Below are positions 1 through 44,003 of a stretch of DNA of 44,003 nucleotides, one piece after another. A program made the translations under genes and the position numbers. Source of the DNA: Bacteroidales bacterium (lineage in GTDB: Bacteria; Bacteroidota; Bacteroidia; Bacteroidales; UBA932). How positions within the stretch are numbered: the stretch's first letter is position 1; the number at the start of each line of letters is the position of its first letter. The stretch is taken from contig JAFRXI010000014.1 in assembly GCA_017437755.1 (NCBI GenBank), positions 1-44,003 on the forward strand. Direction: 5' to 3'. The notes under the pieces are model-generated. The model was not told the origin of the DNA, did no database searches, and saw nothing but the letters and a program-made list of their open reading frames with translations.

Positions 1-410
1 ATCTGCAGACGCTCCCTCTTTGCGAGCTTCTCATAAGTACCATCTTCCTTCATCTTGTCGATGGTATTCATCTTCTTGACGGCCTTGCGGATGGTGGGGA
101 AGTTGGTGAGCATACCGCCCGGCCACCTCTCAGTTACCGAAGGCATATTGACGGACAGAGCTTTCTCTGACACGACCTCTTTGGCCTGCTTCTTGGTGGC
201 CACGAAGAGGATCTTGCGCCCGCTGCGGGCAAGCTCCTTCATGACCTCGGCGGCCTCGTCTATCTTGACGACAGTCTTGTGCAGGTCGATGATATGGATA
301 CCGTTCTTCTGGTCGAAGATGTACGGTGCCATTTTAGGGTTCCACTTGCGGGCAAGGTGGCCGAAGTGTGCGCCTGCATCAAGCAATTCTTGGAATGTTG
401 TTCTTGACAT
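1..410 (-). CDS. rpsB: 30S ribosomal protein S2 (3' end beyond window)
   Basis: Small-subunit protein S2, needed for assembly of the 30S head and binding of S1-type proteins. The first 136 codons are visible, starting MSRTTFQELLDAGAHFGHLA and continuing through WNPKMAPYIF and the VATKKQAKEVV and TERWPGGMLTN blocks that are typical of S2. The C-terminus and presumably tsf lie to the left of the window. The gene follows rpsI on the same strand after a 184-nt gap, which is long for this operon and appears structured (see the leader feature). No Shine-Dalgarno sequence precedes the ATG, as is usual in Bacteroidota. Confidence 0.96.
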   Translation of the reverse strand, partial: MSRTTFQELLDAGAHFGHLARKWNPKMAPYIFDQKNGIHIIDLHKTVVKIDEAAEVMKELARSGRKILFVATKKQAKEVVSEKALSVNMPSVTERWPGGMLTNFPTIRKAVKKMNTIDKMKEDGTYEKLAKRERLQ

Positions 411-594
411 TGTTCTAATCTGTTTTTTGTTTTCTTTTCATCAATCCCGGAGTAACGGGTTTTCCGGTCTTCAGGATTTTCCGCAGCCTCGGCAATCTTT
501 AAGTAGCTTGCGGAGGATTCACATCCTTGCCGAAGGTCATAAGATTTATCTGACCGGGCTGTGCAATTGACTGTAAATCAGAAGTGTAAATAAA
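411..594 (-). promoter_or_regulatory. rpsB mRNA leader with possible pseudoknot
   Basis: Long untranslated stretch between rpsI and rpsB. Reading the minus strand, CCTTCGGCAA (536-527) can pair with TTGCCGAGG (495-487, one bulge), and CCGCA (513-509) can pair with TGCGG (485-481). The two helices cross, giving an H-type pseudoknot. A small hairpin GGAT-GTGA-ATCC (526-515) sits in the first loop. A further hairpin, CCCG-TTACT-CGGG, lies near 449-461. In enterobacteria the rpsB leader is known to be a target of S2 autoregulation; a similar role here is inference. No TAnnTTTG box was seen in the gap, so transcription probably comes from rplM. Confidence 0.45.
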
Positions 595-984
595 TTAACG
601 CTTGCTGAACTGGAAGCGGCGACGTGCACCAGGCTGACCAGGTTTCTTCCTCTCGACCTCACGGGGATCACGGGTGAGGAAGCCGGCGGCCTTGAGGGTG
701 GAGCGGTAAGCCTCCTTGTCGACCTCGCAAAGTGCGCGGGCGATTCCGAGCCTCACTGCCTCAGCCTGACCTTTGGTACCACCACCTGCGAGGGTAACCT
801 TGATGTCAAACTGGCCTGCCGTACCGGTAACGTCCAGGGGCTGGTTCACGATGTACTGCAGCGAAGCTTCCTTGAAGTAATCCTCGAGGACGCGGCCGTT
901 GATCACGATACTGCCTGTTCCGGGTACGACATAAACACGAGCGACTGCTGATTTACGTCTTCCAAGGGCGTGTTTCTGTTCCAT
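595..984 (-). CDS. rpsI: 30S ribosomal protein S9
   Basis: Small-subunit protein S9, whose C-terminal tail reaches the decoding centre near P-site tRNA. The 129-residue product is full length: it begins [19 protein letters not shown], has the [19 protein letters not shown] block in the middle, and ends with the diagnostic basic tail RRRFQFSKR. It lies 9 nt after rplM, the usual L13-S9 pair, and is clearly in the same operon. The start is the ATG at 984. Confidence 0.98.
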
Positions 985-993
985 GTGCTCTGT

Positions 994-1446
994 TTAGATT
1001 TCGTTTAACTTGATGGGTTTGGGATTCTGTGCCTGGTGCGGATGCTCGGGACCGGCATACACGTAAAGGTTGCCGAGGAGTTTGTCACCAAGACGGGTTT
1101 TGGGGAGCATGCCCTTGACGGACCTGCGGATGAGTTCGGCCGGCCTCTTCTCAAGGATCTCCTTGGGGGTTGTGAAGCGCTGTCCGCCGGGATATCCGGT
1201 GTAGCGGGTGTAAACCCTGTCGGTCATCTTCTTGCCAAGGAGACGGACTTTCTCCGCGTTGATCACGATGACGTTGTCACCGCAGTCCACGTGGGGAGTG
1301 TAGCCCGGCTTGGTCTTTCCGCGAAGGACGAGAGCGACCCTCGAGGCAAGACGACCAAGGATGAGATCCGTTGCGTCAATGACCACCCACTCTTTGTTGA
1401 CAGTTGCCGCGTTGAGCGATACTGTCTTGTAGCTAAGTGTGTCCAC
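994..1446 (-). CDS. rplM: 50S ribosomal protein L13 (GTG start)
   Basis: Large-subunit protein L13, an early-assembly protein. The product is 150 residues. Recognisable blocks are KEWVVIDATDLILGRLAS, YTPHVDCGDNVIVINAEKV, RYTGYPGGQRF, VKGMLPKTRLG and NLYVYAGPEHPH. The frame is open upstream to 1509, but the family starts at (M/V)DTLSYKT, so I chose the GTG at 1446. Residues upstream of that would be encoded by the promoter and hairpin region, which is not credible as coding. It is the first gene of rplM-rpsI-rpsB. Confidence 0.95.
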   Translation of the reverse strand: MDTLSYKTVSLNAATVNKEWVVIDATDLILGRLASRVALVLRGKTKPGYTPHVDCGDNVIVINAEKVRLLGKKMTDRVYTRYTGYPGGQRFTTPKEILEKRPAELIRRSVKGMLPKTRLGDKLLGNLYVYAGPEHPHQAQNPKPIKLNEI

Positions 1447-1473
1447 TGTCTTGATCTTTAATGGTTTATAACT

Positions 1474-1509
1474 AAAAAATTGCGATCCCTCCGTAAAAAG
1501 GGACCGCAA
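1474..1509 (-). terminator. Hairpin plus T-run between lpxK and rplM
   Basis: On the minus strand TTGCGGTCCC (1509-1500) pairs with GGGATCGCAA (1489-1480) over 10 bp with one G-U pair and a 10-nt loop, and is followed directly by TTTTTT (1479-1474). This is a good intrinsic terminator. Its left arm overlaps the -7 box of the rplM promoter, so only read-through transcripts from lpxK would contain the full hairpin. Confidence 0.7.
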
Positions 1510-1538
1510 ATATACGAATTATGTTCCATTAAAGCAAA
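1507..1538 (-). promoter_or_regulatory. rplM operon promoter
   Basis: Bacteroides-type promoter on the minus strand: TTTG at 1538-1535, a 20-nt spacer, then TATATTTG at 1514-1507. The lpxK stop codon (1529-1531) lies inside it. Expected transcription start is about 1501, giving a leader of roughly 55 nt before the GTG of rplM. Confidence 0.75.
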
Positions 1539-2668
1539 TTTTTAAGACGGGAGAGCATTTCAGCCTCGAAGATCGTCTTTTCCACATCGGTGAGGAAAGC
1601 GACCTCGATAGGAACCTGGAACAGCCGCCGCTTGAGGCTGTCGGGCACTCCCCTGGTATCGGTGATCCTCTGCGAATCCTTCTCGGTGGTGGCGACCACG
1701 GCCGTGGGGAAGTTCTTTGTGGCCGCGACCACACCCTTGATGTCGGAAGGCGTGTACTTGTGGTGGTCGGGGAAGTTGAAACGCTTGACTATCTTATAAT
1801 TGTCCGAGAGATAGTTCCTGAGCGGGCCGTCCTTGGCGATGCCGGTGAACAGGATCAGCCTCTGGGAGTAGGTGTACCGGGTGTCCGCTTCCTCGTAAAC
1901 CGGGCGCATGGGACTGTAGGCGATGGTGGAGAAGAACAGCATCTGCCGCTTCCCCCCGACGGTGGTCCCGCTGCAGGTGGAGGTGGTATAGCCCTTTATG
2001 TCGAGGTATCCGGCCCATTTCCCCCTTTCCCACTCGTCCAGATAGGCGGGGCATTTGGTCACTATCACCATGTCGGCCTCGTGTATCCTGGAAGGAAGGT
2101 CCCTGAGGCGGCCCAGGGGCAGCAGGGAATCCTTGTGAAGCGGCCGTCCGTAATCCACCAGCACTATTTTCAGCGAGGCGTCGAGCCTCCGGTGCTGGAA
2201 CGCGTCGTCCAGGACTATGATATCGGCCTTGGGGATATCCTTGTCGGGGCATTTCCGGGCCTTTCGCGACGTCTTGAGGAGTTCCGGGTCGGCCAGGAAC
2301 GCACATCCTTCCACCCTGTCCCTGTCCACCGCCACGGTGACGGAAGGGAATTTCTTTGCCATCTGCAGGGGTTCGTCGCCGAAATCGCCGGCAGCGCCGT
2401 CCCTGGTGACCTTCCGGAATCCCCTGGTTTTCCTCTTGTACCCCCTCGACAGTACGGCGATGTTGCTGTAGGCCCAGTCGTCGGAACCGAGCAGCGTCCT
2501 GAGGATCATCTCCGTATGGGGAGTCTTGCCGGTACCGCCGGCGGTTATGTTCCCCACGCATACAGTGGGGACGGATGCCTTGGTGGATTTGAGGATACCG
2601 TGACGGTAGAGGGCGTTTTTGACCGCCAGGGTCAGGGAATAGGGAAAGAGGATTATCTTGTCCAACAT
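1529..2668 (-). CDS. lpxK: Tetraacyldisaccharide 4'-kinase
   Basis: Phosphorylates the 4' position of the lipid A disaccharide precursor at the inner membrane, using ATP. The 379-residue product has an N-terminal hydrophobic segment (IILFPYSLTLAVKNALY), then the family's P-loop GNITAGGTGKTP at about residues 39-50, SRGYKRKTRG, GDEP, VAVDRDR and the DIIVLDDAFQHRRL block that defines LpxK. The frame is open for 20 more codons upstream, but a promoter -7 box sits inside that stretch, so I place the start at the ATG at 2668 (MLDKIILF). Downstream it overlaps the rplM promoter. Confidence 0.95.
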   Translation of the reverse strand: MLDKIILFPYSLTLAVKNALYRHGILKSTKASVPTVCVGNITAGGTGKTPHTEMILRTLLGSDDWAYSNIAVLSRGYKRKTRGFRKVTRDGAAGDFGDEPLQMAKKFPSVTVAVDRDRVEGCAFLADPELLKTSRKARKCPDKDIPKADIIVLDDAFQHRRLDASLKIVLVDYGRPLHKDSLLPLGRLRDLPSRIHEADMVIVTKCPAYLDEWERGKWAGYLDIKGYTTSTCSGTTVGGKRQMLFFSTIAYSPMRPVYEEADTRYTYSQRLILFTGIAKDGPLRNYLSDNYKIVKRFNFPDHHKYTPSDIKGVVAATKNFPTAVVATTEKDSQRITDTRGVPDSLKRRLFQVPIEVAFLTDVEKTIFEAEMLSRLKNLL

Positions 2669-2691
2669 AACACGGGTGACGACGTAACCTG

Positions 2692-2722
2692 CAAATATAA
2701 CCATGTTTGTCGTTTTTTCAAA
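2692..2722 (-). promoter_or_regulatory. lpxK promoter
   Basis: TTTG at 2722-2719, 19-nt spacer, TATATTTG at 2699-2692 on the minus strand. Expected start near 2686, leaving an untranslated leader of about 18 nt before the lpxK ATG at 2668. This is the main reason for rejecting the longer upstream reading frame. Confidence 0.7.
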
Positions 2723-2796
2723 AACCACATATCTATTATTGAACCGTTATCTTAATTAAAAACCATACATACCGGTTATATTTGCAAACTTTAATA

Positions 2797-2841
2797 TTGA
2801 GGGAGTTCCCTCAAACTCCCCGGTCGGCCTACGGCCTCCGA
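2797..2841. repeat. REP-like palindromic repeat, copy 1
   Basis: Intergenic element made of a perfect 8-bp hairpin (TTGAGGGA-GT-TCCCTCAA, 2797-2814) followed by GGTCGGCCTACGGCCTCCGA (2822-2841), itself a small GGCC-TAC-GGCC palindrome. A second copy with the same layout lies at 40359-40406; the 20-mer matches at 19 of 20 positions. It sits between the divergent lpxK and dus genes. Confidence 0.55.
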
Positions 2842-2868
2842 AAGAACGTTATTTTCATCTGAAACCAT

Positions 2869-2876
2869 TATCTTTG
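2869..2876 (+). promoter_or_regulatory. Possible dus -7 box
   Basis: TATCTTTG matches TAnnTTTG. It ends only 6 nt before the ATG at 2883, so the mRNA would be leaderless or nearly so. No clear TTTG lies 19-22 nt upstream (TTTT around 2851 is the closest). A second box, TATATTTG at 2777-2784, could give a longer leader running through the REP-like element. Confidence 0.45.
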
Positions 2877-2882
2877 CAGGGA

Positions 2883-3917
2883 ATGAAAATCGGGAAAACA
2901 GACCTTGGGGAACGGCCGGTGCTGCTGGCGCCGATGGAGGACGTGACGGACGCGTCCTTCCGGATACTTTGCAGGGAGCAGGGTGCCGCCATGGTCTATA
3001 CCGAATTCATCTCGTCCGACGGCCTGATCCGCGACGCCCGCAAGGCCATCGCCAAGATGGTCACCTCCGACGCTGAGGCGCCCGTGGGCATCCAGATCTA
3101 CGGGAACATCCCCGAAGCCATGGTGGATGCCGCCATGATGGCCGACAGGGCCGCCGAGATTGCCGGAGGCCACGGAGCCGACGTCATCGACATAAACTTC
3201 GGCTGCCCGGTTTCCAAGATCGCGGGACGGGGAGCCGGTTCGGGAATGATGAAGGATCCCGACAAGATGGTGGCCATAACAAAGGCGGTGGTGGAGGCAG
3301 TAGGGAAACCGGTTACGGTCAAGACCAGGCTCGGCTGGGACGAGGGCTCGAAGATAATCGTGGAACTGGCCGAGAGGCTTCAGGACACCGGCATACAGGC
3401 GCTCACCATACACGGACGGACCCGCTGCCAGATGTACAAGGGCGAAGCCGACTGGACCCTGATCGGGAAGGTCAGGGAAAACCCCAGGATGCACATCCCG
3501 ATAATCGGCAACGGAGACGTGAATTCAGCCCGGAAGGCGCTGGAAGCTTTTGAAAGATACGGGGTTGACGGGATCATGGTGGGCAGGGCATCCTTCGGGA
3601 GACCGTGGATCTTTGCCCAGATCCGCCACCTGCTGGACACCGGGAAAGAGATGGAACCCCCTTCCGTAAGGGAAAGGGTCGCGTTGGCAAAGCGGCATTT
3701 CAAGCTTTCCCTTGACCTCAAGGGCCCCGTCACCGGGGTATATGAGATGAGACGGCACCTCAGCTGCTATTTCAAGGGCCTCCCCGATTTCAAGCCCACC
3801 AGGATGCGGCTCGTCACCGAAACCGACCCCGAGGCCATCCTCGCCACCCTCGACTATGTGGCTGACCGCTGGGGCGACTTCCCGTTCACCGACGAAACCT
3901 CCGCTTATGGACTGTGA
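2883..3917 (+). CDS. dusB: tRNA-dihydrouridine synthase (DusB-like)
   Basis: FMN-dependent enzyme that reduces uridine to dihydrouridine in the D-loop of tRNA. The 344-residue product has the Dus signatures in order: LLAPMEDVTDASFR near the start, the INFGCPVSKIAGRGAG block with the conserved cysteine at residue 108, KTRLGWD, TIHGRTRCQMYKG, IIGNGDV and GIMVGRASFGRPWIF. The frame also opens at a TTG at 2874, but the ATG at 2883 (MKIGKTDLGERPVLLAP) fits the family. The assignment to DusB rather than another Dus subgroup is by general similarity. Its stop codon directly abuts the stop of the convergent DAHP synthase gene. Confidence 0.93.
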   Translation: MKIGKTDLGERPVLLAPMEDVTDASFRILCREQGAAMVYTEFISSDGLIRDARKAIAKMVTSDAEAPVGIQIYGNIPEAMVDAAMMADRAAEIAGGHGADVIDINFGCPVSKIAGRGAGSGMMKDPDKMVAITKAVVEAVGKPVTVKTRLGWDEGSKIIVELAERLQDTGIQALTIHGRTRCQMYKGEADWTLIGKVRENPRMHIPIIGNGDVNSARKALEAFERYGVDGIMVGRASFGRPWIFAQIRHLLDTGKEMEPPSVRERVALAKRHFKLSLDLKGPVTGVYEMRRHLSCYFKGLPDFKPTRMRLVTETDPEAILATLDYVADRWGDFPFTDETSAYGL

Positions 3918-5009
3918 TTATTCCGACAGTATCTGGTTCTGGGTCCTTACGGACTCGTCGTGTATGGCATTGAAGACAGCACGGATGAAATCCTCCGAAA
4001 GGCCGTAGGCGCGTCCCTTTTCAATCATGCTCCCAAGCAGGGAATCCCACCTGGATGTCTGCAGGATGGCGATATTGTGCTCCTTCTTGTACTGCCCGAT
4101 CTTGCGGCTGACGTTCATCCTGGAGCTGAATGAATAAAGGAGTCCTTCGTCGATGATGTCGATCTGTGCCCTCAGCTGGTCGATCCCCTCGCGGTAGGTG
4201 GGCGAATCCGAATCCTTGTCCCTGACCACTATCTTCCCGAGCATTTCCCGCAGTCCCTCCGGAGTCAGCTGCTGCGCCGAATCGCTCAGTGCGCACTCCG
4301 GATGGCAGTGCGACTCGATCATAAGCCCCTCAAGGCCCAGGTCCAGGGCGGTCTGCGAGAGTTCCAGCAGGTATTTCCGGCTTCCGCCCATGTGGGAAGG
4401 GTCGGCAAAGAACGGCAGTCCCGGATACCGGGTCCTCAGTTCAATGGCTATCTTCCACTGGGGATCGTTCCGGTAGAGGATGTCCTCCGATGTGGAAAAA
4501 CCCCTGTGTATGACTCCCAGCTTGCGGATTCTGGCCCTGTTGAGCCTTTCAAGCGCACCTATCCAGAGGTCGAGGTCGGGATTCACCGGGTTTTTCACCA
4601 GAACGGGGATGTCGGTGTCCTGGAGGGCGTCGGCAAGCTCCTGCACCAGGAAAGGGTTGGCCGTGGTGCGGGCACCTATCCAGACTATGTCCACTCCGTA
4701 CTTGATGCACTCGAACACGTGCTTTGCGCTGGCCACTTCCGTCCCCACCTTCATGCCGAACTCGTGCTTGACCTTCTGGAGCCACTTGAGGCCGGGTGCG
4801 CCCACTCCCTCGAAGCTTCCCGGATGGGTCCTGGGTTTCCAGATACCGGCACGGAAAACATGGATCCCCAGGTCGTGGAGTCCGCGGGCAGTCTCCATTA
4901 CCTGTTCTTCGGACTCGGCGCTGCAGGGGCCGGCAATGATCATCGGCCTGGGCAGGGTGAAAAAGCCCCACTCCTCCACGGGAGTAATCTCTAAAGGTCT
5001 GCTGCTCAT
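3918..5009 (-). CDS. Bifunctional DAHP synthase / chorismate mutase
   Basis: Fusion of the first enzyme of the shikimate pathway with chorismate mutase. Residues about 20-260 are a type I-beta DAHP synthase (PMIIAGPCSAES, FRAGIWKPRTHPGSFEG, GTEVA, WIGARTTANP, KNPVNPD, HRGFS, FADPSHMGGSR, IESHCHPE). Residues about 270-355 are an all-helical AroQ-type mutase (LRAQIDIIDEGLLYSFSSRM, KIGQYKKEHN, and a C-terminal helix ending FNAIHDESVRTQN). The order synthase-then-mutase is common in Bacteroidota, where the mutase part often confers feedback control by prephenate. It is the last gene of the Phe/Tyr operon and overlaps tyrA by 4 nt (ATGA). Confidence 0.94.
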   Translation of the reverse strand: MSSRPLEITPVEEWGFFTLPRPMIIAGPCSAESEEQVMETARGLHDLGIHVFRAGIWKPRTHPGSFEGVGAPGLKWLQKVKHEFGMKVGTEVASAKHVFECIKYGVDIVWIGARTTANPFLVQELADALQDTDIPVLVKNPVNPDLDLWIGALERLNRARIRKLGVIHRGFSTSEDILYRNDPQWKIAIELRTRYPGLPFFADPSHMGGSRKYLLELSQTALDLGLEGLMIESHCHPECALSDSAQQLTPEGLREMLGKIVVRDKDSDSPTYREGIDQLRAQIDIIDEGLLYSFSSRMNVSRKIGQYKKEHNIAILQTSRWDSLLGSMIEKGRAYGLSEDFIRAVFNAIHDESVRTQNQILSE

Positions 5010-5860
5010 CGTATTATCTTTTTAATCTTGTTCGCATCTTCAATGAGGGAACGGATTCCCGGGCCGTCGAAATCCTCAATCGCATCCCTGAAAAGCCGCA
5101 TCTTTTCTATATAGGTGTCTATCACCTTCAGCACGTTGTCCCTGTTCTGGATGAGTATGGGTTCCCACATGTCGGCATTGCTCTTTGCGAGGCGGACAGT
5201 GGAAGAGAATCCTCCGGAGGCCAGGTCAAAGATATGCTTCTCGTCCTTTTCCTTGTCCAGGACGGTAAGGGCCAGGGCGAAGGATGTAACGTGCGAGATA
5301 TGCGACACATAGGCCGTATGGACGTCGTGACTGGAAGAACTCATGTAGATAAGCCTCATGTTGAGGACGTTGTACAGTTCTTCCACGGCCTTGAGGGCCT
5401 TTGGCGACGACTCCTCATGGTCGGCGATTATGCAGGCCCTTCCGTCGAAAAGTCCGCTCATGGCGGCCCATGGGCCGGAGTATTCCGTTCCGGCCATGGG
5501 ATGGGTAGCCACGAACTGCCTCCTTGCCGGGTGGAACCTGGTGGCGAGGGATATCTCTTCCTTGGTGGAGCAGGTGTCGATTACCACCTTGTCCGCAGCC
5601 CCTGCCGCATCAAACCGGTCGAGGATGTCGCCCACGAGGTGGACCGCCGTTCCAACCGGAACCGCAACCACCACTATATCAGATTGTTCCACGCACTCGT
5701 CAAGGCCCACTACCTTGTCGGCAAGCCCAATCCTCAGCGCAGCCTCGGCATGGAGCGGATCGTTTTCCACGCCAAGGATCCTGTCGGCGAAGCCCCTCCT
5801 CCTGAGGTCGACGGCCATGGACCCGCCGATGAGTCCAAGGCCTATTACTCCTATAGTCAT
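5006..5860 (-). CDS. tyrA: Prephenate dehydrogenase
   Basis: NAD-dependent oxidative decarboxylation of prephenate to 4-hydroxyphenylpyruvate, the tyrosine branch. The 284-residue product starts with the Rossmann motif GVIGLGLIGGS (residues 3-13), has DTCSTKEEI and the THPMAGTEYSGP substrate-binding block, and ends in a helical dimerisation domain. There is no fused mutase or ACT domain; the mutase is on the neighbouring gene. It overlaps both neighbours by 4 nt, indicating translational coupling within the pheA operon. Confidence 0.94.
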   Translation of the reverse strand: MTIGVIGLGLIGGSMAVDLRRRGFADRILGVENDPLHAEAALRIGLADKVVGLDECVEQSDIVVVAVPVGTAVHLVGDILDRFDAAGAADKVVIDTCSTKEEISLATRFHPARRQFVATHPMAGTEYSGPWAAMSGLFDGRACIIADHEESSPKALKAVEELYNVLNMRLIYMSSSSHDVHTAYVSHISHVTSFALALTVLDKEKDEKHIFDLASGGFSSTVRLAKSNADMWEPILIQNRDNVLKVIDTYIEKMRLFRDAIEDFDGPGIRSLIEDANKIKKIIR

Positions 5861-7056
5861 AAAACGTTTCTTATTCTGTCATAAGCCTTTTCAAGGGTTT
5901 CCACCGGGGCGCAGAGGGAAATCCGGACATAGCCGCTGCCGTTGCGCCCGAAGATGAATCCGGGGGTTATGAAGACGCCGGCGCCGTGGAGGACGGCCTC
6001 CGAAAGTCTTTCGCCAAGGGTTTCCTCAGTCCTGCCTTTTACAAGCGGACTGTCCTCCGGCACCTTGCCCCAAAGGAAAAGTCCCTGGCTTTCAGCGTTG
6101 TACCTGACGCCCAGAAGGTCGAATATCCTTCCTGCCGCCACCCTGCGGAGACGATACCCGGCGTTCAGCGCGGCAAACCATTCCGGCCCCTGGGAGAGAG
6201 CCTCCACCGCAGCAAGCTGCAGTGGCCTGAACATTCCGGAATCCATCTGGCTCTTGACCTTCAGGACCTCCGAAACCAACTCCTGCGATCCTCCCACCAT
6301 ACCTATCCTCCACCCCGACATGTTGTGGGCCTTGCTAAGGGAATTCAGCTCAAGGCAGCACTCCCGGGCACCGGGCACCGAAAGTATGGACAGAGGCCTG
6401 TCATTAAGTATGAAGCTGTAAGGATTATCATTGACTATCAACACCTTATATCTGAGTCCAAAGTCCACCAGGCGGCGGAAAAGTTCCTCGGAAGCCGGTG
6501 CGCCGGTGGGCATATGGGGATAGTTCACCCACATGACCCTGGCCCCTTGGGCCCTGGCCTCGAGGTCATCCCAATCCGGCATCCATCCGTTTTCCTCCAT
6601 GAGGCCGTAGGTTACGATTTCCGCCTCGGCAAGGCGTGAGGCCGAGGTATAGGTGGGATAGCCCGGGTCCGGGACCAGCACCTTGTCGCCCTTGTTGACG
6701 AATGCCATGGAAATCAGCAGTATTCCCTCCTTGGAGCCGGTAAGCGGCTGGATCTCCGTGGCCGGATCCAGCGACTCGCCGTAATACCTAGAATACCAAT
6801 CGGAGAAAGCCCGCCTGAGTTCAGGTATGCCGACGTAGGGCTGGTAGGCATGGTTGCCAGGTTTAACGGCCTCTGAAACAAGCGTTTCCACCGCTGCCGA
6901 CGGAGGCATCCCGTCGGGTGCCCCAATCCCGAGGTTGATGACAGGGTCTCGTCCCAAGGCGGTCCTGTCCCGGTTCATCGCGGCAATCTCCCTGAGTTTA
7001 CGGGAGAAATAGTATTCCTTTACGCCGCCGGTACGTTGTGCTGGTTCAATTATCAT
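5857..7056 (-). CDS. PLP-dependent aminotransferase (aromatic branch)
   Basis: Class I/II aminotransferase of 399 residues. Visible signatures are the Y-x-P-Y substrate loop (AYQPYVGIPELRRAF), GSKEG, the cofactor-binding DNPYS near residue 210, and the Schiff-base lysine in NSLSKAHNMSGWR (K242). The usual NPTG is replaced by HMPTG, which I recall as normal in Bacteroidota homologues. Its place between pheA and tyrA, with 4-nt overlaps on both sides, suggests it makes phenylalanine and/or tyrosine from the keto acids, or acts on prephenate; substrate specificity cannot be read from the sequence. Confidence 0.9.
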   Translation of the reverse strand: MIIEPAQRTGGVKEYYFSRKLREIAAMNRDRTALGRDPVINLGIGAPDGMPPSAAVETLVSEAVKPGNHAYQPYVGIPELRRAFSDWYSRYYGESLDPATEIQPLTGSKEGILLISMAFVNKGDKVLVPDPGYPTYTSASRLAEAEIVTYGLMEENGWMPDWDDLEARAQGARVMWVNYPHMPTGAPASEELFRRLVDFGLRYKVLIVNDNPYSFILNDRPLSILSVPGARECCLELNSLSKAHNMSGWRIGMVGGSQELVSEVLKVKSQMDSGMFRPLQLAAVEALSQGPEWFAALNAGYRLRRVAAGRIFDLLGVRYNAESQGLFLWGKVPEDSPLVKGRTEETLGERLSEAVLHGAGVFITPGFIFGRNGSGYVRISLCAPVETLEKAYDRIRNVL

Positions 7057-7892
7057 ATCGCGCTCTGGTATTCGCCAAGTATCCTGAGGTCATCGATCAG
7101 GGGACGGACCGCCGACAGCGCCTGGCGGTACCGCTCCAGGTCCTGGAACTTTATGTCCACATAGAAGAAATACTGCCAGCTGCGGCCCGGGATGGGAAGC
7201 GACTGGATCCTCGTAAGGTTCATTCCGTAGAAGGAAAGGATGGTAAGAATATTGGAGAGCGAGCCCGGGGTATGCGGAAGGGTGAAGCAGAGCGACGCCT
7301 TGTTGAGGCGGTCCTCCGGAATCACAAGGCCGTCGTCCAGGATCACAAAGCGGGTGAAGTTGTCCTTATAGGTTTCTATGCTCTCCCTAAGTACCTCAAG
7401 GCCATATATTTCCGCCGAGAGCAGCGAAGCCACGGCCCCAACTCCCACAAGGCCTTCGCGGGCCACCTCGGCCGCACTCTTGGCGGTATCCTCGCTCTCC
7501 ACCACCTTTATCCACGGGCACTGCTTTTCAAAGAAATCACGCGTCTGGTTGATGGCCATGTAATGGGTCCGGACCTCCCTGATATCCTCCAGCACCTGCC
7601 CCGGGAGGGCCATGAGGTTCTGCTGGATACGGAGGTAGACCTCGCCCTTTATCCTGTTCCCGTGTGAACGCAGGAGCTCGAAGTTCCTTACAAGGCCGCC
7701 CGAGACGGTGTTCTCCACCGCCATCACCGCAGAATCGGCCCGGCCGTCTTCCATGGCCAGGTACAGGTCGGCAAAGGTGTCGCAGGCGACGCTGCCGGGA
7801 ATGCATCCATCATCTAACGAGGCATAGAACCGCCTCGCCGCCTCCTCGTGGAAACAGCCCCTGTACCCCTGGATCGCTACTTTTCTTTCCAT
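7053..7892 (-). CDS. pheA: Prephenate dehydratase
   Basis: Converts prephenate to phenylpyruvate, the phenylalanine branch. The 279-residue product carries AIQGYRGCFHEEAARRF at the start, AVENTVSGG near residues 58-66, the catalytic TRF motif at residues 180-182 (DNFTRFVIL), and a C-terminal ACT domain (about 197-275, SLCFTLPHTPGSLSNIL and the LTRIQSLP phenylalanine-binding motif), so allosteric inhibition by Phe is expected. The frame is open 15 codons upstream, but that stretch is the attenuator hairpin, so the ATG at 7892 is the start. It is the first structural gene of the operon. Confidence 0.95.
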   Translation of the reverse strand: MERKVAIQGYRGCFHEEAARRFYASLDDGCIPGSVACDTFADLYLAMEDGRADSAVMAVENTVSGGLVRNFELLRSHGNRIKGEVYLRIQQNLMALPGQVLEDIREVRTHYMAINQTRDFFEKQCPWIKVVESEDTAKSAAEVAREGLVGVGAVASLLSAEIYGLEVLRESIETYKDNFTRFVILDDGLVIPEDRLNKASLCFTLPHTPGSLSNILTILSFYGMNLTRIQSLPIPGRSWQYFFYVDIKFQDLERYRQALSAVRPLIDDLRILGEYQSAI

Positions 7893-7897
7893 TTGAT

Positions 7898-7926
7898 AAA
7901 AAAGGGGCCATCCTTGCGGACAGCCC
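7898..7926 (-). terminator. Attenuator terminator of the pheA operon
   Basis: On the minus strand GGGCTGTCC (7926-7918) pairs with GGATGGCCC (7913-7905) over 9 bp around a GCAA tetraloop, followed by C and TTTTTT (7903-7898). It ends only 5 nt before the pheA ATG, so it can only act to stop transcription into pheA. Its left arm can alternatively pair with CGGACAG at 7969-7963 (CTGTCCG, 7923-7917), which would be the antiterminator. Confidence 0.85.
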
Positions 7927-7962
7927 TTATATTTCAATAATTACTTGCGATGAGTGTCAAAA

Positions 7963-7969
7963 CTGTCCG
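7963..7969 (-). promoter_or_regulatory. Antiterminator arm, pheA leader
   Basis: CGGACAG on the minus strand, complementary over 7 bp to CTGTCCG in the left arm of the terminator at 7917-7923. Just upstream, CCACTATC (7994-7987) can pair with GATAATGG (7980-7973) with one mismatch, which would be the 1:2 pause hairpin overlapping the end of the leader peptide. Together these give the three alternating helices of classical ribosome-mediated attenuation. Confidence 0.65.
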
Positions 7970-7973
7970 GCCA

Positions 7974-8027
7974 TTATCGCAATTGATAGTGGTAATCGAA
8001 ATAAAAGCCGAAAAATCCAAAACTCAT
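7974..8027 (-). CDS. Phe/Tyr-rich leader peptide of the pheA operon
   Basis: Seventeen-codon reading frame encoding MSFGFFGFYFDYHYQLR: five phenylalanines and three tyrosines, nearly half of the peptide, directly upstream of the attenuator of an operon that makes Phe and Tyr. Stalling of a ribosome at the Phe/Tyr codons when charged tRNA is short would leave the 2:3 antiterminator free. The peptide ATG is 4 nt after the -7 box, so the transcript may be leaderless. Too short for routine gene callers. The composition and position are seen directly; the mechanism is inferred by analogy with pheA and trp attenuation. Confidence 0.82.
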   Translation of the reverse strand: MSFGFFGFYFDYHYQLR

Positions 8028-8031
8028 GATG

Positions 8032-8063
8032 CAAATGTAAATGAAAAAATTTTAAAAACCAAG
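8032..8063 (-). promoter_or_regulatory. pheA operon promoter
   Basis: Minus strand TACATTTG (8039-8032) matches the -7 box; CTTG at 8063-8060 with a 20-nt spacer is a 3-of-4 match to the -33 TTTG. It overlaps the last codons of sdhC. The predicted start coincides with, or lies a few bases before, the leader-peptide ATG at 8027. Confidence 0.6.
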
Positions 8064-8810
8064 AGCTGCCACATACTCGTGTGAAGCAGTGACGAAATGG
8101 GCCTCGATAAAGGCGTTGACGGCAACGGAGAGGAACATCAGCACGATGATGGAAGATACCACCACGGCAATCACCCTGAGCCTCTTGAGCCATATCTTGT
8201 TGTTCCAGCCGATTGTCTGGAACATGCTCCAGAAACCATGGTTGAGGTGCAGCCAGATGGCCACGAACCATACGATATAGAGGGCAAGTACCCACCAGCG
8301 TCCGAAGGTCTGGAGCAGAAGGGAATAGGGATTGTTCTCCGCCTCGGCACCGATGAACTCCTGAAGCTGCATCTTTGCCCAGAAGTGGCACAGATGGAAG
8401 GCAAGGAAGCCGAGGATGATGACCCCGAGCACCGCCATGTTGCTGGCCGACCATGAATCGGTCTTTGCCCTTGAAGAGACCTCATAGCGCCTTACACCTC
8501 CGCGGGCCTTGATGTTCTGGACGGTAAGGAAGATTCCGTAGCATATATGCACGAGGAAACCAAGGGCGAGGATGGGGACCATGATGGTGATGACCGGAGT
8601 GGACATGAAGTCGCAGCCCAGCTTGAAGAGTCCGTCACCTTCCGAGAAAAGGCGCGCATCGGAAGCGACCTTGCCGAATACTCCCCCGAAGGAATCGATT
8701 ACCGAAAAGAAATTGATGGTTCCGTGAAGGAGGAGGAAAATCACCAGGAAAGCGCCGCTGACGCTCTGTATGAATTTCTTCCCGATTGAGGATGTCAGAA
8801 AATTTGCCAT
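8052..8810 (-). CDS. sdhC: Succinate dehydrogenase/fumarate reductase cytochrome b subunit
   Basis: Membrane-anchor diheme cytochrome b of a succinate:quinone or quinol:fumarate oxidoreductase of the five-helix single-anchor type. The 252-residue product has hydrophobic segments near residues 15-30, 70-95, 120-140, 170-190 and 210-235, and conserved histidines in LLLHGTINF, LVHICYG, FHLCHFW and HLNHGFW that are candidate heme ligands. In most Bacteroidota sdhA and sdhB follow immediately; here the next gene is the pheA leader, so the catalytic subunits must be elsewhere. Complete at both ends. Confidence 0.93.
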   Translation of the reverse strand: MANFLTSSIGKKFIQSVSGAFLVIFLLLHGTINFFSVIDSFGGVFGKVASDARLFSEGDGLFKLGCDFMSTPVITIMVPILALGFLVHICYGIFLTVQNIKARGGVRRYEVSSRAKTDSWSASNMAVLGVIILGFLAFHLCHFWAKMQLQEFIGAEAENNPYSLLLQTFGRWWVLALYIVWFVAIWLHLNHGFWSMFQTIGWNNKIWLKRLRVIAVVVSSIIVLMFLSVAVNAFIEAHFVTASHEYVAALGF

Positions 8811-8832
8811 TGTCTATATGTTTTCAAGAATG

Positions 8833-8840
8833 CAAATATA
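8833..8840 (-). promoter_or_regulatory. sdhC -7 box
   Basis: TATATTTG on the minus strand, 22 nt upstream of the sdhC ATG. No clear TTTG lies 19-22 nt further upstream. It lies back to back with the pyrH promoter. Confidence 0.5.
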
Positions 8841-8848
8841 TAGTCTTT

Positions 8849-8887
8849 CTTGCAAGTTTCATAATTTTCGGATAAATTTGTTATCCG
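8849..8887 (+). promoter_or_regulatory. pyrH promoter with palindrome
   Basis: TAAATTTG at 8873-8880 is a -7 box; CTTG at 8849-8852, 20 nt upstream, is a weak -33 box. A perfect inverted repeat CGGATAA-ATTTG-TTATCCG (8869-8887) is centred on the -7 box and the expected start site, the position of a repressor operator. The binding protein is unknown. Confidence 0.5.
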
Positions 8888-8902
8888 ATAAAACCACATC
8901 AC

Positions 8903-9607
8903 ATGTACAAAAGAGTTCTTCTTAAATTAAGCGGCGAGAGTCTGGGAGGCAATGCCGGAAAAGGGCTTGACACAGCGGCTCTCAGCGCCACCGCAAAGGA
9001 AGTGGCCGAGGCTGCAAAGGCCGGTCTTCAGATAGCGATAGTAAACGGAGGAGGGAACATTTTCCGCGGGCTTCAGGGCACCGGGAAAGGGTTCGACAGG
9101 GTGGACGGCGACAAGATGGGTATGCTGGCCACGGTGATCAACTCCCTGGCCCTGTCCATGTTCATCAAGGAGCAAGGAGTTGATGCACAAGTATTTACCG
9201 CCACCCCAATGGAACCTTATGCCAAGTATTACATGAGAGACGACGCCGTGAAGGTTATGGAAAACGGCGGAGTGGCCCTGATCGCAGGAGGTACCGGGAA
9301 TCCATTCTTCACCACCGACTCCGGGGCTGCCCTCAGGGCACTGGAAATCCGGGCCGACGCCCTCCTGAAGGGGACCCGCGTGGACGGTGTCTATACCGCC
9401 GACCCGGAGAAGGACCCCACCGCCACGAAGTATGGGGAGCTTACATTCGACAAGGCCCTTGCCGACAACCTCAAGGTGATGGACCGTACGGCCTTCGCCC
9501 TCTGCAGCGACGGCAACATGCCCATCATAGTGTTTGACATGACACGCCCCGGAAACCTCAAGCGCATACTCGAGGGGGAGAACATCGGAACGCTGGTACA
9601 TAAATAA
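8903..9607 (+). CDS. pyrH: UMP kinase
   Basis: Phosphorylates UMP to UDP in pyrimidine nucleotide synthesis. The 234-residue product belongs to the amino-acid-kinase fold: KRVLLKLSGESLGG at the N-terminus, NGGGNIFRG, the GDKMGMLATVINSLAL block specific to UMP kinase, AGGTGNPFFTTDSGAALRA, and VDGVYTADPEKDP. Complete and of normal length. A GH3 gene starts 6 nt downstream, so the two are probably co-transcribed. Confidence 0.97.
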   Translation: MYKRVLLKLSGESLGGNAGKGLDTAALSATAKEVAEAAKAGLQIAIVNGGGNIFRGLQGTGKGFDRVDGDKMGMLATVINSLALSMFIKEQGVDAQVFTATPMEPYAKYYMRDDAVKVMENGGVALIAGGTGNPFFTTDSGAALRALEIRADALLKGTRVDGVYTADPEKDPTATKYGELTFDKALADNLKVMDRTAFALCSDGNMPIIVFDMTRPGNLKRILEGENIGTLVHK

Positions 9608-9613
9608 TCGATA

Positions 9614-11671
9614 ATGAACCGAATACTTACAACACTCGCCGCCTTTGCGGCCGTCCTTTCCGTGCATGCAGCCCCCGCCGTCACCCAGAAGGACAAGGAC
9701 AGGGCTGCCAACCTCGTGTCCAGGATGACCCTGGAAGAGAAGATCGACCTCTGCTCCGGCAAATATGACCGTTTCTGCACCTATGCGATCCCCCGCCTCG
9801 GCATTCCGTCAGTCCGCATGGCCGACGGTCCCCAGGGTGTCAGGAACATCGGCGGCAAGCACATCCAGAGCACCTTCTATCCCTGCGGCGTATCGGCTGC
9901 GGCAACCTGGAACCGGGAGGCAATCCACGAAATGGGTGCCGGAATAGGCTGCGCCGCCAAGGCCCACGGCATCCAGATAATGCTCGGCCCGGGCGTAAAC
10001 ATCTATCGCTCAGCTCTTTGCGGCAGGAATTTCGAGTACTACGGCGAGGATCCCTATCTTGCAAGCGAAACAGCTCTCGCCTACATCCAGGGCATGCAGG
10101 AGGAGGGAGTGATGGCCACCATCAAGCACTTTGCCCTCAACCAGCAGGAATACGACCGCCATGGAACGAGCTCCAATGCCGACGAGCGCACCATCAACGA
10201 GATTTACTTCGCCTCGTTCCGCAAGGCCGTTGAAAAAGGCGGCGTGGGCGCGGTCATGACAAGCTACAACCCCATCAACGGGGTGCATGCCGCCGAGAAT
10301 TCATGGCTGGTGAAGGACAATCTGCGCGCATGGGGCTTTGACGGGATTGTGATGAGCGACTGGGAGTCCACCTACAACACCATCGGATTCATGACCGGCG
10401 GGGTGGATTTCGAGATGCCGGTAGCCTACGCGATGGACCCCGCCAAGGTCAAGGAACTCCTTGAAACCGGCGTCGTTTCCGAGACGGACCTGGACGACAA
10501 GTGCCAGCATATCCTCCAGGCTTTCAGCGCTTTCGGCTTCCTCGACAAGGACCTTAAGGCCGACCCTTCGGCAGAAGATGCAGCCCTTTCGCAGCAAAGG
10601 GCCTACAACGTTGCCCTTGAGGGACCCGTGCTCCTCAAGAACGAGGATGGTATACTGCCCCTCAAACCCGGAAAGAAGAACAGGATCGTCCTCACCGGTC
10701 CCAACGCCGACGTTATCGTTTGCGGCGGCGGCAGCGGAAACGTCATCCCGGAGGACGGCAAGGGGGTGACGCTCGCCGACGGACTGCGCTCCCTGGGCAA
10801 GAACTACTCCGTCACCGTTGCCGGCGAGCCTAAGCCCCAGCTCCTCAAGGAAGCTTCGGTGGTGATTGTGGCCGTGGGATTCTCCAGAACCACGGAAAGC
10901 GAGGGCTCGGACCGTAACTACGCCTTCCCCAGTGAGCATAACGACCTGATAGAGAAGGTCCTTCAGTATAATCCCAACGTGGTTGTTGTGGCCAATTCCG
11001 GAGGCGAATTCGACCTCAAGGCCTGGGGCGGAAAGGTCAAGGCCATCCTCCTGAACTGGTATCCCGGACAGGAAGGAGGAAATGCCCTCGCCGCCATCCT
11101 GAGCGGTAAGGTCTCCCCTTCAGGACGTCTTCCGTTCACATTCTGGGGCGAACTGAAAAAGAATCCAGCTCAGAAGTACTACGGCCGCGCACCCAAGCAC
11201 CCGAGAAGCAACCGCCACAACTACAACCTCACCGATTATGCAGAAGGCATATTCCTGGGCTACAGGGGCGAGGACCACTTTGACGTAAAGCCGCTCTATC
11301 CCTTCGGATACGGCCTTACCTACACCAACTTTGAATACAGCGGCATCTCGGCCGAGGCTTCCGGCGACGGGTTCGACATCAGCTTCACGGTCAAGAACAC
11401 AGGAAACTTCGACGCAAAGGAAGTTGCCGAGGTTTACGTCGCTCCTGTGAAACCCTCGGTCCTCCGTCCGGCAAGGGAGCTCAAGGGATATGACAAGAAG
11501 CTGGTCAAAAAAGGAACTTCCGAGACATATACCATACATCTCGGAAGCGACGCCTTCAGCTATTATGACGTAGCGTCCCACGCCTGGAAGGTGGATCCCG
11601 GCGAATACCGGATCCTCGTGGGTTCATCGGCCGACAACACCCTCGTCCAGACCACCGTCACGGTCAAGTGA
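9614..11671 (+). CDS. Glycoside hydrolase family 3 (beta-glucosidase-like)
   Basis: Exported 685-residue GH3 enzyme. Residues 1-19 form a signal peptide (LTTLAAFAAVLSVHA). The N-terminal barrel has RMADGPQGVRN, GPGVNIYR, KHFALNQQEYDRHG and the nucleophile Asp249 in GIVMSDWEST. The second domain has ILLNWYPGQEGGNALAAIL, and a fibronectin III-like domain closes the protein (from about residue 580, ending in AWKVDPGEYRILVG). GH3 enzymes remove terminal glucose or xylose from oligosaccharides; the exact sugar cannot be read here. Being only 6 nt behind pyrH is an odd pairing that probably reflects transcription rather than function. Confidence 0.9.
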   Translation: MNRILTTLAAFAAVLSVHAAPAVTQKDKDRAANLVSRMTLEEKIDLCSGKYDRFCTYAIPRLGIPSVRMADGPQGVRNIGGKHIQSTFYPCGVSAAATWNREAIHEMGAGIGCAAKAHGIQIMLGPGVNIYRSALCGRNFEYYGEDPYLASETALAYIQGMQEEGVMATIKHFALNQQEYDRHGTSSNADERTINEIYFASFRKAVEKGGVGAVMTSYNPINGVHAAENSWLVKDNLRAWGFDGIVMSDWESTYNTIGFMTGGVDFEMPVAYAMDPAKVKELLETGVVSETDLDDKCQHILQAFSAFGFLDKDLKADPSAEDAALSQQRAYNVALEGPVLLKNEDGILPLKPGKKNRIVLTGPNADVIVCGGGSGNVIPEDGKGVTLADGLRSLGKNYSVTVAGEPKPQLLKEASVVIVAVGFSRTTESEGSDRNYAFPSEHNDLIEKVLQYNPNVVVVANSGGEFDLKAWGGKVKAILLNWYPGQEGGNALAAILSGKVSPSGRLPFTFWGELKKNPAQKYYGRAPKHPRSNRHNYNLTDYAEGIFLGYRGEDHFDVKPLYPFGYGLTYTNFEYSGISAEASGDGFDISFTVKNTGNFDAKEVAEVYVAPVKPSVLRPARELKGYDKKLVKKGTSETYTIHLGSDAFSYYDVASHAWKVDPGEYRILVGSSADNTLVQTTVTVK

Positions 11672-11705
11672 CACGCAGCACATAAACAGCTGATACTCAA
11701 TCATT

Positions 11706-11745
11706 AAAAACAATTCCCTGGTAGTGTCCACGACTACCAGGGAAT
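11706..11745 (-). terminator. Terminator of frr
   Basis: Perfect 13-bp hairpin ATTCCCTGGTAGT / ACTACCAGGGAAT (11713-11725 and 11733-11745) with a 7-nt loop. On the minus strand it is followed by TGTTTTT, making it a terminator for frr. It may also stop the convergent GH3 transcript, though the T-run on that side is poor. A second, imperfect stem (GTAGCGG / CCGCTGCTAC) lies at about 11763-11786 around the frr stop. Confidence 0.75.
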
Positions 11746-11781
11746 GTTGTAAATATCTGTACAGTAGCGGATTAGCCGCTG

Positions 11782-12348
11782 CTACACCGTAAGGATATCC
11801 TTTTCTTTGGCGGCAATCAGGGCGTCGATCTCCTTGACCCTCTTGTCGGTGACTTTCTGGAGTTCGTCCTCGCCCTCCTTTTCACCATCCTCTGAAAGGC
11901 CTTCGTTCTTCTGGGCCTTCTTGAGCATGTCGATGCCGTCGCGGCGGATGTTGCGGATAGTCACCTTGCAGGTTTCGCCGGCCGACTTTGCCTTCTTGAT
12001 GAGCTCGCGCCTGCGCTCCTCGGTGAGGGCCGGGACCACGCAGCGGATAAGGTCGCCGTTGTTGGACGGGGTGAACCCGAGGTTGGCGTCCAGTATGGCC
12101 TTCTCTATCTTGCCTATGAGATTCCTCTCCCAAGGCTGGATTACGAGAGTGGTGGCGTTGGGGGTGGTTACCGACGATACCTGGGGAATGGGCGTGGGGG
12201 TGCCGTAGTAATCGACGGTTACGTTGTTGAAGATGGAGGGGTTGGCCTTGCCCACCCTGTACGTCTTGAGGTCTTCCTCAAGGAATTCGACGGAGTCCTT
12301 CATCTTGAGGTCGGCTGCGTCGACTATTTCTTTGGCTCGTGGTAACAT
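11782..12348 (-). CDS. frr: Ribosome recycling factor
   Basis: Splits post-termination ribosomes together with EF-G. The 188-residue product has the family blocks KMKDSVEFLEEDLKTYRVGK, NVTVDYYGTPTPI, ATTLVIQPWE, GDLIRCVVPALTEERRREL and a C-terminal helix ending KVTDKRVKEIDALIAAKEKD. Complete, monocistronic, with its own -7 box and terminator. Confidence 0.97.
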   Translation of the reverse strand: MLPRAKEIVDAADLKMKDSVEFLEEDLKTYRVGKANPSIFNNVTVDYYGTPTPIPQVSSVTTPNATTLVIQPWERNLIGKIEKAILDANLGFTPSNNGDLIRCVVPALTEERRRELIKKAKSAGETCKVTIRNIRRDGIDMLKKAQKNEGLSEDGEKEGEDELQKVTDKRVKEIDALIAAKEKDILTV

Positions 12349-12384
12349 GGTATGTGATTATTATTTGTATTCAGTAAAACCTTG

Positions 12385-12392
12385 CAAATATA
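12385..12392 (-). promoter_or_regulatory. frr -7 box
   Basis: TATATTTG on the minus strand, 36 nt upstream of the frr ATG. No good -33 TTTG is present at the expected distance. Confidence 0.5.
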
Positions 12393-12485
12393 ATTATTTT
12401 CTTTGTGAACTCAGCACCATTAAGCGCGAAATACAAAACCCGGGCCGTGGATGACGGAGGGCGGAGAAGGGGATGATGGCGCCGG

Positions 12486-14322
12486 TTACACAGGGCGGCA
12501 CTTAGCCTTGAGCCAGAGGGCGATGTGGGAAGGGAGGCGAGGCGAAAGACGCTCGTAGACTGAGGCGTTGTAGGCGTTGAGCCAGTCCCGCTCAGCATCC
12601 GTAAGCAATTCTGCCACAATTATTGACGTGTCATAATGGCAGAGAGTAAGGGTCTCGAAACCGAGCCATTGCCCAAAGTCGTTCCGGCCCTCATCGCGGC
12701 AGAGCAGGAGATTCTCGTGACGGATACCGTGAAGGCCCTCGCGGTAGATTCCCGGCTCGTCGGAAGTTATCATACCCGGCAGGAGAGGGGTGGAATTGAA
12801 ATTCTGCCGGATATCCTGCGGACCCTCGTGGACGCACAGGAAAAAGCCAACCCCATGGCCCGTACCGTGCCCGAAATTGCGTTTTGCCCTCCATAGAGGG
12901 TTCCGAGCAAGTACATCCAGCTGACATCCGGCAGTCCCCTTCGGGAAAACCGCCATTGCAAGGTCGATATGCCCCTTGAGTACAAGGGTGTAGTCCTCCC
13001 TTTCCAGCGGGGAGCACGGGCCGAGGGGAACGGTCCTGGTAATGTCGGTCGTCCCGAATATATACTGGCCGCCGCTGTCCACGAGGTACAGGCCTTCCGG
13101 ACGGAGAACGGCCGATCCGGATTCCGGCGTGGAATAATGGGGCAGGGCAGCATTGGGCCCGTAGGCCGAAATGGTCTTGAAACTGTTCCCCCTGTATCCT
13201 GGGATGCGGGAGCGGAGGGCGTCGAGTGAAGCGGCCGCATCGGCCTCGCTGACGGCTTCGCCAGCAGAAATCCTCGTTTCAAGGCCGTACAGGAAGGTTT
13301 CCATCGCAATGCCGTCCTCAAGGTGGGCCTCCCTCATCCCGTCAATCTCCACGGCGTTTTTCACCGCCTTGCGGAGAGGGACCGGAGAAGGCCCCGTTAC
13401 CACGGAGTTACCCAGAGGCCCGGACAGCAGTGTCCGGAACATATTGTAATTGAGCGTGGAAGGGTCCACGTATACCGACTCCACCTCGCCCACTTCGGTA
13501 AGGCCGGCGAGCATCAGCGACACCTCGTCATAGCGAAGTACCCTGACTCCGTCGGCCGAGAGTTCGTAGTAACTGTCGGAGGTTTCCTGGTCCCCGGACG
13601 GGAAACCGTCTTTCTTCACGTACCAGAACGCCCCGTCCATCGTTACCAGCAGATACGACACCACCACCGGATTGTACTCCACGTCGGAACCCCTGACATT
13701 GAGGATCCAGGCAATCTCGTCGAGCGAAGGGATCAGGATGGCGTCGCACCCCTTACGGATGAGGAACTTCCTCATCCACCGTAATTTCTGCTCGCGTGAC
13801 TCCCCGGCCTGGTCGTCCCCGAGAGTCATGACCGGCGACGACGGGACCGGCGGACGGCCGGTCCAAAGCGGCGAGAGCATGTCGGGGACATCCACTATGT
13901 TCACCTCTCCGCCGAATGCGTCAACCATGGCGTCAACGGCGGCGTTTCCCTGGCACAGACCGTCTATGGCCACCGTAGGAAGGGCGTCTTCCTCCACGTC
14001 CAGCACCCCTGACGACAGCCACTGAGGGATGGGGACCTCCTCCGGAACCCTGGTCTTGTGCAGTTCTATCCCGCTCCCCTGCAATTCATTTATGGCCTGG
14101 ATGAAGTACCGTGTATCCGTCCACAGGCCGGCATGGTCCATGGTTATCACAAGGTCCCCTGCCTCGCCGGTGAAGCCGGAAAGCCATTCAACCTGCTTCC
14201 AGCGCGGTGCGGGGTACTCACTGCCATGTGGGGTCGCTTCCGGTGATAACCACGGCATCCCAGCCCTTCTCCCGCATCATGGTCCGAAGGGCCTCTACCC
14301 TGTTGGAATGGAGAACGGACAT
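12486..14322 (-). CDS. Xaa-Pro aminopeptidase, frameshifted near its start
   Basis: Metallopeptidase of family M24B that removes N-terminal residues before proline. The long frame (12486-14258) encodes creatinase-like N domains and a pita-bread C domain with the metal ligands in LVDSGGQYIFGTTDITR, GHGTGHGVGF, SDEPGIY and RHENLLL. The family start, MSVLHSNRVEALRTMMREKG, is encoded from an ATG at 14322 in a different frame: that frame runs through VVITGSDP and meets a stop, while HGSEYPAPRWK continues in the long frame. One extra base at about 14229 accounts for this; removing it gives 611 residues. Either a sequencing error, a true mutation, or use of an internal ATG at 14258. Confidence 0.85.
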
Positions 14323-14328
14323 ATCCGG

Positions 14329-14571
14329 TTACTTCTTGAGACGGCGGCGGATGCGTCCTATCGCCAGCAGGATCAGGTCCCCTACAGGAATGGCCGAGCC
14401 GAGGCGGCGGGCACCGGCGGAAAGGAATGACCTGGGGGTATAGAAATTCCTGACCTCGCCGTAGGTACGGCTGAGGCGGGCCTTCTGGAGGTCCAGGGCC
14501 TCCCGGTTCCGGGAAATAGCCCTGTCCAGTTGGTCAAGGGAACGGATGTCGCTATACTTTCCCATCTTCAT
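14329..14571 (-). CDS. Small conserved hypothetical protein
   Basis: Eighty residues, not assigned to a named family. The first half is charged and helical (SDIRSLDQLDRAISRNREALDLQKARL); a short hydrophobic stretch (IPVGDLILLAIG) is followed by a very basic tail RIRRRLKK. It overlaps the upstream holin-like gene by 20 nt and ends 6 nt before the aminopeptidase start, so it belongs to the same unit. Its consistent company with the YtxH and holin-like genes suggests an envelope role. Confidence 0.7.
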   Translation of the reverse strand: MKMGKYSDIRSLDQLDRAISRNREALDLQKARLSRTYGEVRNFYTPRSFLSAGARRLGSAIPVGDLILLAIGRIRRRLKK

Positions 14572-14914
14572 CGCCTCCGAAAAACAGTTTTACGAAAAGC
14601 TGTACGAAACTGCCGCTGAACAGCTTGTCTTTCAACACAATAAGTACAGCCAGCACCACCGCCAGCAATCCGGCGACCGCCAGCGCGGCCCATCCATAAC
14701 TGCCTATGGCCTCGCCAAAGAGAAGGATGCACCCGAACGAAAGCACCAGCAGCAGCGAAGACAAAACCCCCAGGATGAGTACCATTCCCAGGAGCTTGGC
14801 CACCGACACGGAAAGGCCCTTGGCGGTCCGGAGCTTGATCTCATCGACCTTGAGGTCGACGTACTCGCGGGCCTCGGAGGCCAGTTCTTCCGCCGGTTTG
14901 GAGAATTCGCCCAT
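14552..14914 (-). CDS. Phage holin family (Holin-X like) membrane protein
   Basis: A 120-residue protein with an amphipathic N-terminal helix (ELASEAREYVDLKVDEIKLR) and two adjacent transmembrane helices (about residues 40-65 and 72-95), the layout of the holin-X superfamily often found on bacterial chromosomes without any phage. Its ATG overlaps the stop of the YtxH gene (TAATG). No phage genes are nearby, so a lytic role is unlikely; it is better seen as an envelope or stress protein partner of YtxH. Confidence 0.78.
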   Translation of the reverse strand: MGEFSKPAEELASEAREYVDLKVDEIKLRTAKGLSVSVAKLLGMVLILGVLSSLLLVLSFGCILLFGEAIGSYGWAALAVAGLLAVVLAVLIVLKDKLFSGSFVQLFVKLFFGGDEDGKV

Positions 14915-15237
14915 TACTCCTGCTCTCCGTTCTGTTCGTCAACTCCGCCTTCTTCTGCAGGAGCGTCGGCCGCATTCTCACCGCGGAGGGTCTTCTCCAG
15001 GCGGTCCAGCTGCTCAAGTATCTTCTCCTTTACGCCGGAAGCCTTTTCGCCGACCTTGTCGCTTACCTTTCCGCTGAATTCGTCAAAGTCCTCGCGGAAA
15101 TCCTCAAAGCCGTTTTCCGCAGCCTTCTTGACGCGGGCGCGGGTCTTCCATCCCTTGTCGGGAGCGAACAGTATACCGAGTATGGCACCGGCGGCAAGGC
15201 CGGTCACCAGCGAGAAAAATGAATTGTTGTTTGCCAT
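14914..15237 (-). CDS. YtxH domain protein
   Basis: A 107-residue protein with one N-terminal transmembrane segment (FFSLVTGLAAGAILGILFAPDKG, the YtxH signature) and a long charged, probably coiled-coil tail (FEDFREDFDEFSGKVSDKV... ending in an acidic, glutamate-rich stretch). YtxH-type proteins are general-stress envelope proteins of unknown mechanism. It lies 11 nt after hemW and 1-nt-overlaps the holin-like gene. Confidence 0.85.
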   Translation of the reverse strand: MANNNSFFSLVTGLAAGAILGILFAPDKGWKTRARVKKAAENGFEDFREDFDEFSGKVSDKVGEKASGVKEKILEQLDRLEKTLRGENAADAPAEEGGVDEQNGEQE

Positions 15238-15248
15238 GGTACAAAAAC

Positions 15249-16325
15249 TTAAATCAATTGTCCTATAATGTCATCCGAGACAAAAAAACGGTCTTCGGGG
15301 ATCCTGATCCGGTCTCCTGTCCTTTGCAGGCAGCCTTCACGGAGCAGGAAATCCAGGACGGCAGTGCTGCAATTATCGTGCAACCATGCTCCGTCTGCCC
15401 CTTTGTCAGTGCGCAATGACAGCATAATCGTCTCCTCGGTGGCCTCCCTGGCCGAAAGGCACTCGCTTTCCGTATGATAATCAGGAACTTCCGATGTATT
15501 CCAGGAACGGACCTTACCATCGAAGGAATGAGCCGACGGGCCCAGTCCCACATAAGGGACCCTCTGCCAATATGCGGAATTATGGATGGATTCATGGCCC
15601 GGAAGGGCAAAGTTCGATATCTCGTAATGGCGGTACCCCTCCCTTGCCAGCGTATCGCAGAGGATGTCGTACTGGGAGCGGCAGTCTTCGTCGGAGGCTT
15701 CACGATAAAGCCCTTTGGAGGCCATTTCACACAGGGCGCTTCCCTCGTCTATCCCCAGCTGGTAACACGAAATATGCTCCGGACGGAAAGACAGGGCCTT
15801 TTCCACGGTCTCCCTCCAGGTGCCGGCGGTCAGGGACGATAATCCAAAGATGAGGTCCAGCGAAAGGTTGCTGACCCCTGCATCGCGGAGAATCCCTATC
15901 GCCCGGACCGCCCTTTGGGAATTGTGCCTCCGGTTCATCCAGCGGAGCAAGGGGTCGCTGAAAGACTGCACCCCCATGCTGACCCGGTTCACCCCGAGCG
16001 CGAGGAGCCCTTGTATGTACCGCTCCCCCTTTTCCACCACATCCTCCGGGTTGACCTCGATCGTAAACTCGCTGAAAGGACCGCCATGCCCTGCCTCGGC
16101 AAGCGTGGACAGCAAGTCCGCCACAATATCAAGAGGCAGCACCGACGGGGTGCCACCTCCTATGTAAAGTGTTGACGGATTGTCAGTTATCTCATCCTTC
16201 CTGCGCAGGGCCTCCCTTTTTACCGCATCGGCCCATCCGCTCACAAGGGAATCCTTGGCAATTTCCGAATAGAAACCGCAATAGGTGCAGAAACTCCTGC
16301 AGAACGGGACGTGGATGTAAATCAC
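15249..16325 (-). CDS. hemW: Radical SAM heme chaperone-like protein HemW (GTG start)
   Basis: Radical SAM protein of the coproporphyrinogen III oxidase-like family; HemW members bind heme and are thought to insert it into respiratory proteins. The cluster cysteines are C9, C13 and C16 (CRSFCTYCGF). Other blocks are TLYIGGGTPS, EVNPEDV, VSMGVQSF, SLDLIFGL and YEISNFALPG. The C-terminal domain is complete. The start is a GTG whose G is shared with the TAG stop of the upstream gene (TAGTG), so it depends on translational coupling. HemW rather than the oxygen-independent oxidase itself is favoured by the CxxxCxxCxF start and the short N-terminus. Confidence 0.9.
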   Translation of the reverse strand: MIYIHVPFCRSFCTYCGFYSEIAKDSLVSGWADAVKREALRRKDEITDNPSTLYIGGGTPSVLPLDIVADLLSTLAEAGHGGPFSEFTIEVNPEDVVEKGERYIQGLLALGVNRVSMGVQSFSDPLLRWMNRRHNSQRAVRAIGILRDAGVSNLSLDLIFGLSSLTAGTWRETVEKALSFRPEHISCYQLGIDEGSALCEMASKGLYREASDEDCRSQYDILCDTLAREGYRHYEISNFALPGHESIHNSAYWQRVPYVGLGPSAHSFDGKVRSWNTSEVPDYHTESECLSAREATEETIMLSLRTDKGADGAWLHDNCSTAVLDFLLREGCLQRTGDRIRIPEDRFFVSDDIIGQLI

Positions 16326-17239
16326 TAGCGGAGCAGGAGTTCGGCCTTTCCAAGAAGGCCCTTGACAGTATAGGCCTCTACCGAATATATGCCCTTTGTA
16401 TAGGAAGGTATGTCGTTGAGATAGATGCTCAGCTCCACTTCCTGTCCCTCGTAGTCCACCTCGCGGGAAGCCGAAGCCTGCATGGCCTGGCCCTGGCAGG
16501 TGAAATCCACCGAGTTGCCGTTGAGAAGCAGCACTCCCTCCGGGTCCTTCACCCGGATGTAGACCCTCACGGGGCCCTTCTCGGCAAGGGTGTTCTCAAC
16601 CAGCGACAGGGTGGTAAGCAGCCTGGTAACCCTGCTGCTGCGGTCGGTCACGCGGTCAGAGGCGTTGTAAGCCTCCATCCTTAGGCCCCGGGCCTTGAGG
16701 GTGGAGCCTGCTGCCACCTGGCCGGAAAGGGTTTCCACCTTCTGGGTGAGTTCCTCGTTGGCCCGGCGGCTGTCCTCGGCCTCGCGGCGGGCTGCGGCGG
16801 CATCGGCCGTGAGCCTCTTGTTCAGGGTGTTGAGGGAATCTATCTGGACGATATATCCTTTCATTATGGAACGGAGGGTTCCGAGTTCCTTCTCGTACTG
16901 GCGGATCTTGGCCCTGTTGGTGGCTTCCGTTTTCTGGAGCTTGTCTATGAGCAGGGCCACCTGCTCCCGGGAGGTGTCCAGCTGGTGGTTGATGCTCTCA
17001 TAGTCCGAGGTGAGGTTGGAGAAATCGCTCTGGAGGGCTATCATCTGCTCGGTAAGGTCGGCCTTTTCCGATTCAAGGTCGTTCACCAGCGAATTCTTCT
17101 GCGACCAGATATATGCAAGCGCACCTGCAAGCGCGACGGCGACTGCAAGCAGCACGAAAGTGGTGGTCCTGAGACCGGTGTTCTTCTGTTTCCTTTCCCG
17201 CTCCTCGCGGTCAAGTCTCTCAAGGGGATCTTCTGTCAT
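16325..17239 (-). CDS. Membrane-anchored coiled-coil protein
   Basis: A 304-residue protein of a type common in Bacteroidales, function unknown. A short cytoplasmic start (MTEDPLERLDREERERKQK) leads into one transmembrane helix (TTFVLLAVAVALAGALAYIW), then a long coiled coil (about residues 45-180, rich in E, K, Q, L), then a compact beta-rich C-terminal domain (about 205-304, VRVYIRVKDPEGVLL). The frame is open much further upstream, but the promoter lies there, so the ATG at 17239 is the start. First gene of the unit leading to hemW. Confidence 0.85.
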   Translation of the reverse strand: MTEDPLERLDREERERKQKNTGLRTTTFVLLAVAVALAGALAYIWSQKNSLVNDLESEKADLTEQMIALQSDFSNLTSDYESINHQLDTSREQVALLIDKLQKTEATNRAKIRQYEKELGTLRSIMKGYIVQIDSLNTLNKRLTADAAAARREAEDSRRANEELTQKVETLSGQVAAGSTLKARGLRMEAYNASDRVTDRSSRVTRLLTTLSLVENTLAEKGPVRVYIRVKDPEGVLLLNGNSVDFTCQGQAMQASASREVDYEGQEVELSIYLNDIPSYTKGIYSVEAYTVKGLLGKAELLLR

Positions 17240-17250
17240 GACAGTTCTGT

Positions 17251-17293
17251 TTTGATGTATGCAAATATAATATTTTACTATATTTGTGCCAAA
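17251..17293. promoter_or_regulatory. Interleaved divergent promoters
   Basis: Minus strand: TTTG at 17293-17290, 20-nt spacer, TATATTTG at 17269-17262, driving the coiled-coil gene. Plus strand: TTTG at 17251-17254, 24-nt spacer, TATATTTG at 17279-17286, driving the gene at 17303. Each -7 box lies between the two boxes of the opposing promoter, so the polymerases cannot occupy both at once. Confidence 0.6.
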
Positions 17294-17302
17294 AGTGATT
17301 GT

Positions 17303-17764
17303 ATGAGGTATTTTATAAGGGCACTGAAATATTTTATCTACGTGAGCGTCATCATGGTGCTGATCCTTCTGGCCCTGATGCTTCTGAAGGTGATAAGCAC
17401 CGATATCAACACGGTGTTCAGCCAGGGATGGAAGTCGGTGGGATGGATAGCCCTGATGTTCGCCGGAGTCAGCGCCGTTTACCCCAGTTTCGGCTATGGG
17501 AAACGTCATGCCGAGGTTCCGGGGCAGACCTCTGAAATCAGGGACGGCGTCATTGCTTTCATGAAATCACGCAACTATTCCCTTGAAACTGAGGACGGTG
17601 AAAACATGTCTTTCCGATCCGATTCCAAAGTCTTCCGGCTTTCCCGCACGTTCGAGGACAGGATAACCCTCACCCGGGAACTCGGCGGCTATTCGGTGGA
17701 AGGGCCGGCAAAGGACATCGTCCGGATTGCCTACGGACTTGGCGAATACCTGAAAAACGATTGA
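17303..17764 (+). CDS. Two-helix membrane protein, function unknown
   Basis: A 153-residue protein with two N-terminal transmembrane helices (YFIYVSVIMVLILLALMLL and SVGWIALMFAGVSAVYP) and a soluble C-terminal domain of about 90 residues with alternating beta and helix (EIRDGVIAFMKSRNYSLE, KVFRLSRTFEDRITLTREL). I do not recognise a named family. The ATG at 17303 is set by the promoter at 17279-17286. The DUF2007 gene follows after 3 nt. Confidence 0.8.
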   Translation: MRYFIRALKYFIYVSVIMVLILLALMLLKVISTDINTVFSQGWKSVGWIALMFAGVSAVYPSFGYGKRHAEVPGQTSEIRDGVIAFMKSRNYSLETEDGENMSFRSDSKVFRLSRTFEDRITLTRELGGYSVEGPAKDIVRIAYGLGEYLKND

Positions 17765-17767
17765 AAA

Positions 17768-17992
17768 ATGACTGACACCCGGAAATTCAAGACGGTGGCC
17801 ACTTTCCTGGAGCCAATGCAGGCCAGGCTCACCGCAGCCATGCTGAGCGACAACGGCGTCCCCGCCGGAGTCTTTGGCGCAGACTCGTCGTATCCCTCGA
17901 TCGGATATGCAAAAGGAATCGAGGTCAAGGTCAACGAAGACGACTACGACCTTGCAATGAGCATTCTGGCGGCTGCCGACAAGGCGGAATAG
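17768..17992 (+). CDS. DUF2007 family small protein
   Basis: Seventy-four residues, with the FKTVATFLEPMQARLTAAML start and KGIEVKVNEDDYDLAMSIL end typical of DUF2007 (putative signal-transducing proteins with a ferredoxin-like fold). No enzymatic residues are evident. It is co-directional with the preceding membrane protein and its 3' end overlaps the convergent DUF3109 gene by 49 nt. Confidence 0.85.
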   Translation: MTDTRKFKTVATFLEPMQARLTAAMLSDNGVPAGVFGADSSYPSIGYAKGIEVKVNEDDYDLAMSILAAADKAE

Positions 17993-18546
17993 AACTCCTC
18001 CCCGAAACGGCTCGTCAGTGGTTCCTTAAGGAACTCATATACACGTACTTTCTCCCTGCGGCCCTTCTCGAACGCATCCTTGCAGATGTGCCAGTGGTGC
18101 ACGTTCAGCGCCAAGCCGCCACCGGTGAGTTTCTTCACCCTTATGGGATACAGCCAGCAGGACGACGGCTTCCGGAAAGAACATTCTCCCGCAAAGAAAC
18201 ACTTCTCCATGGCGCACAGGCAGTTGCCCTCGCCGTCAAAATGGGCATAGGCGCATTCTTCCCTCCCGGGAACCACCGGGGTGACTATGTCGCCCTCGCG
18301 GTCGATCTCAAAGAATCCCTTTTCGTCGACGGTGCTGCGTCCGGCCTCCGTCATCAGTCCGGAGTAAACCGGATACCCTGCCTCGATGGGGTCAAGTTCG
18401 CTCTCATCGAGCGGTGCCCCGCTGTCGCCGATTATGCAGCAGCATCCCTTGCATTTCTGGTAATCACATGAGAACCAGTCAAATACCACATCCTCCGAAA
18501 CCAGGATGTCGCCAATCTGGATTATCGTCCCGAATTCCTTCTTCAT
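17944..18546 (-). CDS. DUF3109 family cysteine-rich protein
   Basis: A 200-residue cytoplasmic protein with a cysteine pattern suggesting a bound metal or iron-sulfur cluster: CDYQKCKGCCCIIGD near residues 27-41, CAYAHFDGEGNCLCAMEKC, and CSFRKPSSCWLYPIR. These blocks identify the DUF3109 family, widely conserved in Bacteroidota, biochemical role unknown. Its ATG overlaps the stop of the M16-like gene by 4 nt, so the pair is translationally coupled. Confidence 0.88.
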   Translation of the reverse strand: MKKEFGTIIQIGDILVSEDVVFDWFSCDYQKCKGCCCIIGDSGAPLDESELDPIEAGYPVYSGLMTEAGRSTVDEKGFFEIDREGDIVTPVVPGREECAYAHFDGEGNCLCAMEKCFFAGECSFRKPSSCWLYPIRVKKLTGGGLALNVHHWHICKDAFEKGRREKVRVYEFLKEPLTSRFGEEFYSALSAAARMLIARS

Positions 18547-21107
18547 TCTCCCTTCCTTACAATGTATTCCGCCTTCGCCCCGGAGGCCAAAGCCTTAAGC
18601 ATCAAGCAAATACGACCACTGTCAATGCCGGAGACCGTATTCTTGTACCCCGATACCAGGTCCTTGCCGCCCGAATACCTTGCAAGCACCGTTTCCGTTA
18701 TCCCCTCCGGAGTGGCAAGGGTGGAGGCCACGTTGCCGAGTACCATGGCCTTGTAGGCCTTGAGGTCAGCCTGCGGTATGCTCCGGATGGAGGCCGTACC
18801 CTTCAGGGCCCTGGCAACGGCAGTTGAAACGGCATCCATCGATGAAGGCCGTACGGAAAGGGGAAGGCCTTCCTCGGGACAGGGCCTGCAACTTATCCTT
18901 ACCGAAAGCCTCTCCTGCGGATACGGGGAATAATCCCAGTAAACGGCAGCCGATACTCCCAGGGGGCCGAGTTCGCATACCACTGCCTTCCTTATCACCT
19001 CCACGGCCATGGGGGCCGCATGGTAGTTGGCCGCGGTAAGCGGGATCTCGGCCGAAACCATCACCTCCAGGGCATCGGATCCGCCCTCTGCGGTAATGGA
19101 GGTGTTCCCCGCAACCGGGAGTTCGCCCGAATAGGACCGCTGGCGAGTGCTGCTTCCTCCGATGAAGCCACCTAAATATCTGGGCAACATCTTTTTAAGC
19201 ATCACGGCATCCAGGTCACCGGAAAGTACCAGCATCCCGCTTCCGCTCCTGGAAAACACATCCCCGAAATAATCCCATGCCTTGCGGTAAGTATCTTCCG
19301 ACAAAGAATCCGGATTCTTTACCGGGGACAGCAGGTAACCGGGGAACAACAGCGACAATACGGCATCTCCGGCTCCAGGCCCCCCGTCCAGCCGCAGAAG
19401 TTCGCTGCGACGGTAATAGTCAAAAGCCCCGGGGGATTCTTCCCTGGAGGAAGTGAGCGCAAGCAGGGAACTGAGCAGCAGGCGTATCTTTCCGGAAGGG
19501 GCCTCCCCCCTGATCCTCAGGTCGGTAGCCCCAACCTCGGGCCTCATGCTTATCCCGTTGGAACGCAGCATGTTACGGAATTCATGACCGCTCAGGCCGG
19601 ATATGTCGGAAAGGAGCAGCATGTCGGAGAAAAAGCCGGCCTCGCCCTCCTTAAGGCCCCGCACTGAAGAATACCCGCCGTCCACCAGGAGGGCATAGCT
19701 GAACATCCCGCTTCCGGGCACGTTCTTGAAAACCACCCTCATTCCGTTGGAGAAAGTCCACATCTCCCCTCCCGAAACGCTCTCAGGACGGGTTTGGGAA
19801 ATCTTTACGCGGCCATGCGGACCCGGCAGGGCCAGGGTGTCGCCCCTGCTCCAGACATAACCGGAAGCCGACGGGGTAGTATAACCAATAAGGTATGCCA
19901 GGTTGTAGTCGAACAGGGCCTGGTCGTCATCGAGGGAATCGGCCGCTGAACGGAACTGAACCGACGCGTTCCGGTTCTGGTCCAGGAGTGCGGAAGCGAT
20001 GTTGTTGAAAAGCCGGAGCTCGACGGAATCCGAAACCGCCTTGCGGTCGAACAGCTTGAGTTCCTCGGAAAAGGGAGCCAGCGACGAACCGTAAAGGAAC
20101 GACGATATGCAGCGTTCCACGAATTCGGAACTGCCCGGGGCTGCCGACGCCTTGAGGGCCATTGCCGGACGGATGACGTTCCTGGAATCCAGGAACTCGT
20201 CCTCGAACACCCCGTAAGTCTCTATGGTAGAAAGGGTTGTGGCAATCACTGACATCGCCTCGCCCTGATGGTCCAAGTCGGTATGGACAGTCACTGAAAA
20301 CTTCTCGTCCTGCGAGGTGGCGGAACTGCTCACATAGGAAAAGTCCACTCCCGCGCACGGCACTCCCTTCTCGCGGAGATTCCTGAGCAGCCTGCGGCGG
20401 AGGATGACATCAAACTCCCTCGCGAATATGTCCATTATCAGCGGCTGCGCGGTGGACATGCTCTCGCGAGGGGTACGCGGGAAAGCATATGTGACAGTGA
20501 CTCCGGCACGCCGGCCCGGGGACGGGAAAAGGCTGAAAACCGGTACCAGGGTCGGCTCCCAGATATAATTCGCCTCCGGGTTGGACTTGTACGACGGCTT
20601 TACGAGCATGGAGAAGAGCTCCATCTTGTGGATGACGGCGGAAGGGTCCACGTCGCCGGCGAGTATTATAGCCTGCCTGGAAGGGGACTCCCCCGCCAGG
20701 CTGAACGACAGCAGAAGGGTTGAATCCTGGACCGCCGTATCGTACACTGGAATATCCCTGAACCGGAATACCGTGGAGCCCTCGGCCTCGTAGCAGAGCC
20801 CCTCCGGGCCGTATCCCATACCGTTCCGTGAGAGGAATTCCCGGGGCGAGGTCCCTATGAATCCCGGAAGCGAATCCAGTTGTTTACGGGTTGAAGACGA
20901 AAGGATCTCGTCGCGCCGGACTATGGCCGCCTCGGCATACCCCTTCCTGGTCTCATCCTTTATCACATAATAGGTTACACCGCTTTTCAGGGTGCCGGAA
21001 AGTATCCTCGGATCCTTTGGAAGCGGAGGCAGTGCAACTGCTGGCATCATTCTTGAAAGTACCAGCAGGGAAACTGCAAAAAACGATATTAAACGCTTAA
21101 AATGCAT
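18543..21107 (-). CDS. M16 (insulinase)-like protein, zinc motif lost
   Basis: An 854-residue exported protein with a signal peptide (KRLISFFAVSLLVLSRMMPAVA). Two tandem M16-type halves are recognisable: the first from LSGTLKSGVTYYVIKDETRKG, the second from WTFSNGMRVVFKNVPGSG. In active M16 proteases an HxxEH zinc site follows each such start. Here the corresponding places read KQLDSLPGFIGTSPREF and KEGEAGFFSDMLLL, with no HxxEH anywhere. It is therefore probably a non-catalytic homologue acting as a scaffold or partner subunit. The start is the ATG at 21107; the upstream open stretch contains the promoter. Confidence 0.78.
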   Translation of the reverse strand: MHFKRLISFFAVSLLVLSRMMPAVALPPLPKDPRILSGTLKSGVTYYVIKDETRKGYAEAAIVRRDEILSSSTRKQLDSLPGFIGTSPREFLSRNGMGYGPEGLCYEAEGSTVFRFRDIPVYDTAVQDSTLLLSFSLAGESPSRQAIILAGDVDPSAVIHKMELFSMLVKPSYKSNPEANYIWEPTLVPVFSLFPSPGRRAGVTVTYAFPRTPRESMSTAQPLIMDIFAREFDVILRRRLLRNLREKGVPCAGVDFSYVSSSATSQDEKFSVTVHTDLDHQGEAMSVIATTLSTIETYGVFEDEFLDSRNVIRPAMALKASAAPGSSEFVERCISSFLYGSSLAPFSEELKLFDRKAVSDSVELRLFNNIASALLDQNRNASVQFRSAADSLDDDQALFDYNLAYLIGYTTPSASGYVWSRGDTLALPGPHGRVKISQTRPESVSGGEMWTFSNGMRVVFKNVPGSGMFSYALLVDGGYSSVRGLKEGEAGFFSDMLLLSDISGLSGHEFRNMLRSNGISMRPEVGATDLRIRGEAPSGKIRLLLSSLLALTSSREESPGAFDYYRRSELLRLDGGPGAGDAVLSLLFPGYLLSPVKNPDSLSEDTYRKAWDYFGDVFSRSGSGMLVLSGDLDAVMLKKMLPRYLGGFIGGSSTRQRSYSGELPVAGNTSITAEGGSDALEVMVSAEIPLTAANYHAAPMAVEVIRKAVVCELGPLGVSAAVYWDYSPYPQERLSVRISCRPCPEEGLPLSVRPSSMDAVSTAVARALKGTASIRSIPQADLKAYKAMVLGNVASTLATPEGITETVLARYSGGKDLVSGYKNTVSGIDSGRICLMLKALASGAKAEYIVRKGE

Positions 21108-21126
21108 TTTTAACCATAACCCGGGA

Positions 21127-21160
21127 CAAAAGTAAAACAAATATTTGCTATTTTTGCAAA
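21127..21160 (-). promoter_or_regulatory. Promoter of the M16-like gene
   Basis: Minus strand TTTG at 21160-21157, 22-nt spacer, TACTTTTG at 21134-21127, 19 nt before the ATG. On the opposite strand TATTTTTG at 21149-21156 could be the -7 box of the divergent TPR gene, with a leader of about 45 nt. Confidence 0.5.
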
Positions 21161-21204
21161 TAATGTGCTTGACAATTAGAATTAACGATTAAACTGAATA
21201 TACC

Positions 21205-22137
21205 ATGAAAAAAATCATCATTGCAGCAGCAGCCCTTCTGATGGGTGCAGCGGTCGTGTACGCACAGGACCTTTCCATGGCCACCGAAACCTACAACAAC
21301 GGCGTTACCACCCTTCAGGAAGGTAATAACGCCCAGGCACTCGCCCTGTTCAAGGAAGCCCTTTCCCTTGGCGAAGCCTGCGGTGAAGAAGGAGCGGAAC
21401 TCGTGACCAACTGCAAGAATGTGATTCCGGGTCTTATCCTTTCAGTGGCCAAGGGTCACATCAATGCCGAGGAATTCGATGAGGCAATCGCCTGCCTGGA
21501 AGAGGCAGCCGCAAAGGCCAAGGAGTATAATGTGGAAGGTGTGGCAGAGGAAGCCCTCTCGCTTGTAAACACCGCCAATTACCGCAAGGGCGCAGCCCTC
21601 ATGAAGGCAAAGGACATGGCAGGTGCTGCCGAGACCCTCAAGAAAGTGGTCGCAGTGGAGCCCGATAACGCCAATGCCCAGCTCTACCTCGGACAGGCCC
21701 TCCTCGCAACCGGCCAGACCGACGCCGCCATAGAGACACTCAAGACAGCAGCCGGACTCGGCAAGGAAGCCCAGGCCAACAAGATACTCGGCAACATCTT
21801 CCTCAAGAAGGGAATGGCCCTCCTGAAGGCAGGCAAGAACGCTGAGTGCATCGAGGCCCTCAACGAGGCCAACACCTACACCGAGAACGCTTCCGCCTAC
21901 AGGCTCATCGCCAGCGCCAACTCCAAGCTCGGAAAGACCGCAAGCGCCATCGAGGCCTACAAGAAGTACCTGGAGCTTGATCCCGGTGCCAAGGATGCCT
22001 CCGGCGTGAAGCTCACCATCGCGGCATCCGCCCAGAAAGCCGGCGACAAGGCCACGGCCAAGGAGTACTACAAGATGCTCGTGGACGATCCCCAGTACGG
22101 CGCAACCGCAAAGCAGCAGCTTGAGGTTCTCAAATAA
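21205..22137 (+). CDS. Exported TPR-repeat protein
   Basis: A 310-residue protein with a signal peptide (MKKIIIAAAALLMGAAVVYA) and several tetratricopeptide repeats: clear units around YNNGVTTLQEGNNAQALALFKEAL, AETLKKVVAVEPDNANAQLYLGQAL, and SAIEAYKKYLELDPGAK. TPRs bind proteins, so a periplasmic adaptor role is likely; the partner is unknown. Its stop overlaps the start of the U32 gene (TAATG). Confidence 0.85.
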   Translation: MKKIIIAAAALLMGAAVVYAQDLSMATETYNNGVTTLQEGNNAQALALFKEALSLGEACGEEGAELVTNCKNVIPGLILSVAKGHINAEEFDEAIACLEEAAAKAKEYNVEGVAEEALSLVNTANYRKGAALMKAKDMAGAAETLKKVVAVEPDNANAQLYLGQALLATGQTDAAIETLKTAAGLGKEAQANKILGNIFLKKGMALLKAGKNAECIEALNEANTYTENASAYRLIASANSKLGKTASAIEAYKKYLELDPGAKDASGVKLTIAASAQKAGDKATAKEYYKMLVDDPQYGATAKQQLEVLK

Positions 22138-24020
22138 TGACGGAACTCGAACTCCTTGCCCCCGCAAGGAATGCGGAAATCGGCATCGCGGCAGTTGACT
22201 GCGGTGCCGATGCCGTGTATATTGCAGGGCCAGGATTCGGAGCCAGGCAGGATGCCGGCAATTCCGTGGAGGATATCCGGAGGCTGTGCACCTACGCACA
22301 CCGGTTCGGGGTGAGGATCCTGGCTACCGTCAATACCATTATATATGAAAGCGAACTGCCTGAAGTAAGGGAACTTATCAGGCTGCTTGCCGATGCCGGT
22401 GCCGACGCCCTGATCGTTCAGGACCCGGCCATAATAACCCTGGCGGGTGAAGAAGGGATCGGCATCCCGCTCCATGCCTCCACCCAGTGTGCTATCAGGA
22501 CACCGGAAAAGGCAGCCTTCCTCGAGGGACTGGGCTTTTCAAGGCTCGTACTGGAAAGGCAACTCTCGCTGGAGGAAATCAAAGCCATAAGGCAGGCAGT
22601 AACTGCAGAACTGGAAGCATTTGTCCACGGGGCCCTCTGCGTATGCTACAGCGGAGAGTGCTACCTGTCAGAGTTCCTGTCCGGCAGGAGTGCCAACCGA
22701 GGCGCCTGCATCCAGGCCTGCCGCTCGCTATACGACCTGGCGGACGGTGACGGAAGGGTCCTGGTAAAGGACAAGGCCCTTCTCTCGCTCAAGGATTTCA
22801 ACCTCCTGGACAGGGTACGTGACCTTGCCCTCAGCGGGGTATCGTCTTTCAAGATAGAGGGCCGGCTCAAGAACGCATCATACGTAAAGAACACCGTCAG
22901 AAGTTATTCCGATGCCCTTGACGCACTGATTGCTGCCAACCCCGGACGCTGGAGGAGGGCCTCGTGGGGAAAGGTTTCCGGAGGCTTTGTCCCAGACCTC
23001 GAGAAAACCTTCAACCGCGGATATACCCCTCTGTTCATCGACGGGGAGCGGGGAAAATGGTCGTCGATGGACGCGCCAAAGTCCATGGGAGAGGAAATCG
23101 GCCGGGTGCAGGACATACGGAGGAAGGGGGCTTCCGTCAGGATCGCCGTGGCCCTGGACGACGGCGGGACAACCCTCTCTAACGGCGACGGATTTGCGGT
23201 AATCTCCCGAAGCGGCGGCATCATCGGTTTCAGGGGCGACGTCTGCGAGGGGAACACCATAACCTGCAAGGCCCCGGAAGGGATTTCCGCAGGAGACAGG
23301 ATCTTCCGTAACCTCGACTCCGCTTTTGAAAGGGAGTTGGAAAGCCGTACCCCAGCAAGGCATATCAGGGCCTCCATAAACGTAATCCCGCGGCCGGAAG
23401 GATATGAAGCCACGGCCGAAACGGAAGACGGAAGGTCGGAAAAGGTTTTCCTCAGGGCCGGGGACGACATTGCCAGAGACCCCGCCAGGATGCTTTCATC
23501 GGTCAGGGAACAGCTTTCCAAACGCTCCGGCATATACTCTTTCTCCGCATCGGTTCCGGATACCGCGGACTTCCCCGTCCCCTTCCTGACGGCCGCCCGG
23601 GTGAATTCCGCCCGACGGGACCTCGCAAGCAGGCTGGATTCCGTTCCCTGCAGGATGATCCCCATGCCTCCGTTATCTTCCAAAGAGCCGTCAAGGTGTA
23701 AGGAATCAATCACTTACAAGGACAACACAGCCAATTCAATGAGTGAGGCCATCTATCGGGGCGCCGGGGCGACCAGGGTGGAACCCGCCTATGAGATTTC
23801 CCACGACGTGGATGCCGAACTGATGCGCACCCGATACTGCATCAGGCATGAACTTGGATTGTGCGCAAAGTATCAGGGCGCAAAGCCCCCCAGGGAACTG
23901 TTCCTCCTCAACAACGGACGCCGCCTTGCCCTCGGATTTGACTGCGTCCGATGCGAAATGACCGTCAAATCAGCTCCAGCACAAGGTCCACGTCCCCAAA
24001 ATGGCCGGTCTGGCCGTTGA
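22137..24020 (+). CDS. U32 family protein (RlhA/TrhP-like hydroxylation family)
   Basis: A 627-residue member of the former peptidase U32 family. The barrel has ELLAPARNAEIG at the start, GADAVYI, STQCAIRTPE, LERQLSLEEI, the FVHGALCVCYSGECYLSEF block, and the cysteines of NRGACIQACRS. The second half matches the DUF3656-type accessory region. Family members are prephenate-dependent RNA hydroxylases (RlhA on 23S rRNA, TrhP on tRNA U34), so an RNA modification role is more likely than proteolysis; which RNA is not decided here. C-terminal cysteines (LGLCAKYQ, FDCVRCEM) may ligate a cluster. Its end overlaps the convergent gene by 56 nt. Confidence 0.87.
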   Translation: MTELELLAPARNAEIGIAAVDCGADAVYIAGPGFGARQDAGNSVEDIRRLCTYAHRFGVRILATVNTIIYESELPEVRELIRLLADAGADALIVQDPAIITLAGEEGIGIPLHASTQCAIRTPEKAAFLEGLGFSRLVLERQLSLEEIKAIRQAVTAELEAFVHGALCVCYSGECYLSEFLSGRSANRGACIQACRSLYDLADGDGRVLVKDKALLSLKDFNLLDRVRDLALSGVSSFKIEGRLKNASYVKNTVRSYSDALDALIAANPGRWRRASWGKVSGGFVPDLEKTFNRGYTPLFIDGERGKWSSMDAPKSMGEEIGRVQDIRRKGASVRIAVALDDGGTTLSNGDGFAVISRSGGIIGFRGDVCEGNTITCKAPEGISAGDRIFRNLDSAFERELESRTPARHIRASINVIPRPEGYEATAETEDGRSEKVFLRAGDDIARDPARMLSSVREQLSKRSGIYSFSASVPDTADFPVPFLTAARVNSARRDLASRLDSVPCRMIPMPPLSSKEPSRCKESITYKDNTANSMSEAIYRGAGATRVEPAYEISHDVDAELMRTRYCIRHELGLCAKYQGAKPPRELFLLNNGRRLALGFDCVRCEMTVKSAPAQGPRPQNGRSGR

Positions 24021-25155
24021 AACGCTCTATGTAGCTCCTGGAGAGCTGCCCCCTCCAGACGATGTCGTCCCGCGCATTGATGGGAATCTCTATATCTATC
24101 CCGTAAGCCTTTGAATTGTACTTGACAACGGCCGAACTCTTCCATGTGGTGCGGGTACCGCCGTCGTCCTCGGTGATTATGAAAGCGCAGTTGTTGACCT
24201 GGTCGGTCCACTCCGAGGCGAGCACGGCATTGAACGGGATTTCCGTTCCGACCTGGTTACGGCGTACGACTATCATGAAATCGGTCACCGTGGGGCTGTA
24301 CAGCCGCATCTCCTGTTCGGTTGTAGCCTTGAACCCGGCTATGGAGCCGCATTTGACAAAGAACTCGGAAGCTCCCGCAAACCAGGTATCGTAATTGCGC
24401 TTCATTACAAACGACCTGAGAATCAGGGTTTTATCCTCGGAATAAGAAGATTTTACCGTGATTGTTCCCCCGCTGGTCCCCCAGTCGGGATCCTCTCTCC
24501 TGAGCATTTCCAGCGACTTGAAACCGGCATCGTCGTTACGGTTGACCACCCATACCGGACGCTCCCTTGCAATATCCTCATCCACAATTATTTCCGTCAT
24601 TTCACCATCATCCCCCATGACGTATCCCACATTCCTTGCCGAATTGTCACACGGGTCGTAAGTGATTATGGGAGAGGTGGTTCCATCCCATTCTTCCGAA
24701 AACGGCCAGTATATCTGCACACCGGAGGACGAAATATTTTCTATGTAGGCGTCCACTTCCGGAGAATCTTCCCCGGCCTTGGTGCCGAAGCGATCCGAAA
24801 GGGCCGCCCTCAGAAGGTCCCGGAGCGGGGTCCTGTAAACAGGAGCGCCCGCCCTGGTGGGAGAATCCCCGACTCCGGCGCCCGGGTCGGAAAACAGGTT
24901 CTCCATAGTGTACTCTTCATCGTAACCATTTACCGACGAAGATGTTACGGCATCATGGACTTCGCCCATCTGCCCTTCCCCGATGTTTACTGACGACAAC
25001 AGTCTTGCAACATCCTCCATGAGGATGGCGTTGTCGGTCCTCGTATCCCCTCCCTGCGAACGGACATCCTTGTCCACCCTCTCGCAGCAGACTGCAACAC
25101 ATACCGCATAAACGGCCACTGCCGCAAACGACAGTTTCTTCCTGAAATTTTCCAT
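23965..25155 (-). CDS. Exported hypothetical protein
   Basis: A 396-residue protein with a basic start and hydrophobic core (KKLSFAAVAVYAVCVAVCC) that is a signal peptide, perhaps of a lipoprotein, although the lipobox AVCC is atypical. The mature part is acidic with a helical stretch near residues 45-110 and a beta-rich second half (ITVKSSYSEDKTLILRSFVM, DFMIVVRRNQVG, the C-terminal GDVDLVLELI). I recognise no family. The ATG at 25155 is preferred over 25176 because the signal peptide then starts normally. Confidence 0.78.
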   Translation of the reverse strand: MENFRKKLSFAAVAVYAVCVAVCCERVDKDVRSQGGDTRTDNAILMEDVARLLSSVNIGEGQMGEVHDAVTSSSVNGYDEEYTMENLFSDPGAGVGDSPTRAGAPVYRTPLRDLLRAALSDRFGTKAGEDSPEVDAYIENISSSGVQIYWPFSEEWDGTTSPIITYDPCDNSARNVGYVMGDDGEMTEIIVDEDIARERPVWVVNRNDDAGFKSLEMLRREDPDWGTSGGTITVKSSYSEDKTLILRSFVMKRNYDTWFAGASEFFVKCGSIAGFKATTEQEMRLYSPTVTDFMIVVRRNQVGTEIPFNAVLASEWTDQVNNCAFIITEDDGGTRTTWKSSAVVKYNSKAYGIDIEIPINARDDIVWRGQLSRSYIERFNGQTGHFGDVDLVLELI

Positions 25156-25185
25156 GGTCCTTTTTCTTTTCTGCAAAGGAACCGC

Positions 25186-25222
25186 ATATCATCCGTTTTG
25201 TGAAAAATAAAACGGATAATAT
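25186..25222. repeat. Inverted repeat upstream of the exported hypothetical gene
   Basis: ATATCATCCGTTTT (25186-25199) and AAAACGGATAATAT (25209-25222) are inverted copies matching at 13 of 14 positions with a 9-nt loop. Neither side has a T-run. It lies 31-67 nt upstream of the ATG at 25155; a weak -7-like TTCCTTTG sits between (minus strand, 25181-25174). Candidate operator or leader hairpin. Confidence 0.45.
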
Positions 25223-25244
25223 GGAAAACATGGCCCAGAACGCA

Positions 25245-25272
25245 CTGCGGGGTGGTTTTCACCGCCCCGCAG
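25245..25272. terminator. Strong GC hairpin downstream of prmC
   Basis: CTGCGGGG (25245-25252) pairs with CCCCGCAG (25265-25272), with further pairing GTG/CAC near a TTTT-containing loop. Downstream of prmC on the minus strand it lacks a T-run, though a run of seven T occurs just before it (25287-25293). On the plus strand it is followed by AAGTAAGATTTTT. It probably ends or shields the prmC transcript; not a textbook terminator. Confidence 0.4.
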
Positions 25273-25299
25273 AAGTAAGATTTTTCAAAAAAAGCCCGC

Positions 25300-26202
25300 T
25301 TACTTCATATAGAAAATGAAGCGGTTCCGGTCGTAGAAGTCCTTTACGATGTCCACTGTCCCGAAGCCGGCTTCCCTGAAGAGTCCGGCGGTTTCCTTTC
25401 CAAGGACCTCGTTAATCTCGGTCATGCACTTCCCGTCCTTGGAGAGCACGCGCAGGGAAATATCGGCAATGGCGCGGTAGAACATCAGCGGGTCGTCGTC
25501 GGGGACGAAAAGGGCCGACTCAGGCTCATAGTCCAGCACGTTCTTGCGCATCTTGGACTTTTCCGACTCCATTATATATGGAGGATTGCTGAGGACCACG
25601 TCGAATTCGCCGAGGGCGGGGAAACTGTCGGGAGAAAGCACGTCGGCGTTGACGAAGACCGGCGCAACCGCCCCGGCCTCCTTGAGGTTTGACTGGAAAC
25701 CCTGGCTCCTGGCGACTTCGAGTGCACCTTCGGAATTGTCGACACCCACGACCTTTGCCCCGGGAACGGATAGGGCTACCGTCCAGGCTATGTTGCCGGA
25801 ACCCGTACAGAGGTCCAGAACCCTTACCGGCTCGGCCGACTTGCCGTAGGGAATCCTCATCCTCTTTATCCTGGAAGCCACCTTGATGGCCTCGCGGCAA
25901 AGGAGTTCGGTCTCCGGACGCGGAATAAGCACGTTCCGGTCGACCTTGAACGAGAGGCCGCAGAAATCGGCCTTCCCGATGACATACTGGATGGGCTCCC
26001 CTGCCTTGAGGCGGTCCATAGCAGCGGTGAGCGGAGCCGTCTTATGCTTGTCAATCTTGTACTCCGGCTCAACTATATGGGTATAGTTCTTTGTGCCGAT
26101 AACGGCCTCGCAGAGCATCAGGATAAGGTTTTTGGCCTCGGCGGTGGGATAGAGGCTCTCCAGTTCAGCTATCCCTTCCTTCAGGAAATCAACTAGCAGC
26201 AT
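25300..26202 (-). CDS. prmC: Release factor glutamine methyltransferase
   Basis: Methylates the glutamine of the GGQ motif in release factors RF1 and RF2 using S-adenosylmethionine. The 300-residue product has an N-terminal helical domain, the linker motif PIQYVIGKADFCGL, SAM-binding VLDLCTGSGNIA, the acidic VVGVDNSEGAL, and the catalytic NPPY at residues 206-209 (VVLSNPPYIME). The C-terminal EINEVLGKE is also typical. It lies 8 nt after ddl, the third gene of PBP1A-ddl-prmC. Confidence 0.95.
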   Translation of the reverse strand: MLLVDFLKEGIAELESLYPTAEAKNLILMLCEAVIGTKNYTHIVEPEYKIDKHKTAPLTAAMDRLKAGEPIQYVIGKADFCGLSFKVDRNVLIPRPETELLCREAIKVASRIKRMRIPYGKSAEPVRVLDLCTGSGNIAWTVALSVPGAKVVGVDNSEGALEVARSQGFQSNLKEAGAVAPVFVNADVLSPDSFPALGEFDVVLSNPPYIMESEKSKMRKNVLDYEPESALFVPDDDPLMFYRAIADISLRVLSKDGKCMTEINEVLGKETAGLFREAGFGTVDIVKDFYDRNRFIFYMK

Positions 26203-26210
26203 CGTACCGG

Positions 26211-27230
26211 TCAGGAATTTTCAATGATGGTGGTCAAGAAGTCGGTTATGTCTATCCCGGCGGTACGTACCATCTTGGGGACAAGCGACGCGCTGGTCAT
26301 TCCGGGAATGGTATTGACCTCCAGGAAATACAGCCCGTCCTCTCCCCTGATGTAGTCCATCCTGACAACCCCGCGGCAGCCAAGGCGGCGGTAAATCCTT
26401 GCGGATGCCTCCCGGACCTCATCGGCCATCCCGTCTGGAATGGGTGCGGGGCATATCTCGCGGCTGTAGCCGTTGTACTTGGCGTCGTAATCGAAATAGT
26501 CGTTGTCGGTAACTATCTCTATCACAGGAAGGGCCTTGACAGCGGTCCCGTCAAAATACACGGCGCAGGTCAGTTCCCTGCCGGAAATACCCTTTTCCAC
26601 CAGTACGGTATCGCTTTCCGAAAATGCGAAGCGGATGGCGTCGGCAAGGGCGGAAGCCTCGGTAACCTTGGTTATGCCGAAGCTGGAACCTCCGTTGGTG
26701 GGTTTTACGAACAGGGGCAGGCCCAGGCTTGCGACAGTCCTGTCGGCAAATCCGTCAACGTCTTCGCCATCCTTCCTGATGAATGTGGACGGGGCGAGCC
26801 TGACTCCTTCCACCTCTCCCATGTACCTCTTGCAGGAATACTTGTCGAAGGCGACCGCCGATACATAGGAGCCGCACCCCGAGAACGGTATTCCCAGCAT
26901 TTCCAGGTATCCCTGGATCTGGCCCGTCTCGCCGGGAACGCCGTGCTGCATAATGTAGGCATAGTCAAACTTGACCTTGCTGCCCAGCACGGTGACGGAG
27001 AAATCCGTCTTGTCGACCTCGGGACGGGACCCCTCAGGGAAGGGCACCCTCATGGAATTGCTGCGGCGCATGGCCACCAGCTCCCACTTTCCGAACCTTG
27101 CGAAAACCTCATACACGTCGTAGATGCTCCCGTCTATACGGGACGCCGTGAATTCCCCGCTCCGGCACGATACCTCCCATTCCGAGGAATCGCTGCCGTA
27201 AATCACCGCAATTGTCTTGAACCTTGACAT
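26211..27230 (-). CDS. ddl: D-alanine--D-alanine ligase
   Basis: ATP-grasp enzyme that joins two D-alanines for peptidoglycan precursors. The 339-residue product has the N-terminal VIYGSDSSEWEVSCRSG, the LGIPFSGCGSYVSAVAFDKYSCKR block, PLFVKPTNGGSSFGITKV (ATP-grasp), VLVEKGISGRELTCAV, and the metal-binding FLEVNTIPGMTSASLVP. The ATG at 27230 (MSRFKTIAVIYG) is chosen; the upstream in-frame region overlaps the end of the PBP1A gene. It starts 4 nt after that gene's stop. Confidence 0.96.
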   Translation of the reverse strand: MSRFKTIAVIYGSDSSEWEVSCRSGEFTASRIDGSIYDVYEVFARFGKWELVAMRRSNSMRVPFPEGSRPEVDKTDFSVTVLGSKVKFDYAYIMQHGVPGETGQIQGYLEMLGIPFSGCGSYVSAVAFDKYSCKRYMGEVEGVRLAPSTFIRKDGEDVDGFADRTVASLGLPLFVKPTNGGSSFGITKVTEASALADAIRFAFSESDTVLVEKGISGRELTCAVYFDGTAVKALPVIEIVTDNDYFDYDAKYNGYSREICPAPIPDGMADEVREASARIYRRLGCRGVVRMDYIRGEDGLYFLEVNTIPGMTSASLVPKMVRTAGIDITDFLTTIIENS

Positions 27231-27234
27231 ATAT

Positions 27235-29565
27235 CTATTCAAAATAATATTCTTCCAACGTGGTGCCACCGATCGTCGAGGAAGGGCCGCAGGCCGTGGA
27301 AACGCCTTCCGGAATCACAAACCGGTCACTTTCCGATACCCCGAGCGTGCCGTCGGCAAGTACCTTCTTCATCCAGATGCCCCAGATGGGAAGGGCCATG
27401 TTGGCACCCTGCCCGAGGGCGGTGGAGGTGAAATGTACATACCTGTCTTCAGCCCCCACCCATACCCCGGCTGTGATGGAAGGGGTGTATCCTATGAACC
27501 ATCCGTCGGAATTGTCGTTTGTGGTTCCGGTCTTTCCGGCAATCTGGCCCCTGAGGCCGTAGCGCCCGCGCAGCCTTCCGCCGGTTCCTCCGTCCACCAC
27601 GCCCTGCATCATGCCTATCATCTGATAATCAGCCCTTTCCTGCAAGGCTTCGCGGGCCCGGTCGGAGAACTGCGAGAGGACGTTGCCTTCGCGGTCCTCG
27701 ATCCTGGTGACGAAGATGGGATAAGTATAGATACCTCCCGACGGGAAGGTGTTGTAGGCCGTGACCATCTCGAATACGGAAAGGTCGGCCGAGCCCACGC
27801 AAAGCGAGGGCACCGGTTCCACATAGCTGGAAATACCCATCTTCCGCATCATCCGGACCATGGCATCGGGTCCAAGCTGCTTCATAAGGTAGGCCGACAC
27901 AGAATTGGAACTGTGCGCGAGTCCCCAGCGGAGGTCGACTATGGAACCGTCGGCATGGGGATCCTGCGGGGTCCAGGTATTGTCGCCGTGGAGGACTATC
28001 ACCTGCGGAAGGTTCACCACCTGGTCGCAGGGGGTCATCCCGTATTCCATTGCTAGGGCGTACAGGTAGGGTTTTATGGTGGACCCCACCTGGCGCTTGC
28101 CCTGACGGACGTTGTCGTACTTGAAATAGCGGTAGTTGGGCCCGCCCACATAGGCCTTGACATGGCCCGTACCGGGCTCTATGGCCATGAAAGCGGCCCT
28201 GAGGAAGGACTTGTAGTAACGGATGGAGTCGTCCGGGGTCATCACGGTATCCACGTATCCGGGCTTTTCCCAGGTGAAGAGCCTCATCTGGACGGGCTTT
28301 GTGAAACTCTTGGCAATCGCTTCCTCGGACATGCCTGCACGCCGCATGTTGCGGGTGCGGTCGCTCCACGAGCGCCCCTGCTTCATGGCCACGTCCATGA
28401 CCTTCTGGGGCGTACCGTTGGAGAACGGGAAGCTCTTCCGGTATTTCAGTTCCCGGTTGAAGTCCTTCTGGAGGGTCTTGCCAAGGTGCTCGGCAACGGC
28501 TTCCTCGGCAAACTTCTGCATCTTGAAATTGATGGTGGTATAGATGCGGAGGCCGTCGCGGTCAAGGTCATACCGGCTGCCGTCGTTCTTGCGGGTCTTG
28601 TTGATCCAGCCATAGAGGGGATCGTCGGCCCAGAGGAGCGAATCTGCACGGAAATCCTCCCTGGTGTCGTACGAGGAACGCCTGGGCTTCTCGGCATACA
28701 TGGTACGGCGGAGCATGTCCCTGAAATAGGGAGCCACGCCCGTGGTGCGGTCCACCGTCCGCTCGTAGGTCTTGATGGGGATGGCCTGGATGGAATCCCT
28801 CTCGGCCTCGGTCAGGTACCCCGCCTTCTCCATCTGGGAGAGGATGAAATTACGCCTCACCAGGGCCTTGTCGGGGTTGATGTTTGGGTTGTACCGGGTG
28901 GGCTTGTTGATCATTCCCACCAGCACGGCGCTCTCCTCCACCTTCAGGTTTATGGGTTTCTTGTCGAAGAACTGGGCCGCGGCCGACTGAATTCCGTAGG
29001 AGTTGCTGCCGAAGAACACGGCGTTGAGATACATGTTCACTATCTCCTCCTTGGTATAGTTCCGCTCAAGCTTGATGGCGGTGATCCATTCCTTGAGCTT
29101 TATCCATATCATCCTCATCTGGGATACCCCGGGGATCTTGCTGCGGACATCGCGCCTGGGATACAGGGTCTTGGCCAGCTGCTGGGTGATGGTGCTGCCG
29201 CCGCCCTGGCTCGAATTCCTCATGAGGAGCGTCTTGAAAAGCACCCTTCCCAGACTCTTGAAATCGATGCCCGAATGCCTGTAGAAGCGCACGTCCTCGG
29301 TTGCCACGGTGGCCTGCACAAGGTTTTCAGGGAGCTCGTCATAGCTGACGAAGGTCCTGTTCTCGATATGGTATGTGGTAAGGATCTCTCCGTCCTCGGC
29401 AATCACCTGGGTGGCCAGCTTGCTCTCCGGATTCTCCAGTTCCTCGATTGTGGGGATGTCGGCAAAGAACCAGACAGTCACCAGCATCAGCAGGAGCAGG
29501 GCGATCGGAGCCAGCAGGATGCCCCAGAGCCACTTCAATATGCGGTTTACGGTTTTGTCCGTCAT
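27235..29565 (-). CDS. Penicillin-binding protein 1A (class A)
   Basis: Bifunctional glycosyltransferase/transpeptidase that builds peptidoglycan outside the inner membrane. The 776-residue product has an N-terminal transmembrane helix (residues 11-34), a GT51 domain (ATEDVRFYRHSGID, GGSTITQQLAKTLY, KLERNYTKEEIVNMYLN) and a transpeptidase domain with S495-T-I-K498, the SSN motif in AHSSNSVSAY and K678-T-G-T. All catalytic motifs are present. First gene of the unit with ddl and prmC, a coherent cell-wall cluster. Confidence 0.96.
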   Translation of the reverse strand: MTDKTVNRILKWLWGILLAPIALLLLMLVTVWFFADIPTIEELENPESKLATQVIAEDGEILTTYHIENRTFVSYDELPENLVQATVATEDVRFYRHSGIDFKSLGRVLFKTLLMRNSSQGGGSTITQQLAKTLYPRRDVRSKIPGVSQMRMIWIKLKEWITAIKLERNYTKEEIVNMYLNAVFFGSNSYGIQSAAAQFFDKKPINLKVEESAVLVGMINKPTRYNPNINPDKALVRRNFILSQMEKAGYLTEAERDSIQAIPIKTYERTVDRTTGVAPYFRDMLRRTMYAEKPRRSSYDTREDFRADSLLWADDPLYGWINKTRKNDGSRYDLDRDGLRIYTTINFKMQKFAEEAVAEHLGKTLQKDFNRELKYRKSFPFSNGTPQKVMDVAMKQGRSWSDRTRNMRRAGMSEEAIAKSFTKPVQMRLFTWEKPGYVDTVMTPDDSIRYYKSFLRAAFMAIEPGTGHVKAYVGGPNYRYFKYDNVRQGKRQVGSTIKPYLYALAMEYGMTPCDQVVNLPQVIVLHGDNTWTPQDPHADGSIVDLRWGLAHSSNSVSAYLMKQLGPDAMVRMMRKMGISSYVEPVPSLCVGSADLSVFEMVTAYNTFPSGGIYTYPIFVTRIEDREGNVLSQFSDRAREALQERADYQMIGMMQGVVDGGTGGRLRGRYGLRGQIAGKTGTTNDNSDGWFIGYTPSITAGVWVGAEDRYVHFTSTALGQGANMALPIWGIWMKKVLADGTLGVSESDRFVIPEGVSTACGPSSTIGGTTLEEYYFE

Positions 29566-29587
29566 ACGTCAAATTCCATTAAGAATA

Positions 29588-29637
29588 CAAATTTATATCA
29601 AAAATTTGGAAAATTGCCCGGTTTGTGATTTACTTTG
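29588..29637. promoter_or_regulatory. Divergent promoters of PBP1A and topA
   Basis: Minus strand: TAAATTTG at 29595-29588, 22 nt before the PBP1A ATG, no clear -33. Plus strand: TTTG at 29605-29608, 21-nt spacer, then TTACTTTG at 29630-29637 (one mismatch to TAnnTTTG), 17 nt before the topA ATG. Confidence 0.5.
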
Positions 29638-29654
29638 CACAAAATTAAGAAAGA

Positions 29655-31973
29655 ATGGAGGGGAATCTAGTCATAGTCGAGTCACCGACCAAAGCCAGGG
29701 AAATAGGAGAATTCCTCAGGAACGAGGATACAAAATACACGGTGGTCTCCAGCAAGGGCCATATCAGGGATCTCAGCGAGAAGAAGCTGGGAGTTGACGT
29801 GGAGCACGGCTTCCGTCCGGAATACGAGATTCCGGCCGACAAGGTCAAGCTCGTGGCCGAACTCAGGAAACTGTCGGCCGCGGCATCGACCGTCTACCTT
29901 GCGTCCGATCCCGACCGCGAGGGCGAGGCCATTTCATGGCACCTTTCCGAGGTCCTGGGACTGGATCCGGAAAAGACCAGGAGGATAACCTATCACGAGA
30001 TTACCAGGAACGCCGTCCTCGAGGCCCTGAAGAACCCGAGGGGGATTGACATGAACCTTGTCAACGCCCAGCAGGCGAGGCGCATACTGGACCGGCTCGT
30101 GGGTTTTGAACTCTCGCCCGTGCTCTGGAGGAAGATCCAGCCCAAGCTTTCGGCCGGAAGGGTGCAGAGCGTGGCCCTGAGGCTCATTGTGGAGCGCGAA
30201 AAGGAGATCATGGCATTCAAGAACGAGGCTTTCTACCGGATAGAAGGGACCTTCTTCCCCATGAATACCCCGGGAGTGACCTTCAAGGCCCTGCTGGAAA
30301 AGCGTTTCCAGTCGATCGGCGAGGCACGCACCTTCCTCGAGGACAGCATCGGGGCTCACTACACCGTAGACGGAATTGACAAGAAGGAAGGCACCAGGAC
30401 ACCTCCGCCCCCCTTCACCACGTCCACGCTCCAGCAGGAAGCGTCCCGCAAGCTGCATTTCCCCGTAAACCTCACCATGAGGGTGGCCCAGGCCCTTTAC
30501 GAGAGGGGTCTCATAACCTACATGAGGACCGACTCCACAAACCTTTCGTCGCTTGCCCTGGGCACTTCAAAGAAATACATCGTGGAGAATTTCGGCGCCC
30601 AGTATTCCAGGACCAGGCAGTTCCAGACCCGCTCCAAGGGTGCCCAGGAGGCCCACGAAGCCATCAGGCCCACTTTCATCGCCAATACCGACATCGACGG
30701 CACGGCCCAGGAAAAGAAGCTCTACCGGCTTATATGGAAAAGGACCGTGGCCAGCCAGATGGCCGACGCCAGGGTCCTCGCCACCACCGCCAGGATAGCC
30801 TCGGACCGCAGGGAGGAACGCTTCTCCGCCCAGGCCCTGGAAATCCTGTTCGACGGTTACATGAAGCTTTACATGGGCGGCTCCGAAGAGGATGAAGCCC
30901 GTGATTCCGAGGTGATCCTGCCGGAAATCCATCCCGGCGACCCCATGGGGAACAAGTCCATCACCGCTGAGTGCAAGTTCACCCAGCCTCCCCAGAGGTA
31001 TACCCAGGGAACGCTCACCCGCAAGCTCGAGGAACTCGGGATCGGGCGCCCCTCGACCTGGGGTACGATCGTTCCCACCCTCGCGGCCGGAAGGGGCTAC
31101 ATCACCGAGGGCGACAAGGAGGGGAAGAAGATGGAGGTGGAGAACCTCACCCTGTCCGGAAACTCCATCCGCACCACCCGCAAGCACGAGACGGTAGGCG
31201 CCGAGAAACGCCGCCTGATGCCGCAGGAAATCGGCATAATCGTTTCCGACTTCCTGGTCAGGGAGTTCCCGGAAATCATGGACTATGACTTCACCGCCAA
31301 TGTGGAAGAGGACTTTGACCTCATTGCGGAAGGCAAGGCGTCATGGAACGACACCATCTCCGGATTCTACGCACCGTTCCACTCCACGGTGAGCAAGGTC
31401 CTGGAAGGCGGCGGATACGACAAGGTGGAACGCCTCCTGGGCAACGACCCGGCCACCGGAGAACCCCTGATGGCCCGCTTCGGAAGGTTCGGGGCTTATA
31501 TCCAGAAAGGCGACGGAGAGAACCGCCAGTTCGCCAGCCTGGGAAAGGGCCAGCTCATCGAGACCATCACCCTGGATGAAGCCCTGAAACTGTTCCAGCT
31601 TCCCCGCACCGTGGGCCAGTACCAGGGACTGGACATCGTGGCCACGAAGGGAAGGTTCGGCCCCTACATCAAGTGGGACGGGAAGAACTACACACTCCCC
31701 AAGGGAACCGACCCCCTGAAGGCCGGACTGGAGGAATGCATTCAAATCATAACGTCGCAGGGCTCCGCCTCCCCTGTAATCGCCGAGTTCGACGGCGGCC
31801 GGATTCAGATACTCAAAGGGCTGTACGGGCCTTATATCAAGGCCGACGGAGTCAACTACAGGATTCCGCGTGGAACCGATGCCTCAACCCTCACCGAACA
31901 GGCTTGTAAGGATTTGATAGCTTCAAGTGCTTCCACTTCTTCAAAAAAGAGAGGCTCCCGCTTCAAAAAATGA
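29655..31973 (+). CDS. topA: DNA topoisomerase I
   Basis: Type IA topoisomerase relaxing negative supercoils. The 772-residue product opens with the TOPRIM domain (LVIVESPTKAREI and YLASDPDREGEAISWHL), has the nicking tyrosine Y289 in GLITYMRTDSTNLS, then KGAQEAHEAIRPT and GIGRPSTWGTIVPTL. Instead of CxxC zinc ribbons the C-terminus carries repeated units of the type RFGRFGAYIQKGDGEN / KGRFGPYIKWDGKNY / KGLYGPYIKADGVNY, as is common in Bacteroidota. It ends in a lysine- and serine-rich tail. Confidence 0.97.
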   Translation: MEGNLVIVESPTKAREIGEFLRNEDTKYTVVSSKGHIRDLSEKKLGVDVEHGFRPEYEIPADKVKLVAELRKLSAAASTVYLASDPDREGEAISWHLSEVLGLDPEKTRRITYHEITRNAVLEALKNPRGIDMNLVNAQQARRILDRLVGFELSPVLWRKIQPKLSAGRVQSVALRLIVEREKEIMAFKNEAFYRIEGTFFPMNTPGVTFKALLEKRFQSIGEARTFLEDSIGAHYTVDGIDKKEGTRTPPPPFTTSTLQQEASRKLHFPVNLTMRVAQALYERGLITYMRTDSTNLSSLALGTSKKYIVENFGAQYSRTRQFQTRSKGAQEAHEAIRPTFIANTDIDGTAQEKKLYRLIWKRTVASQMADARVLATTARIASDRREERFSAQALEILFDGYMKLYMGGSEEDEARDSEVILPEIHPGDPMGNKSITAECKFTQPPQRYTQGTLTRKLEELGIGRPSTWGTIVPTLAAGRGYITEGDKEGKKMEVENLTLSGNSIRTTRKHETVGAEKRRLMPQEIGIIVSDFLVREFPEIMDYDFTANVEEDFDLIAEGKASWNDTISGFYAPFHSTVSKVLEGGGYDKVERLLGNDPATGEPLMARFGRFGAYIQKGDGENRQFASLGKGQLIETITLDEALKLFQLPRTVGQYQGLDIVATKGRFGPYIKWDGKNYTLPKGTDPLKAGLEECIQIITSQGSASPVIAEFDGGRIQILKGLYGPYIKADGVNYRIPRGTDASTLTEQACKDLIASSASTSSKKRGSRFKK

Positions 31974-32014
31974 ATTTTTTCCGCTCCAAGCGGTAAAACC
32001 TGACATCTTTTTAC

Positions 32015-32022
32015 TATTTTTG
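32015..32022 (+). promoter_or_regulatory. Lrp-type regulator -7 box
   Basis: TATTTTTG, 39 nt upstream of the ATG at 32062. No TTTG at the usual distance. A short palindrome CCGCT-CCA-AGCGG (31981-31993) preceded by a T-run follows the topA stop. Confidence 0.45.
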
Positions 32023-32061
32023 CAGTGAGTTCATGTAACAAACCGCAATTCCAGTTATATT

Positions 32062-32568
32062 ATGACGCCCAACTACAGAATAGACCAGATCGACCAGAAG
32101 ATACTCTCTTCGCTCGTCAAGAATGCCAGGATGCCGTTTTTGGAGATAGCCCGCGCATGCGGGGTTTCCGGCGCTGCGATCCACCAGAGGGTCAAACGCC
32201 TGGAAGCCAACGGAGTAATTACCGGATCGCGCCTGCTTGTAAAACCCCAGGCCCTGGGACTCAACGTGTGCGCATTCATCAGCATCAACCTTTCCGAGGC
32301 CAATAAGTACGCCGAGGTCATCGCCGCCCTCAAGAAGGTTCCCGAAGTGGTGGAGTGTCATTTTGTAACCGGCAAGTATGCAATCCTTGCAAAGGTGTAC
32401 TGCCAGGACAACGACCACCTGATGGAAGTGCTCATGAGCACCATCCAGAAAATGCCTTACATCCAGTCTACGGAAACCATGATATCCCTGGAGGAAGCCA
32501 TTGAAAGGCAGGTCTGGGTCAAGGACTACAAGGCCCCGGGCAGTTCCCTCAGGAAAGCTTCAGAATAG
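32062..32568 (+). CDS. Lrp/AsnC family transcriptional regulator
   Basis: A 168-residue regulator. Residues 6-55 form the AsnC-type helix-turn-helix (IDQIDQKILSSLVKNARMPFLEIARACGVSGAAIHQRVKRLEANGVI, read here in part), followed by a RAM/AsnC ligand-binding domain (VCAFISINL, VPEVVECHFVTGKYAILAKVYC). Such proteins sense amino acids. No amino-acid operon adjoins it, so its targets are unknown. Its last 20 nt overlap the convergent ispD. Confidence 0.9.
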   Translation: MTPNYRIDQIDQKILSSLVKNARMPFLEIARACGVSGAAIHQRVKRLEANGVITGSRLLVKPQALGLNVCAFISINLSEANKYAEVIAALKKVPEVVECHFVTGKYAILAKVYCQDNDHLMEVLMSTIQKMPYIQSTETMISLEEAIERQVWVKDYKAPGSSLRKASE

Positions 32569-33262
32569 CCTCCGCCAGGGCAAGGTCCCCAGGAGACGTT
32601 ATCTTTATGTTGAACCTCTCTCCCTCGATGAAGGAGAGGGGTATTTTCATTGCCGAGGCCACTGAGGCGTCGTCGGTGAAAGACGGGTCGAAAGGCCGGT
32701 CATAAGCGGCCTTTATGTCTTCCGACAGGAATACCTGCGGGGTCTGTGCCGCCCAGATGCGGCTGCGGTCGACCTTTTCGGGGGCTTCCACCAGGACCTC
32801 CCCGTTAGCCGTCCTTTCCCGGTCCAGCACCTTCAGGGTGTCAACCGACGGCATGACCGGGATGAGGGCGCGGCAGGTCTCCGACATCGATGAGAACATC
32901 TTTCTCACCAACTTTTCACCCACAAGCGGCCGCACCCCGTCGTGGATTGCCACCACGGCCCCGTCGGGGACCTTTGCAAGGGCGTTCTTGACCGAGTGGA
33001 AACGCGTGAATCCCCCCTGCACCACGGTCTGCGGATAGTTGAAGTTCTCTGCCGCACATATCCTTTTCCAGGCGGTGGCCTGCCCCTTTGGAAGCACGGT
33101 GATTATGCGTATGCCCGGACAGGCGTCGATGAACCGCTCCATCGTCATCCTGAGTATGGTCTTCCCTCCCAGGGACAGGAACTGCTTGGGAACCGGAGCC
33201 CCCATACGCGTCCCGTGCCCGCCCGCCACGGCTATGAGAAAAAATTTCCTGTCCATATTCAT
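32549..33262 (-). CDS. ispD: 2-C-methyl-D-erythritol 4-phosphate cytidylyltransferase
   Basis: Third step of the MEP isoprenoid pathway, transferring CMP from CTP. The 237-residue product has the nucleotide-binding start AVAGGHGTRMGAPVPKQFL, VVQGGFTRFHSVKNAL, AIHDGVRPLV, the WAAQTPQVF block and FTDDASV, and ends with NIKITSPGDLALAEAIL. The usual GxGxRMG is GGHGTRMG. The start may be either of two in-frame ATGs (33262 or 33256); a TATATTCG box lies just upstream. Confidence 0.95.
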   Translation of the reverse strand: MNMDRKFFLIAVAGGHGTRMGAPVPKQFLSLGGKTILRMTMERFIDACPGIRIITVLPKGQATAWKRICAAENFNYPQTVVQGGFTRFHSVKNALAKVPDGAVVAIHDGVRPLVGEKLVRKMFSSMSETCRALIPVMPSVDTLKVLDRERTANGEVLVEAPEKVDRSRIWAAQTPQVFLSEDIKAAYDRPFDPSFTDDASVASAMKIPLSFIEGERFNIKITSPGDLALAEAILKLS

Positions 33263-33292
33263 ATTGAATATGCGAATATAAGTTTTTTTTTG

Positions 33293-33300
33293 TACTTTTG
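33293..33300 (+). promoter_or_regulatory. mreB operon -7 box
   Basis: TACTTTTG, 38 nt upstream of the mreB ATG, matches TAnnTTTG. No TTTG at the -33 position; a T-rich run lies upstream. Confidence 0.5.
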
Positions 33301-33338
33301 ACGTTACTATCTATTAATGGCAATTATTTGTAACCAAC

Positions 33339-34361
33339 ATGGCATTTTCATTTCTGACACAGGAACTCGCCGTCGACCTCGGAACCGCCAACACCGTCAT
33401 TTTCCAGAATGACGAGATCGTGCTTGACGAGCCGAGCATCGTGGCAATAGATAACAACTCGGGCAAATGCATCGCCCTCGGCCAGAAGGCAAAGCTCATG
33501 AACGAGCGTACCAACCCCGGCATCAAGACGGTAAGGCCCCTCAAGGACGGTGTCATCGCAGACTTCAACGCCGCAGAGATGATGATCCGCGGCTTCATCC
33601 GCCAGGTCAACTCCCGCCGCAAATCGCTGTTCTCCCCTAACCTGAAGATGGTGGTGGGCATCCCCTCCGGCTCCACCGAAGTCGAGATCAGGGCCGTCCG
33701 CGACTCCTCCGAGCATGCCGGAGGCCGCGACGTCTACCTTATCTACGAGCCCATGGCCGCGGCCCTCGGTATCGGCCTGGACGTGGAAGCCCCCAAGGGC
33801 AACATGGTGGTTGACATAGGCGGCGGTACCACTGAAATCGCAGTCATCTCGCTGGGAGGCATCGTGTACGACGCCAGCGTCCGTATCGCCGGCGACCGCT
33901 TCACCCTGGACATCCAGGAATACCTCCGCCAGCAGCACAATATCAAGGTTGGAGAGACCACGGCTGAGAAGATAAAGATAGCCATCGGCGCCGTGATTCC
34001 GGAACTGGACGTGGAACCCGAACCGTTCATCGCCAGGGGCCCCAACATGATGACCGCCCACCCGGTGGACGCAACCGTCACCTACCAGGAAATCGCCCAC
34101 TGCCTTGACAAGTCCATCACCCAGATCGAGAACTCCATCCTTCACGTGCTGGAGAACACACCTCCCGAACTCTATTCCGACATAGTGGTCAACGGTATAT
34201 TCCTTTCCGGCGGCGGCGCCCTGCTCCGCGGCCTGGCCAAGAGGCTCACCGACAAGGTAAACATCCCGTTCCACGTGAGCGAAGATCCCCTCCATGCAGT
34301 TGCAAGGGGCACCTGCATAGCCCTTAAGAATACGGCAAACTATTCATTCCTAATGAGATAA
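33339..34361 (+). CDS. mreB: Rod shape-determining protein MreB
   Basis: Bacterial actin that positions the elongasome under the inner membrane. The 340-residue product has the actin-fold motifs VDLGTANTVIF (phosphate 1), GIPSGSTEVEIRAVRDSSEHAGG, EPMAAALGIGLDV, VVDIGGGTTEIAVISL (phosphate 2) and LSGGGALLRGLAKRL (adenosine). The N-terminus MAFSFLTQ is the expected amphipathic membrane anchor. Lead gene of mreB-mreC-mreD-mrdA-rodA, with 1- and 4-nt overlaps to the next genes. Confidence 0.98.
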   Translation: MAFSFLTQELAVDLGTANTVIFQNDEIVLDEPSIVAIDNNSGKCIALGQKAKLMNERTNPGIKTVRPLKDGVIADFNAAEMMIRGFIRQVNSRRKSLFSPNLKMVVGIPSGSTEVEIRAVRDSSEHAGGRDVYLIYEPMAAALGIGLDVEAPKGNMVVDIGGGTTEIAVISLGGIVYDASVRIAGDRFTLDIQEYLRQQHNIKVGETTAEKIKIAIGAVIPELDVEPEPFIARGPNMMTAHPVDATVTYQEIAHCLDKSITQIENSILHVLENTPPELYSDIVVNGIFLSGGGALLRGLAKRLTDKVNIPFHVSEDPLHAVARGTCIALKNTANYSFLMR

Positions 34362-35182
34362 TGCCGAGGGAAAGGAAGATCGTCCCCATAATAATAAGCG
34401 CAGCAATCTTCATCTTGATGGAGGTTGCTGCACTGAATATGCTGTCCCGCAACGGTGCCCTCCAGGAAATCTGGATCGCCCGCGGCGCCCATAATTTCAT
34501 GAGGGCCGTGTGGGGCGGATCGGAATCGGTCAAATACTATTTCTCCCTGAAAAAGCAGAACGAGGCCCTCGCCGAAGAGAATTTCGCCTTGCGGCAGTCG
34601 CTCCTGCAGTACGGCGACGAGGCCTCCAGGGCCAGGCTGGATACCATGACCCTCGGGCTGGGACGCCAGGTTTCCGGATTCACCTACATACCTGCGACAA
34701 TTTCCAAGATGTCCCGGAACAGCCAGCATAACTACCTGATAATCAACAAGGGATCCGAGGAGGGAGTAACGTCCCACTCGGGCATTGTCACCGGGAAGGG
34801 CGTTGTGGGGATCATCGACGCGGTGGGCAGGCACCATGCCTACGCCCTCACCTTCATGAACAGCGACATCTCCATCAGCGCCCGCCTGGGCACGGAAGGG
34901 GCGGTGGGTCCGCTGGTCTGGGACGGAAAGAGCACCGGGCAGGGCATCCTCAAGGAGATTCCCCTGCAGTACAAATACTCCCCCGGTGACACCGTCTACA
35001 CCAGCGGCTATTCGTCGATCTTCCCGCCCGACATCCCGCTTGGCACCGCCGGCGAGTCAAGGGTCATAAACGGAGCCACCAATGAGATAAAAATCAAGTT
35101 GTTCCAGGATTTCACCGCCCTCAGGTTCGTGATGGTGGTGAGCAACTCGAACAGGAAGGAAATGGAGGACCTGTCAAAATGA
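34361..35182 (+). CDS. mreC: Rod shape-determining protein MreC
   Basis: Periplasmic scaffold of the elongasome, linking MreB to PBP2. The 273-residue product has one N-terminal transmembrane helix (IVPIIISAAIFILMEVAALN), a coiled-coil stretch (KKQNEALAEENFALRQSL) and the paired beta domains (NKGSEEGVTSHSGIVTGKGVVGIID, YSPGDTVYTSGYSSIFPPDIPLG). Its ATG shares a base with the mreB stop. Confidence 0.95.
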   Translation: MPRERKIVPIIISAAIFILMEVAALNMLSRNGALQEIWIARGAHNFMRAVWGGSESVKYYFSLKKQNEALAEENFALRQSLLQYGDEASRARLDTMTLGLGRQVSGFTYIPATISKMSRNSQHNYLIINKGSEEGVTSHSGIVTGKGVVGIIDAVGRHHAYALTFMNSDISISARLGTEGAVGPLVWDGKSTGQGILKEIPLQYKYSPGDTVYTSGYSSIFPPDIPLGTAGESRVINGATNEIKIKLFQDFTALRFVMVVSNSNRKEMEDLSK

Positions 35183-35691
35183 AACACACCTCGTTCTTCC
35201 TGGTCTATTTCCTGCTGACGGTGGCGCAGCTCCTCATCTGCAATTACTTCCACCTCACCCCCTACGTGACCCTGAGCATCCTTCCGGTGATGGTCCTGTG
35301 CATACCCATCAGGTACTCCACCGTGGCGGCCCTCTTTATCGCGTTCGGGACCGGCCTCAGCGTAGACCTCCTGGCCGAGGGGCTCCTGGGGCTCAACACC
35401 TTCGCCCTGCTGCCCGTCGCCCTTGTCCGCAGGCCTCTCATCAGGCTGGTGTTCGGCGACGAGGTCTTTGCCCGCAACGAGGACTTCTCCGTGAAGAAAA
35501 ACGGTTTTGGAAAGGTCTCCGGGGCGATAGTCATAGCCCAGGCCCTGTTCCTGGCCCTGTACATCTGGGCCGACGGCGCCGGAACCAGGCCCTTCTGGTT
35601 CAACATGGCCCGCTTCTCAGCCTCCCTTGCCGCAGGGTACATCCTCGCGGTCATCCTGATCGATACCCTGGCCCCGGATTCAAGGAAATAG
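35179..35691 (+). CDS. mreD: Rod shape-determining protein MreD
   Basis: Integral membrane partner of MreC. The 170-residue product is almost entirely hydrophobic, with about five transmembrane helices and the conserved FIAFGTGLSVDLLAEGLLGLNTFAL block in the middle. It overlaps mreC by 4 nt (ATGA). Confidence 0.93.
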   Translation: MKHTSFFLVYFLLTVAQLLICNYFHLTPYVTLSILPVMVLCIPIRYSTVAALFIAFGTGLSVDLLAEGLLGLNTFALLPVALVRRPLIRLVFGDEVFARNEDFSVKKNGFGKVSGAIVIAQALFLALYIWADGAGTRPFWFNMARFSASLAAGYILAVILIDTLAPDSRK

Positions 35692-35694
35692 GCT

Positions 35695-37542
35695 ATGGAA
35701 AACCACCGTAAGACAAGGCTCCTCATAGGCCTGGGTGTGGCCGCCGCCCTGCTCCTGGGGAAACTGTTCATCATCCAGATACTGGACAGCGGATACAAGG
35801 AGAACGCCTTGAACAATTCCATGGTCTACGACATCATCTACCCCACCAGGGGCGTCATCTATGACCGCAACGGGAAGATCATCGTAGGGAACAAGGTTGC
35901 CTATGACATAATGGTGAGCCCCAGGGAAGTCAAGGAGTTCGACACCCTGTCCCTGGCTTCGGTCCTGGACGTCAGTCCCGACCTGATCCGGGACAAGATG
36001 GCGGAATATGAGCGCAACCGGAAGAAGATTGGTTACCAGTCGGTCGTCATGCTCAAGCAGATTCCGGCATCCACCTACATGAAGTTCGACGAGGTGAAAT
36101 ACAAGTTCCCGGGCTTCAGGGGACAGGTCAGGAGCATCAGGGACTATCCCATAAATGCCGGCGGGAACCTGCTGGGATACGTTTCGGAAGTTGACGCCGC
36201 CTTCATGGAACGGCATCCCGGGGAATACCGCAGCGGCGACTATGCCGGCAAGACCGGCATCGAGGCGGCCCGTGAGAAGGACCTCCGCGGGGAAAAGGGC
36301 TACAACATCTACCTGCGGAACTCCAAAAACCAGATTGAGACCAGGTACAAGGACGGCGAAATGGACAAGGAGGCCGTTCCCGGGCATGACGTGGTGACCA
36401 CCATCGACGCCGACCTGCAGCAGTTCGGGCAGGAACTGATGAAGAACAAGGTGGGAAGCCTCGTGGCCATAGAACCGTCCACCGGGGAGATCCTGGCCAT
36501 GGTCTCCAGTCCCGGCATAGACGTGGACATGCTTTCCGACATCGGCAAGCACTACCAGGAGATTTCCAAAAATCCCTACAAGCCCATGTTCAACAGGGCC
36601 GTGCAGGCCCCTTATCCACCCGGCTCCTGCTTCAAGATAGTGAACGGGCTGATAGGCCTGCAGGAAGGTGTCCTCAGGCCGGAATACAGCTACCCATGCA
36701 GCCAGGGATACCACTTCGGGGCCGGGCACAAGCTGGGCTGCCACAGCCACAAGTCGCCCCTTGACATGGAGGAATCCATAATGATGTCGTGCAACGCATA
36801 CTACTGCTACGTACTGCGCAACATCCTGGACAACAAGCGTTACGGATCCATCGACGAGGCCCTTGACAAATGGCGGGAATACGCCCTGAGCTTTGGCTTC
36901 GGGCGGAAACTGGGCAGCGACTTCCCTTCCGAGCTCGGCGGAAACATACCGTCGTCCAAGTATTACAACCGCGTTTACGGAAAGAACCGGTGGAACTCCA
37001 TAACGGTCATATCCCTTTCCATCGGCCAGGGAGAGATAGGCGTAACCCCGCTGCACCTGGCCAATTTCTGTGCGACCGTGGCCAACCGGGGCTACTATAT
37101 CATTCCCCACATCATCAAGGATTCCGAAGGGGTGACCATCGACCCCAAGTACCATGAAAAACAGTACACCATGGTGGATACGACCCATTTCCGGAAAGTG
37201 ATAAAGGGCATGTGGAGGGCCGTGAACAGCGGTTTCGGCTCCGGAGGAACGGCCAGCATCGCCCATGTGGACGGACTTGACATCTGCGGGAAGACCGGCA
37301 CCGCCCAGAATCCCCGCGGAGCCGACAACTCCGTTTTCATGTGCTTCGCCCCCATGGACAATCCCAAGATTGCGGTGGCCGCCTACGTCGAGAACGGCGG
37401 CTTCGGGGCAACGTGGGCATGTCCCCTGGCGTCCCTCATGGTGGAAAGATACCTCAACGGCGAAATCAGCCCCGGGGCCAGGCAGGACCTTGAGCGAAGG
37501 ATGCGGGAAGGTAACCTTATGGCAAGGGTAAAAAAGGACTAG
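35695..37542 (+). CDS. mrdA: Penicillin-binding protein 2 (elongation transpeptidase)
   Basis: Class B transpeptidase of the elongasome, working with the RodA glycosyltransferase. The 615-residue product has an N-terminal transmembrane helix (LLIGLGVAAALLLGKLFII), the pedestal domain starting at NSMVYDIIYPTRGVIYDRNGK, and the transpeptidase domain with S311-C-F-K314 (YPPGSCFKI), SCN in IMMSCNAYY, and K533-T-G (CGKTGTAQN). All catalytic motifs are intact. Confidence 0.96.
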   Translation: MENHRKTRLLIGLGVAAALLLGKLFIIQILDSGYKENALNNSMVYDIIYPTRGVIYDRNGKIIVGNKVAYDIMVSPREVKEFDTLSLASVLDVSPDLIRDKMAEYERNRKKIGYQSVVMLKQIPASTYMKFDEVKYKFPGFRGQVRSIRDYPINAGGNLLGYVSEVDAAFMERHPGEYRSGDYAGKTGIEAAREKDLRGEKGYNIYLRNSKNQIETRYKDGEMDKEAVPGHDVVTTIDADLQQFGQELMKNKVGSLVAIEPSTGEILAMVSSPGIDVDMLSDIGKHYQEISKNPYKPMFNRAVQAPYPPGSCFKIVNGLIGLQEGVLRPEYSYPCSQGYHFGAGHKLGCHSHKSPLDMEESIMMSCNAYYCYVLRNILDNKRYGSIDEALDKWREYALSFGFGRKLGSDFPSELGGNIPSSKYYNRVYGKNRWNSITVISLSIGQGEIGVTPLHLANFCATVANRGYYIIPHIIKDSEGVTIDPKYHEKQYTMVDTTHFRKVIKGMWRAVNSGFGSGGTASIAHVDGLDICGKTGTAQNPRGADNSVFMCFAPMDNPKIAVAAYVENGGFGATWACPLASLMVERYLNGEISPGARQDLERRMREGNLMARVKKD

Positions 37543-37544
37543 CG

Positions 37545-39068
37545 ATGCAGGGAAACGTACATGAAAGAGGCCTGAAGCAGAGCGTGGACTGGAGCCTGGT
37601 GCTGTCGTACCTGCTCCTGATCCTCATCGGCTGGATCAACATATACGCATCCATCCATTCGTCGGAGCCCTCCTCCATTTTCGATTTCGAGGCCCGCAGC
37701 GGAAAGCAGTTCGTATGGATACTCACCGCCCTCGGCCTTGCGGCGCTTATACTGTTCATACTCAGCCCCAGGCTGTGGCCAGGGATGGCGGTGCCGCTGT
37801 ACCTGTTCGTGGCGGTGCTGCTGATTGCCGTAATCTTCCTGGGAACTCCGGTCAAGGGGTCCCGGTCGTGGTTCCAGTTCGGGCCCGTGAGCTTCCAGCC
37901 GGCGGAGATATCAAAGATTTCAACCTCGTTGCTGCTGGCAATGGTAATGAGTCGTAACGACTTCAAACTGAGCCGTTTCAAGGATTTCCTGCTGGTTGCC
38001 GCAATCATCGGGGTGCCCATGCTTTCCATAGTAGCCGAGAGTGAGACCGGCTCGGCCCTGGTGTATGTGGGATTCATCTTCGTGCTTTACAGGGAAGGCC
38101 TGTCTGGATGGTTCCTGGCCCTTATCGGCCTTGCGATAGTGTTGTTCATCACCACGCTTACGGCATCGTCATACGCCTCAATCCTGCTGCTTGCAGGAGT
38201 CCTGCTGCTTTGCAATGCATTCAAGGAGAAAAACTTCTGGCGATGGATCCTGTTCAGCGCCCTCTTCGTGGGACTGATGGCCGCGCTTCCTTCCATCTGG
38301 AACCTTATCACAGGGGCTGTCTCCTCCGCGGCAGACAGGATGGCCAACACCGTCACGGTTCCGCTTCCCGGGGCCCGACAGAAGGTTTTCGGGACCTTCC
38401 TCCTCAAGATAAAGCCCATCTATCTGCTCATGGCGGCCTGCCTGGGAGCCCTTCCGTATTTTGCGGTGAGGTCGTTCAGGGAGAGGAACAGCTTCATGGG
38501 GCTGTCATGCGCCGCCTTCGTGGTGGGCCTGGCCCTGGTCTTCTCCACCGAATTCATTTTCAACGACGTGCTTCAGGACCACCAGCGCAAAAGGATAGAG
38601 GTCCTGCTGGGAATGAAGGAAGATCCGGCCGGCGTGGGATACAACGTGAACCAGTCCATGATCGCCATAGGTTCCGGGGGCTTTGCCGGCAAGGGCTACC
38701 TTCAGGGAACGCAGACGACATACGGATTCGTCCCCGAGCAGAGCACCGACTTCATTTTCTGCACCGTGGGCGAGGAATGGGGATTCATCGGCTGTGCCGT
38801 GGTCATCCTGCTGTATGTCTTCCTGATTTCCAGGCTGATACTGGACGCCGAACAATGCCGTGAACCGTTTACCCGGATATACGGCTACTGCGTGGCCAGC
38901 TGCATTTTCATGCACCTGTTCATCAATATCGGCATGACCATAGGACTCATGCCCGTGATCGGGATTCCCCTGCCTCTGCTTTCATACGGAGGGTCGTCCC
39001 TGTGGGCGTTTACGATAATGATCTTCATCTTCGTGGCGATGTACCGCGAAGAGAAGAAGTATTATTAG
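37545..39068 (+). CDS. rodA: Rod shape-determining protein RodA
   Basis: SEDS-family peptidoglycan glycosyltransferase of the elongasome. The 507-residue product has about ten transmembrane helices and SEDS signatures: KGSRSWFQFGPVSFQPAEI with the SKIS motif following, AESETGSALVY, NQSMIAIGSGGFAGKGYLQGTQ, FVPEQSTDFIFCTVGEEWGF, and the terminal GIPLPLLSYGGSSLW. It is longer than the roughly 370-residue E. coli protein because of an expanded central loop, as is usual in Bacteroidota. Last gene of the operon. Confidence 0.96.
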   Translation: MQGNVHERGLKQSVDWSLVLSYLLLILIGWINIYASIHSSEPSSIFDFEARSGKQFVWILTALGLAALILFILSPRLWPGMAVPLYLFVAVLLIAVIFLGTPVKGSRSWFQFGPVSFQPAEISKISTSLLLAMVMSRNDFKLSRFKDFLLVAAIIGVPMLSIVAESETGSALVYVGFIFVLYREGLSGWFLALIGLAIVLFITTLTASSYASILLLAGVLLLCNAFKEKNFWRWILFSALFVGLMAALPSIWNLITGAVSSAADRMANTVTVPLPGARQKVFGTFLLKIKPIYLLMAACLGALPYFAVRSFRERNSFMGLSCAAFVVGLALVFSTEFIFNDVLQDHQRKRIEVLLGMKEDPAGVGYNVNQSMIAIGSGGFAGKGYLQGTQTTYGFVPEQSTDFIFCTVGEEWGFIGCAVVILLYVFLISRLILDAEQCREPFTRIYGYCVASCIFMHLFINIGMTIGLMPVIGIPLPLLSYGGSSLWAFTIMIFIFVAMYREEKKYY

Positions 39069-39092
39069 CCCTTACCGGGCTCCGGAGCATCC

Positions 39093-39539
39093 CTATTTCT
39101 TTCCGAACAGGCCGCCGAGGAGGGATCCGAACAGACCGCCTCCGGCATTGCCGCCCTTAAGCGTAAGGATAAGGTCGTTGAAGTCGATGTCGCCGTCGCC
39201 GTCCTTGTCCTTTATGATGTTGGAGAGCTTGCCCATCACCTGGGGGACCAGCCCCTTGAGAGCGGCCCCAGCCGAGCCCAGGTTGAGCTGCTTGAGGACG
39301 TCGTTGTCGAAAATCCTGCCGGCAAGGGCGGTTACGGGCGACTGGGCCGCATTCACCTTTCCGGTCACGAGATCCCTGATCTGATCAACTCCGCCGGCCT
39401 TGGTCGCCGTCTGGGTAAGGCTGCCCAGGACTGAGTTGGAGAGTCCGCCCAGCACTTTGTCCTTGATGTTGGAAGGGATGTTGACATTCCCGGCCACCGA
39501 GTTCACCTGGCCTGAAATAAGATCGAGAATGGATGCCAT
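39093..39539 (-). CDS. Small EF-hand-like protein
   Basis: A 148-residue protein with no signal peptide. The N-terminal part resembles low-complexity helical proteins rich in G, N, S and V. Residues about 111-127 form an EF-hand/dockerin-like calcium loop (DKDGDGDIDFNDLILTL). The tail is glycine-rich (GGLFGSLLGGLFGKK). Function unknown. The ATG at 39539 is set by the promoter lying just upstream; 24 nt separate its stop from rodA. Confidence 0.8.
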   Translation of the reverse strand: MASILDLISGQVNSVAGNVNIPSNIKDKVLGGLSNSVLGSLTQTATKAGGVDQIRDLVTGKVNAAQSPVTALAGRIFDNDVLKQLNLGSAGAALKGLVPQVMGKLSNIIKDKDGDGDIDFNDLILTLKGGNAGGGLFGSLLGGLFGKK

Positions 39540-39575
39540 AATATAATAAAGATTGGTTAAGTATCCGTGTCGTTT

Positions 39576-39606
39576 CAAAAATACAAACTTCCTTTTTAAA
39601 AGCAAA
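39576..39606 (-). promoter_or_regulatory. Promoter of the EF-hand-like gene
   Basis: Minus strand TTTG at 39606-39603, 19-nt spacer, TATTTTTG at 39583-39576. The expected leader is about 30 nt. Confidence 0.7.
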
Positions 39607-39618
39607 GGATTTTATTCG

Positions 39619-39626
39619 TATCTTTG
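39619..39626 (+). promoter_or_regulatory. tRNA-Leu -7 box
   Basis: TATCTTTG matches TAnnTTTG and lies 32 nt before the first base of the tRNA. A T-run around 39593-39597 is at the -33 distance. It is divergent from, and overlaps, the promoter of the EF-hand-like gene. Confidence 0.55.
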
Positions 39627-39692
39627 TCGCCGGAAGTCGGAGTTCTACTCCCTCTCCCGCCTTGGTGGTGGAATGGTAGACACGAGGGACTT

Positions 39693-40255
39693 AGACCGTT
39701 CTTTGAAATAATTATTTGTAAAACACGAAAGTAAAGCTTTAATTTGCCTCTACCATGAAAAAGAAGTATTCAGTAGAGGAGTTTAATAAGGCAGTGACAG
39801 ATAATGTTTCTGTAGCCGGTGTATTACGTCAATTAGGTTAAGACCGCTTGGCGGTTAAGGGAACGTTACAAAAAATGCACTGGTATATCTTACTGCGAAC
39901 AATGCCGTCTTTCGACTTGGCTTGGACGAGACATCCCTCTTGAAATTCATCATATCAACGGTATTAATACCGACAATAGAATTTCAAATCTTCAATTGCT
40001 TTGCCCTAATTGCCATGCCCTTACAAATAATTATCGAGGAAGAGCACATTTGAGTGCACTCTCTGAAAAGAGAGATGTAGAATGCCGTAAATTCAAGGAA
40101 ACCTTAACGGATCATGCCGAAGGCAATCTTGAGCCAAGCCTTGAAGAAGGAAGGTGCAGAGACTAGACACGGCACACCTAAAGAGTTTTGCTCCACGGTG
40201 AAGGAATAGTCCAGACCACAAACAGAAAGCTGGTGGCGAAAGCCATAGTGGTACG
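39693..40255 (+). ncRNA. Group I intron (IC3-like) in tRNA-Leu
   Basis: Helices that can be drawn by eye: P3 TGCCG 40115-40119 with CGGCA 40170-40174; P5 GGC/GCC around AATCTTGA (40122-40135); P6 CCTT/AAGG (40139-40142, 40151-40154); P7 GACTA 40161-40165 with TAGTC 40207-40211; P8 CACC 40175-40178 with GGTG 40197-40200; P9 ACCAC 40215-40219 with GTGGT 40248-40252, containing TGGC-GAAA-GCCA. The Q and R stretches GGCAATCTTGAGCC and GGTGCAGAGACTAGAC match my recollection of the cyanobacterial tRNA-Leu intron. The intron follows U34 and ends in G40255 (omega G). The P1 guide is not clear: AAGT near 39730 would pair with the exon ACTT but gives U-A rather than U-G at the splice site. Confidence 0.88.
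39755..40166 (+). pseudogene. Intron-encoded HNH endonuclease, degraded
   Basis: The frame from ATG 39755 encodes MKKKYSVEEFNKAVTDNVSV and then AGVLRQLG before a stop at 39839; this is the usual DNA-binding start of HNH homing proteins. From 39837 the +1 frame encodes 109 codons with a complete zinc-ribbon HNH domain: YCEQCRLSTWLG, IPLEIHHINGINTDNRISNL and LLCPNCHALTNNYRGR. Intact relatives have about 60 more residues between the two parts, so an internal deletion with frameshift is likely. The last 18 codons run through the intron core and end at the TAG inside P7. Confidence 0.8.
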
Positions 40256-40314
40256 AAAATCCCTTGGCCCGAAACGGCCGTATGGGTTCGAGTCCCATCC
40301 GAGGCACGAAAAAA

Positions 40315-40338
40315 GACAGCTTCGACGCTGTCTTTTTT
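40315..40338 (+). terminator. Terminator of tRNA-Leu
   Basis: GACAGC-TTCGAC-GCTGTC hairpin (40315-40332) followed by TTTTTT; six A also precede it, so it could work in both directions. It begins 9 nt after the tRNA. Confidence 0.85.
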
Positions 40339-40358
40339 CATGCCTTGTCTTCGACTCA

Positions 40359-40406
40359 CTGGGGGCCTGATCCCCCAGACCCCCTGGGTCGGCCTTCGGC
40401 CTCCGA
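40359..40406. repeat. REP-like palindromic repeat, copy 2
   Basis: Hairpin CTGGGGG / CCCCCAG (40359-40378) followed by GGTCGGCCTTCGGCCTCCGA (40387-40406), the same two-part layout as the element at 2797-2841, with one difference in the 20-mer. Confidence 0.55.
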
Positions 40407-40586
40407 CTTTGTAAGTTATTGATTTCCAAACACTCTGCAAAGCATTGGTTGTATCCCCCAAATTTGGTCACTTTTGGTCACCTTTTCCGCTTATTATTTG
40501 AATACACCGCTGGATTATATCAACCACTTGATAGACAAATCCTTCGATAGCCACCAAGAATACACGATAGCCACCGGTTATTTAGC
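40407..40586. other. Non-coding stretch with short direct repeats
   Basis: No convincing gene. It holds TTTGGTCAC twice (40463-40471, 40473-40481), spaced 10 bp, and CGATAGCCACC twice (40545-40555, 40565-40575), spaced 20 bp. Repeats in whole helical turns close to a tRNA end resemble arm-type sites of tyrosine integrases or the worn end of an integrated element. This role is inference. Confidence 0.35.
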
Positions 40587-40605
40587 TCCCGCCCGAGGCA
40601 CAAAA
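40587..40605 (+). repeat. tRNA-Leu 3'-tail copy 1 (att-like)
   Basis: TCCCGCCCGAGGCACAAAA repeats the end of the tRNA-Leu gene (TCCCATCCGAGGCACGAAAA at 40293-40312) with three differences. The other copy is at 43400. The two extra copies share TCCCGCCCGAGGCAC exactly, and so are closer to each other than to this tRNA. Confidence 0.6.
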
Positions 40606-40630
40606 AGAGCATCGCGATCGGCGATGCTCT
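40602..40630 (-). terminator. Terminator of the GH11 gene
   Basis: Minus strand AGAGCATCGC (40630-40621) pairs with GCGATGCTCT (40615-40606), a perfect 10-bp stem with a 5-nt loop, followed by TTTTG. It lies 11 nt after the xylanase stop and abuts the att-like repeat. Confidence 0.8.
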
Positions 40631-40641
40631 ATTGGTTTTCA

Positions 40642-41664
40642 TCAGATTCGGCCGTCACTCATGAAGAGGTAGGTGCAGTCCAGCGAGCCGGTGCCGCCTC
40701 CGGCTTCGATATAGTACATGAGCTCGTACATCTTCCCCATGCGCATACCCAGGCTCTCGAATTTTGTAAAATGTGCGGATGCGTCGATATGGCCGCTTTG
40801 GCGTGCAACCGTTCGGACAGAAAAATACTGAGGGTACGTCTGCGTACCTGTTATGGATGGCTGCTGAACTCTTAGATTCTGATAGATCTCGTAATTAGCA
40901 CCATCTACGGTAAATTCCCCCTTTTTTTGACCGAGAAGATTAGCCCCCGGTTTATTATACCAGTCGTCGACAATATAGAATTCGACGAGAGGATCCATTG
41001 TCCATCCGTGAATACCTATGTAACTATAGCCGCCTGCCGACCCGGTTTTGCTGTGCCTGAAATAACAGTCATACTGCATATCCTTCGGGTCGACGTCGCT
41101 GTCTTTATCATAATAGTATCCGAGGCCCATGACATAATTATTTGTCCCGTTCCAAGAGGTTTTGAACGTGCCATTGTCGTAGTATGTCACGGAATTATTT
41201 CCGCCTTGATACCAGATTTTTCCCGACCAACCGGTATTACCAACCGAGAACGTAACGGTATTGTTATTCCGCCCTTGGTCTGTTTTGCCGCTGCCGACGT
41301 GCCCCATCTCGTCCCGGGCGGGGTCGCGGTCATTCACGCTGATTGCGACCTTGTCGGAGGCCCTGCCCGCCGTTGCCGAGATCTCGCACTCTCCTTTACC
41401 TTTTGCAAGAACGTAACCATAGGCATTCACCTTTGCGACTGCAGGGTCCGATGAACTCCAGACGACAGTCCCCGCATCGGCATCCTCTGGCGTAATCTCC
41501 ACATTGAGAGAAAATTTCTCTCCAACCAACATCGACGATTCGGGCGCACCTTTGATGGCAATGCTTATTGCCGGAGACTCGTCGGTAGCGTGAGGTTCCC
41601 TCGCGCAGCCCGTCGAAATTAATGCCAGGGCTGCTTGGACAATCCATACAATTCTTCTGTTCAT
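40642..41664 (-). CDS. GH11 endo-1,4-beta-xylanase lipoprotein with Ig-like domain
   Basis: A 340-residue lipoprotein: signal peptide with lipobox LISTGC (C20). Residues about 33-110 are a bacterial Ig-like (BIG2) domain (LNVEITPEDA, VVWSSSDPAVAKVNAYGYVLAKGKG in part). Residues about 136-336 are a GH11 jelly roll: NNSVTYYDNGTFKTSW, YSYIGIHGWTMDPLVEFYIV with nucleophile E228, QPSITGTQTYPQYFSVR, HFTKFESLGMRMG, and acid/base E320 in YYIEAGGGTGS. GH11 enzymes cut the xylan backbone; this one would be held on the cell surface. It starts 22 nt after hipT without a visible promoter of its own. The ATG at 41664 gives the normal signal peptide. Confidence 0.88.
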   Translation of the reverse strand: MNRRIVWIVQAALALISTGCAREPHATDESPAISIAIKGAPESSMLVGEKFSLNVEITPEDADAGTVVWSSSDPAVAKVNAYGYVLAKGKGECEISATAGRASDKVAISVNDRDPARDEMGHVGSGKTDQGRNNNTVTFSVGNTGWSGKIWYQGGNNSVTYYDNGTFKTSWNGTNNYVMGLGYYYDKDSDVDPKDMQYDCYFRHSKTGSAGGYSYIGIHGWTMDPLVEFYIVDDWYNKPGANLLGQKKGEFTVDGANYEIYQNLRVQQPSITGTQTYPQYFSVRTVARQSGHIDASAHFTKFESLGMRMGKMYELMYYIEAGGGTGSLDCTYLFMSDGRI

Positions 41665-41686
41665 AATCACTTTTCTCTTTTTTAAA

Positions 41687-42640
41687 TCAAAAAATGTCCT
41701 TCCCGGATTTAGGTTGACTCCGATTATGAAGGAGTTCAATATAGGCTGCCTTAAGTTCTTCGGACAGGAAGGATCGTTGAATCTCTTCTTCAAACTTTGG
41801 GAGAAGACTCAAATACTTCTTCTTAATCCTGTCGAATACAATCTCAGGAACGCCACAGGTCTTGAATGCTGCGACAAAGTCTGATTCCTTGATATGTTTC
41901 TTTTTCCCGTTAAGGTTCAGGGCCAGTTCTTCATCATCGGCCGGATTGATAATAGCTGCGCTTAAGAGATCATATGCCGGGGAGAGAACAGTTTCGCCGG
42001 CTGGGGAATACAGGGAGAAGTTCTTCAGGTGCATATCGTTGTTCCCTGTGAGCCATGAGAAATACACCAACTCCAGGAAGTCCACCATGTCCAATTGAGG
42101 GAAGGCGGAATACTTCCGTATGGCCTTTCCGATCTGTTCGTATGAACTCCGGTACTTATGTTCCGTTTGACGCTCAGTGAGCTGACACATATCCTCCATT
42201 GCGATCTTCTCCCCGTTTTTCGTCCTGTCAATCCGCTTAGTCAGGTAGCCGATGCTGCCGTCTTTCATCCTGATAAGCGTATGGGGAACGATCTTCAGTT
42301 TGGCGATTTCGGCCAGGTGCATTGTAAGATCTTCATTCTCGGGCAACATTGCGAAACGATCTGTCTGGGGTTTGAAGATATAGCCGCCCCAGAGCCCCAC
42401 GATTGTAAGCTTCTGGGAATCCTTATGCTTGTAGAGATTCAGAGACAGTTTCGGCTGGACGCCGGTCAAAGTGGTTTGAGACTTGATAACTTGGACTGCC
42501 AAGTCGTCCATCTCTTCGCGGGTGTAATCCAAAACGGGTGCTGACGCCGTCCCAAAGAATTTCCGACAACAGGACTTATGGAAATCAGCCTCTCCCGGGC
42601 CGAGGTCCTTATAGCAGAATAAACACTTACTCATCACCAT
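41687..42640 (-). CDS. HipT-like kinase toxin (HipA C-terminal domain)
   Basis: A 317-residue serine/threonine kinase of the HipA family lacking the N-subdomain, which is encoded separately just upstream. It begins with a zinc-ribbon-like segment (CLFCYKDLG...SCCRKFFG). The Gly-rich loop is TLTGVQPKLSL (T57-L-T59), the ATP-binding lysine is K90 (GGYIFKPQ), the catalytic loop is GNNDMHLKN (D202), and the metal-binding aspartate is in SPAYDLL (D224). HipA/HipT kinases inactivate aminoacyl-tRNA synthetases by phosphorylation and cause growth arrest. The start is the ATG at 42640, or 42634 which overlaps the hipS stop (ATGAGTAA). Confidence 0.88.
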   Translation of the reverse strand: MVMSKCLFCYKDLGPGEADFHKSCCRKFFGTASAPVLDYTREEMDDLAVQVIKSQTTLTGVQPKLSLNLYKHKDSQKLTIVGLWGGYIFKPQTDRFAMLPENEDLTMHLAEIAKLKIVPHTLIRMKDGSIGYLTKRIDRTKNGEKIAMEDMCQLTERQTEHKYRSSYEQIGKAIRKYSAFPQLDMVDFLELVYFSWLTGNNDMHLKNFSLYSPAGETVLSPAYDLLSAAIINPADDEELALNLNGKKKHIKESDFVAAFKTCGVPEIVFDRIKKKYLSLLPKFEEEIQRSFLSEELKAAYIELLHNRSQPKSGKDIF

Positions 42641-42959
42641 CCCCCTTTATCGGAATAACACTGACCGCGCCGATGCAGTCCTTACAGCAGAGAAGCAGAA
42701 GAGAAAACCTATCCAGTTCGCTTATGTCCGTATTACGGAGTGCAACATCCAGAAGCCACCCTTCTGGAATGAGGCCATCAAAGAACGGAAAAAGAACCGG
42801 AGACTTATATGGCTTTTCCGTCAAAGGAAGGGTAAGGCTGACGGGCTTGGCCTCAGCATCGGAAAGATACGCTGTATCATAAAGGAACTCATAGCCTTCA
42901 TCTGTCTCTTTCAGGATTCCGGCGGCTTTCCCTTTGTACTGAATCAATGCCGTTTTCAT
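42627..42959 (-). CDS. HipS-like protein (HipA N-terminal domain)
   Basis: A 110-residue protein equal to the N-subdomain-1 of HipA: KAAGILKETDEGYEFLYDTAYL, the PVSLTLPLTEKPY core, FPFFDGLIPEGWLLD and the end DCIGAVSVIPI. In E. coli HipBST the matching protein HipS is the actual antitoxin of HipT; the same is inferred here. It overlaps hipB by 4 nt and hipT by 14 nt, so the three proteins are translationally coupled. Confidence 0.87.
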   Translation of the reverse strand: MKTALIQYKGKAAGILKETDEGYEFLYDTAYLSDAEAKPVSLTLPLTEKPYKSPVLFPFFDGLIPEGWLLDVALRNTDISELDRFSLLLLCCKDCIGAVSVIPIKGDGDE

Positions 42960-43162
42960 TTCACCTTCTTTTGAGGAACCAGTTCGTATCCGAACAGATC
43001 AAAAACCTGGGCGACTTTGTCCATCCGAACAGTTGCCTTTCCCTGCTCTAATTCCCGGACGAAGTTCAGGCCTACCCCGGATTTCATCGCTAAATCCACC
43101 TGCGTCAGGCCATGCTCCTTCCGTAGAGCTTTCAATGTTGAAGATATGACATTATTGCTCAT
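42956..43162 (-). CDS. HipB-like HTH antitoxin/repressor
   Basis: A 68-residue XRE-type helix-turn-helix protein: LKALRKEHGLTQVDLAMKSGVGLNFVRELEQGKATVRMDKV in outline, with a short C-terminal strand (LFGYELVPQKK). It is first in the hipB-hipS-hipT operon and probably represses it by binding the palindromes upstream. Confidence 0.9.
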   Translation of the reverse strand: MSNNVISSTLKALRKEHGLTQVDLAMKSGVGLNFVRELEQGKATVRMDKVAQVFDLFGYELVPQKKVK

Positions 43163-43167
43163 AATTA

Positions 43168-43226
43168 CATTCGCTTGAATGCAAATATAAGAAATAAAAA
43201 CAAAACTACATTACAACAGATGTAAT
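43168..43226 (-). promoter_or_regulatory. hipBST promoter and candidate operators
   Basis: The -7 box TATATTTG lies at 43189-43182 (minus strand). Palindrome CATTC-GCTT-GAATG (43168-43181) abuts it on the start-site side, and ATTACA-ACAGA-TGTAAT (43210-43226) lies about 20 bp upstream, near the -33 region. The two do not share a core, but TTACAT recurs at 43165 and 43248. Placement on both sides of the promoter fits repression by HipB. Confidence 0.5.
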
Positions 43227-43399
43227 ATTTGAACAAAAAACAACTATTACATCCGAAAAAAGGTAGTAAATAGTAAAGGGGAATATGAAGAATTAGAAAG
43301 ACACTAACTGACAGAAATGTTTCCCAAATGTTACCCTAAAAGCAATTAATAATCCGACAAGTGTTTGATTGTTAGCTATTTATATCAATAAGTTAGTGT
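43227..43399. other. AT-rich non-coding stretch
   Basis: No gene is visible. The sequence is very AT-rich, contains TTACATCC (43248) and CCCAAATGTTACCC (43323-43336), and ends at the att-like repeat. Probably the right end of the islet. Confidence 0.3.
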
Positions 43400-43417
43400 T
43401 CCCGCCCGAGGCACGAA
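43400..43417 (+). repeat. tRNA-Leu 3'-tail copy 2 (att-like)
   Basis: TCCCGCCCGAGGCACGAA repeats the tRNA-Leu 3' end with two differences and shares 15 bases exactly with the copy at 40587. It is followed by an imperfect hairpin (TGCCTA...GTCC / GGAC...TAGGAGCA, about 43422-43456) that probably terminates the TfoX-domain gene on the minus strand. Confidence 0.6.
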
Positions 43418-43499
43418 AAGTGCCTATCGTCCCTCAAGGTAGGACATTAGGAGCATTTTTCTGTCGGGCTGAAGAACCGGGAGACCGATTTATTCGAAT

Positions 43500-43826
43500 T
43501 TACTTCAATGGATTCTTCTTCGCCTTGGGCTTAGGTAGTGCCGGCATCGTGGCTTTGATGAGTGCAGTCAGGTAATCCCGGTCATCCACATCGCTGATGT
43601 AGAAATAGTCCTTGGCGCCTTCATACGGGGGCCGAAGGATGACTTCTTTCAAGAGAGCACGCCCTGGCTCCGTCACTTTGACATAGAAGTTATTGTCGCA
43701 GATAAGGCCAAAGAGAATACCGTCGCAATAGGCGCAGTAGTCTCCCACCATCTTTTTCACGTCGATTTCTCCAGCATCCGAGCACTGGTCGATGATGTAT
43801 TGAACGAAGTCTGAATTGCAGGCCAT
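43500..43826 (-). CDS. TfoX N-terminal domain protein
   Basis: A 108-residue single-domain protein of the TfoX N-terminal family (VKKMVGDYCAYCDGILFGLICDNNFYVKVT, in outline, and LRPPYEGAKDYFYISDVDDRDYL). In gamma-proteobacteria TfoX/Sxy regulates competence, but the isolated N domain in Bacteroidota has no established function. The C-terminus is lysine-rich. It lies just outside the islet repeats. Confidence 0.88.
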   Translation of the reverse strand: MACNSDFVQYIIDQCSDAGEIDVKKMVGDYCAYCDGILFGLICDNNFYVKVTEPGRALLKEVILRPPYEGAKDYFYISDVDDRDYLTALIKATMPALPKPKAKKNPLK

Positions 43827-43889
43827 AAACCTCGATTTATCTAACTCTCAAAGATAATCATTACTCCATACAAATAAAACCGCAAAAAA

Positions 43890-43921
43890 TTTGGTTTATA
43901 TTGTAAACTTGTTTATATTTG
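43890..43921 (+). promoter_or_regulatory. Promoter of the gene at the right edge
   Basis: TTTG (43890-43893), 20-nt spacer, TATATTTG (43914-43921): a full match to the Bacteroides consensus. Expected leader about 60 nt to the ATG at 43987. Confidence 0.75.
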
Positions 43922-43986
43922 CACCGTGGAAGGGGAAGACTGCGCAGCTTCGTCCATCCGCAAAAAATGGTTAAACAATTGATACA

Positions 43987-44003
43987 ATGGAACAAAACAA
44001 AGA
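43987..44003 (+). CDS. Start of an unidentified gene (cut by window end)
   Basis: ATG followed by codons for EQNK, then the window ends. The strong promoter upstream supports a real gene, but nothing can be said about its product. Confidence 0.45.

What the first reader, a model, noticed from the sequence alone, without database searches (positions are those of the whole stretch)
39659..40306. tRNA-Leu(UAA) interrupted by an IC3-like group I intron in a Bacteroidales genome
Seen: two tRNA halves that rejoin into a complete tRNA-Leu(UAA), split between U34 and A35, with a 563-nt insert ending in G and containing P3, P5, P6, P7, P8 and P9 pairings. Established: group I introns at exactly this site define the old cyanobacterial/plastid tRNA-Leu family. 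I do not recall them in Bacteroidota. Inference: either horizontal transfer of the intron or an independent bacterial lineage of it. The P1 guide is unclear (U-A instead of U-G at the splice site), so splicing competence is open.
Basis: partly seen in the sequence, partly recalled or inferred. Interest (0 to 1): 0.86.

Follow-up and report, generated by a model that had tools for sequence, protein, structure and literature searches.

The report
Mobile self-splicing intron in tRNA-Leu
The leucine tRNA gene in this gut Bacteroidales genome is split by a self-splicing type (group I) intron that carries a decayed homing-enzyme gene, and intact versions of the same intron-plus-enzyme unit turn up in sister species and in tRNA genes of phages.

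Summary
tRNA-Leu(UAA) is 39659-39692 + 40256-40306, split after U34 by a 563-nt group I intron (RF00028, 45.6 bits, E=2.5e-10, under the gathering score of 50). Covariation supports the core, 5 of 10 relatives pass gathering, and 12 sister genomes have the empty gene.

The missing P1 was found: guide GAGU at 40052-40055 pairs with exon ACUU, with the usual U.G. A broken HNH homing-endonuclease gene fills the P1 loop.

The intron model matches 76 of 200 same-genus genomes, 59 strongly, and 2 of 392 others from the order. Of 96 distinct copies, 24 carry an intact HNH, 10 a broken one and 53 a bare short loop. Intron history rejects host history (AU p=0.0007): it moves between species.

Viral contigs hold tRNA-Leu(UAA) introns with the same guide, some with the same HNH. 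In some of these, and in 10 of 24 intact bacterial copies, the nuclease frame runs through the ribozyme core to a stop in P7'. Bacterial introns group with viral ones (95/96); direction is unproven.

Splicing was not tested. 22 of 25 intron-bearing genomes lack the joined junction. New variant of a known kind.

The parts
39659..39692 (+). 5' exon of tRNA-Leu(UAA), ends at U34
   Evidence: ARAGORN with introns; exact empty sites in sister genomes
39693..40255 (+). group I intron, 563 nt, ends in G
   Evidence: RF00028 E=2.5e-10; model R1 246.6 bits, built from an alignment that includes this copy; covariation
40256..40306 (+). 3' exon of tRNA-Leu(UAA)
39689..39692 (+). P1 5' strand, exon ACUU
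   Evidence: sequence; pairs with 40052-40055; guide octamer TTGAGTGC in all 17 loci
40052..40055 (+). P1 guide GAGU; G40052.U39692 wobble at the splice site
   Evidence: GAGTGC in all 95 introns with a located core, 93 TTGAGTGC and 2 ATGAGTGC (the locating pattern allowed one mismatch)
40049..40051 (+). P10 candidate UUU, pairs with exon 2 AAA 40256-40258
   Evidence: sequence; inferred
39698..39704 (+). 5' strand of a 7-bp stem closing the HNH-bearing loop next to P1 (partner 40039-40045)
   Evidence: 32 of 34 intact or broken HNH-bearing introns show 7 of 7 pairs (the ends were located by fuzzy patterns of this motif, so the count leans towards pairing); coordinates
39755..40158 (+). broken HNH homing-endonuclease gene in the P1 loop and into the core: N-terminal piece in one frame, HNH motif in another, middle part missing
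   Evidence: intact relatives
40059..40074 (+). P2 hairpin with GAAA loop
   Evidence: 4 of 6 pairs with changes on both sides
40083..40088 (+). P3 5' strand (partner 40169-40174)
   Evidence: 2 of 6 pairs with changes on both sides
40092..40097 (+). P4 5' strand (partner 40128-40133)
   Evidence: invariant in 14 introns, so uninformative
40161..40165 (+). P7 5' strand GACUA (partner 40207-40211); the UAG of P7' is the stop of the long nuclease frame in relatives
   Evidence: invariant pairs; frame
40234..40245 (+). hairpin UGGC-GAAA-GCCA in the P9 region
   Evidence: 2 of 4 pairs with changes on both sides

Best explanation
[quoted passage not shown] RNA folding brings exon ACUU onto the guide GAGU; guanosine attacks after U34 and the terminal G marks the 3' site, giving the intact tRNA (inferred from anatomy). 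The intron was mobile: relatives carry in the P1 loop an HNH homing endonuclease that probably cuts intronless tRNA-Leu(UAA) genes, so that repair copies the intron in (inferred). In this genome the nuclease is dead and the intron persists as a splicing passenger. The same intron-nuclease unit sits in phage tRNA-Leu(UAA) genes, so phages are the likely route of entry (inferred).
For: Covariance hit; covariation; guide present in all 17 loci. Four other tRNA-Leu genes are intact and none is UAA. 22 of 25 intron-bearing genomes lack the exact junction GGACTTAAAATCC, while 7 of 7 empty-site genomes have it once. HNH in the intact relative L032: PF01844 above cut-off, PHROG 10822 4e-47; median dN/dS 0.081 on 29 usable of 276 pairs. 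AU test rejects the host topology: p=0.0007 using only host branches with support of 95 or more, 1e-89 with the full host tree. Viral introns with the same HNH in the P1 loop; bacterial introns group with 6 viral rows at 95/96.
Against: No splicing or homing experiment. The RF00028 score of this copy is below gathering. 3 of 25 intron-bearing bins also hold an intact tRNA-Leu(UAA), on contigs of 3.9-4.5 kb, so mis-binning and a second copy cannot be separated; the junction search was exact, so a variant arm would be missed. Intron and host distances still correlate (Mantel r 0.31, reached by 1 of 5000 permutations), and the two intron families follow two host clades with one exception, so inheritance also matters; the host tree is one gene. 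'All viral introns one clade' is not rejected (AU p=0.237), and the nuclease tree gives no direction.
Confidence: 0.82

Rival explanations
1. Dead tRNA relic: the intron no longer splices and another gene supplies tRNA-Leu(UAA).
For: The HNH is broken; the bin is 85% complete, so a second copy could be missing; 3 of 25 intron-bearing bins show an intact copy.
Against: No intact tRNA-Leu(UAA) found in this genome nor in 21 of the 24 other intron-bearing genomes searched for the exact junction; joined exons fold; core helices present; UUA codons occur in 9 of 24 window genes counted (13 of 940 Leu codons).
Confidence: 0.08
2. An old vertically inherited tRNA-Leu intron, as argued for cyanobacteria and plastids (recalled), lost many times in this genus, with the HNH a late hitchhiker.
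For: Two intron families sort with two host clades; weak but real host signal; empty sites are scattered.
Against: AU test rejects the host topology; the nearest intron is in the nearest host for only 2 of 26 genomes; near absence from the rest of the order, 2 of 392 other genomes; grouping with viral introns.
Confidence: 0.12
3. Phages picked the intron up from these bacteria rather than the reverse.
For: Viral monophyly not rejected for the core (AU p=0.237); in the nuclease tree the bacterial and viral sets lie on opposite sides of one branch.
Against: In the midpoint-rooted core tree the bacterial group is a tip group inside viral diversity (95/96); the viral introns are more diverse, some with longer nucleases. 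Sampling by sequence pattern may bias this.
Confidence: 0.25

Closest known systems
Group I introns in cyanobacterial and plastid tRNA-Leu(UAA) (Xu 1990, Kuhsel 1990, Paquin 1997; recalled, no sequence compared here)
   Same: Same tRNA; same position U34/A35 and U.G at the 5' splice site (recalled for that family)
   Different: Those are recalled as lacking endonuclease genes; here an HNH gene sits in the P1 loop of many copies and the intron moves between species
Group I introns in tRNA-Ile(CAU) of Betaproteobacteria (Azoarcus type, recalled); PMC8450103 passages mention tRNA-Ile2 introns in Acidovorax and Burkholderia
   Same: Similar core: loci L113, L114, L117, L118 and others matched the same core pattern
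   Different: Other tRNA (ARAGORN anticodon CAT) and other guide; they fall in a separate group of 24 rows at 99/98, made of the 17 Ile-type rows, 5 others and 2 rows that I had labelled viral Leu
tRNA-Leu(UAA) and tRNA-Arg(UCU) introns of Beggiatoa and Thiomargarita (PMC4853749, passages)
   Same: Same gene interrupted outside cyanobacteria
   Different: Type and structure of the tRNA introns were not determined there; no nuclease mentioned in the passages seen
Phage group I introns with homing nucleases (T4 td, SPO1, Staphylococcus phages)
   Same: Intron with homing nuclease in phages
   Different: Those are in protein genes; PMC3984707 (2014, passages) states that all phage introns observed to date were in protein-coding genes

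Membership tests
Group I intron (RF00028) | Covariance match to the catalytic core | tested here: met
   45.6 bits, E=2.5e-10, full model; below gathering 50 for this copy, above it in 5 of 10 relatives tested
Group I intron (RF00028) | P3-P9 helices with covariation | tested here: met
   20 of 52 pairs of P2-P9 changed on both sides; P4 and P7 invariant and so uninformative
Group I intron (RF00028) | P1 with U.G at the 5' splice site and terminal G | tested here: met
   TTGAGTGC in all 17 loci; GAGTGC in all 95 located cores; joined exons found in nature
Group I intron (RF00028) | Guanosine-initiated self-splicing | not testable with these tools
   needs RNA
IC3 subgroup | Subgroup-specific core and peripheral elements | tested here: inconclusive
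   short P2 and P9 hairpins with GAAA loops seen; no subtype model run
Cyanobacterial/plastid tRNA-Leu intron family | Insertion between U34 and A35 of tRNA-Leu(UAA) | tested here: met
   that the family uses this site is recalled
Cyanobacterial/plastid tRNA-Leu intron family | Common descent with cyanobacterial introns | not tested
   no cyanobacterial intron sequence was retrieved
HNH homing endonuclease | HNH domain | tested here: met
   intact relative L032: PF01844 25.6 bits over cut-off 21.4, PHROG 10822; the window's own fragments were not scanned
HNH homing endonuclease | Purifying selection as a working gene in relatives | tested here: met
   upstream of the guide pS 0.805, pN 0.212; median dN/dS 0.081 on 29 of 276 pairs
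HNH homing endonuclease | Intact gene in the window | tested here: not met
   stops in all three frames and a missing middle
HNH homing endonuclease | Cuts the intronless allele | not testable with these tools
   needs protein

The most novel reading that the evidence does not exclude
A homing intron of tRNA-Leu(UAA) shared by phages and gut Bacteroidales in which one stretch of DNA serves as both ribozyme and enzyme: the HNH frame starts in the P1 loop, runs through the guide, P2-P6 and P7, and ends at the UAG of P7' (in some phages after a second domain in the P8 loop). Phage tRNA genes are its reservoir and vehicle, and one bacterial genus shows all stages of the homing cycle: empty site, active, decayed, nuclease-free.
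Probability: 0.6. Interest if true: 0.8.

Novelty: new variant of a known kind. Interest (0 to 1): 0.68.

Why it matters
tRNA-Leu(UAA) introns are, as I recall, textbook examples of old, quiet group I introns whose vertical or horizontal history was long debated. Here the same site is held by a mobile form with its endonuclease, in one genus with every stage of the homing cycle side by side, and with matching units in phage tRNA genes. That makes the route of entry, the nuclease target and the cost of an intron in what looks like a single-copy, needed tRNA directly testable. [quoted passage not shown]

Tried and rejected

Second tRNA-Leu in G033 at C5:114320: the pattern matched, but ARAGORN finds no tRNA there.

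Sister pair G023/G071 with different introns: dropped as proof of transfer, because G071 also has an intact tRNA-Leu(UAA) on a 3.9-kb contig and either contig may be mis-binned. The transfer tests were repeated on 26 of the 35 intron cores, those whose intron and TopA share a contig; 9 were dropped (G003, G005, G011, G012, G018, G025, G071, G106, G177), and with them the close pair G005/G098. The TopA tree used 55 of the 57 genomes; G003 and G079 were left out (TopA split or partial).

L253 and L254 matched model R1 weakly, stand on long branches and were not counted as introns of the site. L387, L383 and L400 were lost to the segment script, which also took only the first 60 bacterial introns. 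My note says 39 of 62 viral loci with a full core; the right count is 38.

Structure prediction of the HNH (alignment A3) was submitted and had not finished at six look-ups; nothing is taken from it. One search used wrong coordinates (24 aa) and gave nothing; no PDB relative at E 0.01. One search listed only the strongest tRNAs and was not used.

Literature searches. Judged by titles and abstract starts, plus passages of five papers, none reports this intron in Bacteroidales or introns in phage tRNA genes. PMC10136315 and PMC10999742 (one hit each) were not opened. The library lacks most subscription papers.

Full report
WHAT IS THERE. The window is a whole contig (G000:C51) of a 2.88-Mb bin, 85% complete. 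A tRNA-Leu(UAA) gene lies at 39659-39692 and 40256-40306. Joined, the exons fold as an 86-base tRNA-Leu(taa); unjoined, ARAGORN with introns allowed reports (taa)i(35,563). Default ARAGORN finds nothing in the window. The 563-nt insert matches RF00028 at E=2.5e-10, 45.6 bits, just under Rfam's gathering score of 50, so the gathering scan listed nothing. Of 10 related loci, 5 pass gathering, at 51.1-55.2 bits.

STRUCTURE. Cores of 14 same-genus introns were aligned. The drawn P2-P9 structure has 95.5% of cells paired and 20 of 52 pairs changed on both sides (shuffled mean 8.2, 0 of 500 as high; slid versions 2-4); 'further pair types' is matched by 16 of 500 shuffles. P4 and P7 never vary and say nothing either way. 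The inner P8 hairpin and P9 hold several unpaired cells (76.8% and 87.1% paired). The guide TTGAGTGC is present in all 17 loci, 6 to 525 nt after the 5' splice site; in the wider set GAGTGC is present in all 95 located cores, 93 of them TTGAGTGC and 2 ATGAGTGC (the locating pattern allowed one mismatch). In the window it starts at 40050: GAGU 40052-40055 pairs with exon ACUU 39689-39692, giving the usual U.G, and UUU 40049-40051 can pair with exon-2 AAA (P10, inferred). The distance varies because some copies carry a gene in the P1 loop. A 7-bp stem (GYUCUUU with GAAGAGC; 39698-39704 and 40039-40045 here) closes that loop: of 34 intact or broken HNH-bearing introns, 32 show all 7 pairs, one 6 and one 5 (the ends were located with fuzzy patterns of the motif itself).

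THE GENE IN THE LOOP. The window shows a broken HNH gene: an N-terminal piece from 39755 in one frame, then the HNH motif in another, with the middle missing. The script's rule is mechanical: L040 counts as broken because it lacks an ATG, L103 as intact although its start looks frameshifted, and L038 is cut by its contig end. The intact protein of L032 is HNH by Pfam (25.6 bits, cut-off 21.4) and PHROG 10822 (4e-47). Upstream of the guide, pS is 0.805 and pN 0.212 over 276 pairs; dN/dS could be computed for 29 pairs, median 0.081. Where the frame overlaps the core the median is 0.267 (271 pairs). So the gene is, or recently was, under selection. A TTTG-N18-22-TAnnTTT motif, like the Bacteroidota promoter as I recall it, precedes 13 of 24 intact genes (shuffled mean 0.04, at most 1) and 1 of 5 viral ones checked.

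ONE SEQUENCE, TWO JOBS. In intact copies the nuclease frame does not stop at the guide. It runs on into the ribozyme core: 11 of 24 end in P6 (..NLEPSL), 10 of 24 at the UAG of P7' (..VKE), and 3 otherwise. The TTG-to-TAG distance is a multiple of three in 18 of 21 intact, 13 of 16 broken or residual and 36 of 48 nuclease-free copies scored. Shared descent makes these counts non-independent, but they fit the view that nuclease-free copies once carried the gene.

DISTRIBUTION. A DNA search of 61 genomes with follow-up gives, for the 37 same-genus genomes including this one: 19 with an intron (one of them, G021, a different intron at the same site; G004 cut before the core), 12 with the empty gene, 6 with no tRNA-Leu match. 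Model R1 matches 76 of 200 same-genus genomes, 59 of them at 110 bits or more; the other 17 are a second, diverged group or partial or weak matches. Outside: 2 of 392 other genomes drawn from the order, a few of which are same-genus or same-family, and 31 of 394 others from the phylum, with interrupted-tRNA calls of several kinds.

IS THE GENE NEEDED? Among the 38 tRNA matches of this genome, tRNA-Leu CAA, GAG, UAG and CAG are intact, and UAA exists only in split form. The exact joined junction GGACTTAAAATCC is absent from 22 of 25 intron-bearing genomes and present once in 7 of 7 empty-site genomes. The three exceptions are tRNA-Leu(taa) genes on contigs of 3.9-4.5 kb; two resemble the tRNA-Leu surroundings of other genus members, which suggests mis-binning but does not prove it. 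UUA codons are rare but used (13 of 940 Leu codons, in 9 of 24 window genes counted).

MOVEMENT. A TopA tree of 55 genomes (34 with this intron family, 10 with the second family, 11 empty) puts the two families in two host clades apart from G035, with empty sites scattered. Intron and host trees conflict. On 34 genomes the Mantel correlation is 0.21. On the 26 in which intron and TopA share a contig it is 0.31 (1 of 5000 permutations as high), so host signal remains, but the nearest intron is in the nearest host in only 2 of 26. The AU test rejects the full host topology (p 1e-89) and one limited to host branches with support of 95 or more (p 0.0007). G204 and G208 have identical cores, one with an intact HNH and one with an 8-nt loop. 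The host tree rests on one gene.

PHAGES. A search with the HNH protein gave 32 viral loci. 7 of the 32 hold the HNH followed by the intron core; ARAGORN of these tRNA-Leu(taa), and three (L468, L469, L477) look like one sequence. A core pattern gave 62 viral loci, including contigs just named. My script found a full core in 38 of 62, an HNH motif upstream in 21 of the 38, and in 7 of the 38 (5 distinct sequences) a P8 loop of over 230 nt with a frame open for 231-298 codons to the P7' stop. Proteins of three such contigs are 52-59% identical to L032 and have a C-terminal part that L032 lacks. In a 113-row core tree (60 bacterial introns of this family, 44 viral rows, 9 others) the 60 lie with 6 viral rows at 95/96, inside a larger group of 90 rows with 30 viral rows in all at 89/95. 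Their own node is weak (84/32), and the bootstrap had not settled. Viral monophyly is not rejected (p 0.237). In the HNH tree the 24 bacterial proteins are one side of a branch (100/100), next to three viral ones at 83/92; that tree carries a long-branch warning. So the link to phages is firm and the direction is not. The contigs are viral by IMG/VR's own listing. My checks are limited: tRNA arrays beside several introns, and PHROG hits for 5 of 8 neighbouring proteins, the clearest a phage ATP-dependent protease family at 8e-238 in L553. One neighbourhood (L527) shows an EcoRV-like enzyme and a methyltransferase. No isolated phage with the composite was found: tblastn of the L527 protein in INPHARED gave 41 records under 60% identity, and a DNA search with part of the L527 composite gave 2 weak hits.

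AGAINST PRIOR WORK. Passages of PMC3984707 (2014) state that all phage introns observed to date were in protein-coding genes. [quoted passage not shown] PMC4853749 (passages) reports interrupted tRNA-Leu-TAA and tRNA-Arg-TCT in Beggiatoa and Thiomargarita. PMC7886860 (passages) describes many group I introns in crAss-like phages, in protein genes. PMC3706429 (passages) concerns integration at tRNA-Leu and introns in protein genes. Nine searches listed nothing on this intron by title or abstract start; the library is partial. The kind is known; the nuclease in the P1 loop read through the core, the phage tRNA setting and the one-genus homing cycle are, as far as I could check, new. The genus was not named by any search; the named relatives are Bacteroidales MAGs, many from rumen.

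Noticed in passing
L241-L252, L054 (same genus): A second, diverged group I intron family occupies the tRNA-Leu(UAA) gene in another host clade of the genus.
   Followed up: partly
L382 (LR756511.1, 595-kb phage): tRNA-Leu-like intron with an HNH coding region just before the P6/P7 part of the core, that is in another loop: a separate nuclease placement.
   Followed up: partly
L234 vs L240 (viral contigs): Near-identical phage tRNA-Leu introns, one with an HNH gene directly upstream of the tRNA and one without.
   Followed up: no
L039, L120, L178, L225 (P1 loop): A P1 loop of 169-181 nt without the HNH motif; the parts printed (L039 whole, the others' first 85 nt) look unrelated to the HNH gene and inverted-repeat-like (CTTGTCAACGTGGC type in L039), perhaps a small mobile element.
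   Followed up: no
L383-L411 (other Bacteroidota): ARAGORN calls introns in other tRNA genes too: Leu(CAA), Leu(CAG), Arg(UCU), Gln(CUG), Thr; several with inserts of over 600 nt.
   Followed up: partly
window 40410-40480: Downstream of the tRNA a TTTGTAAGTTATTGATTT...AATTTGGTCACTTTTGGTCAC stretch resembles sequence after the tRNA in L050 and L053, perhaps an integration site (by eye).
   Followed up: no
window 41687-42959: Two ORFs that look like a HipA-type kinase pair (judged by eye, no profile run) downstream of the tRNA.
   Followed up: no
L527: An EcoRV-like restriction enzyme (PF09233, 4e-64) and a D12 methyltransferase lie near the phage intron.
   Followed up: no
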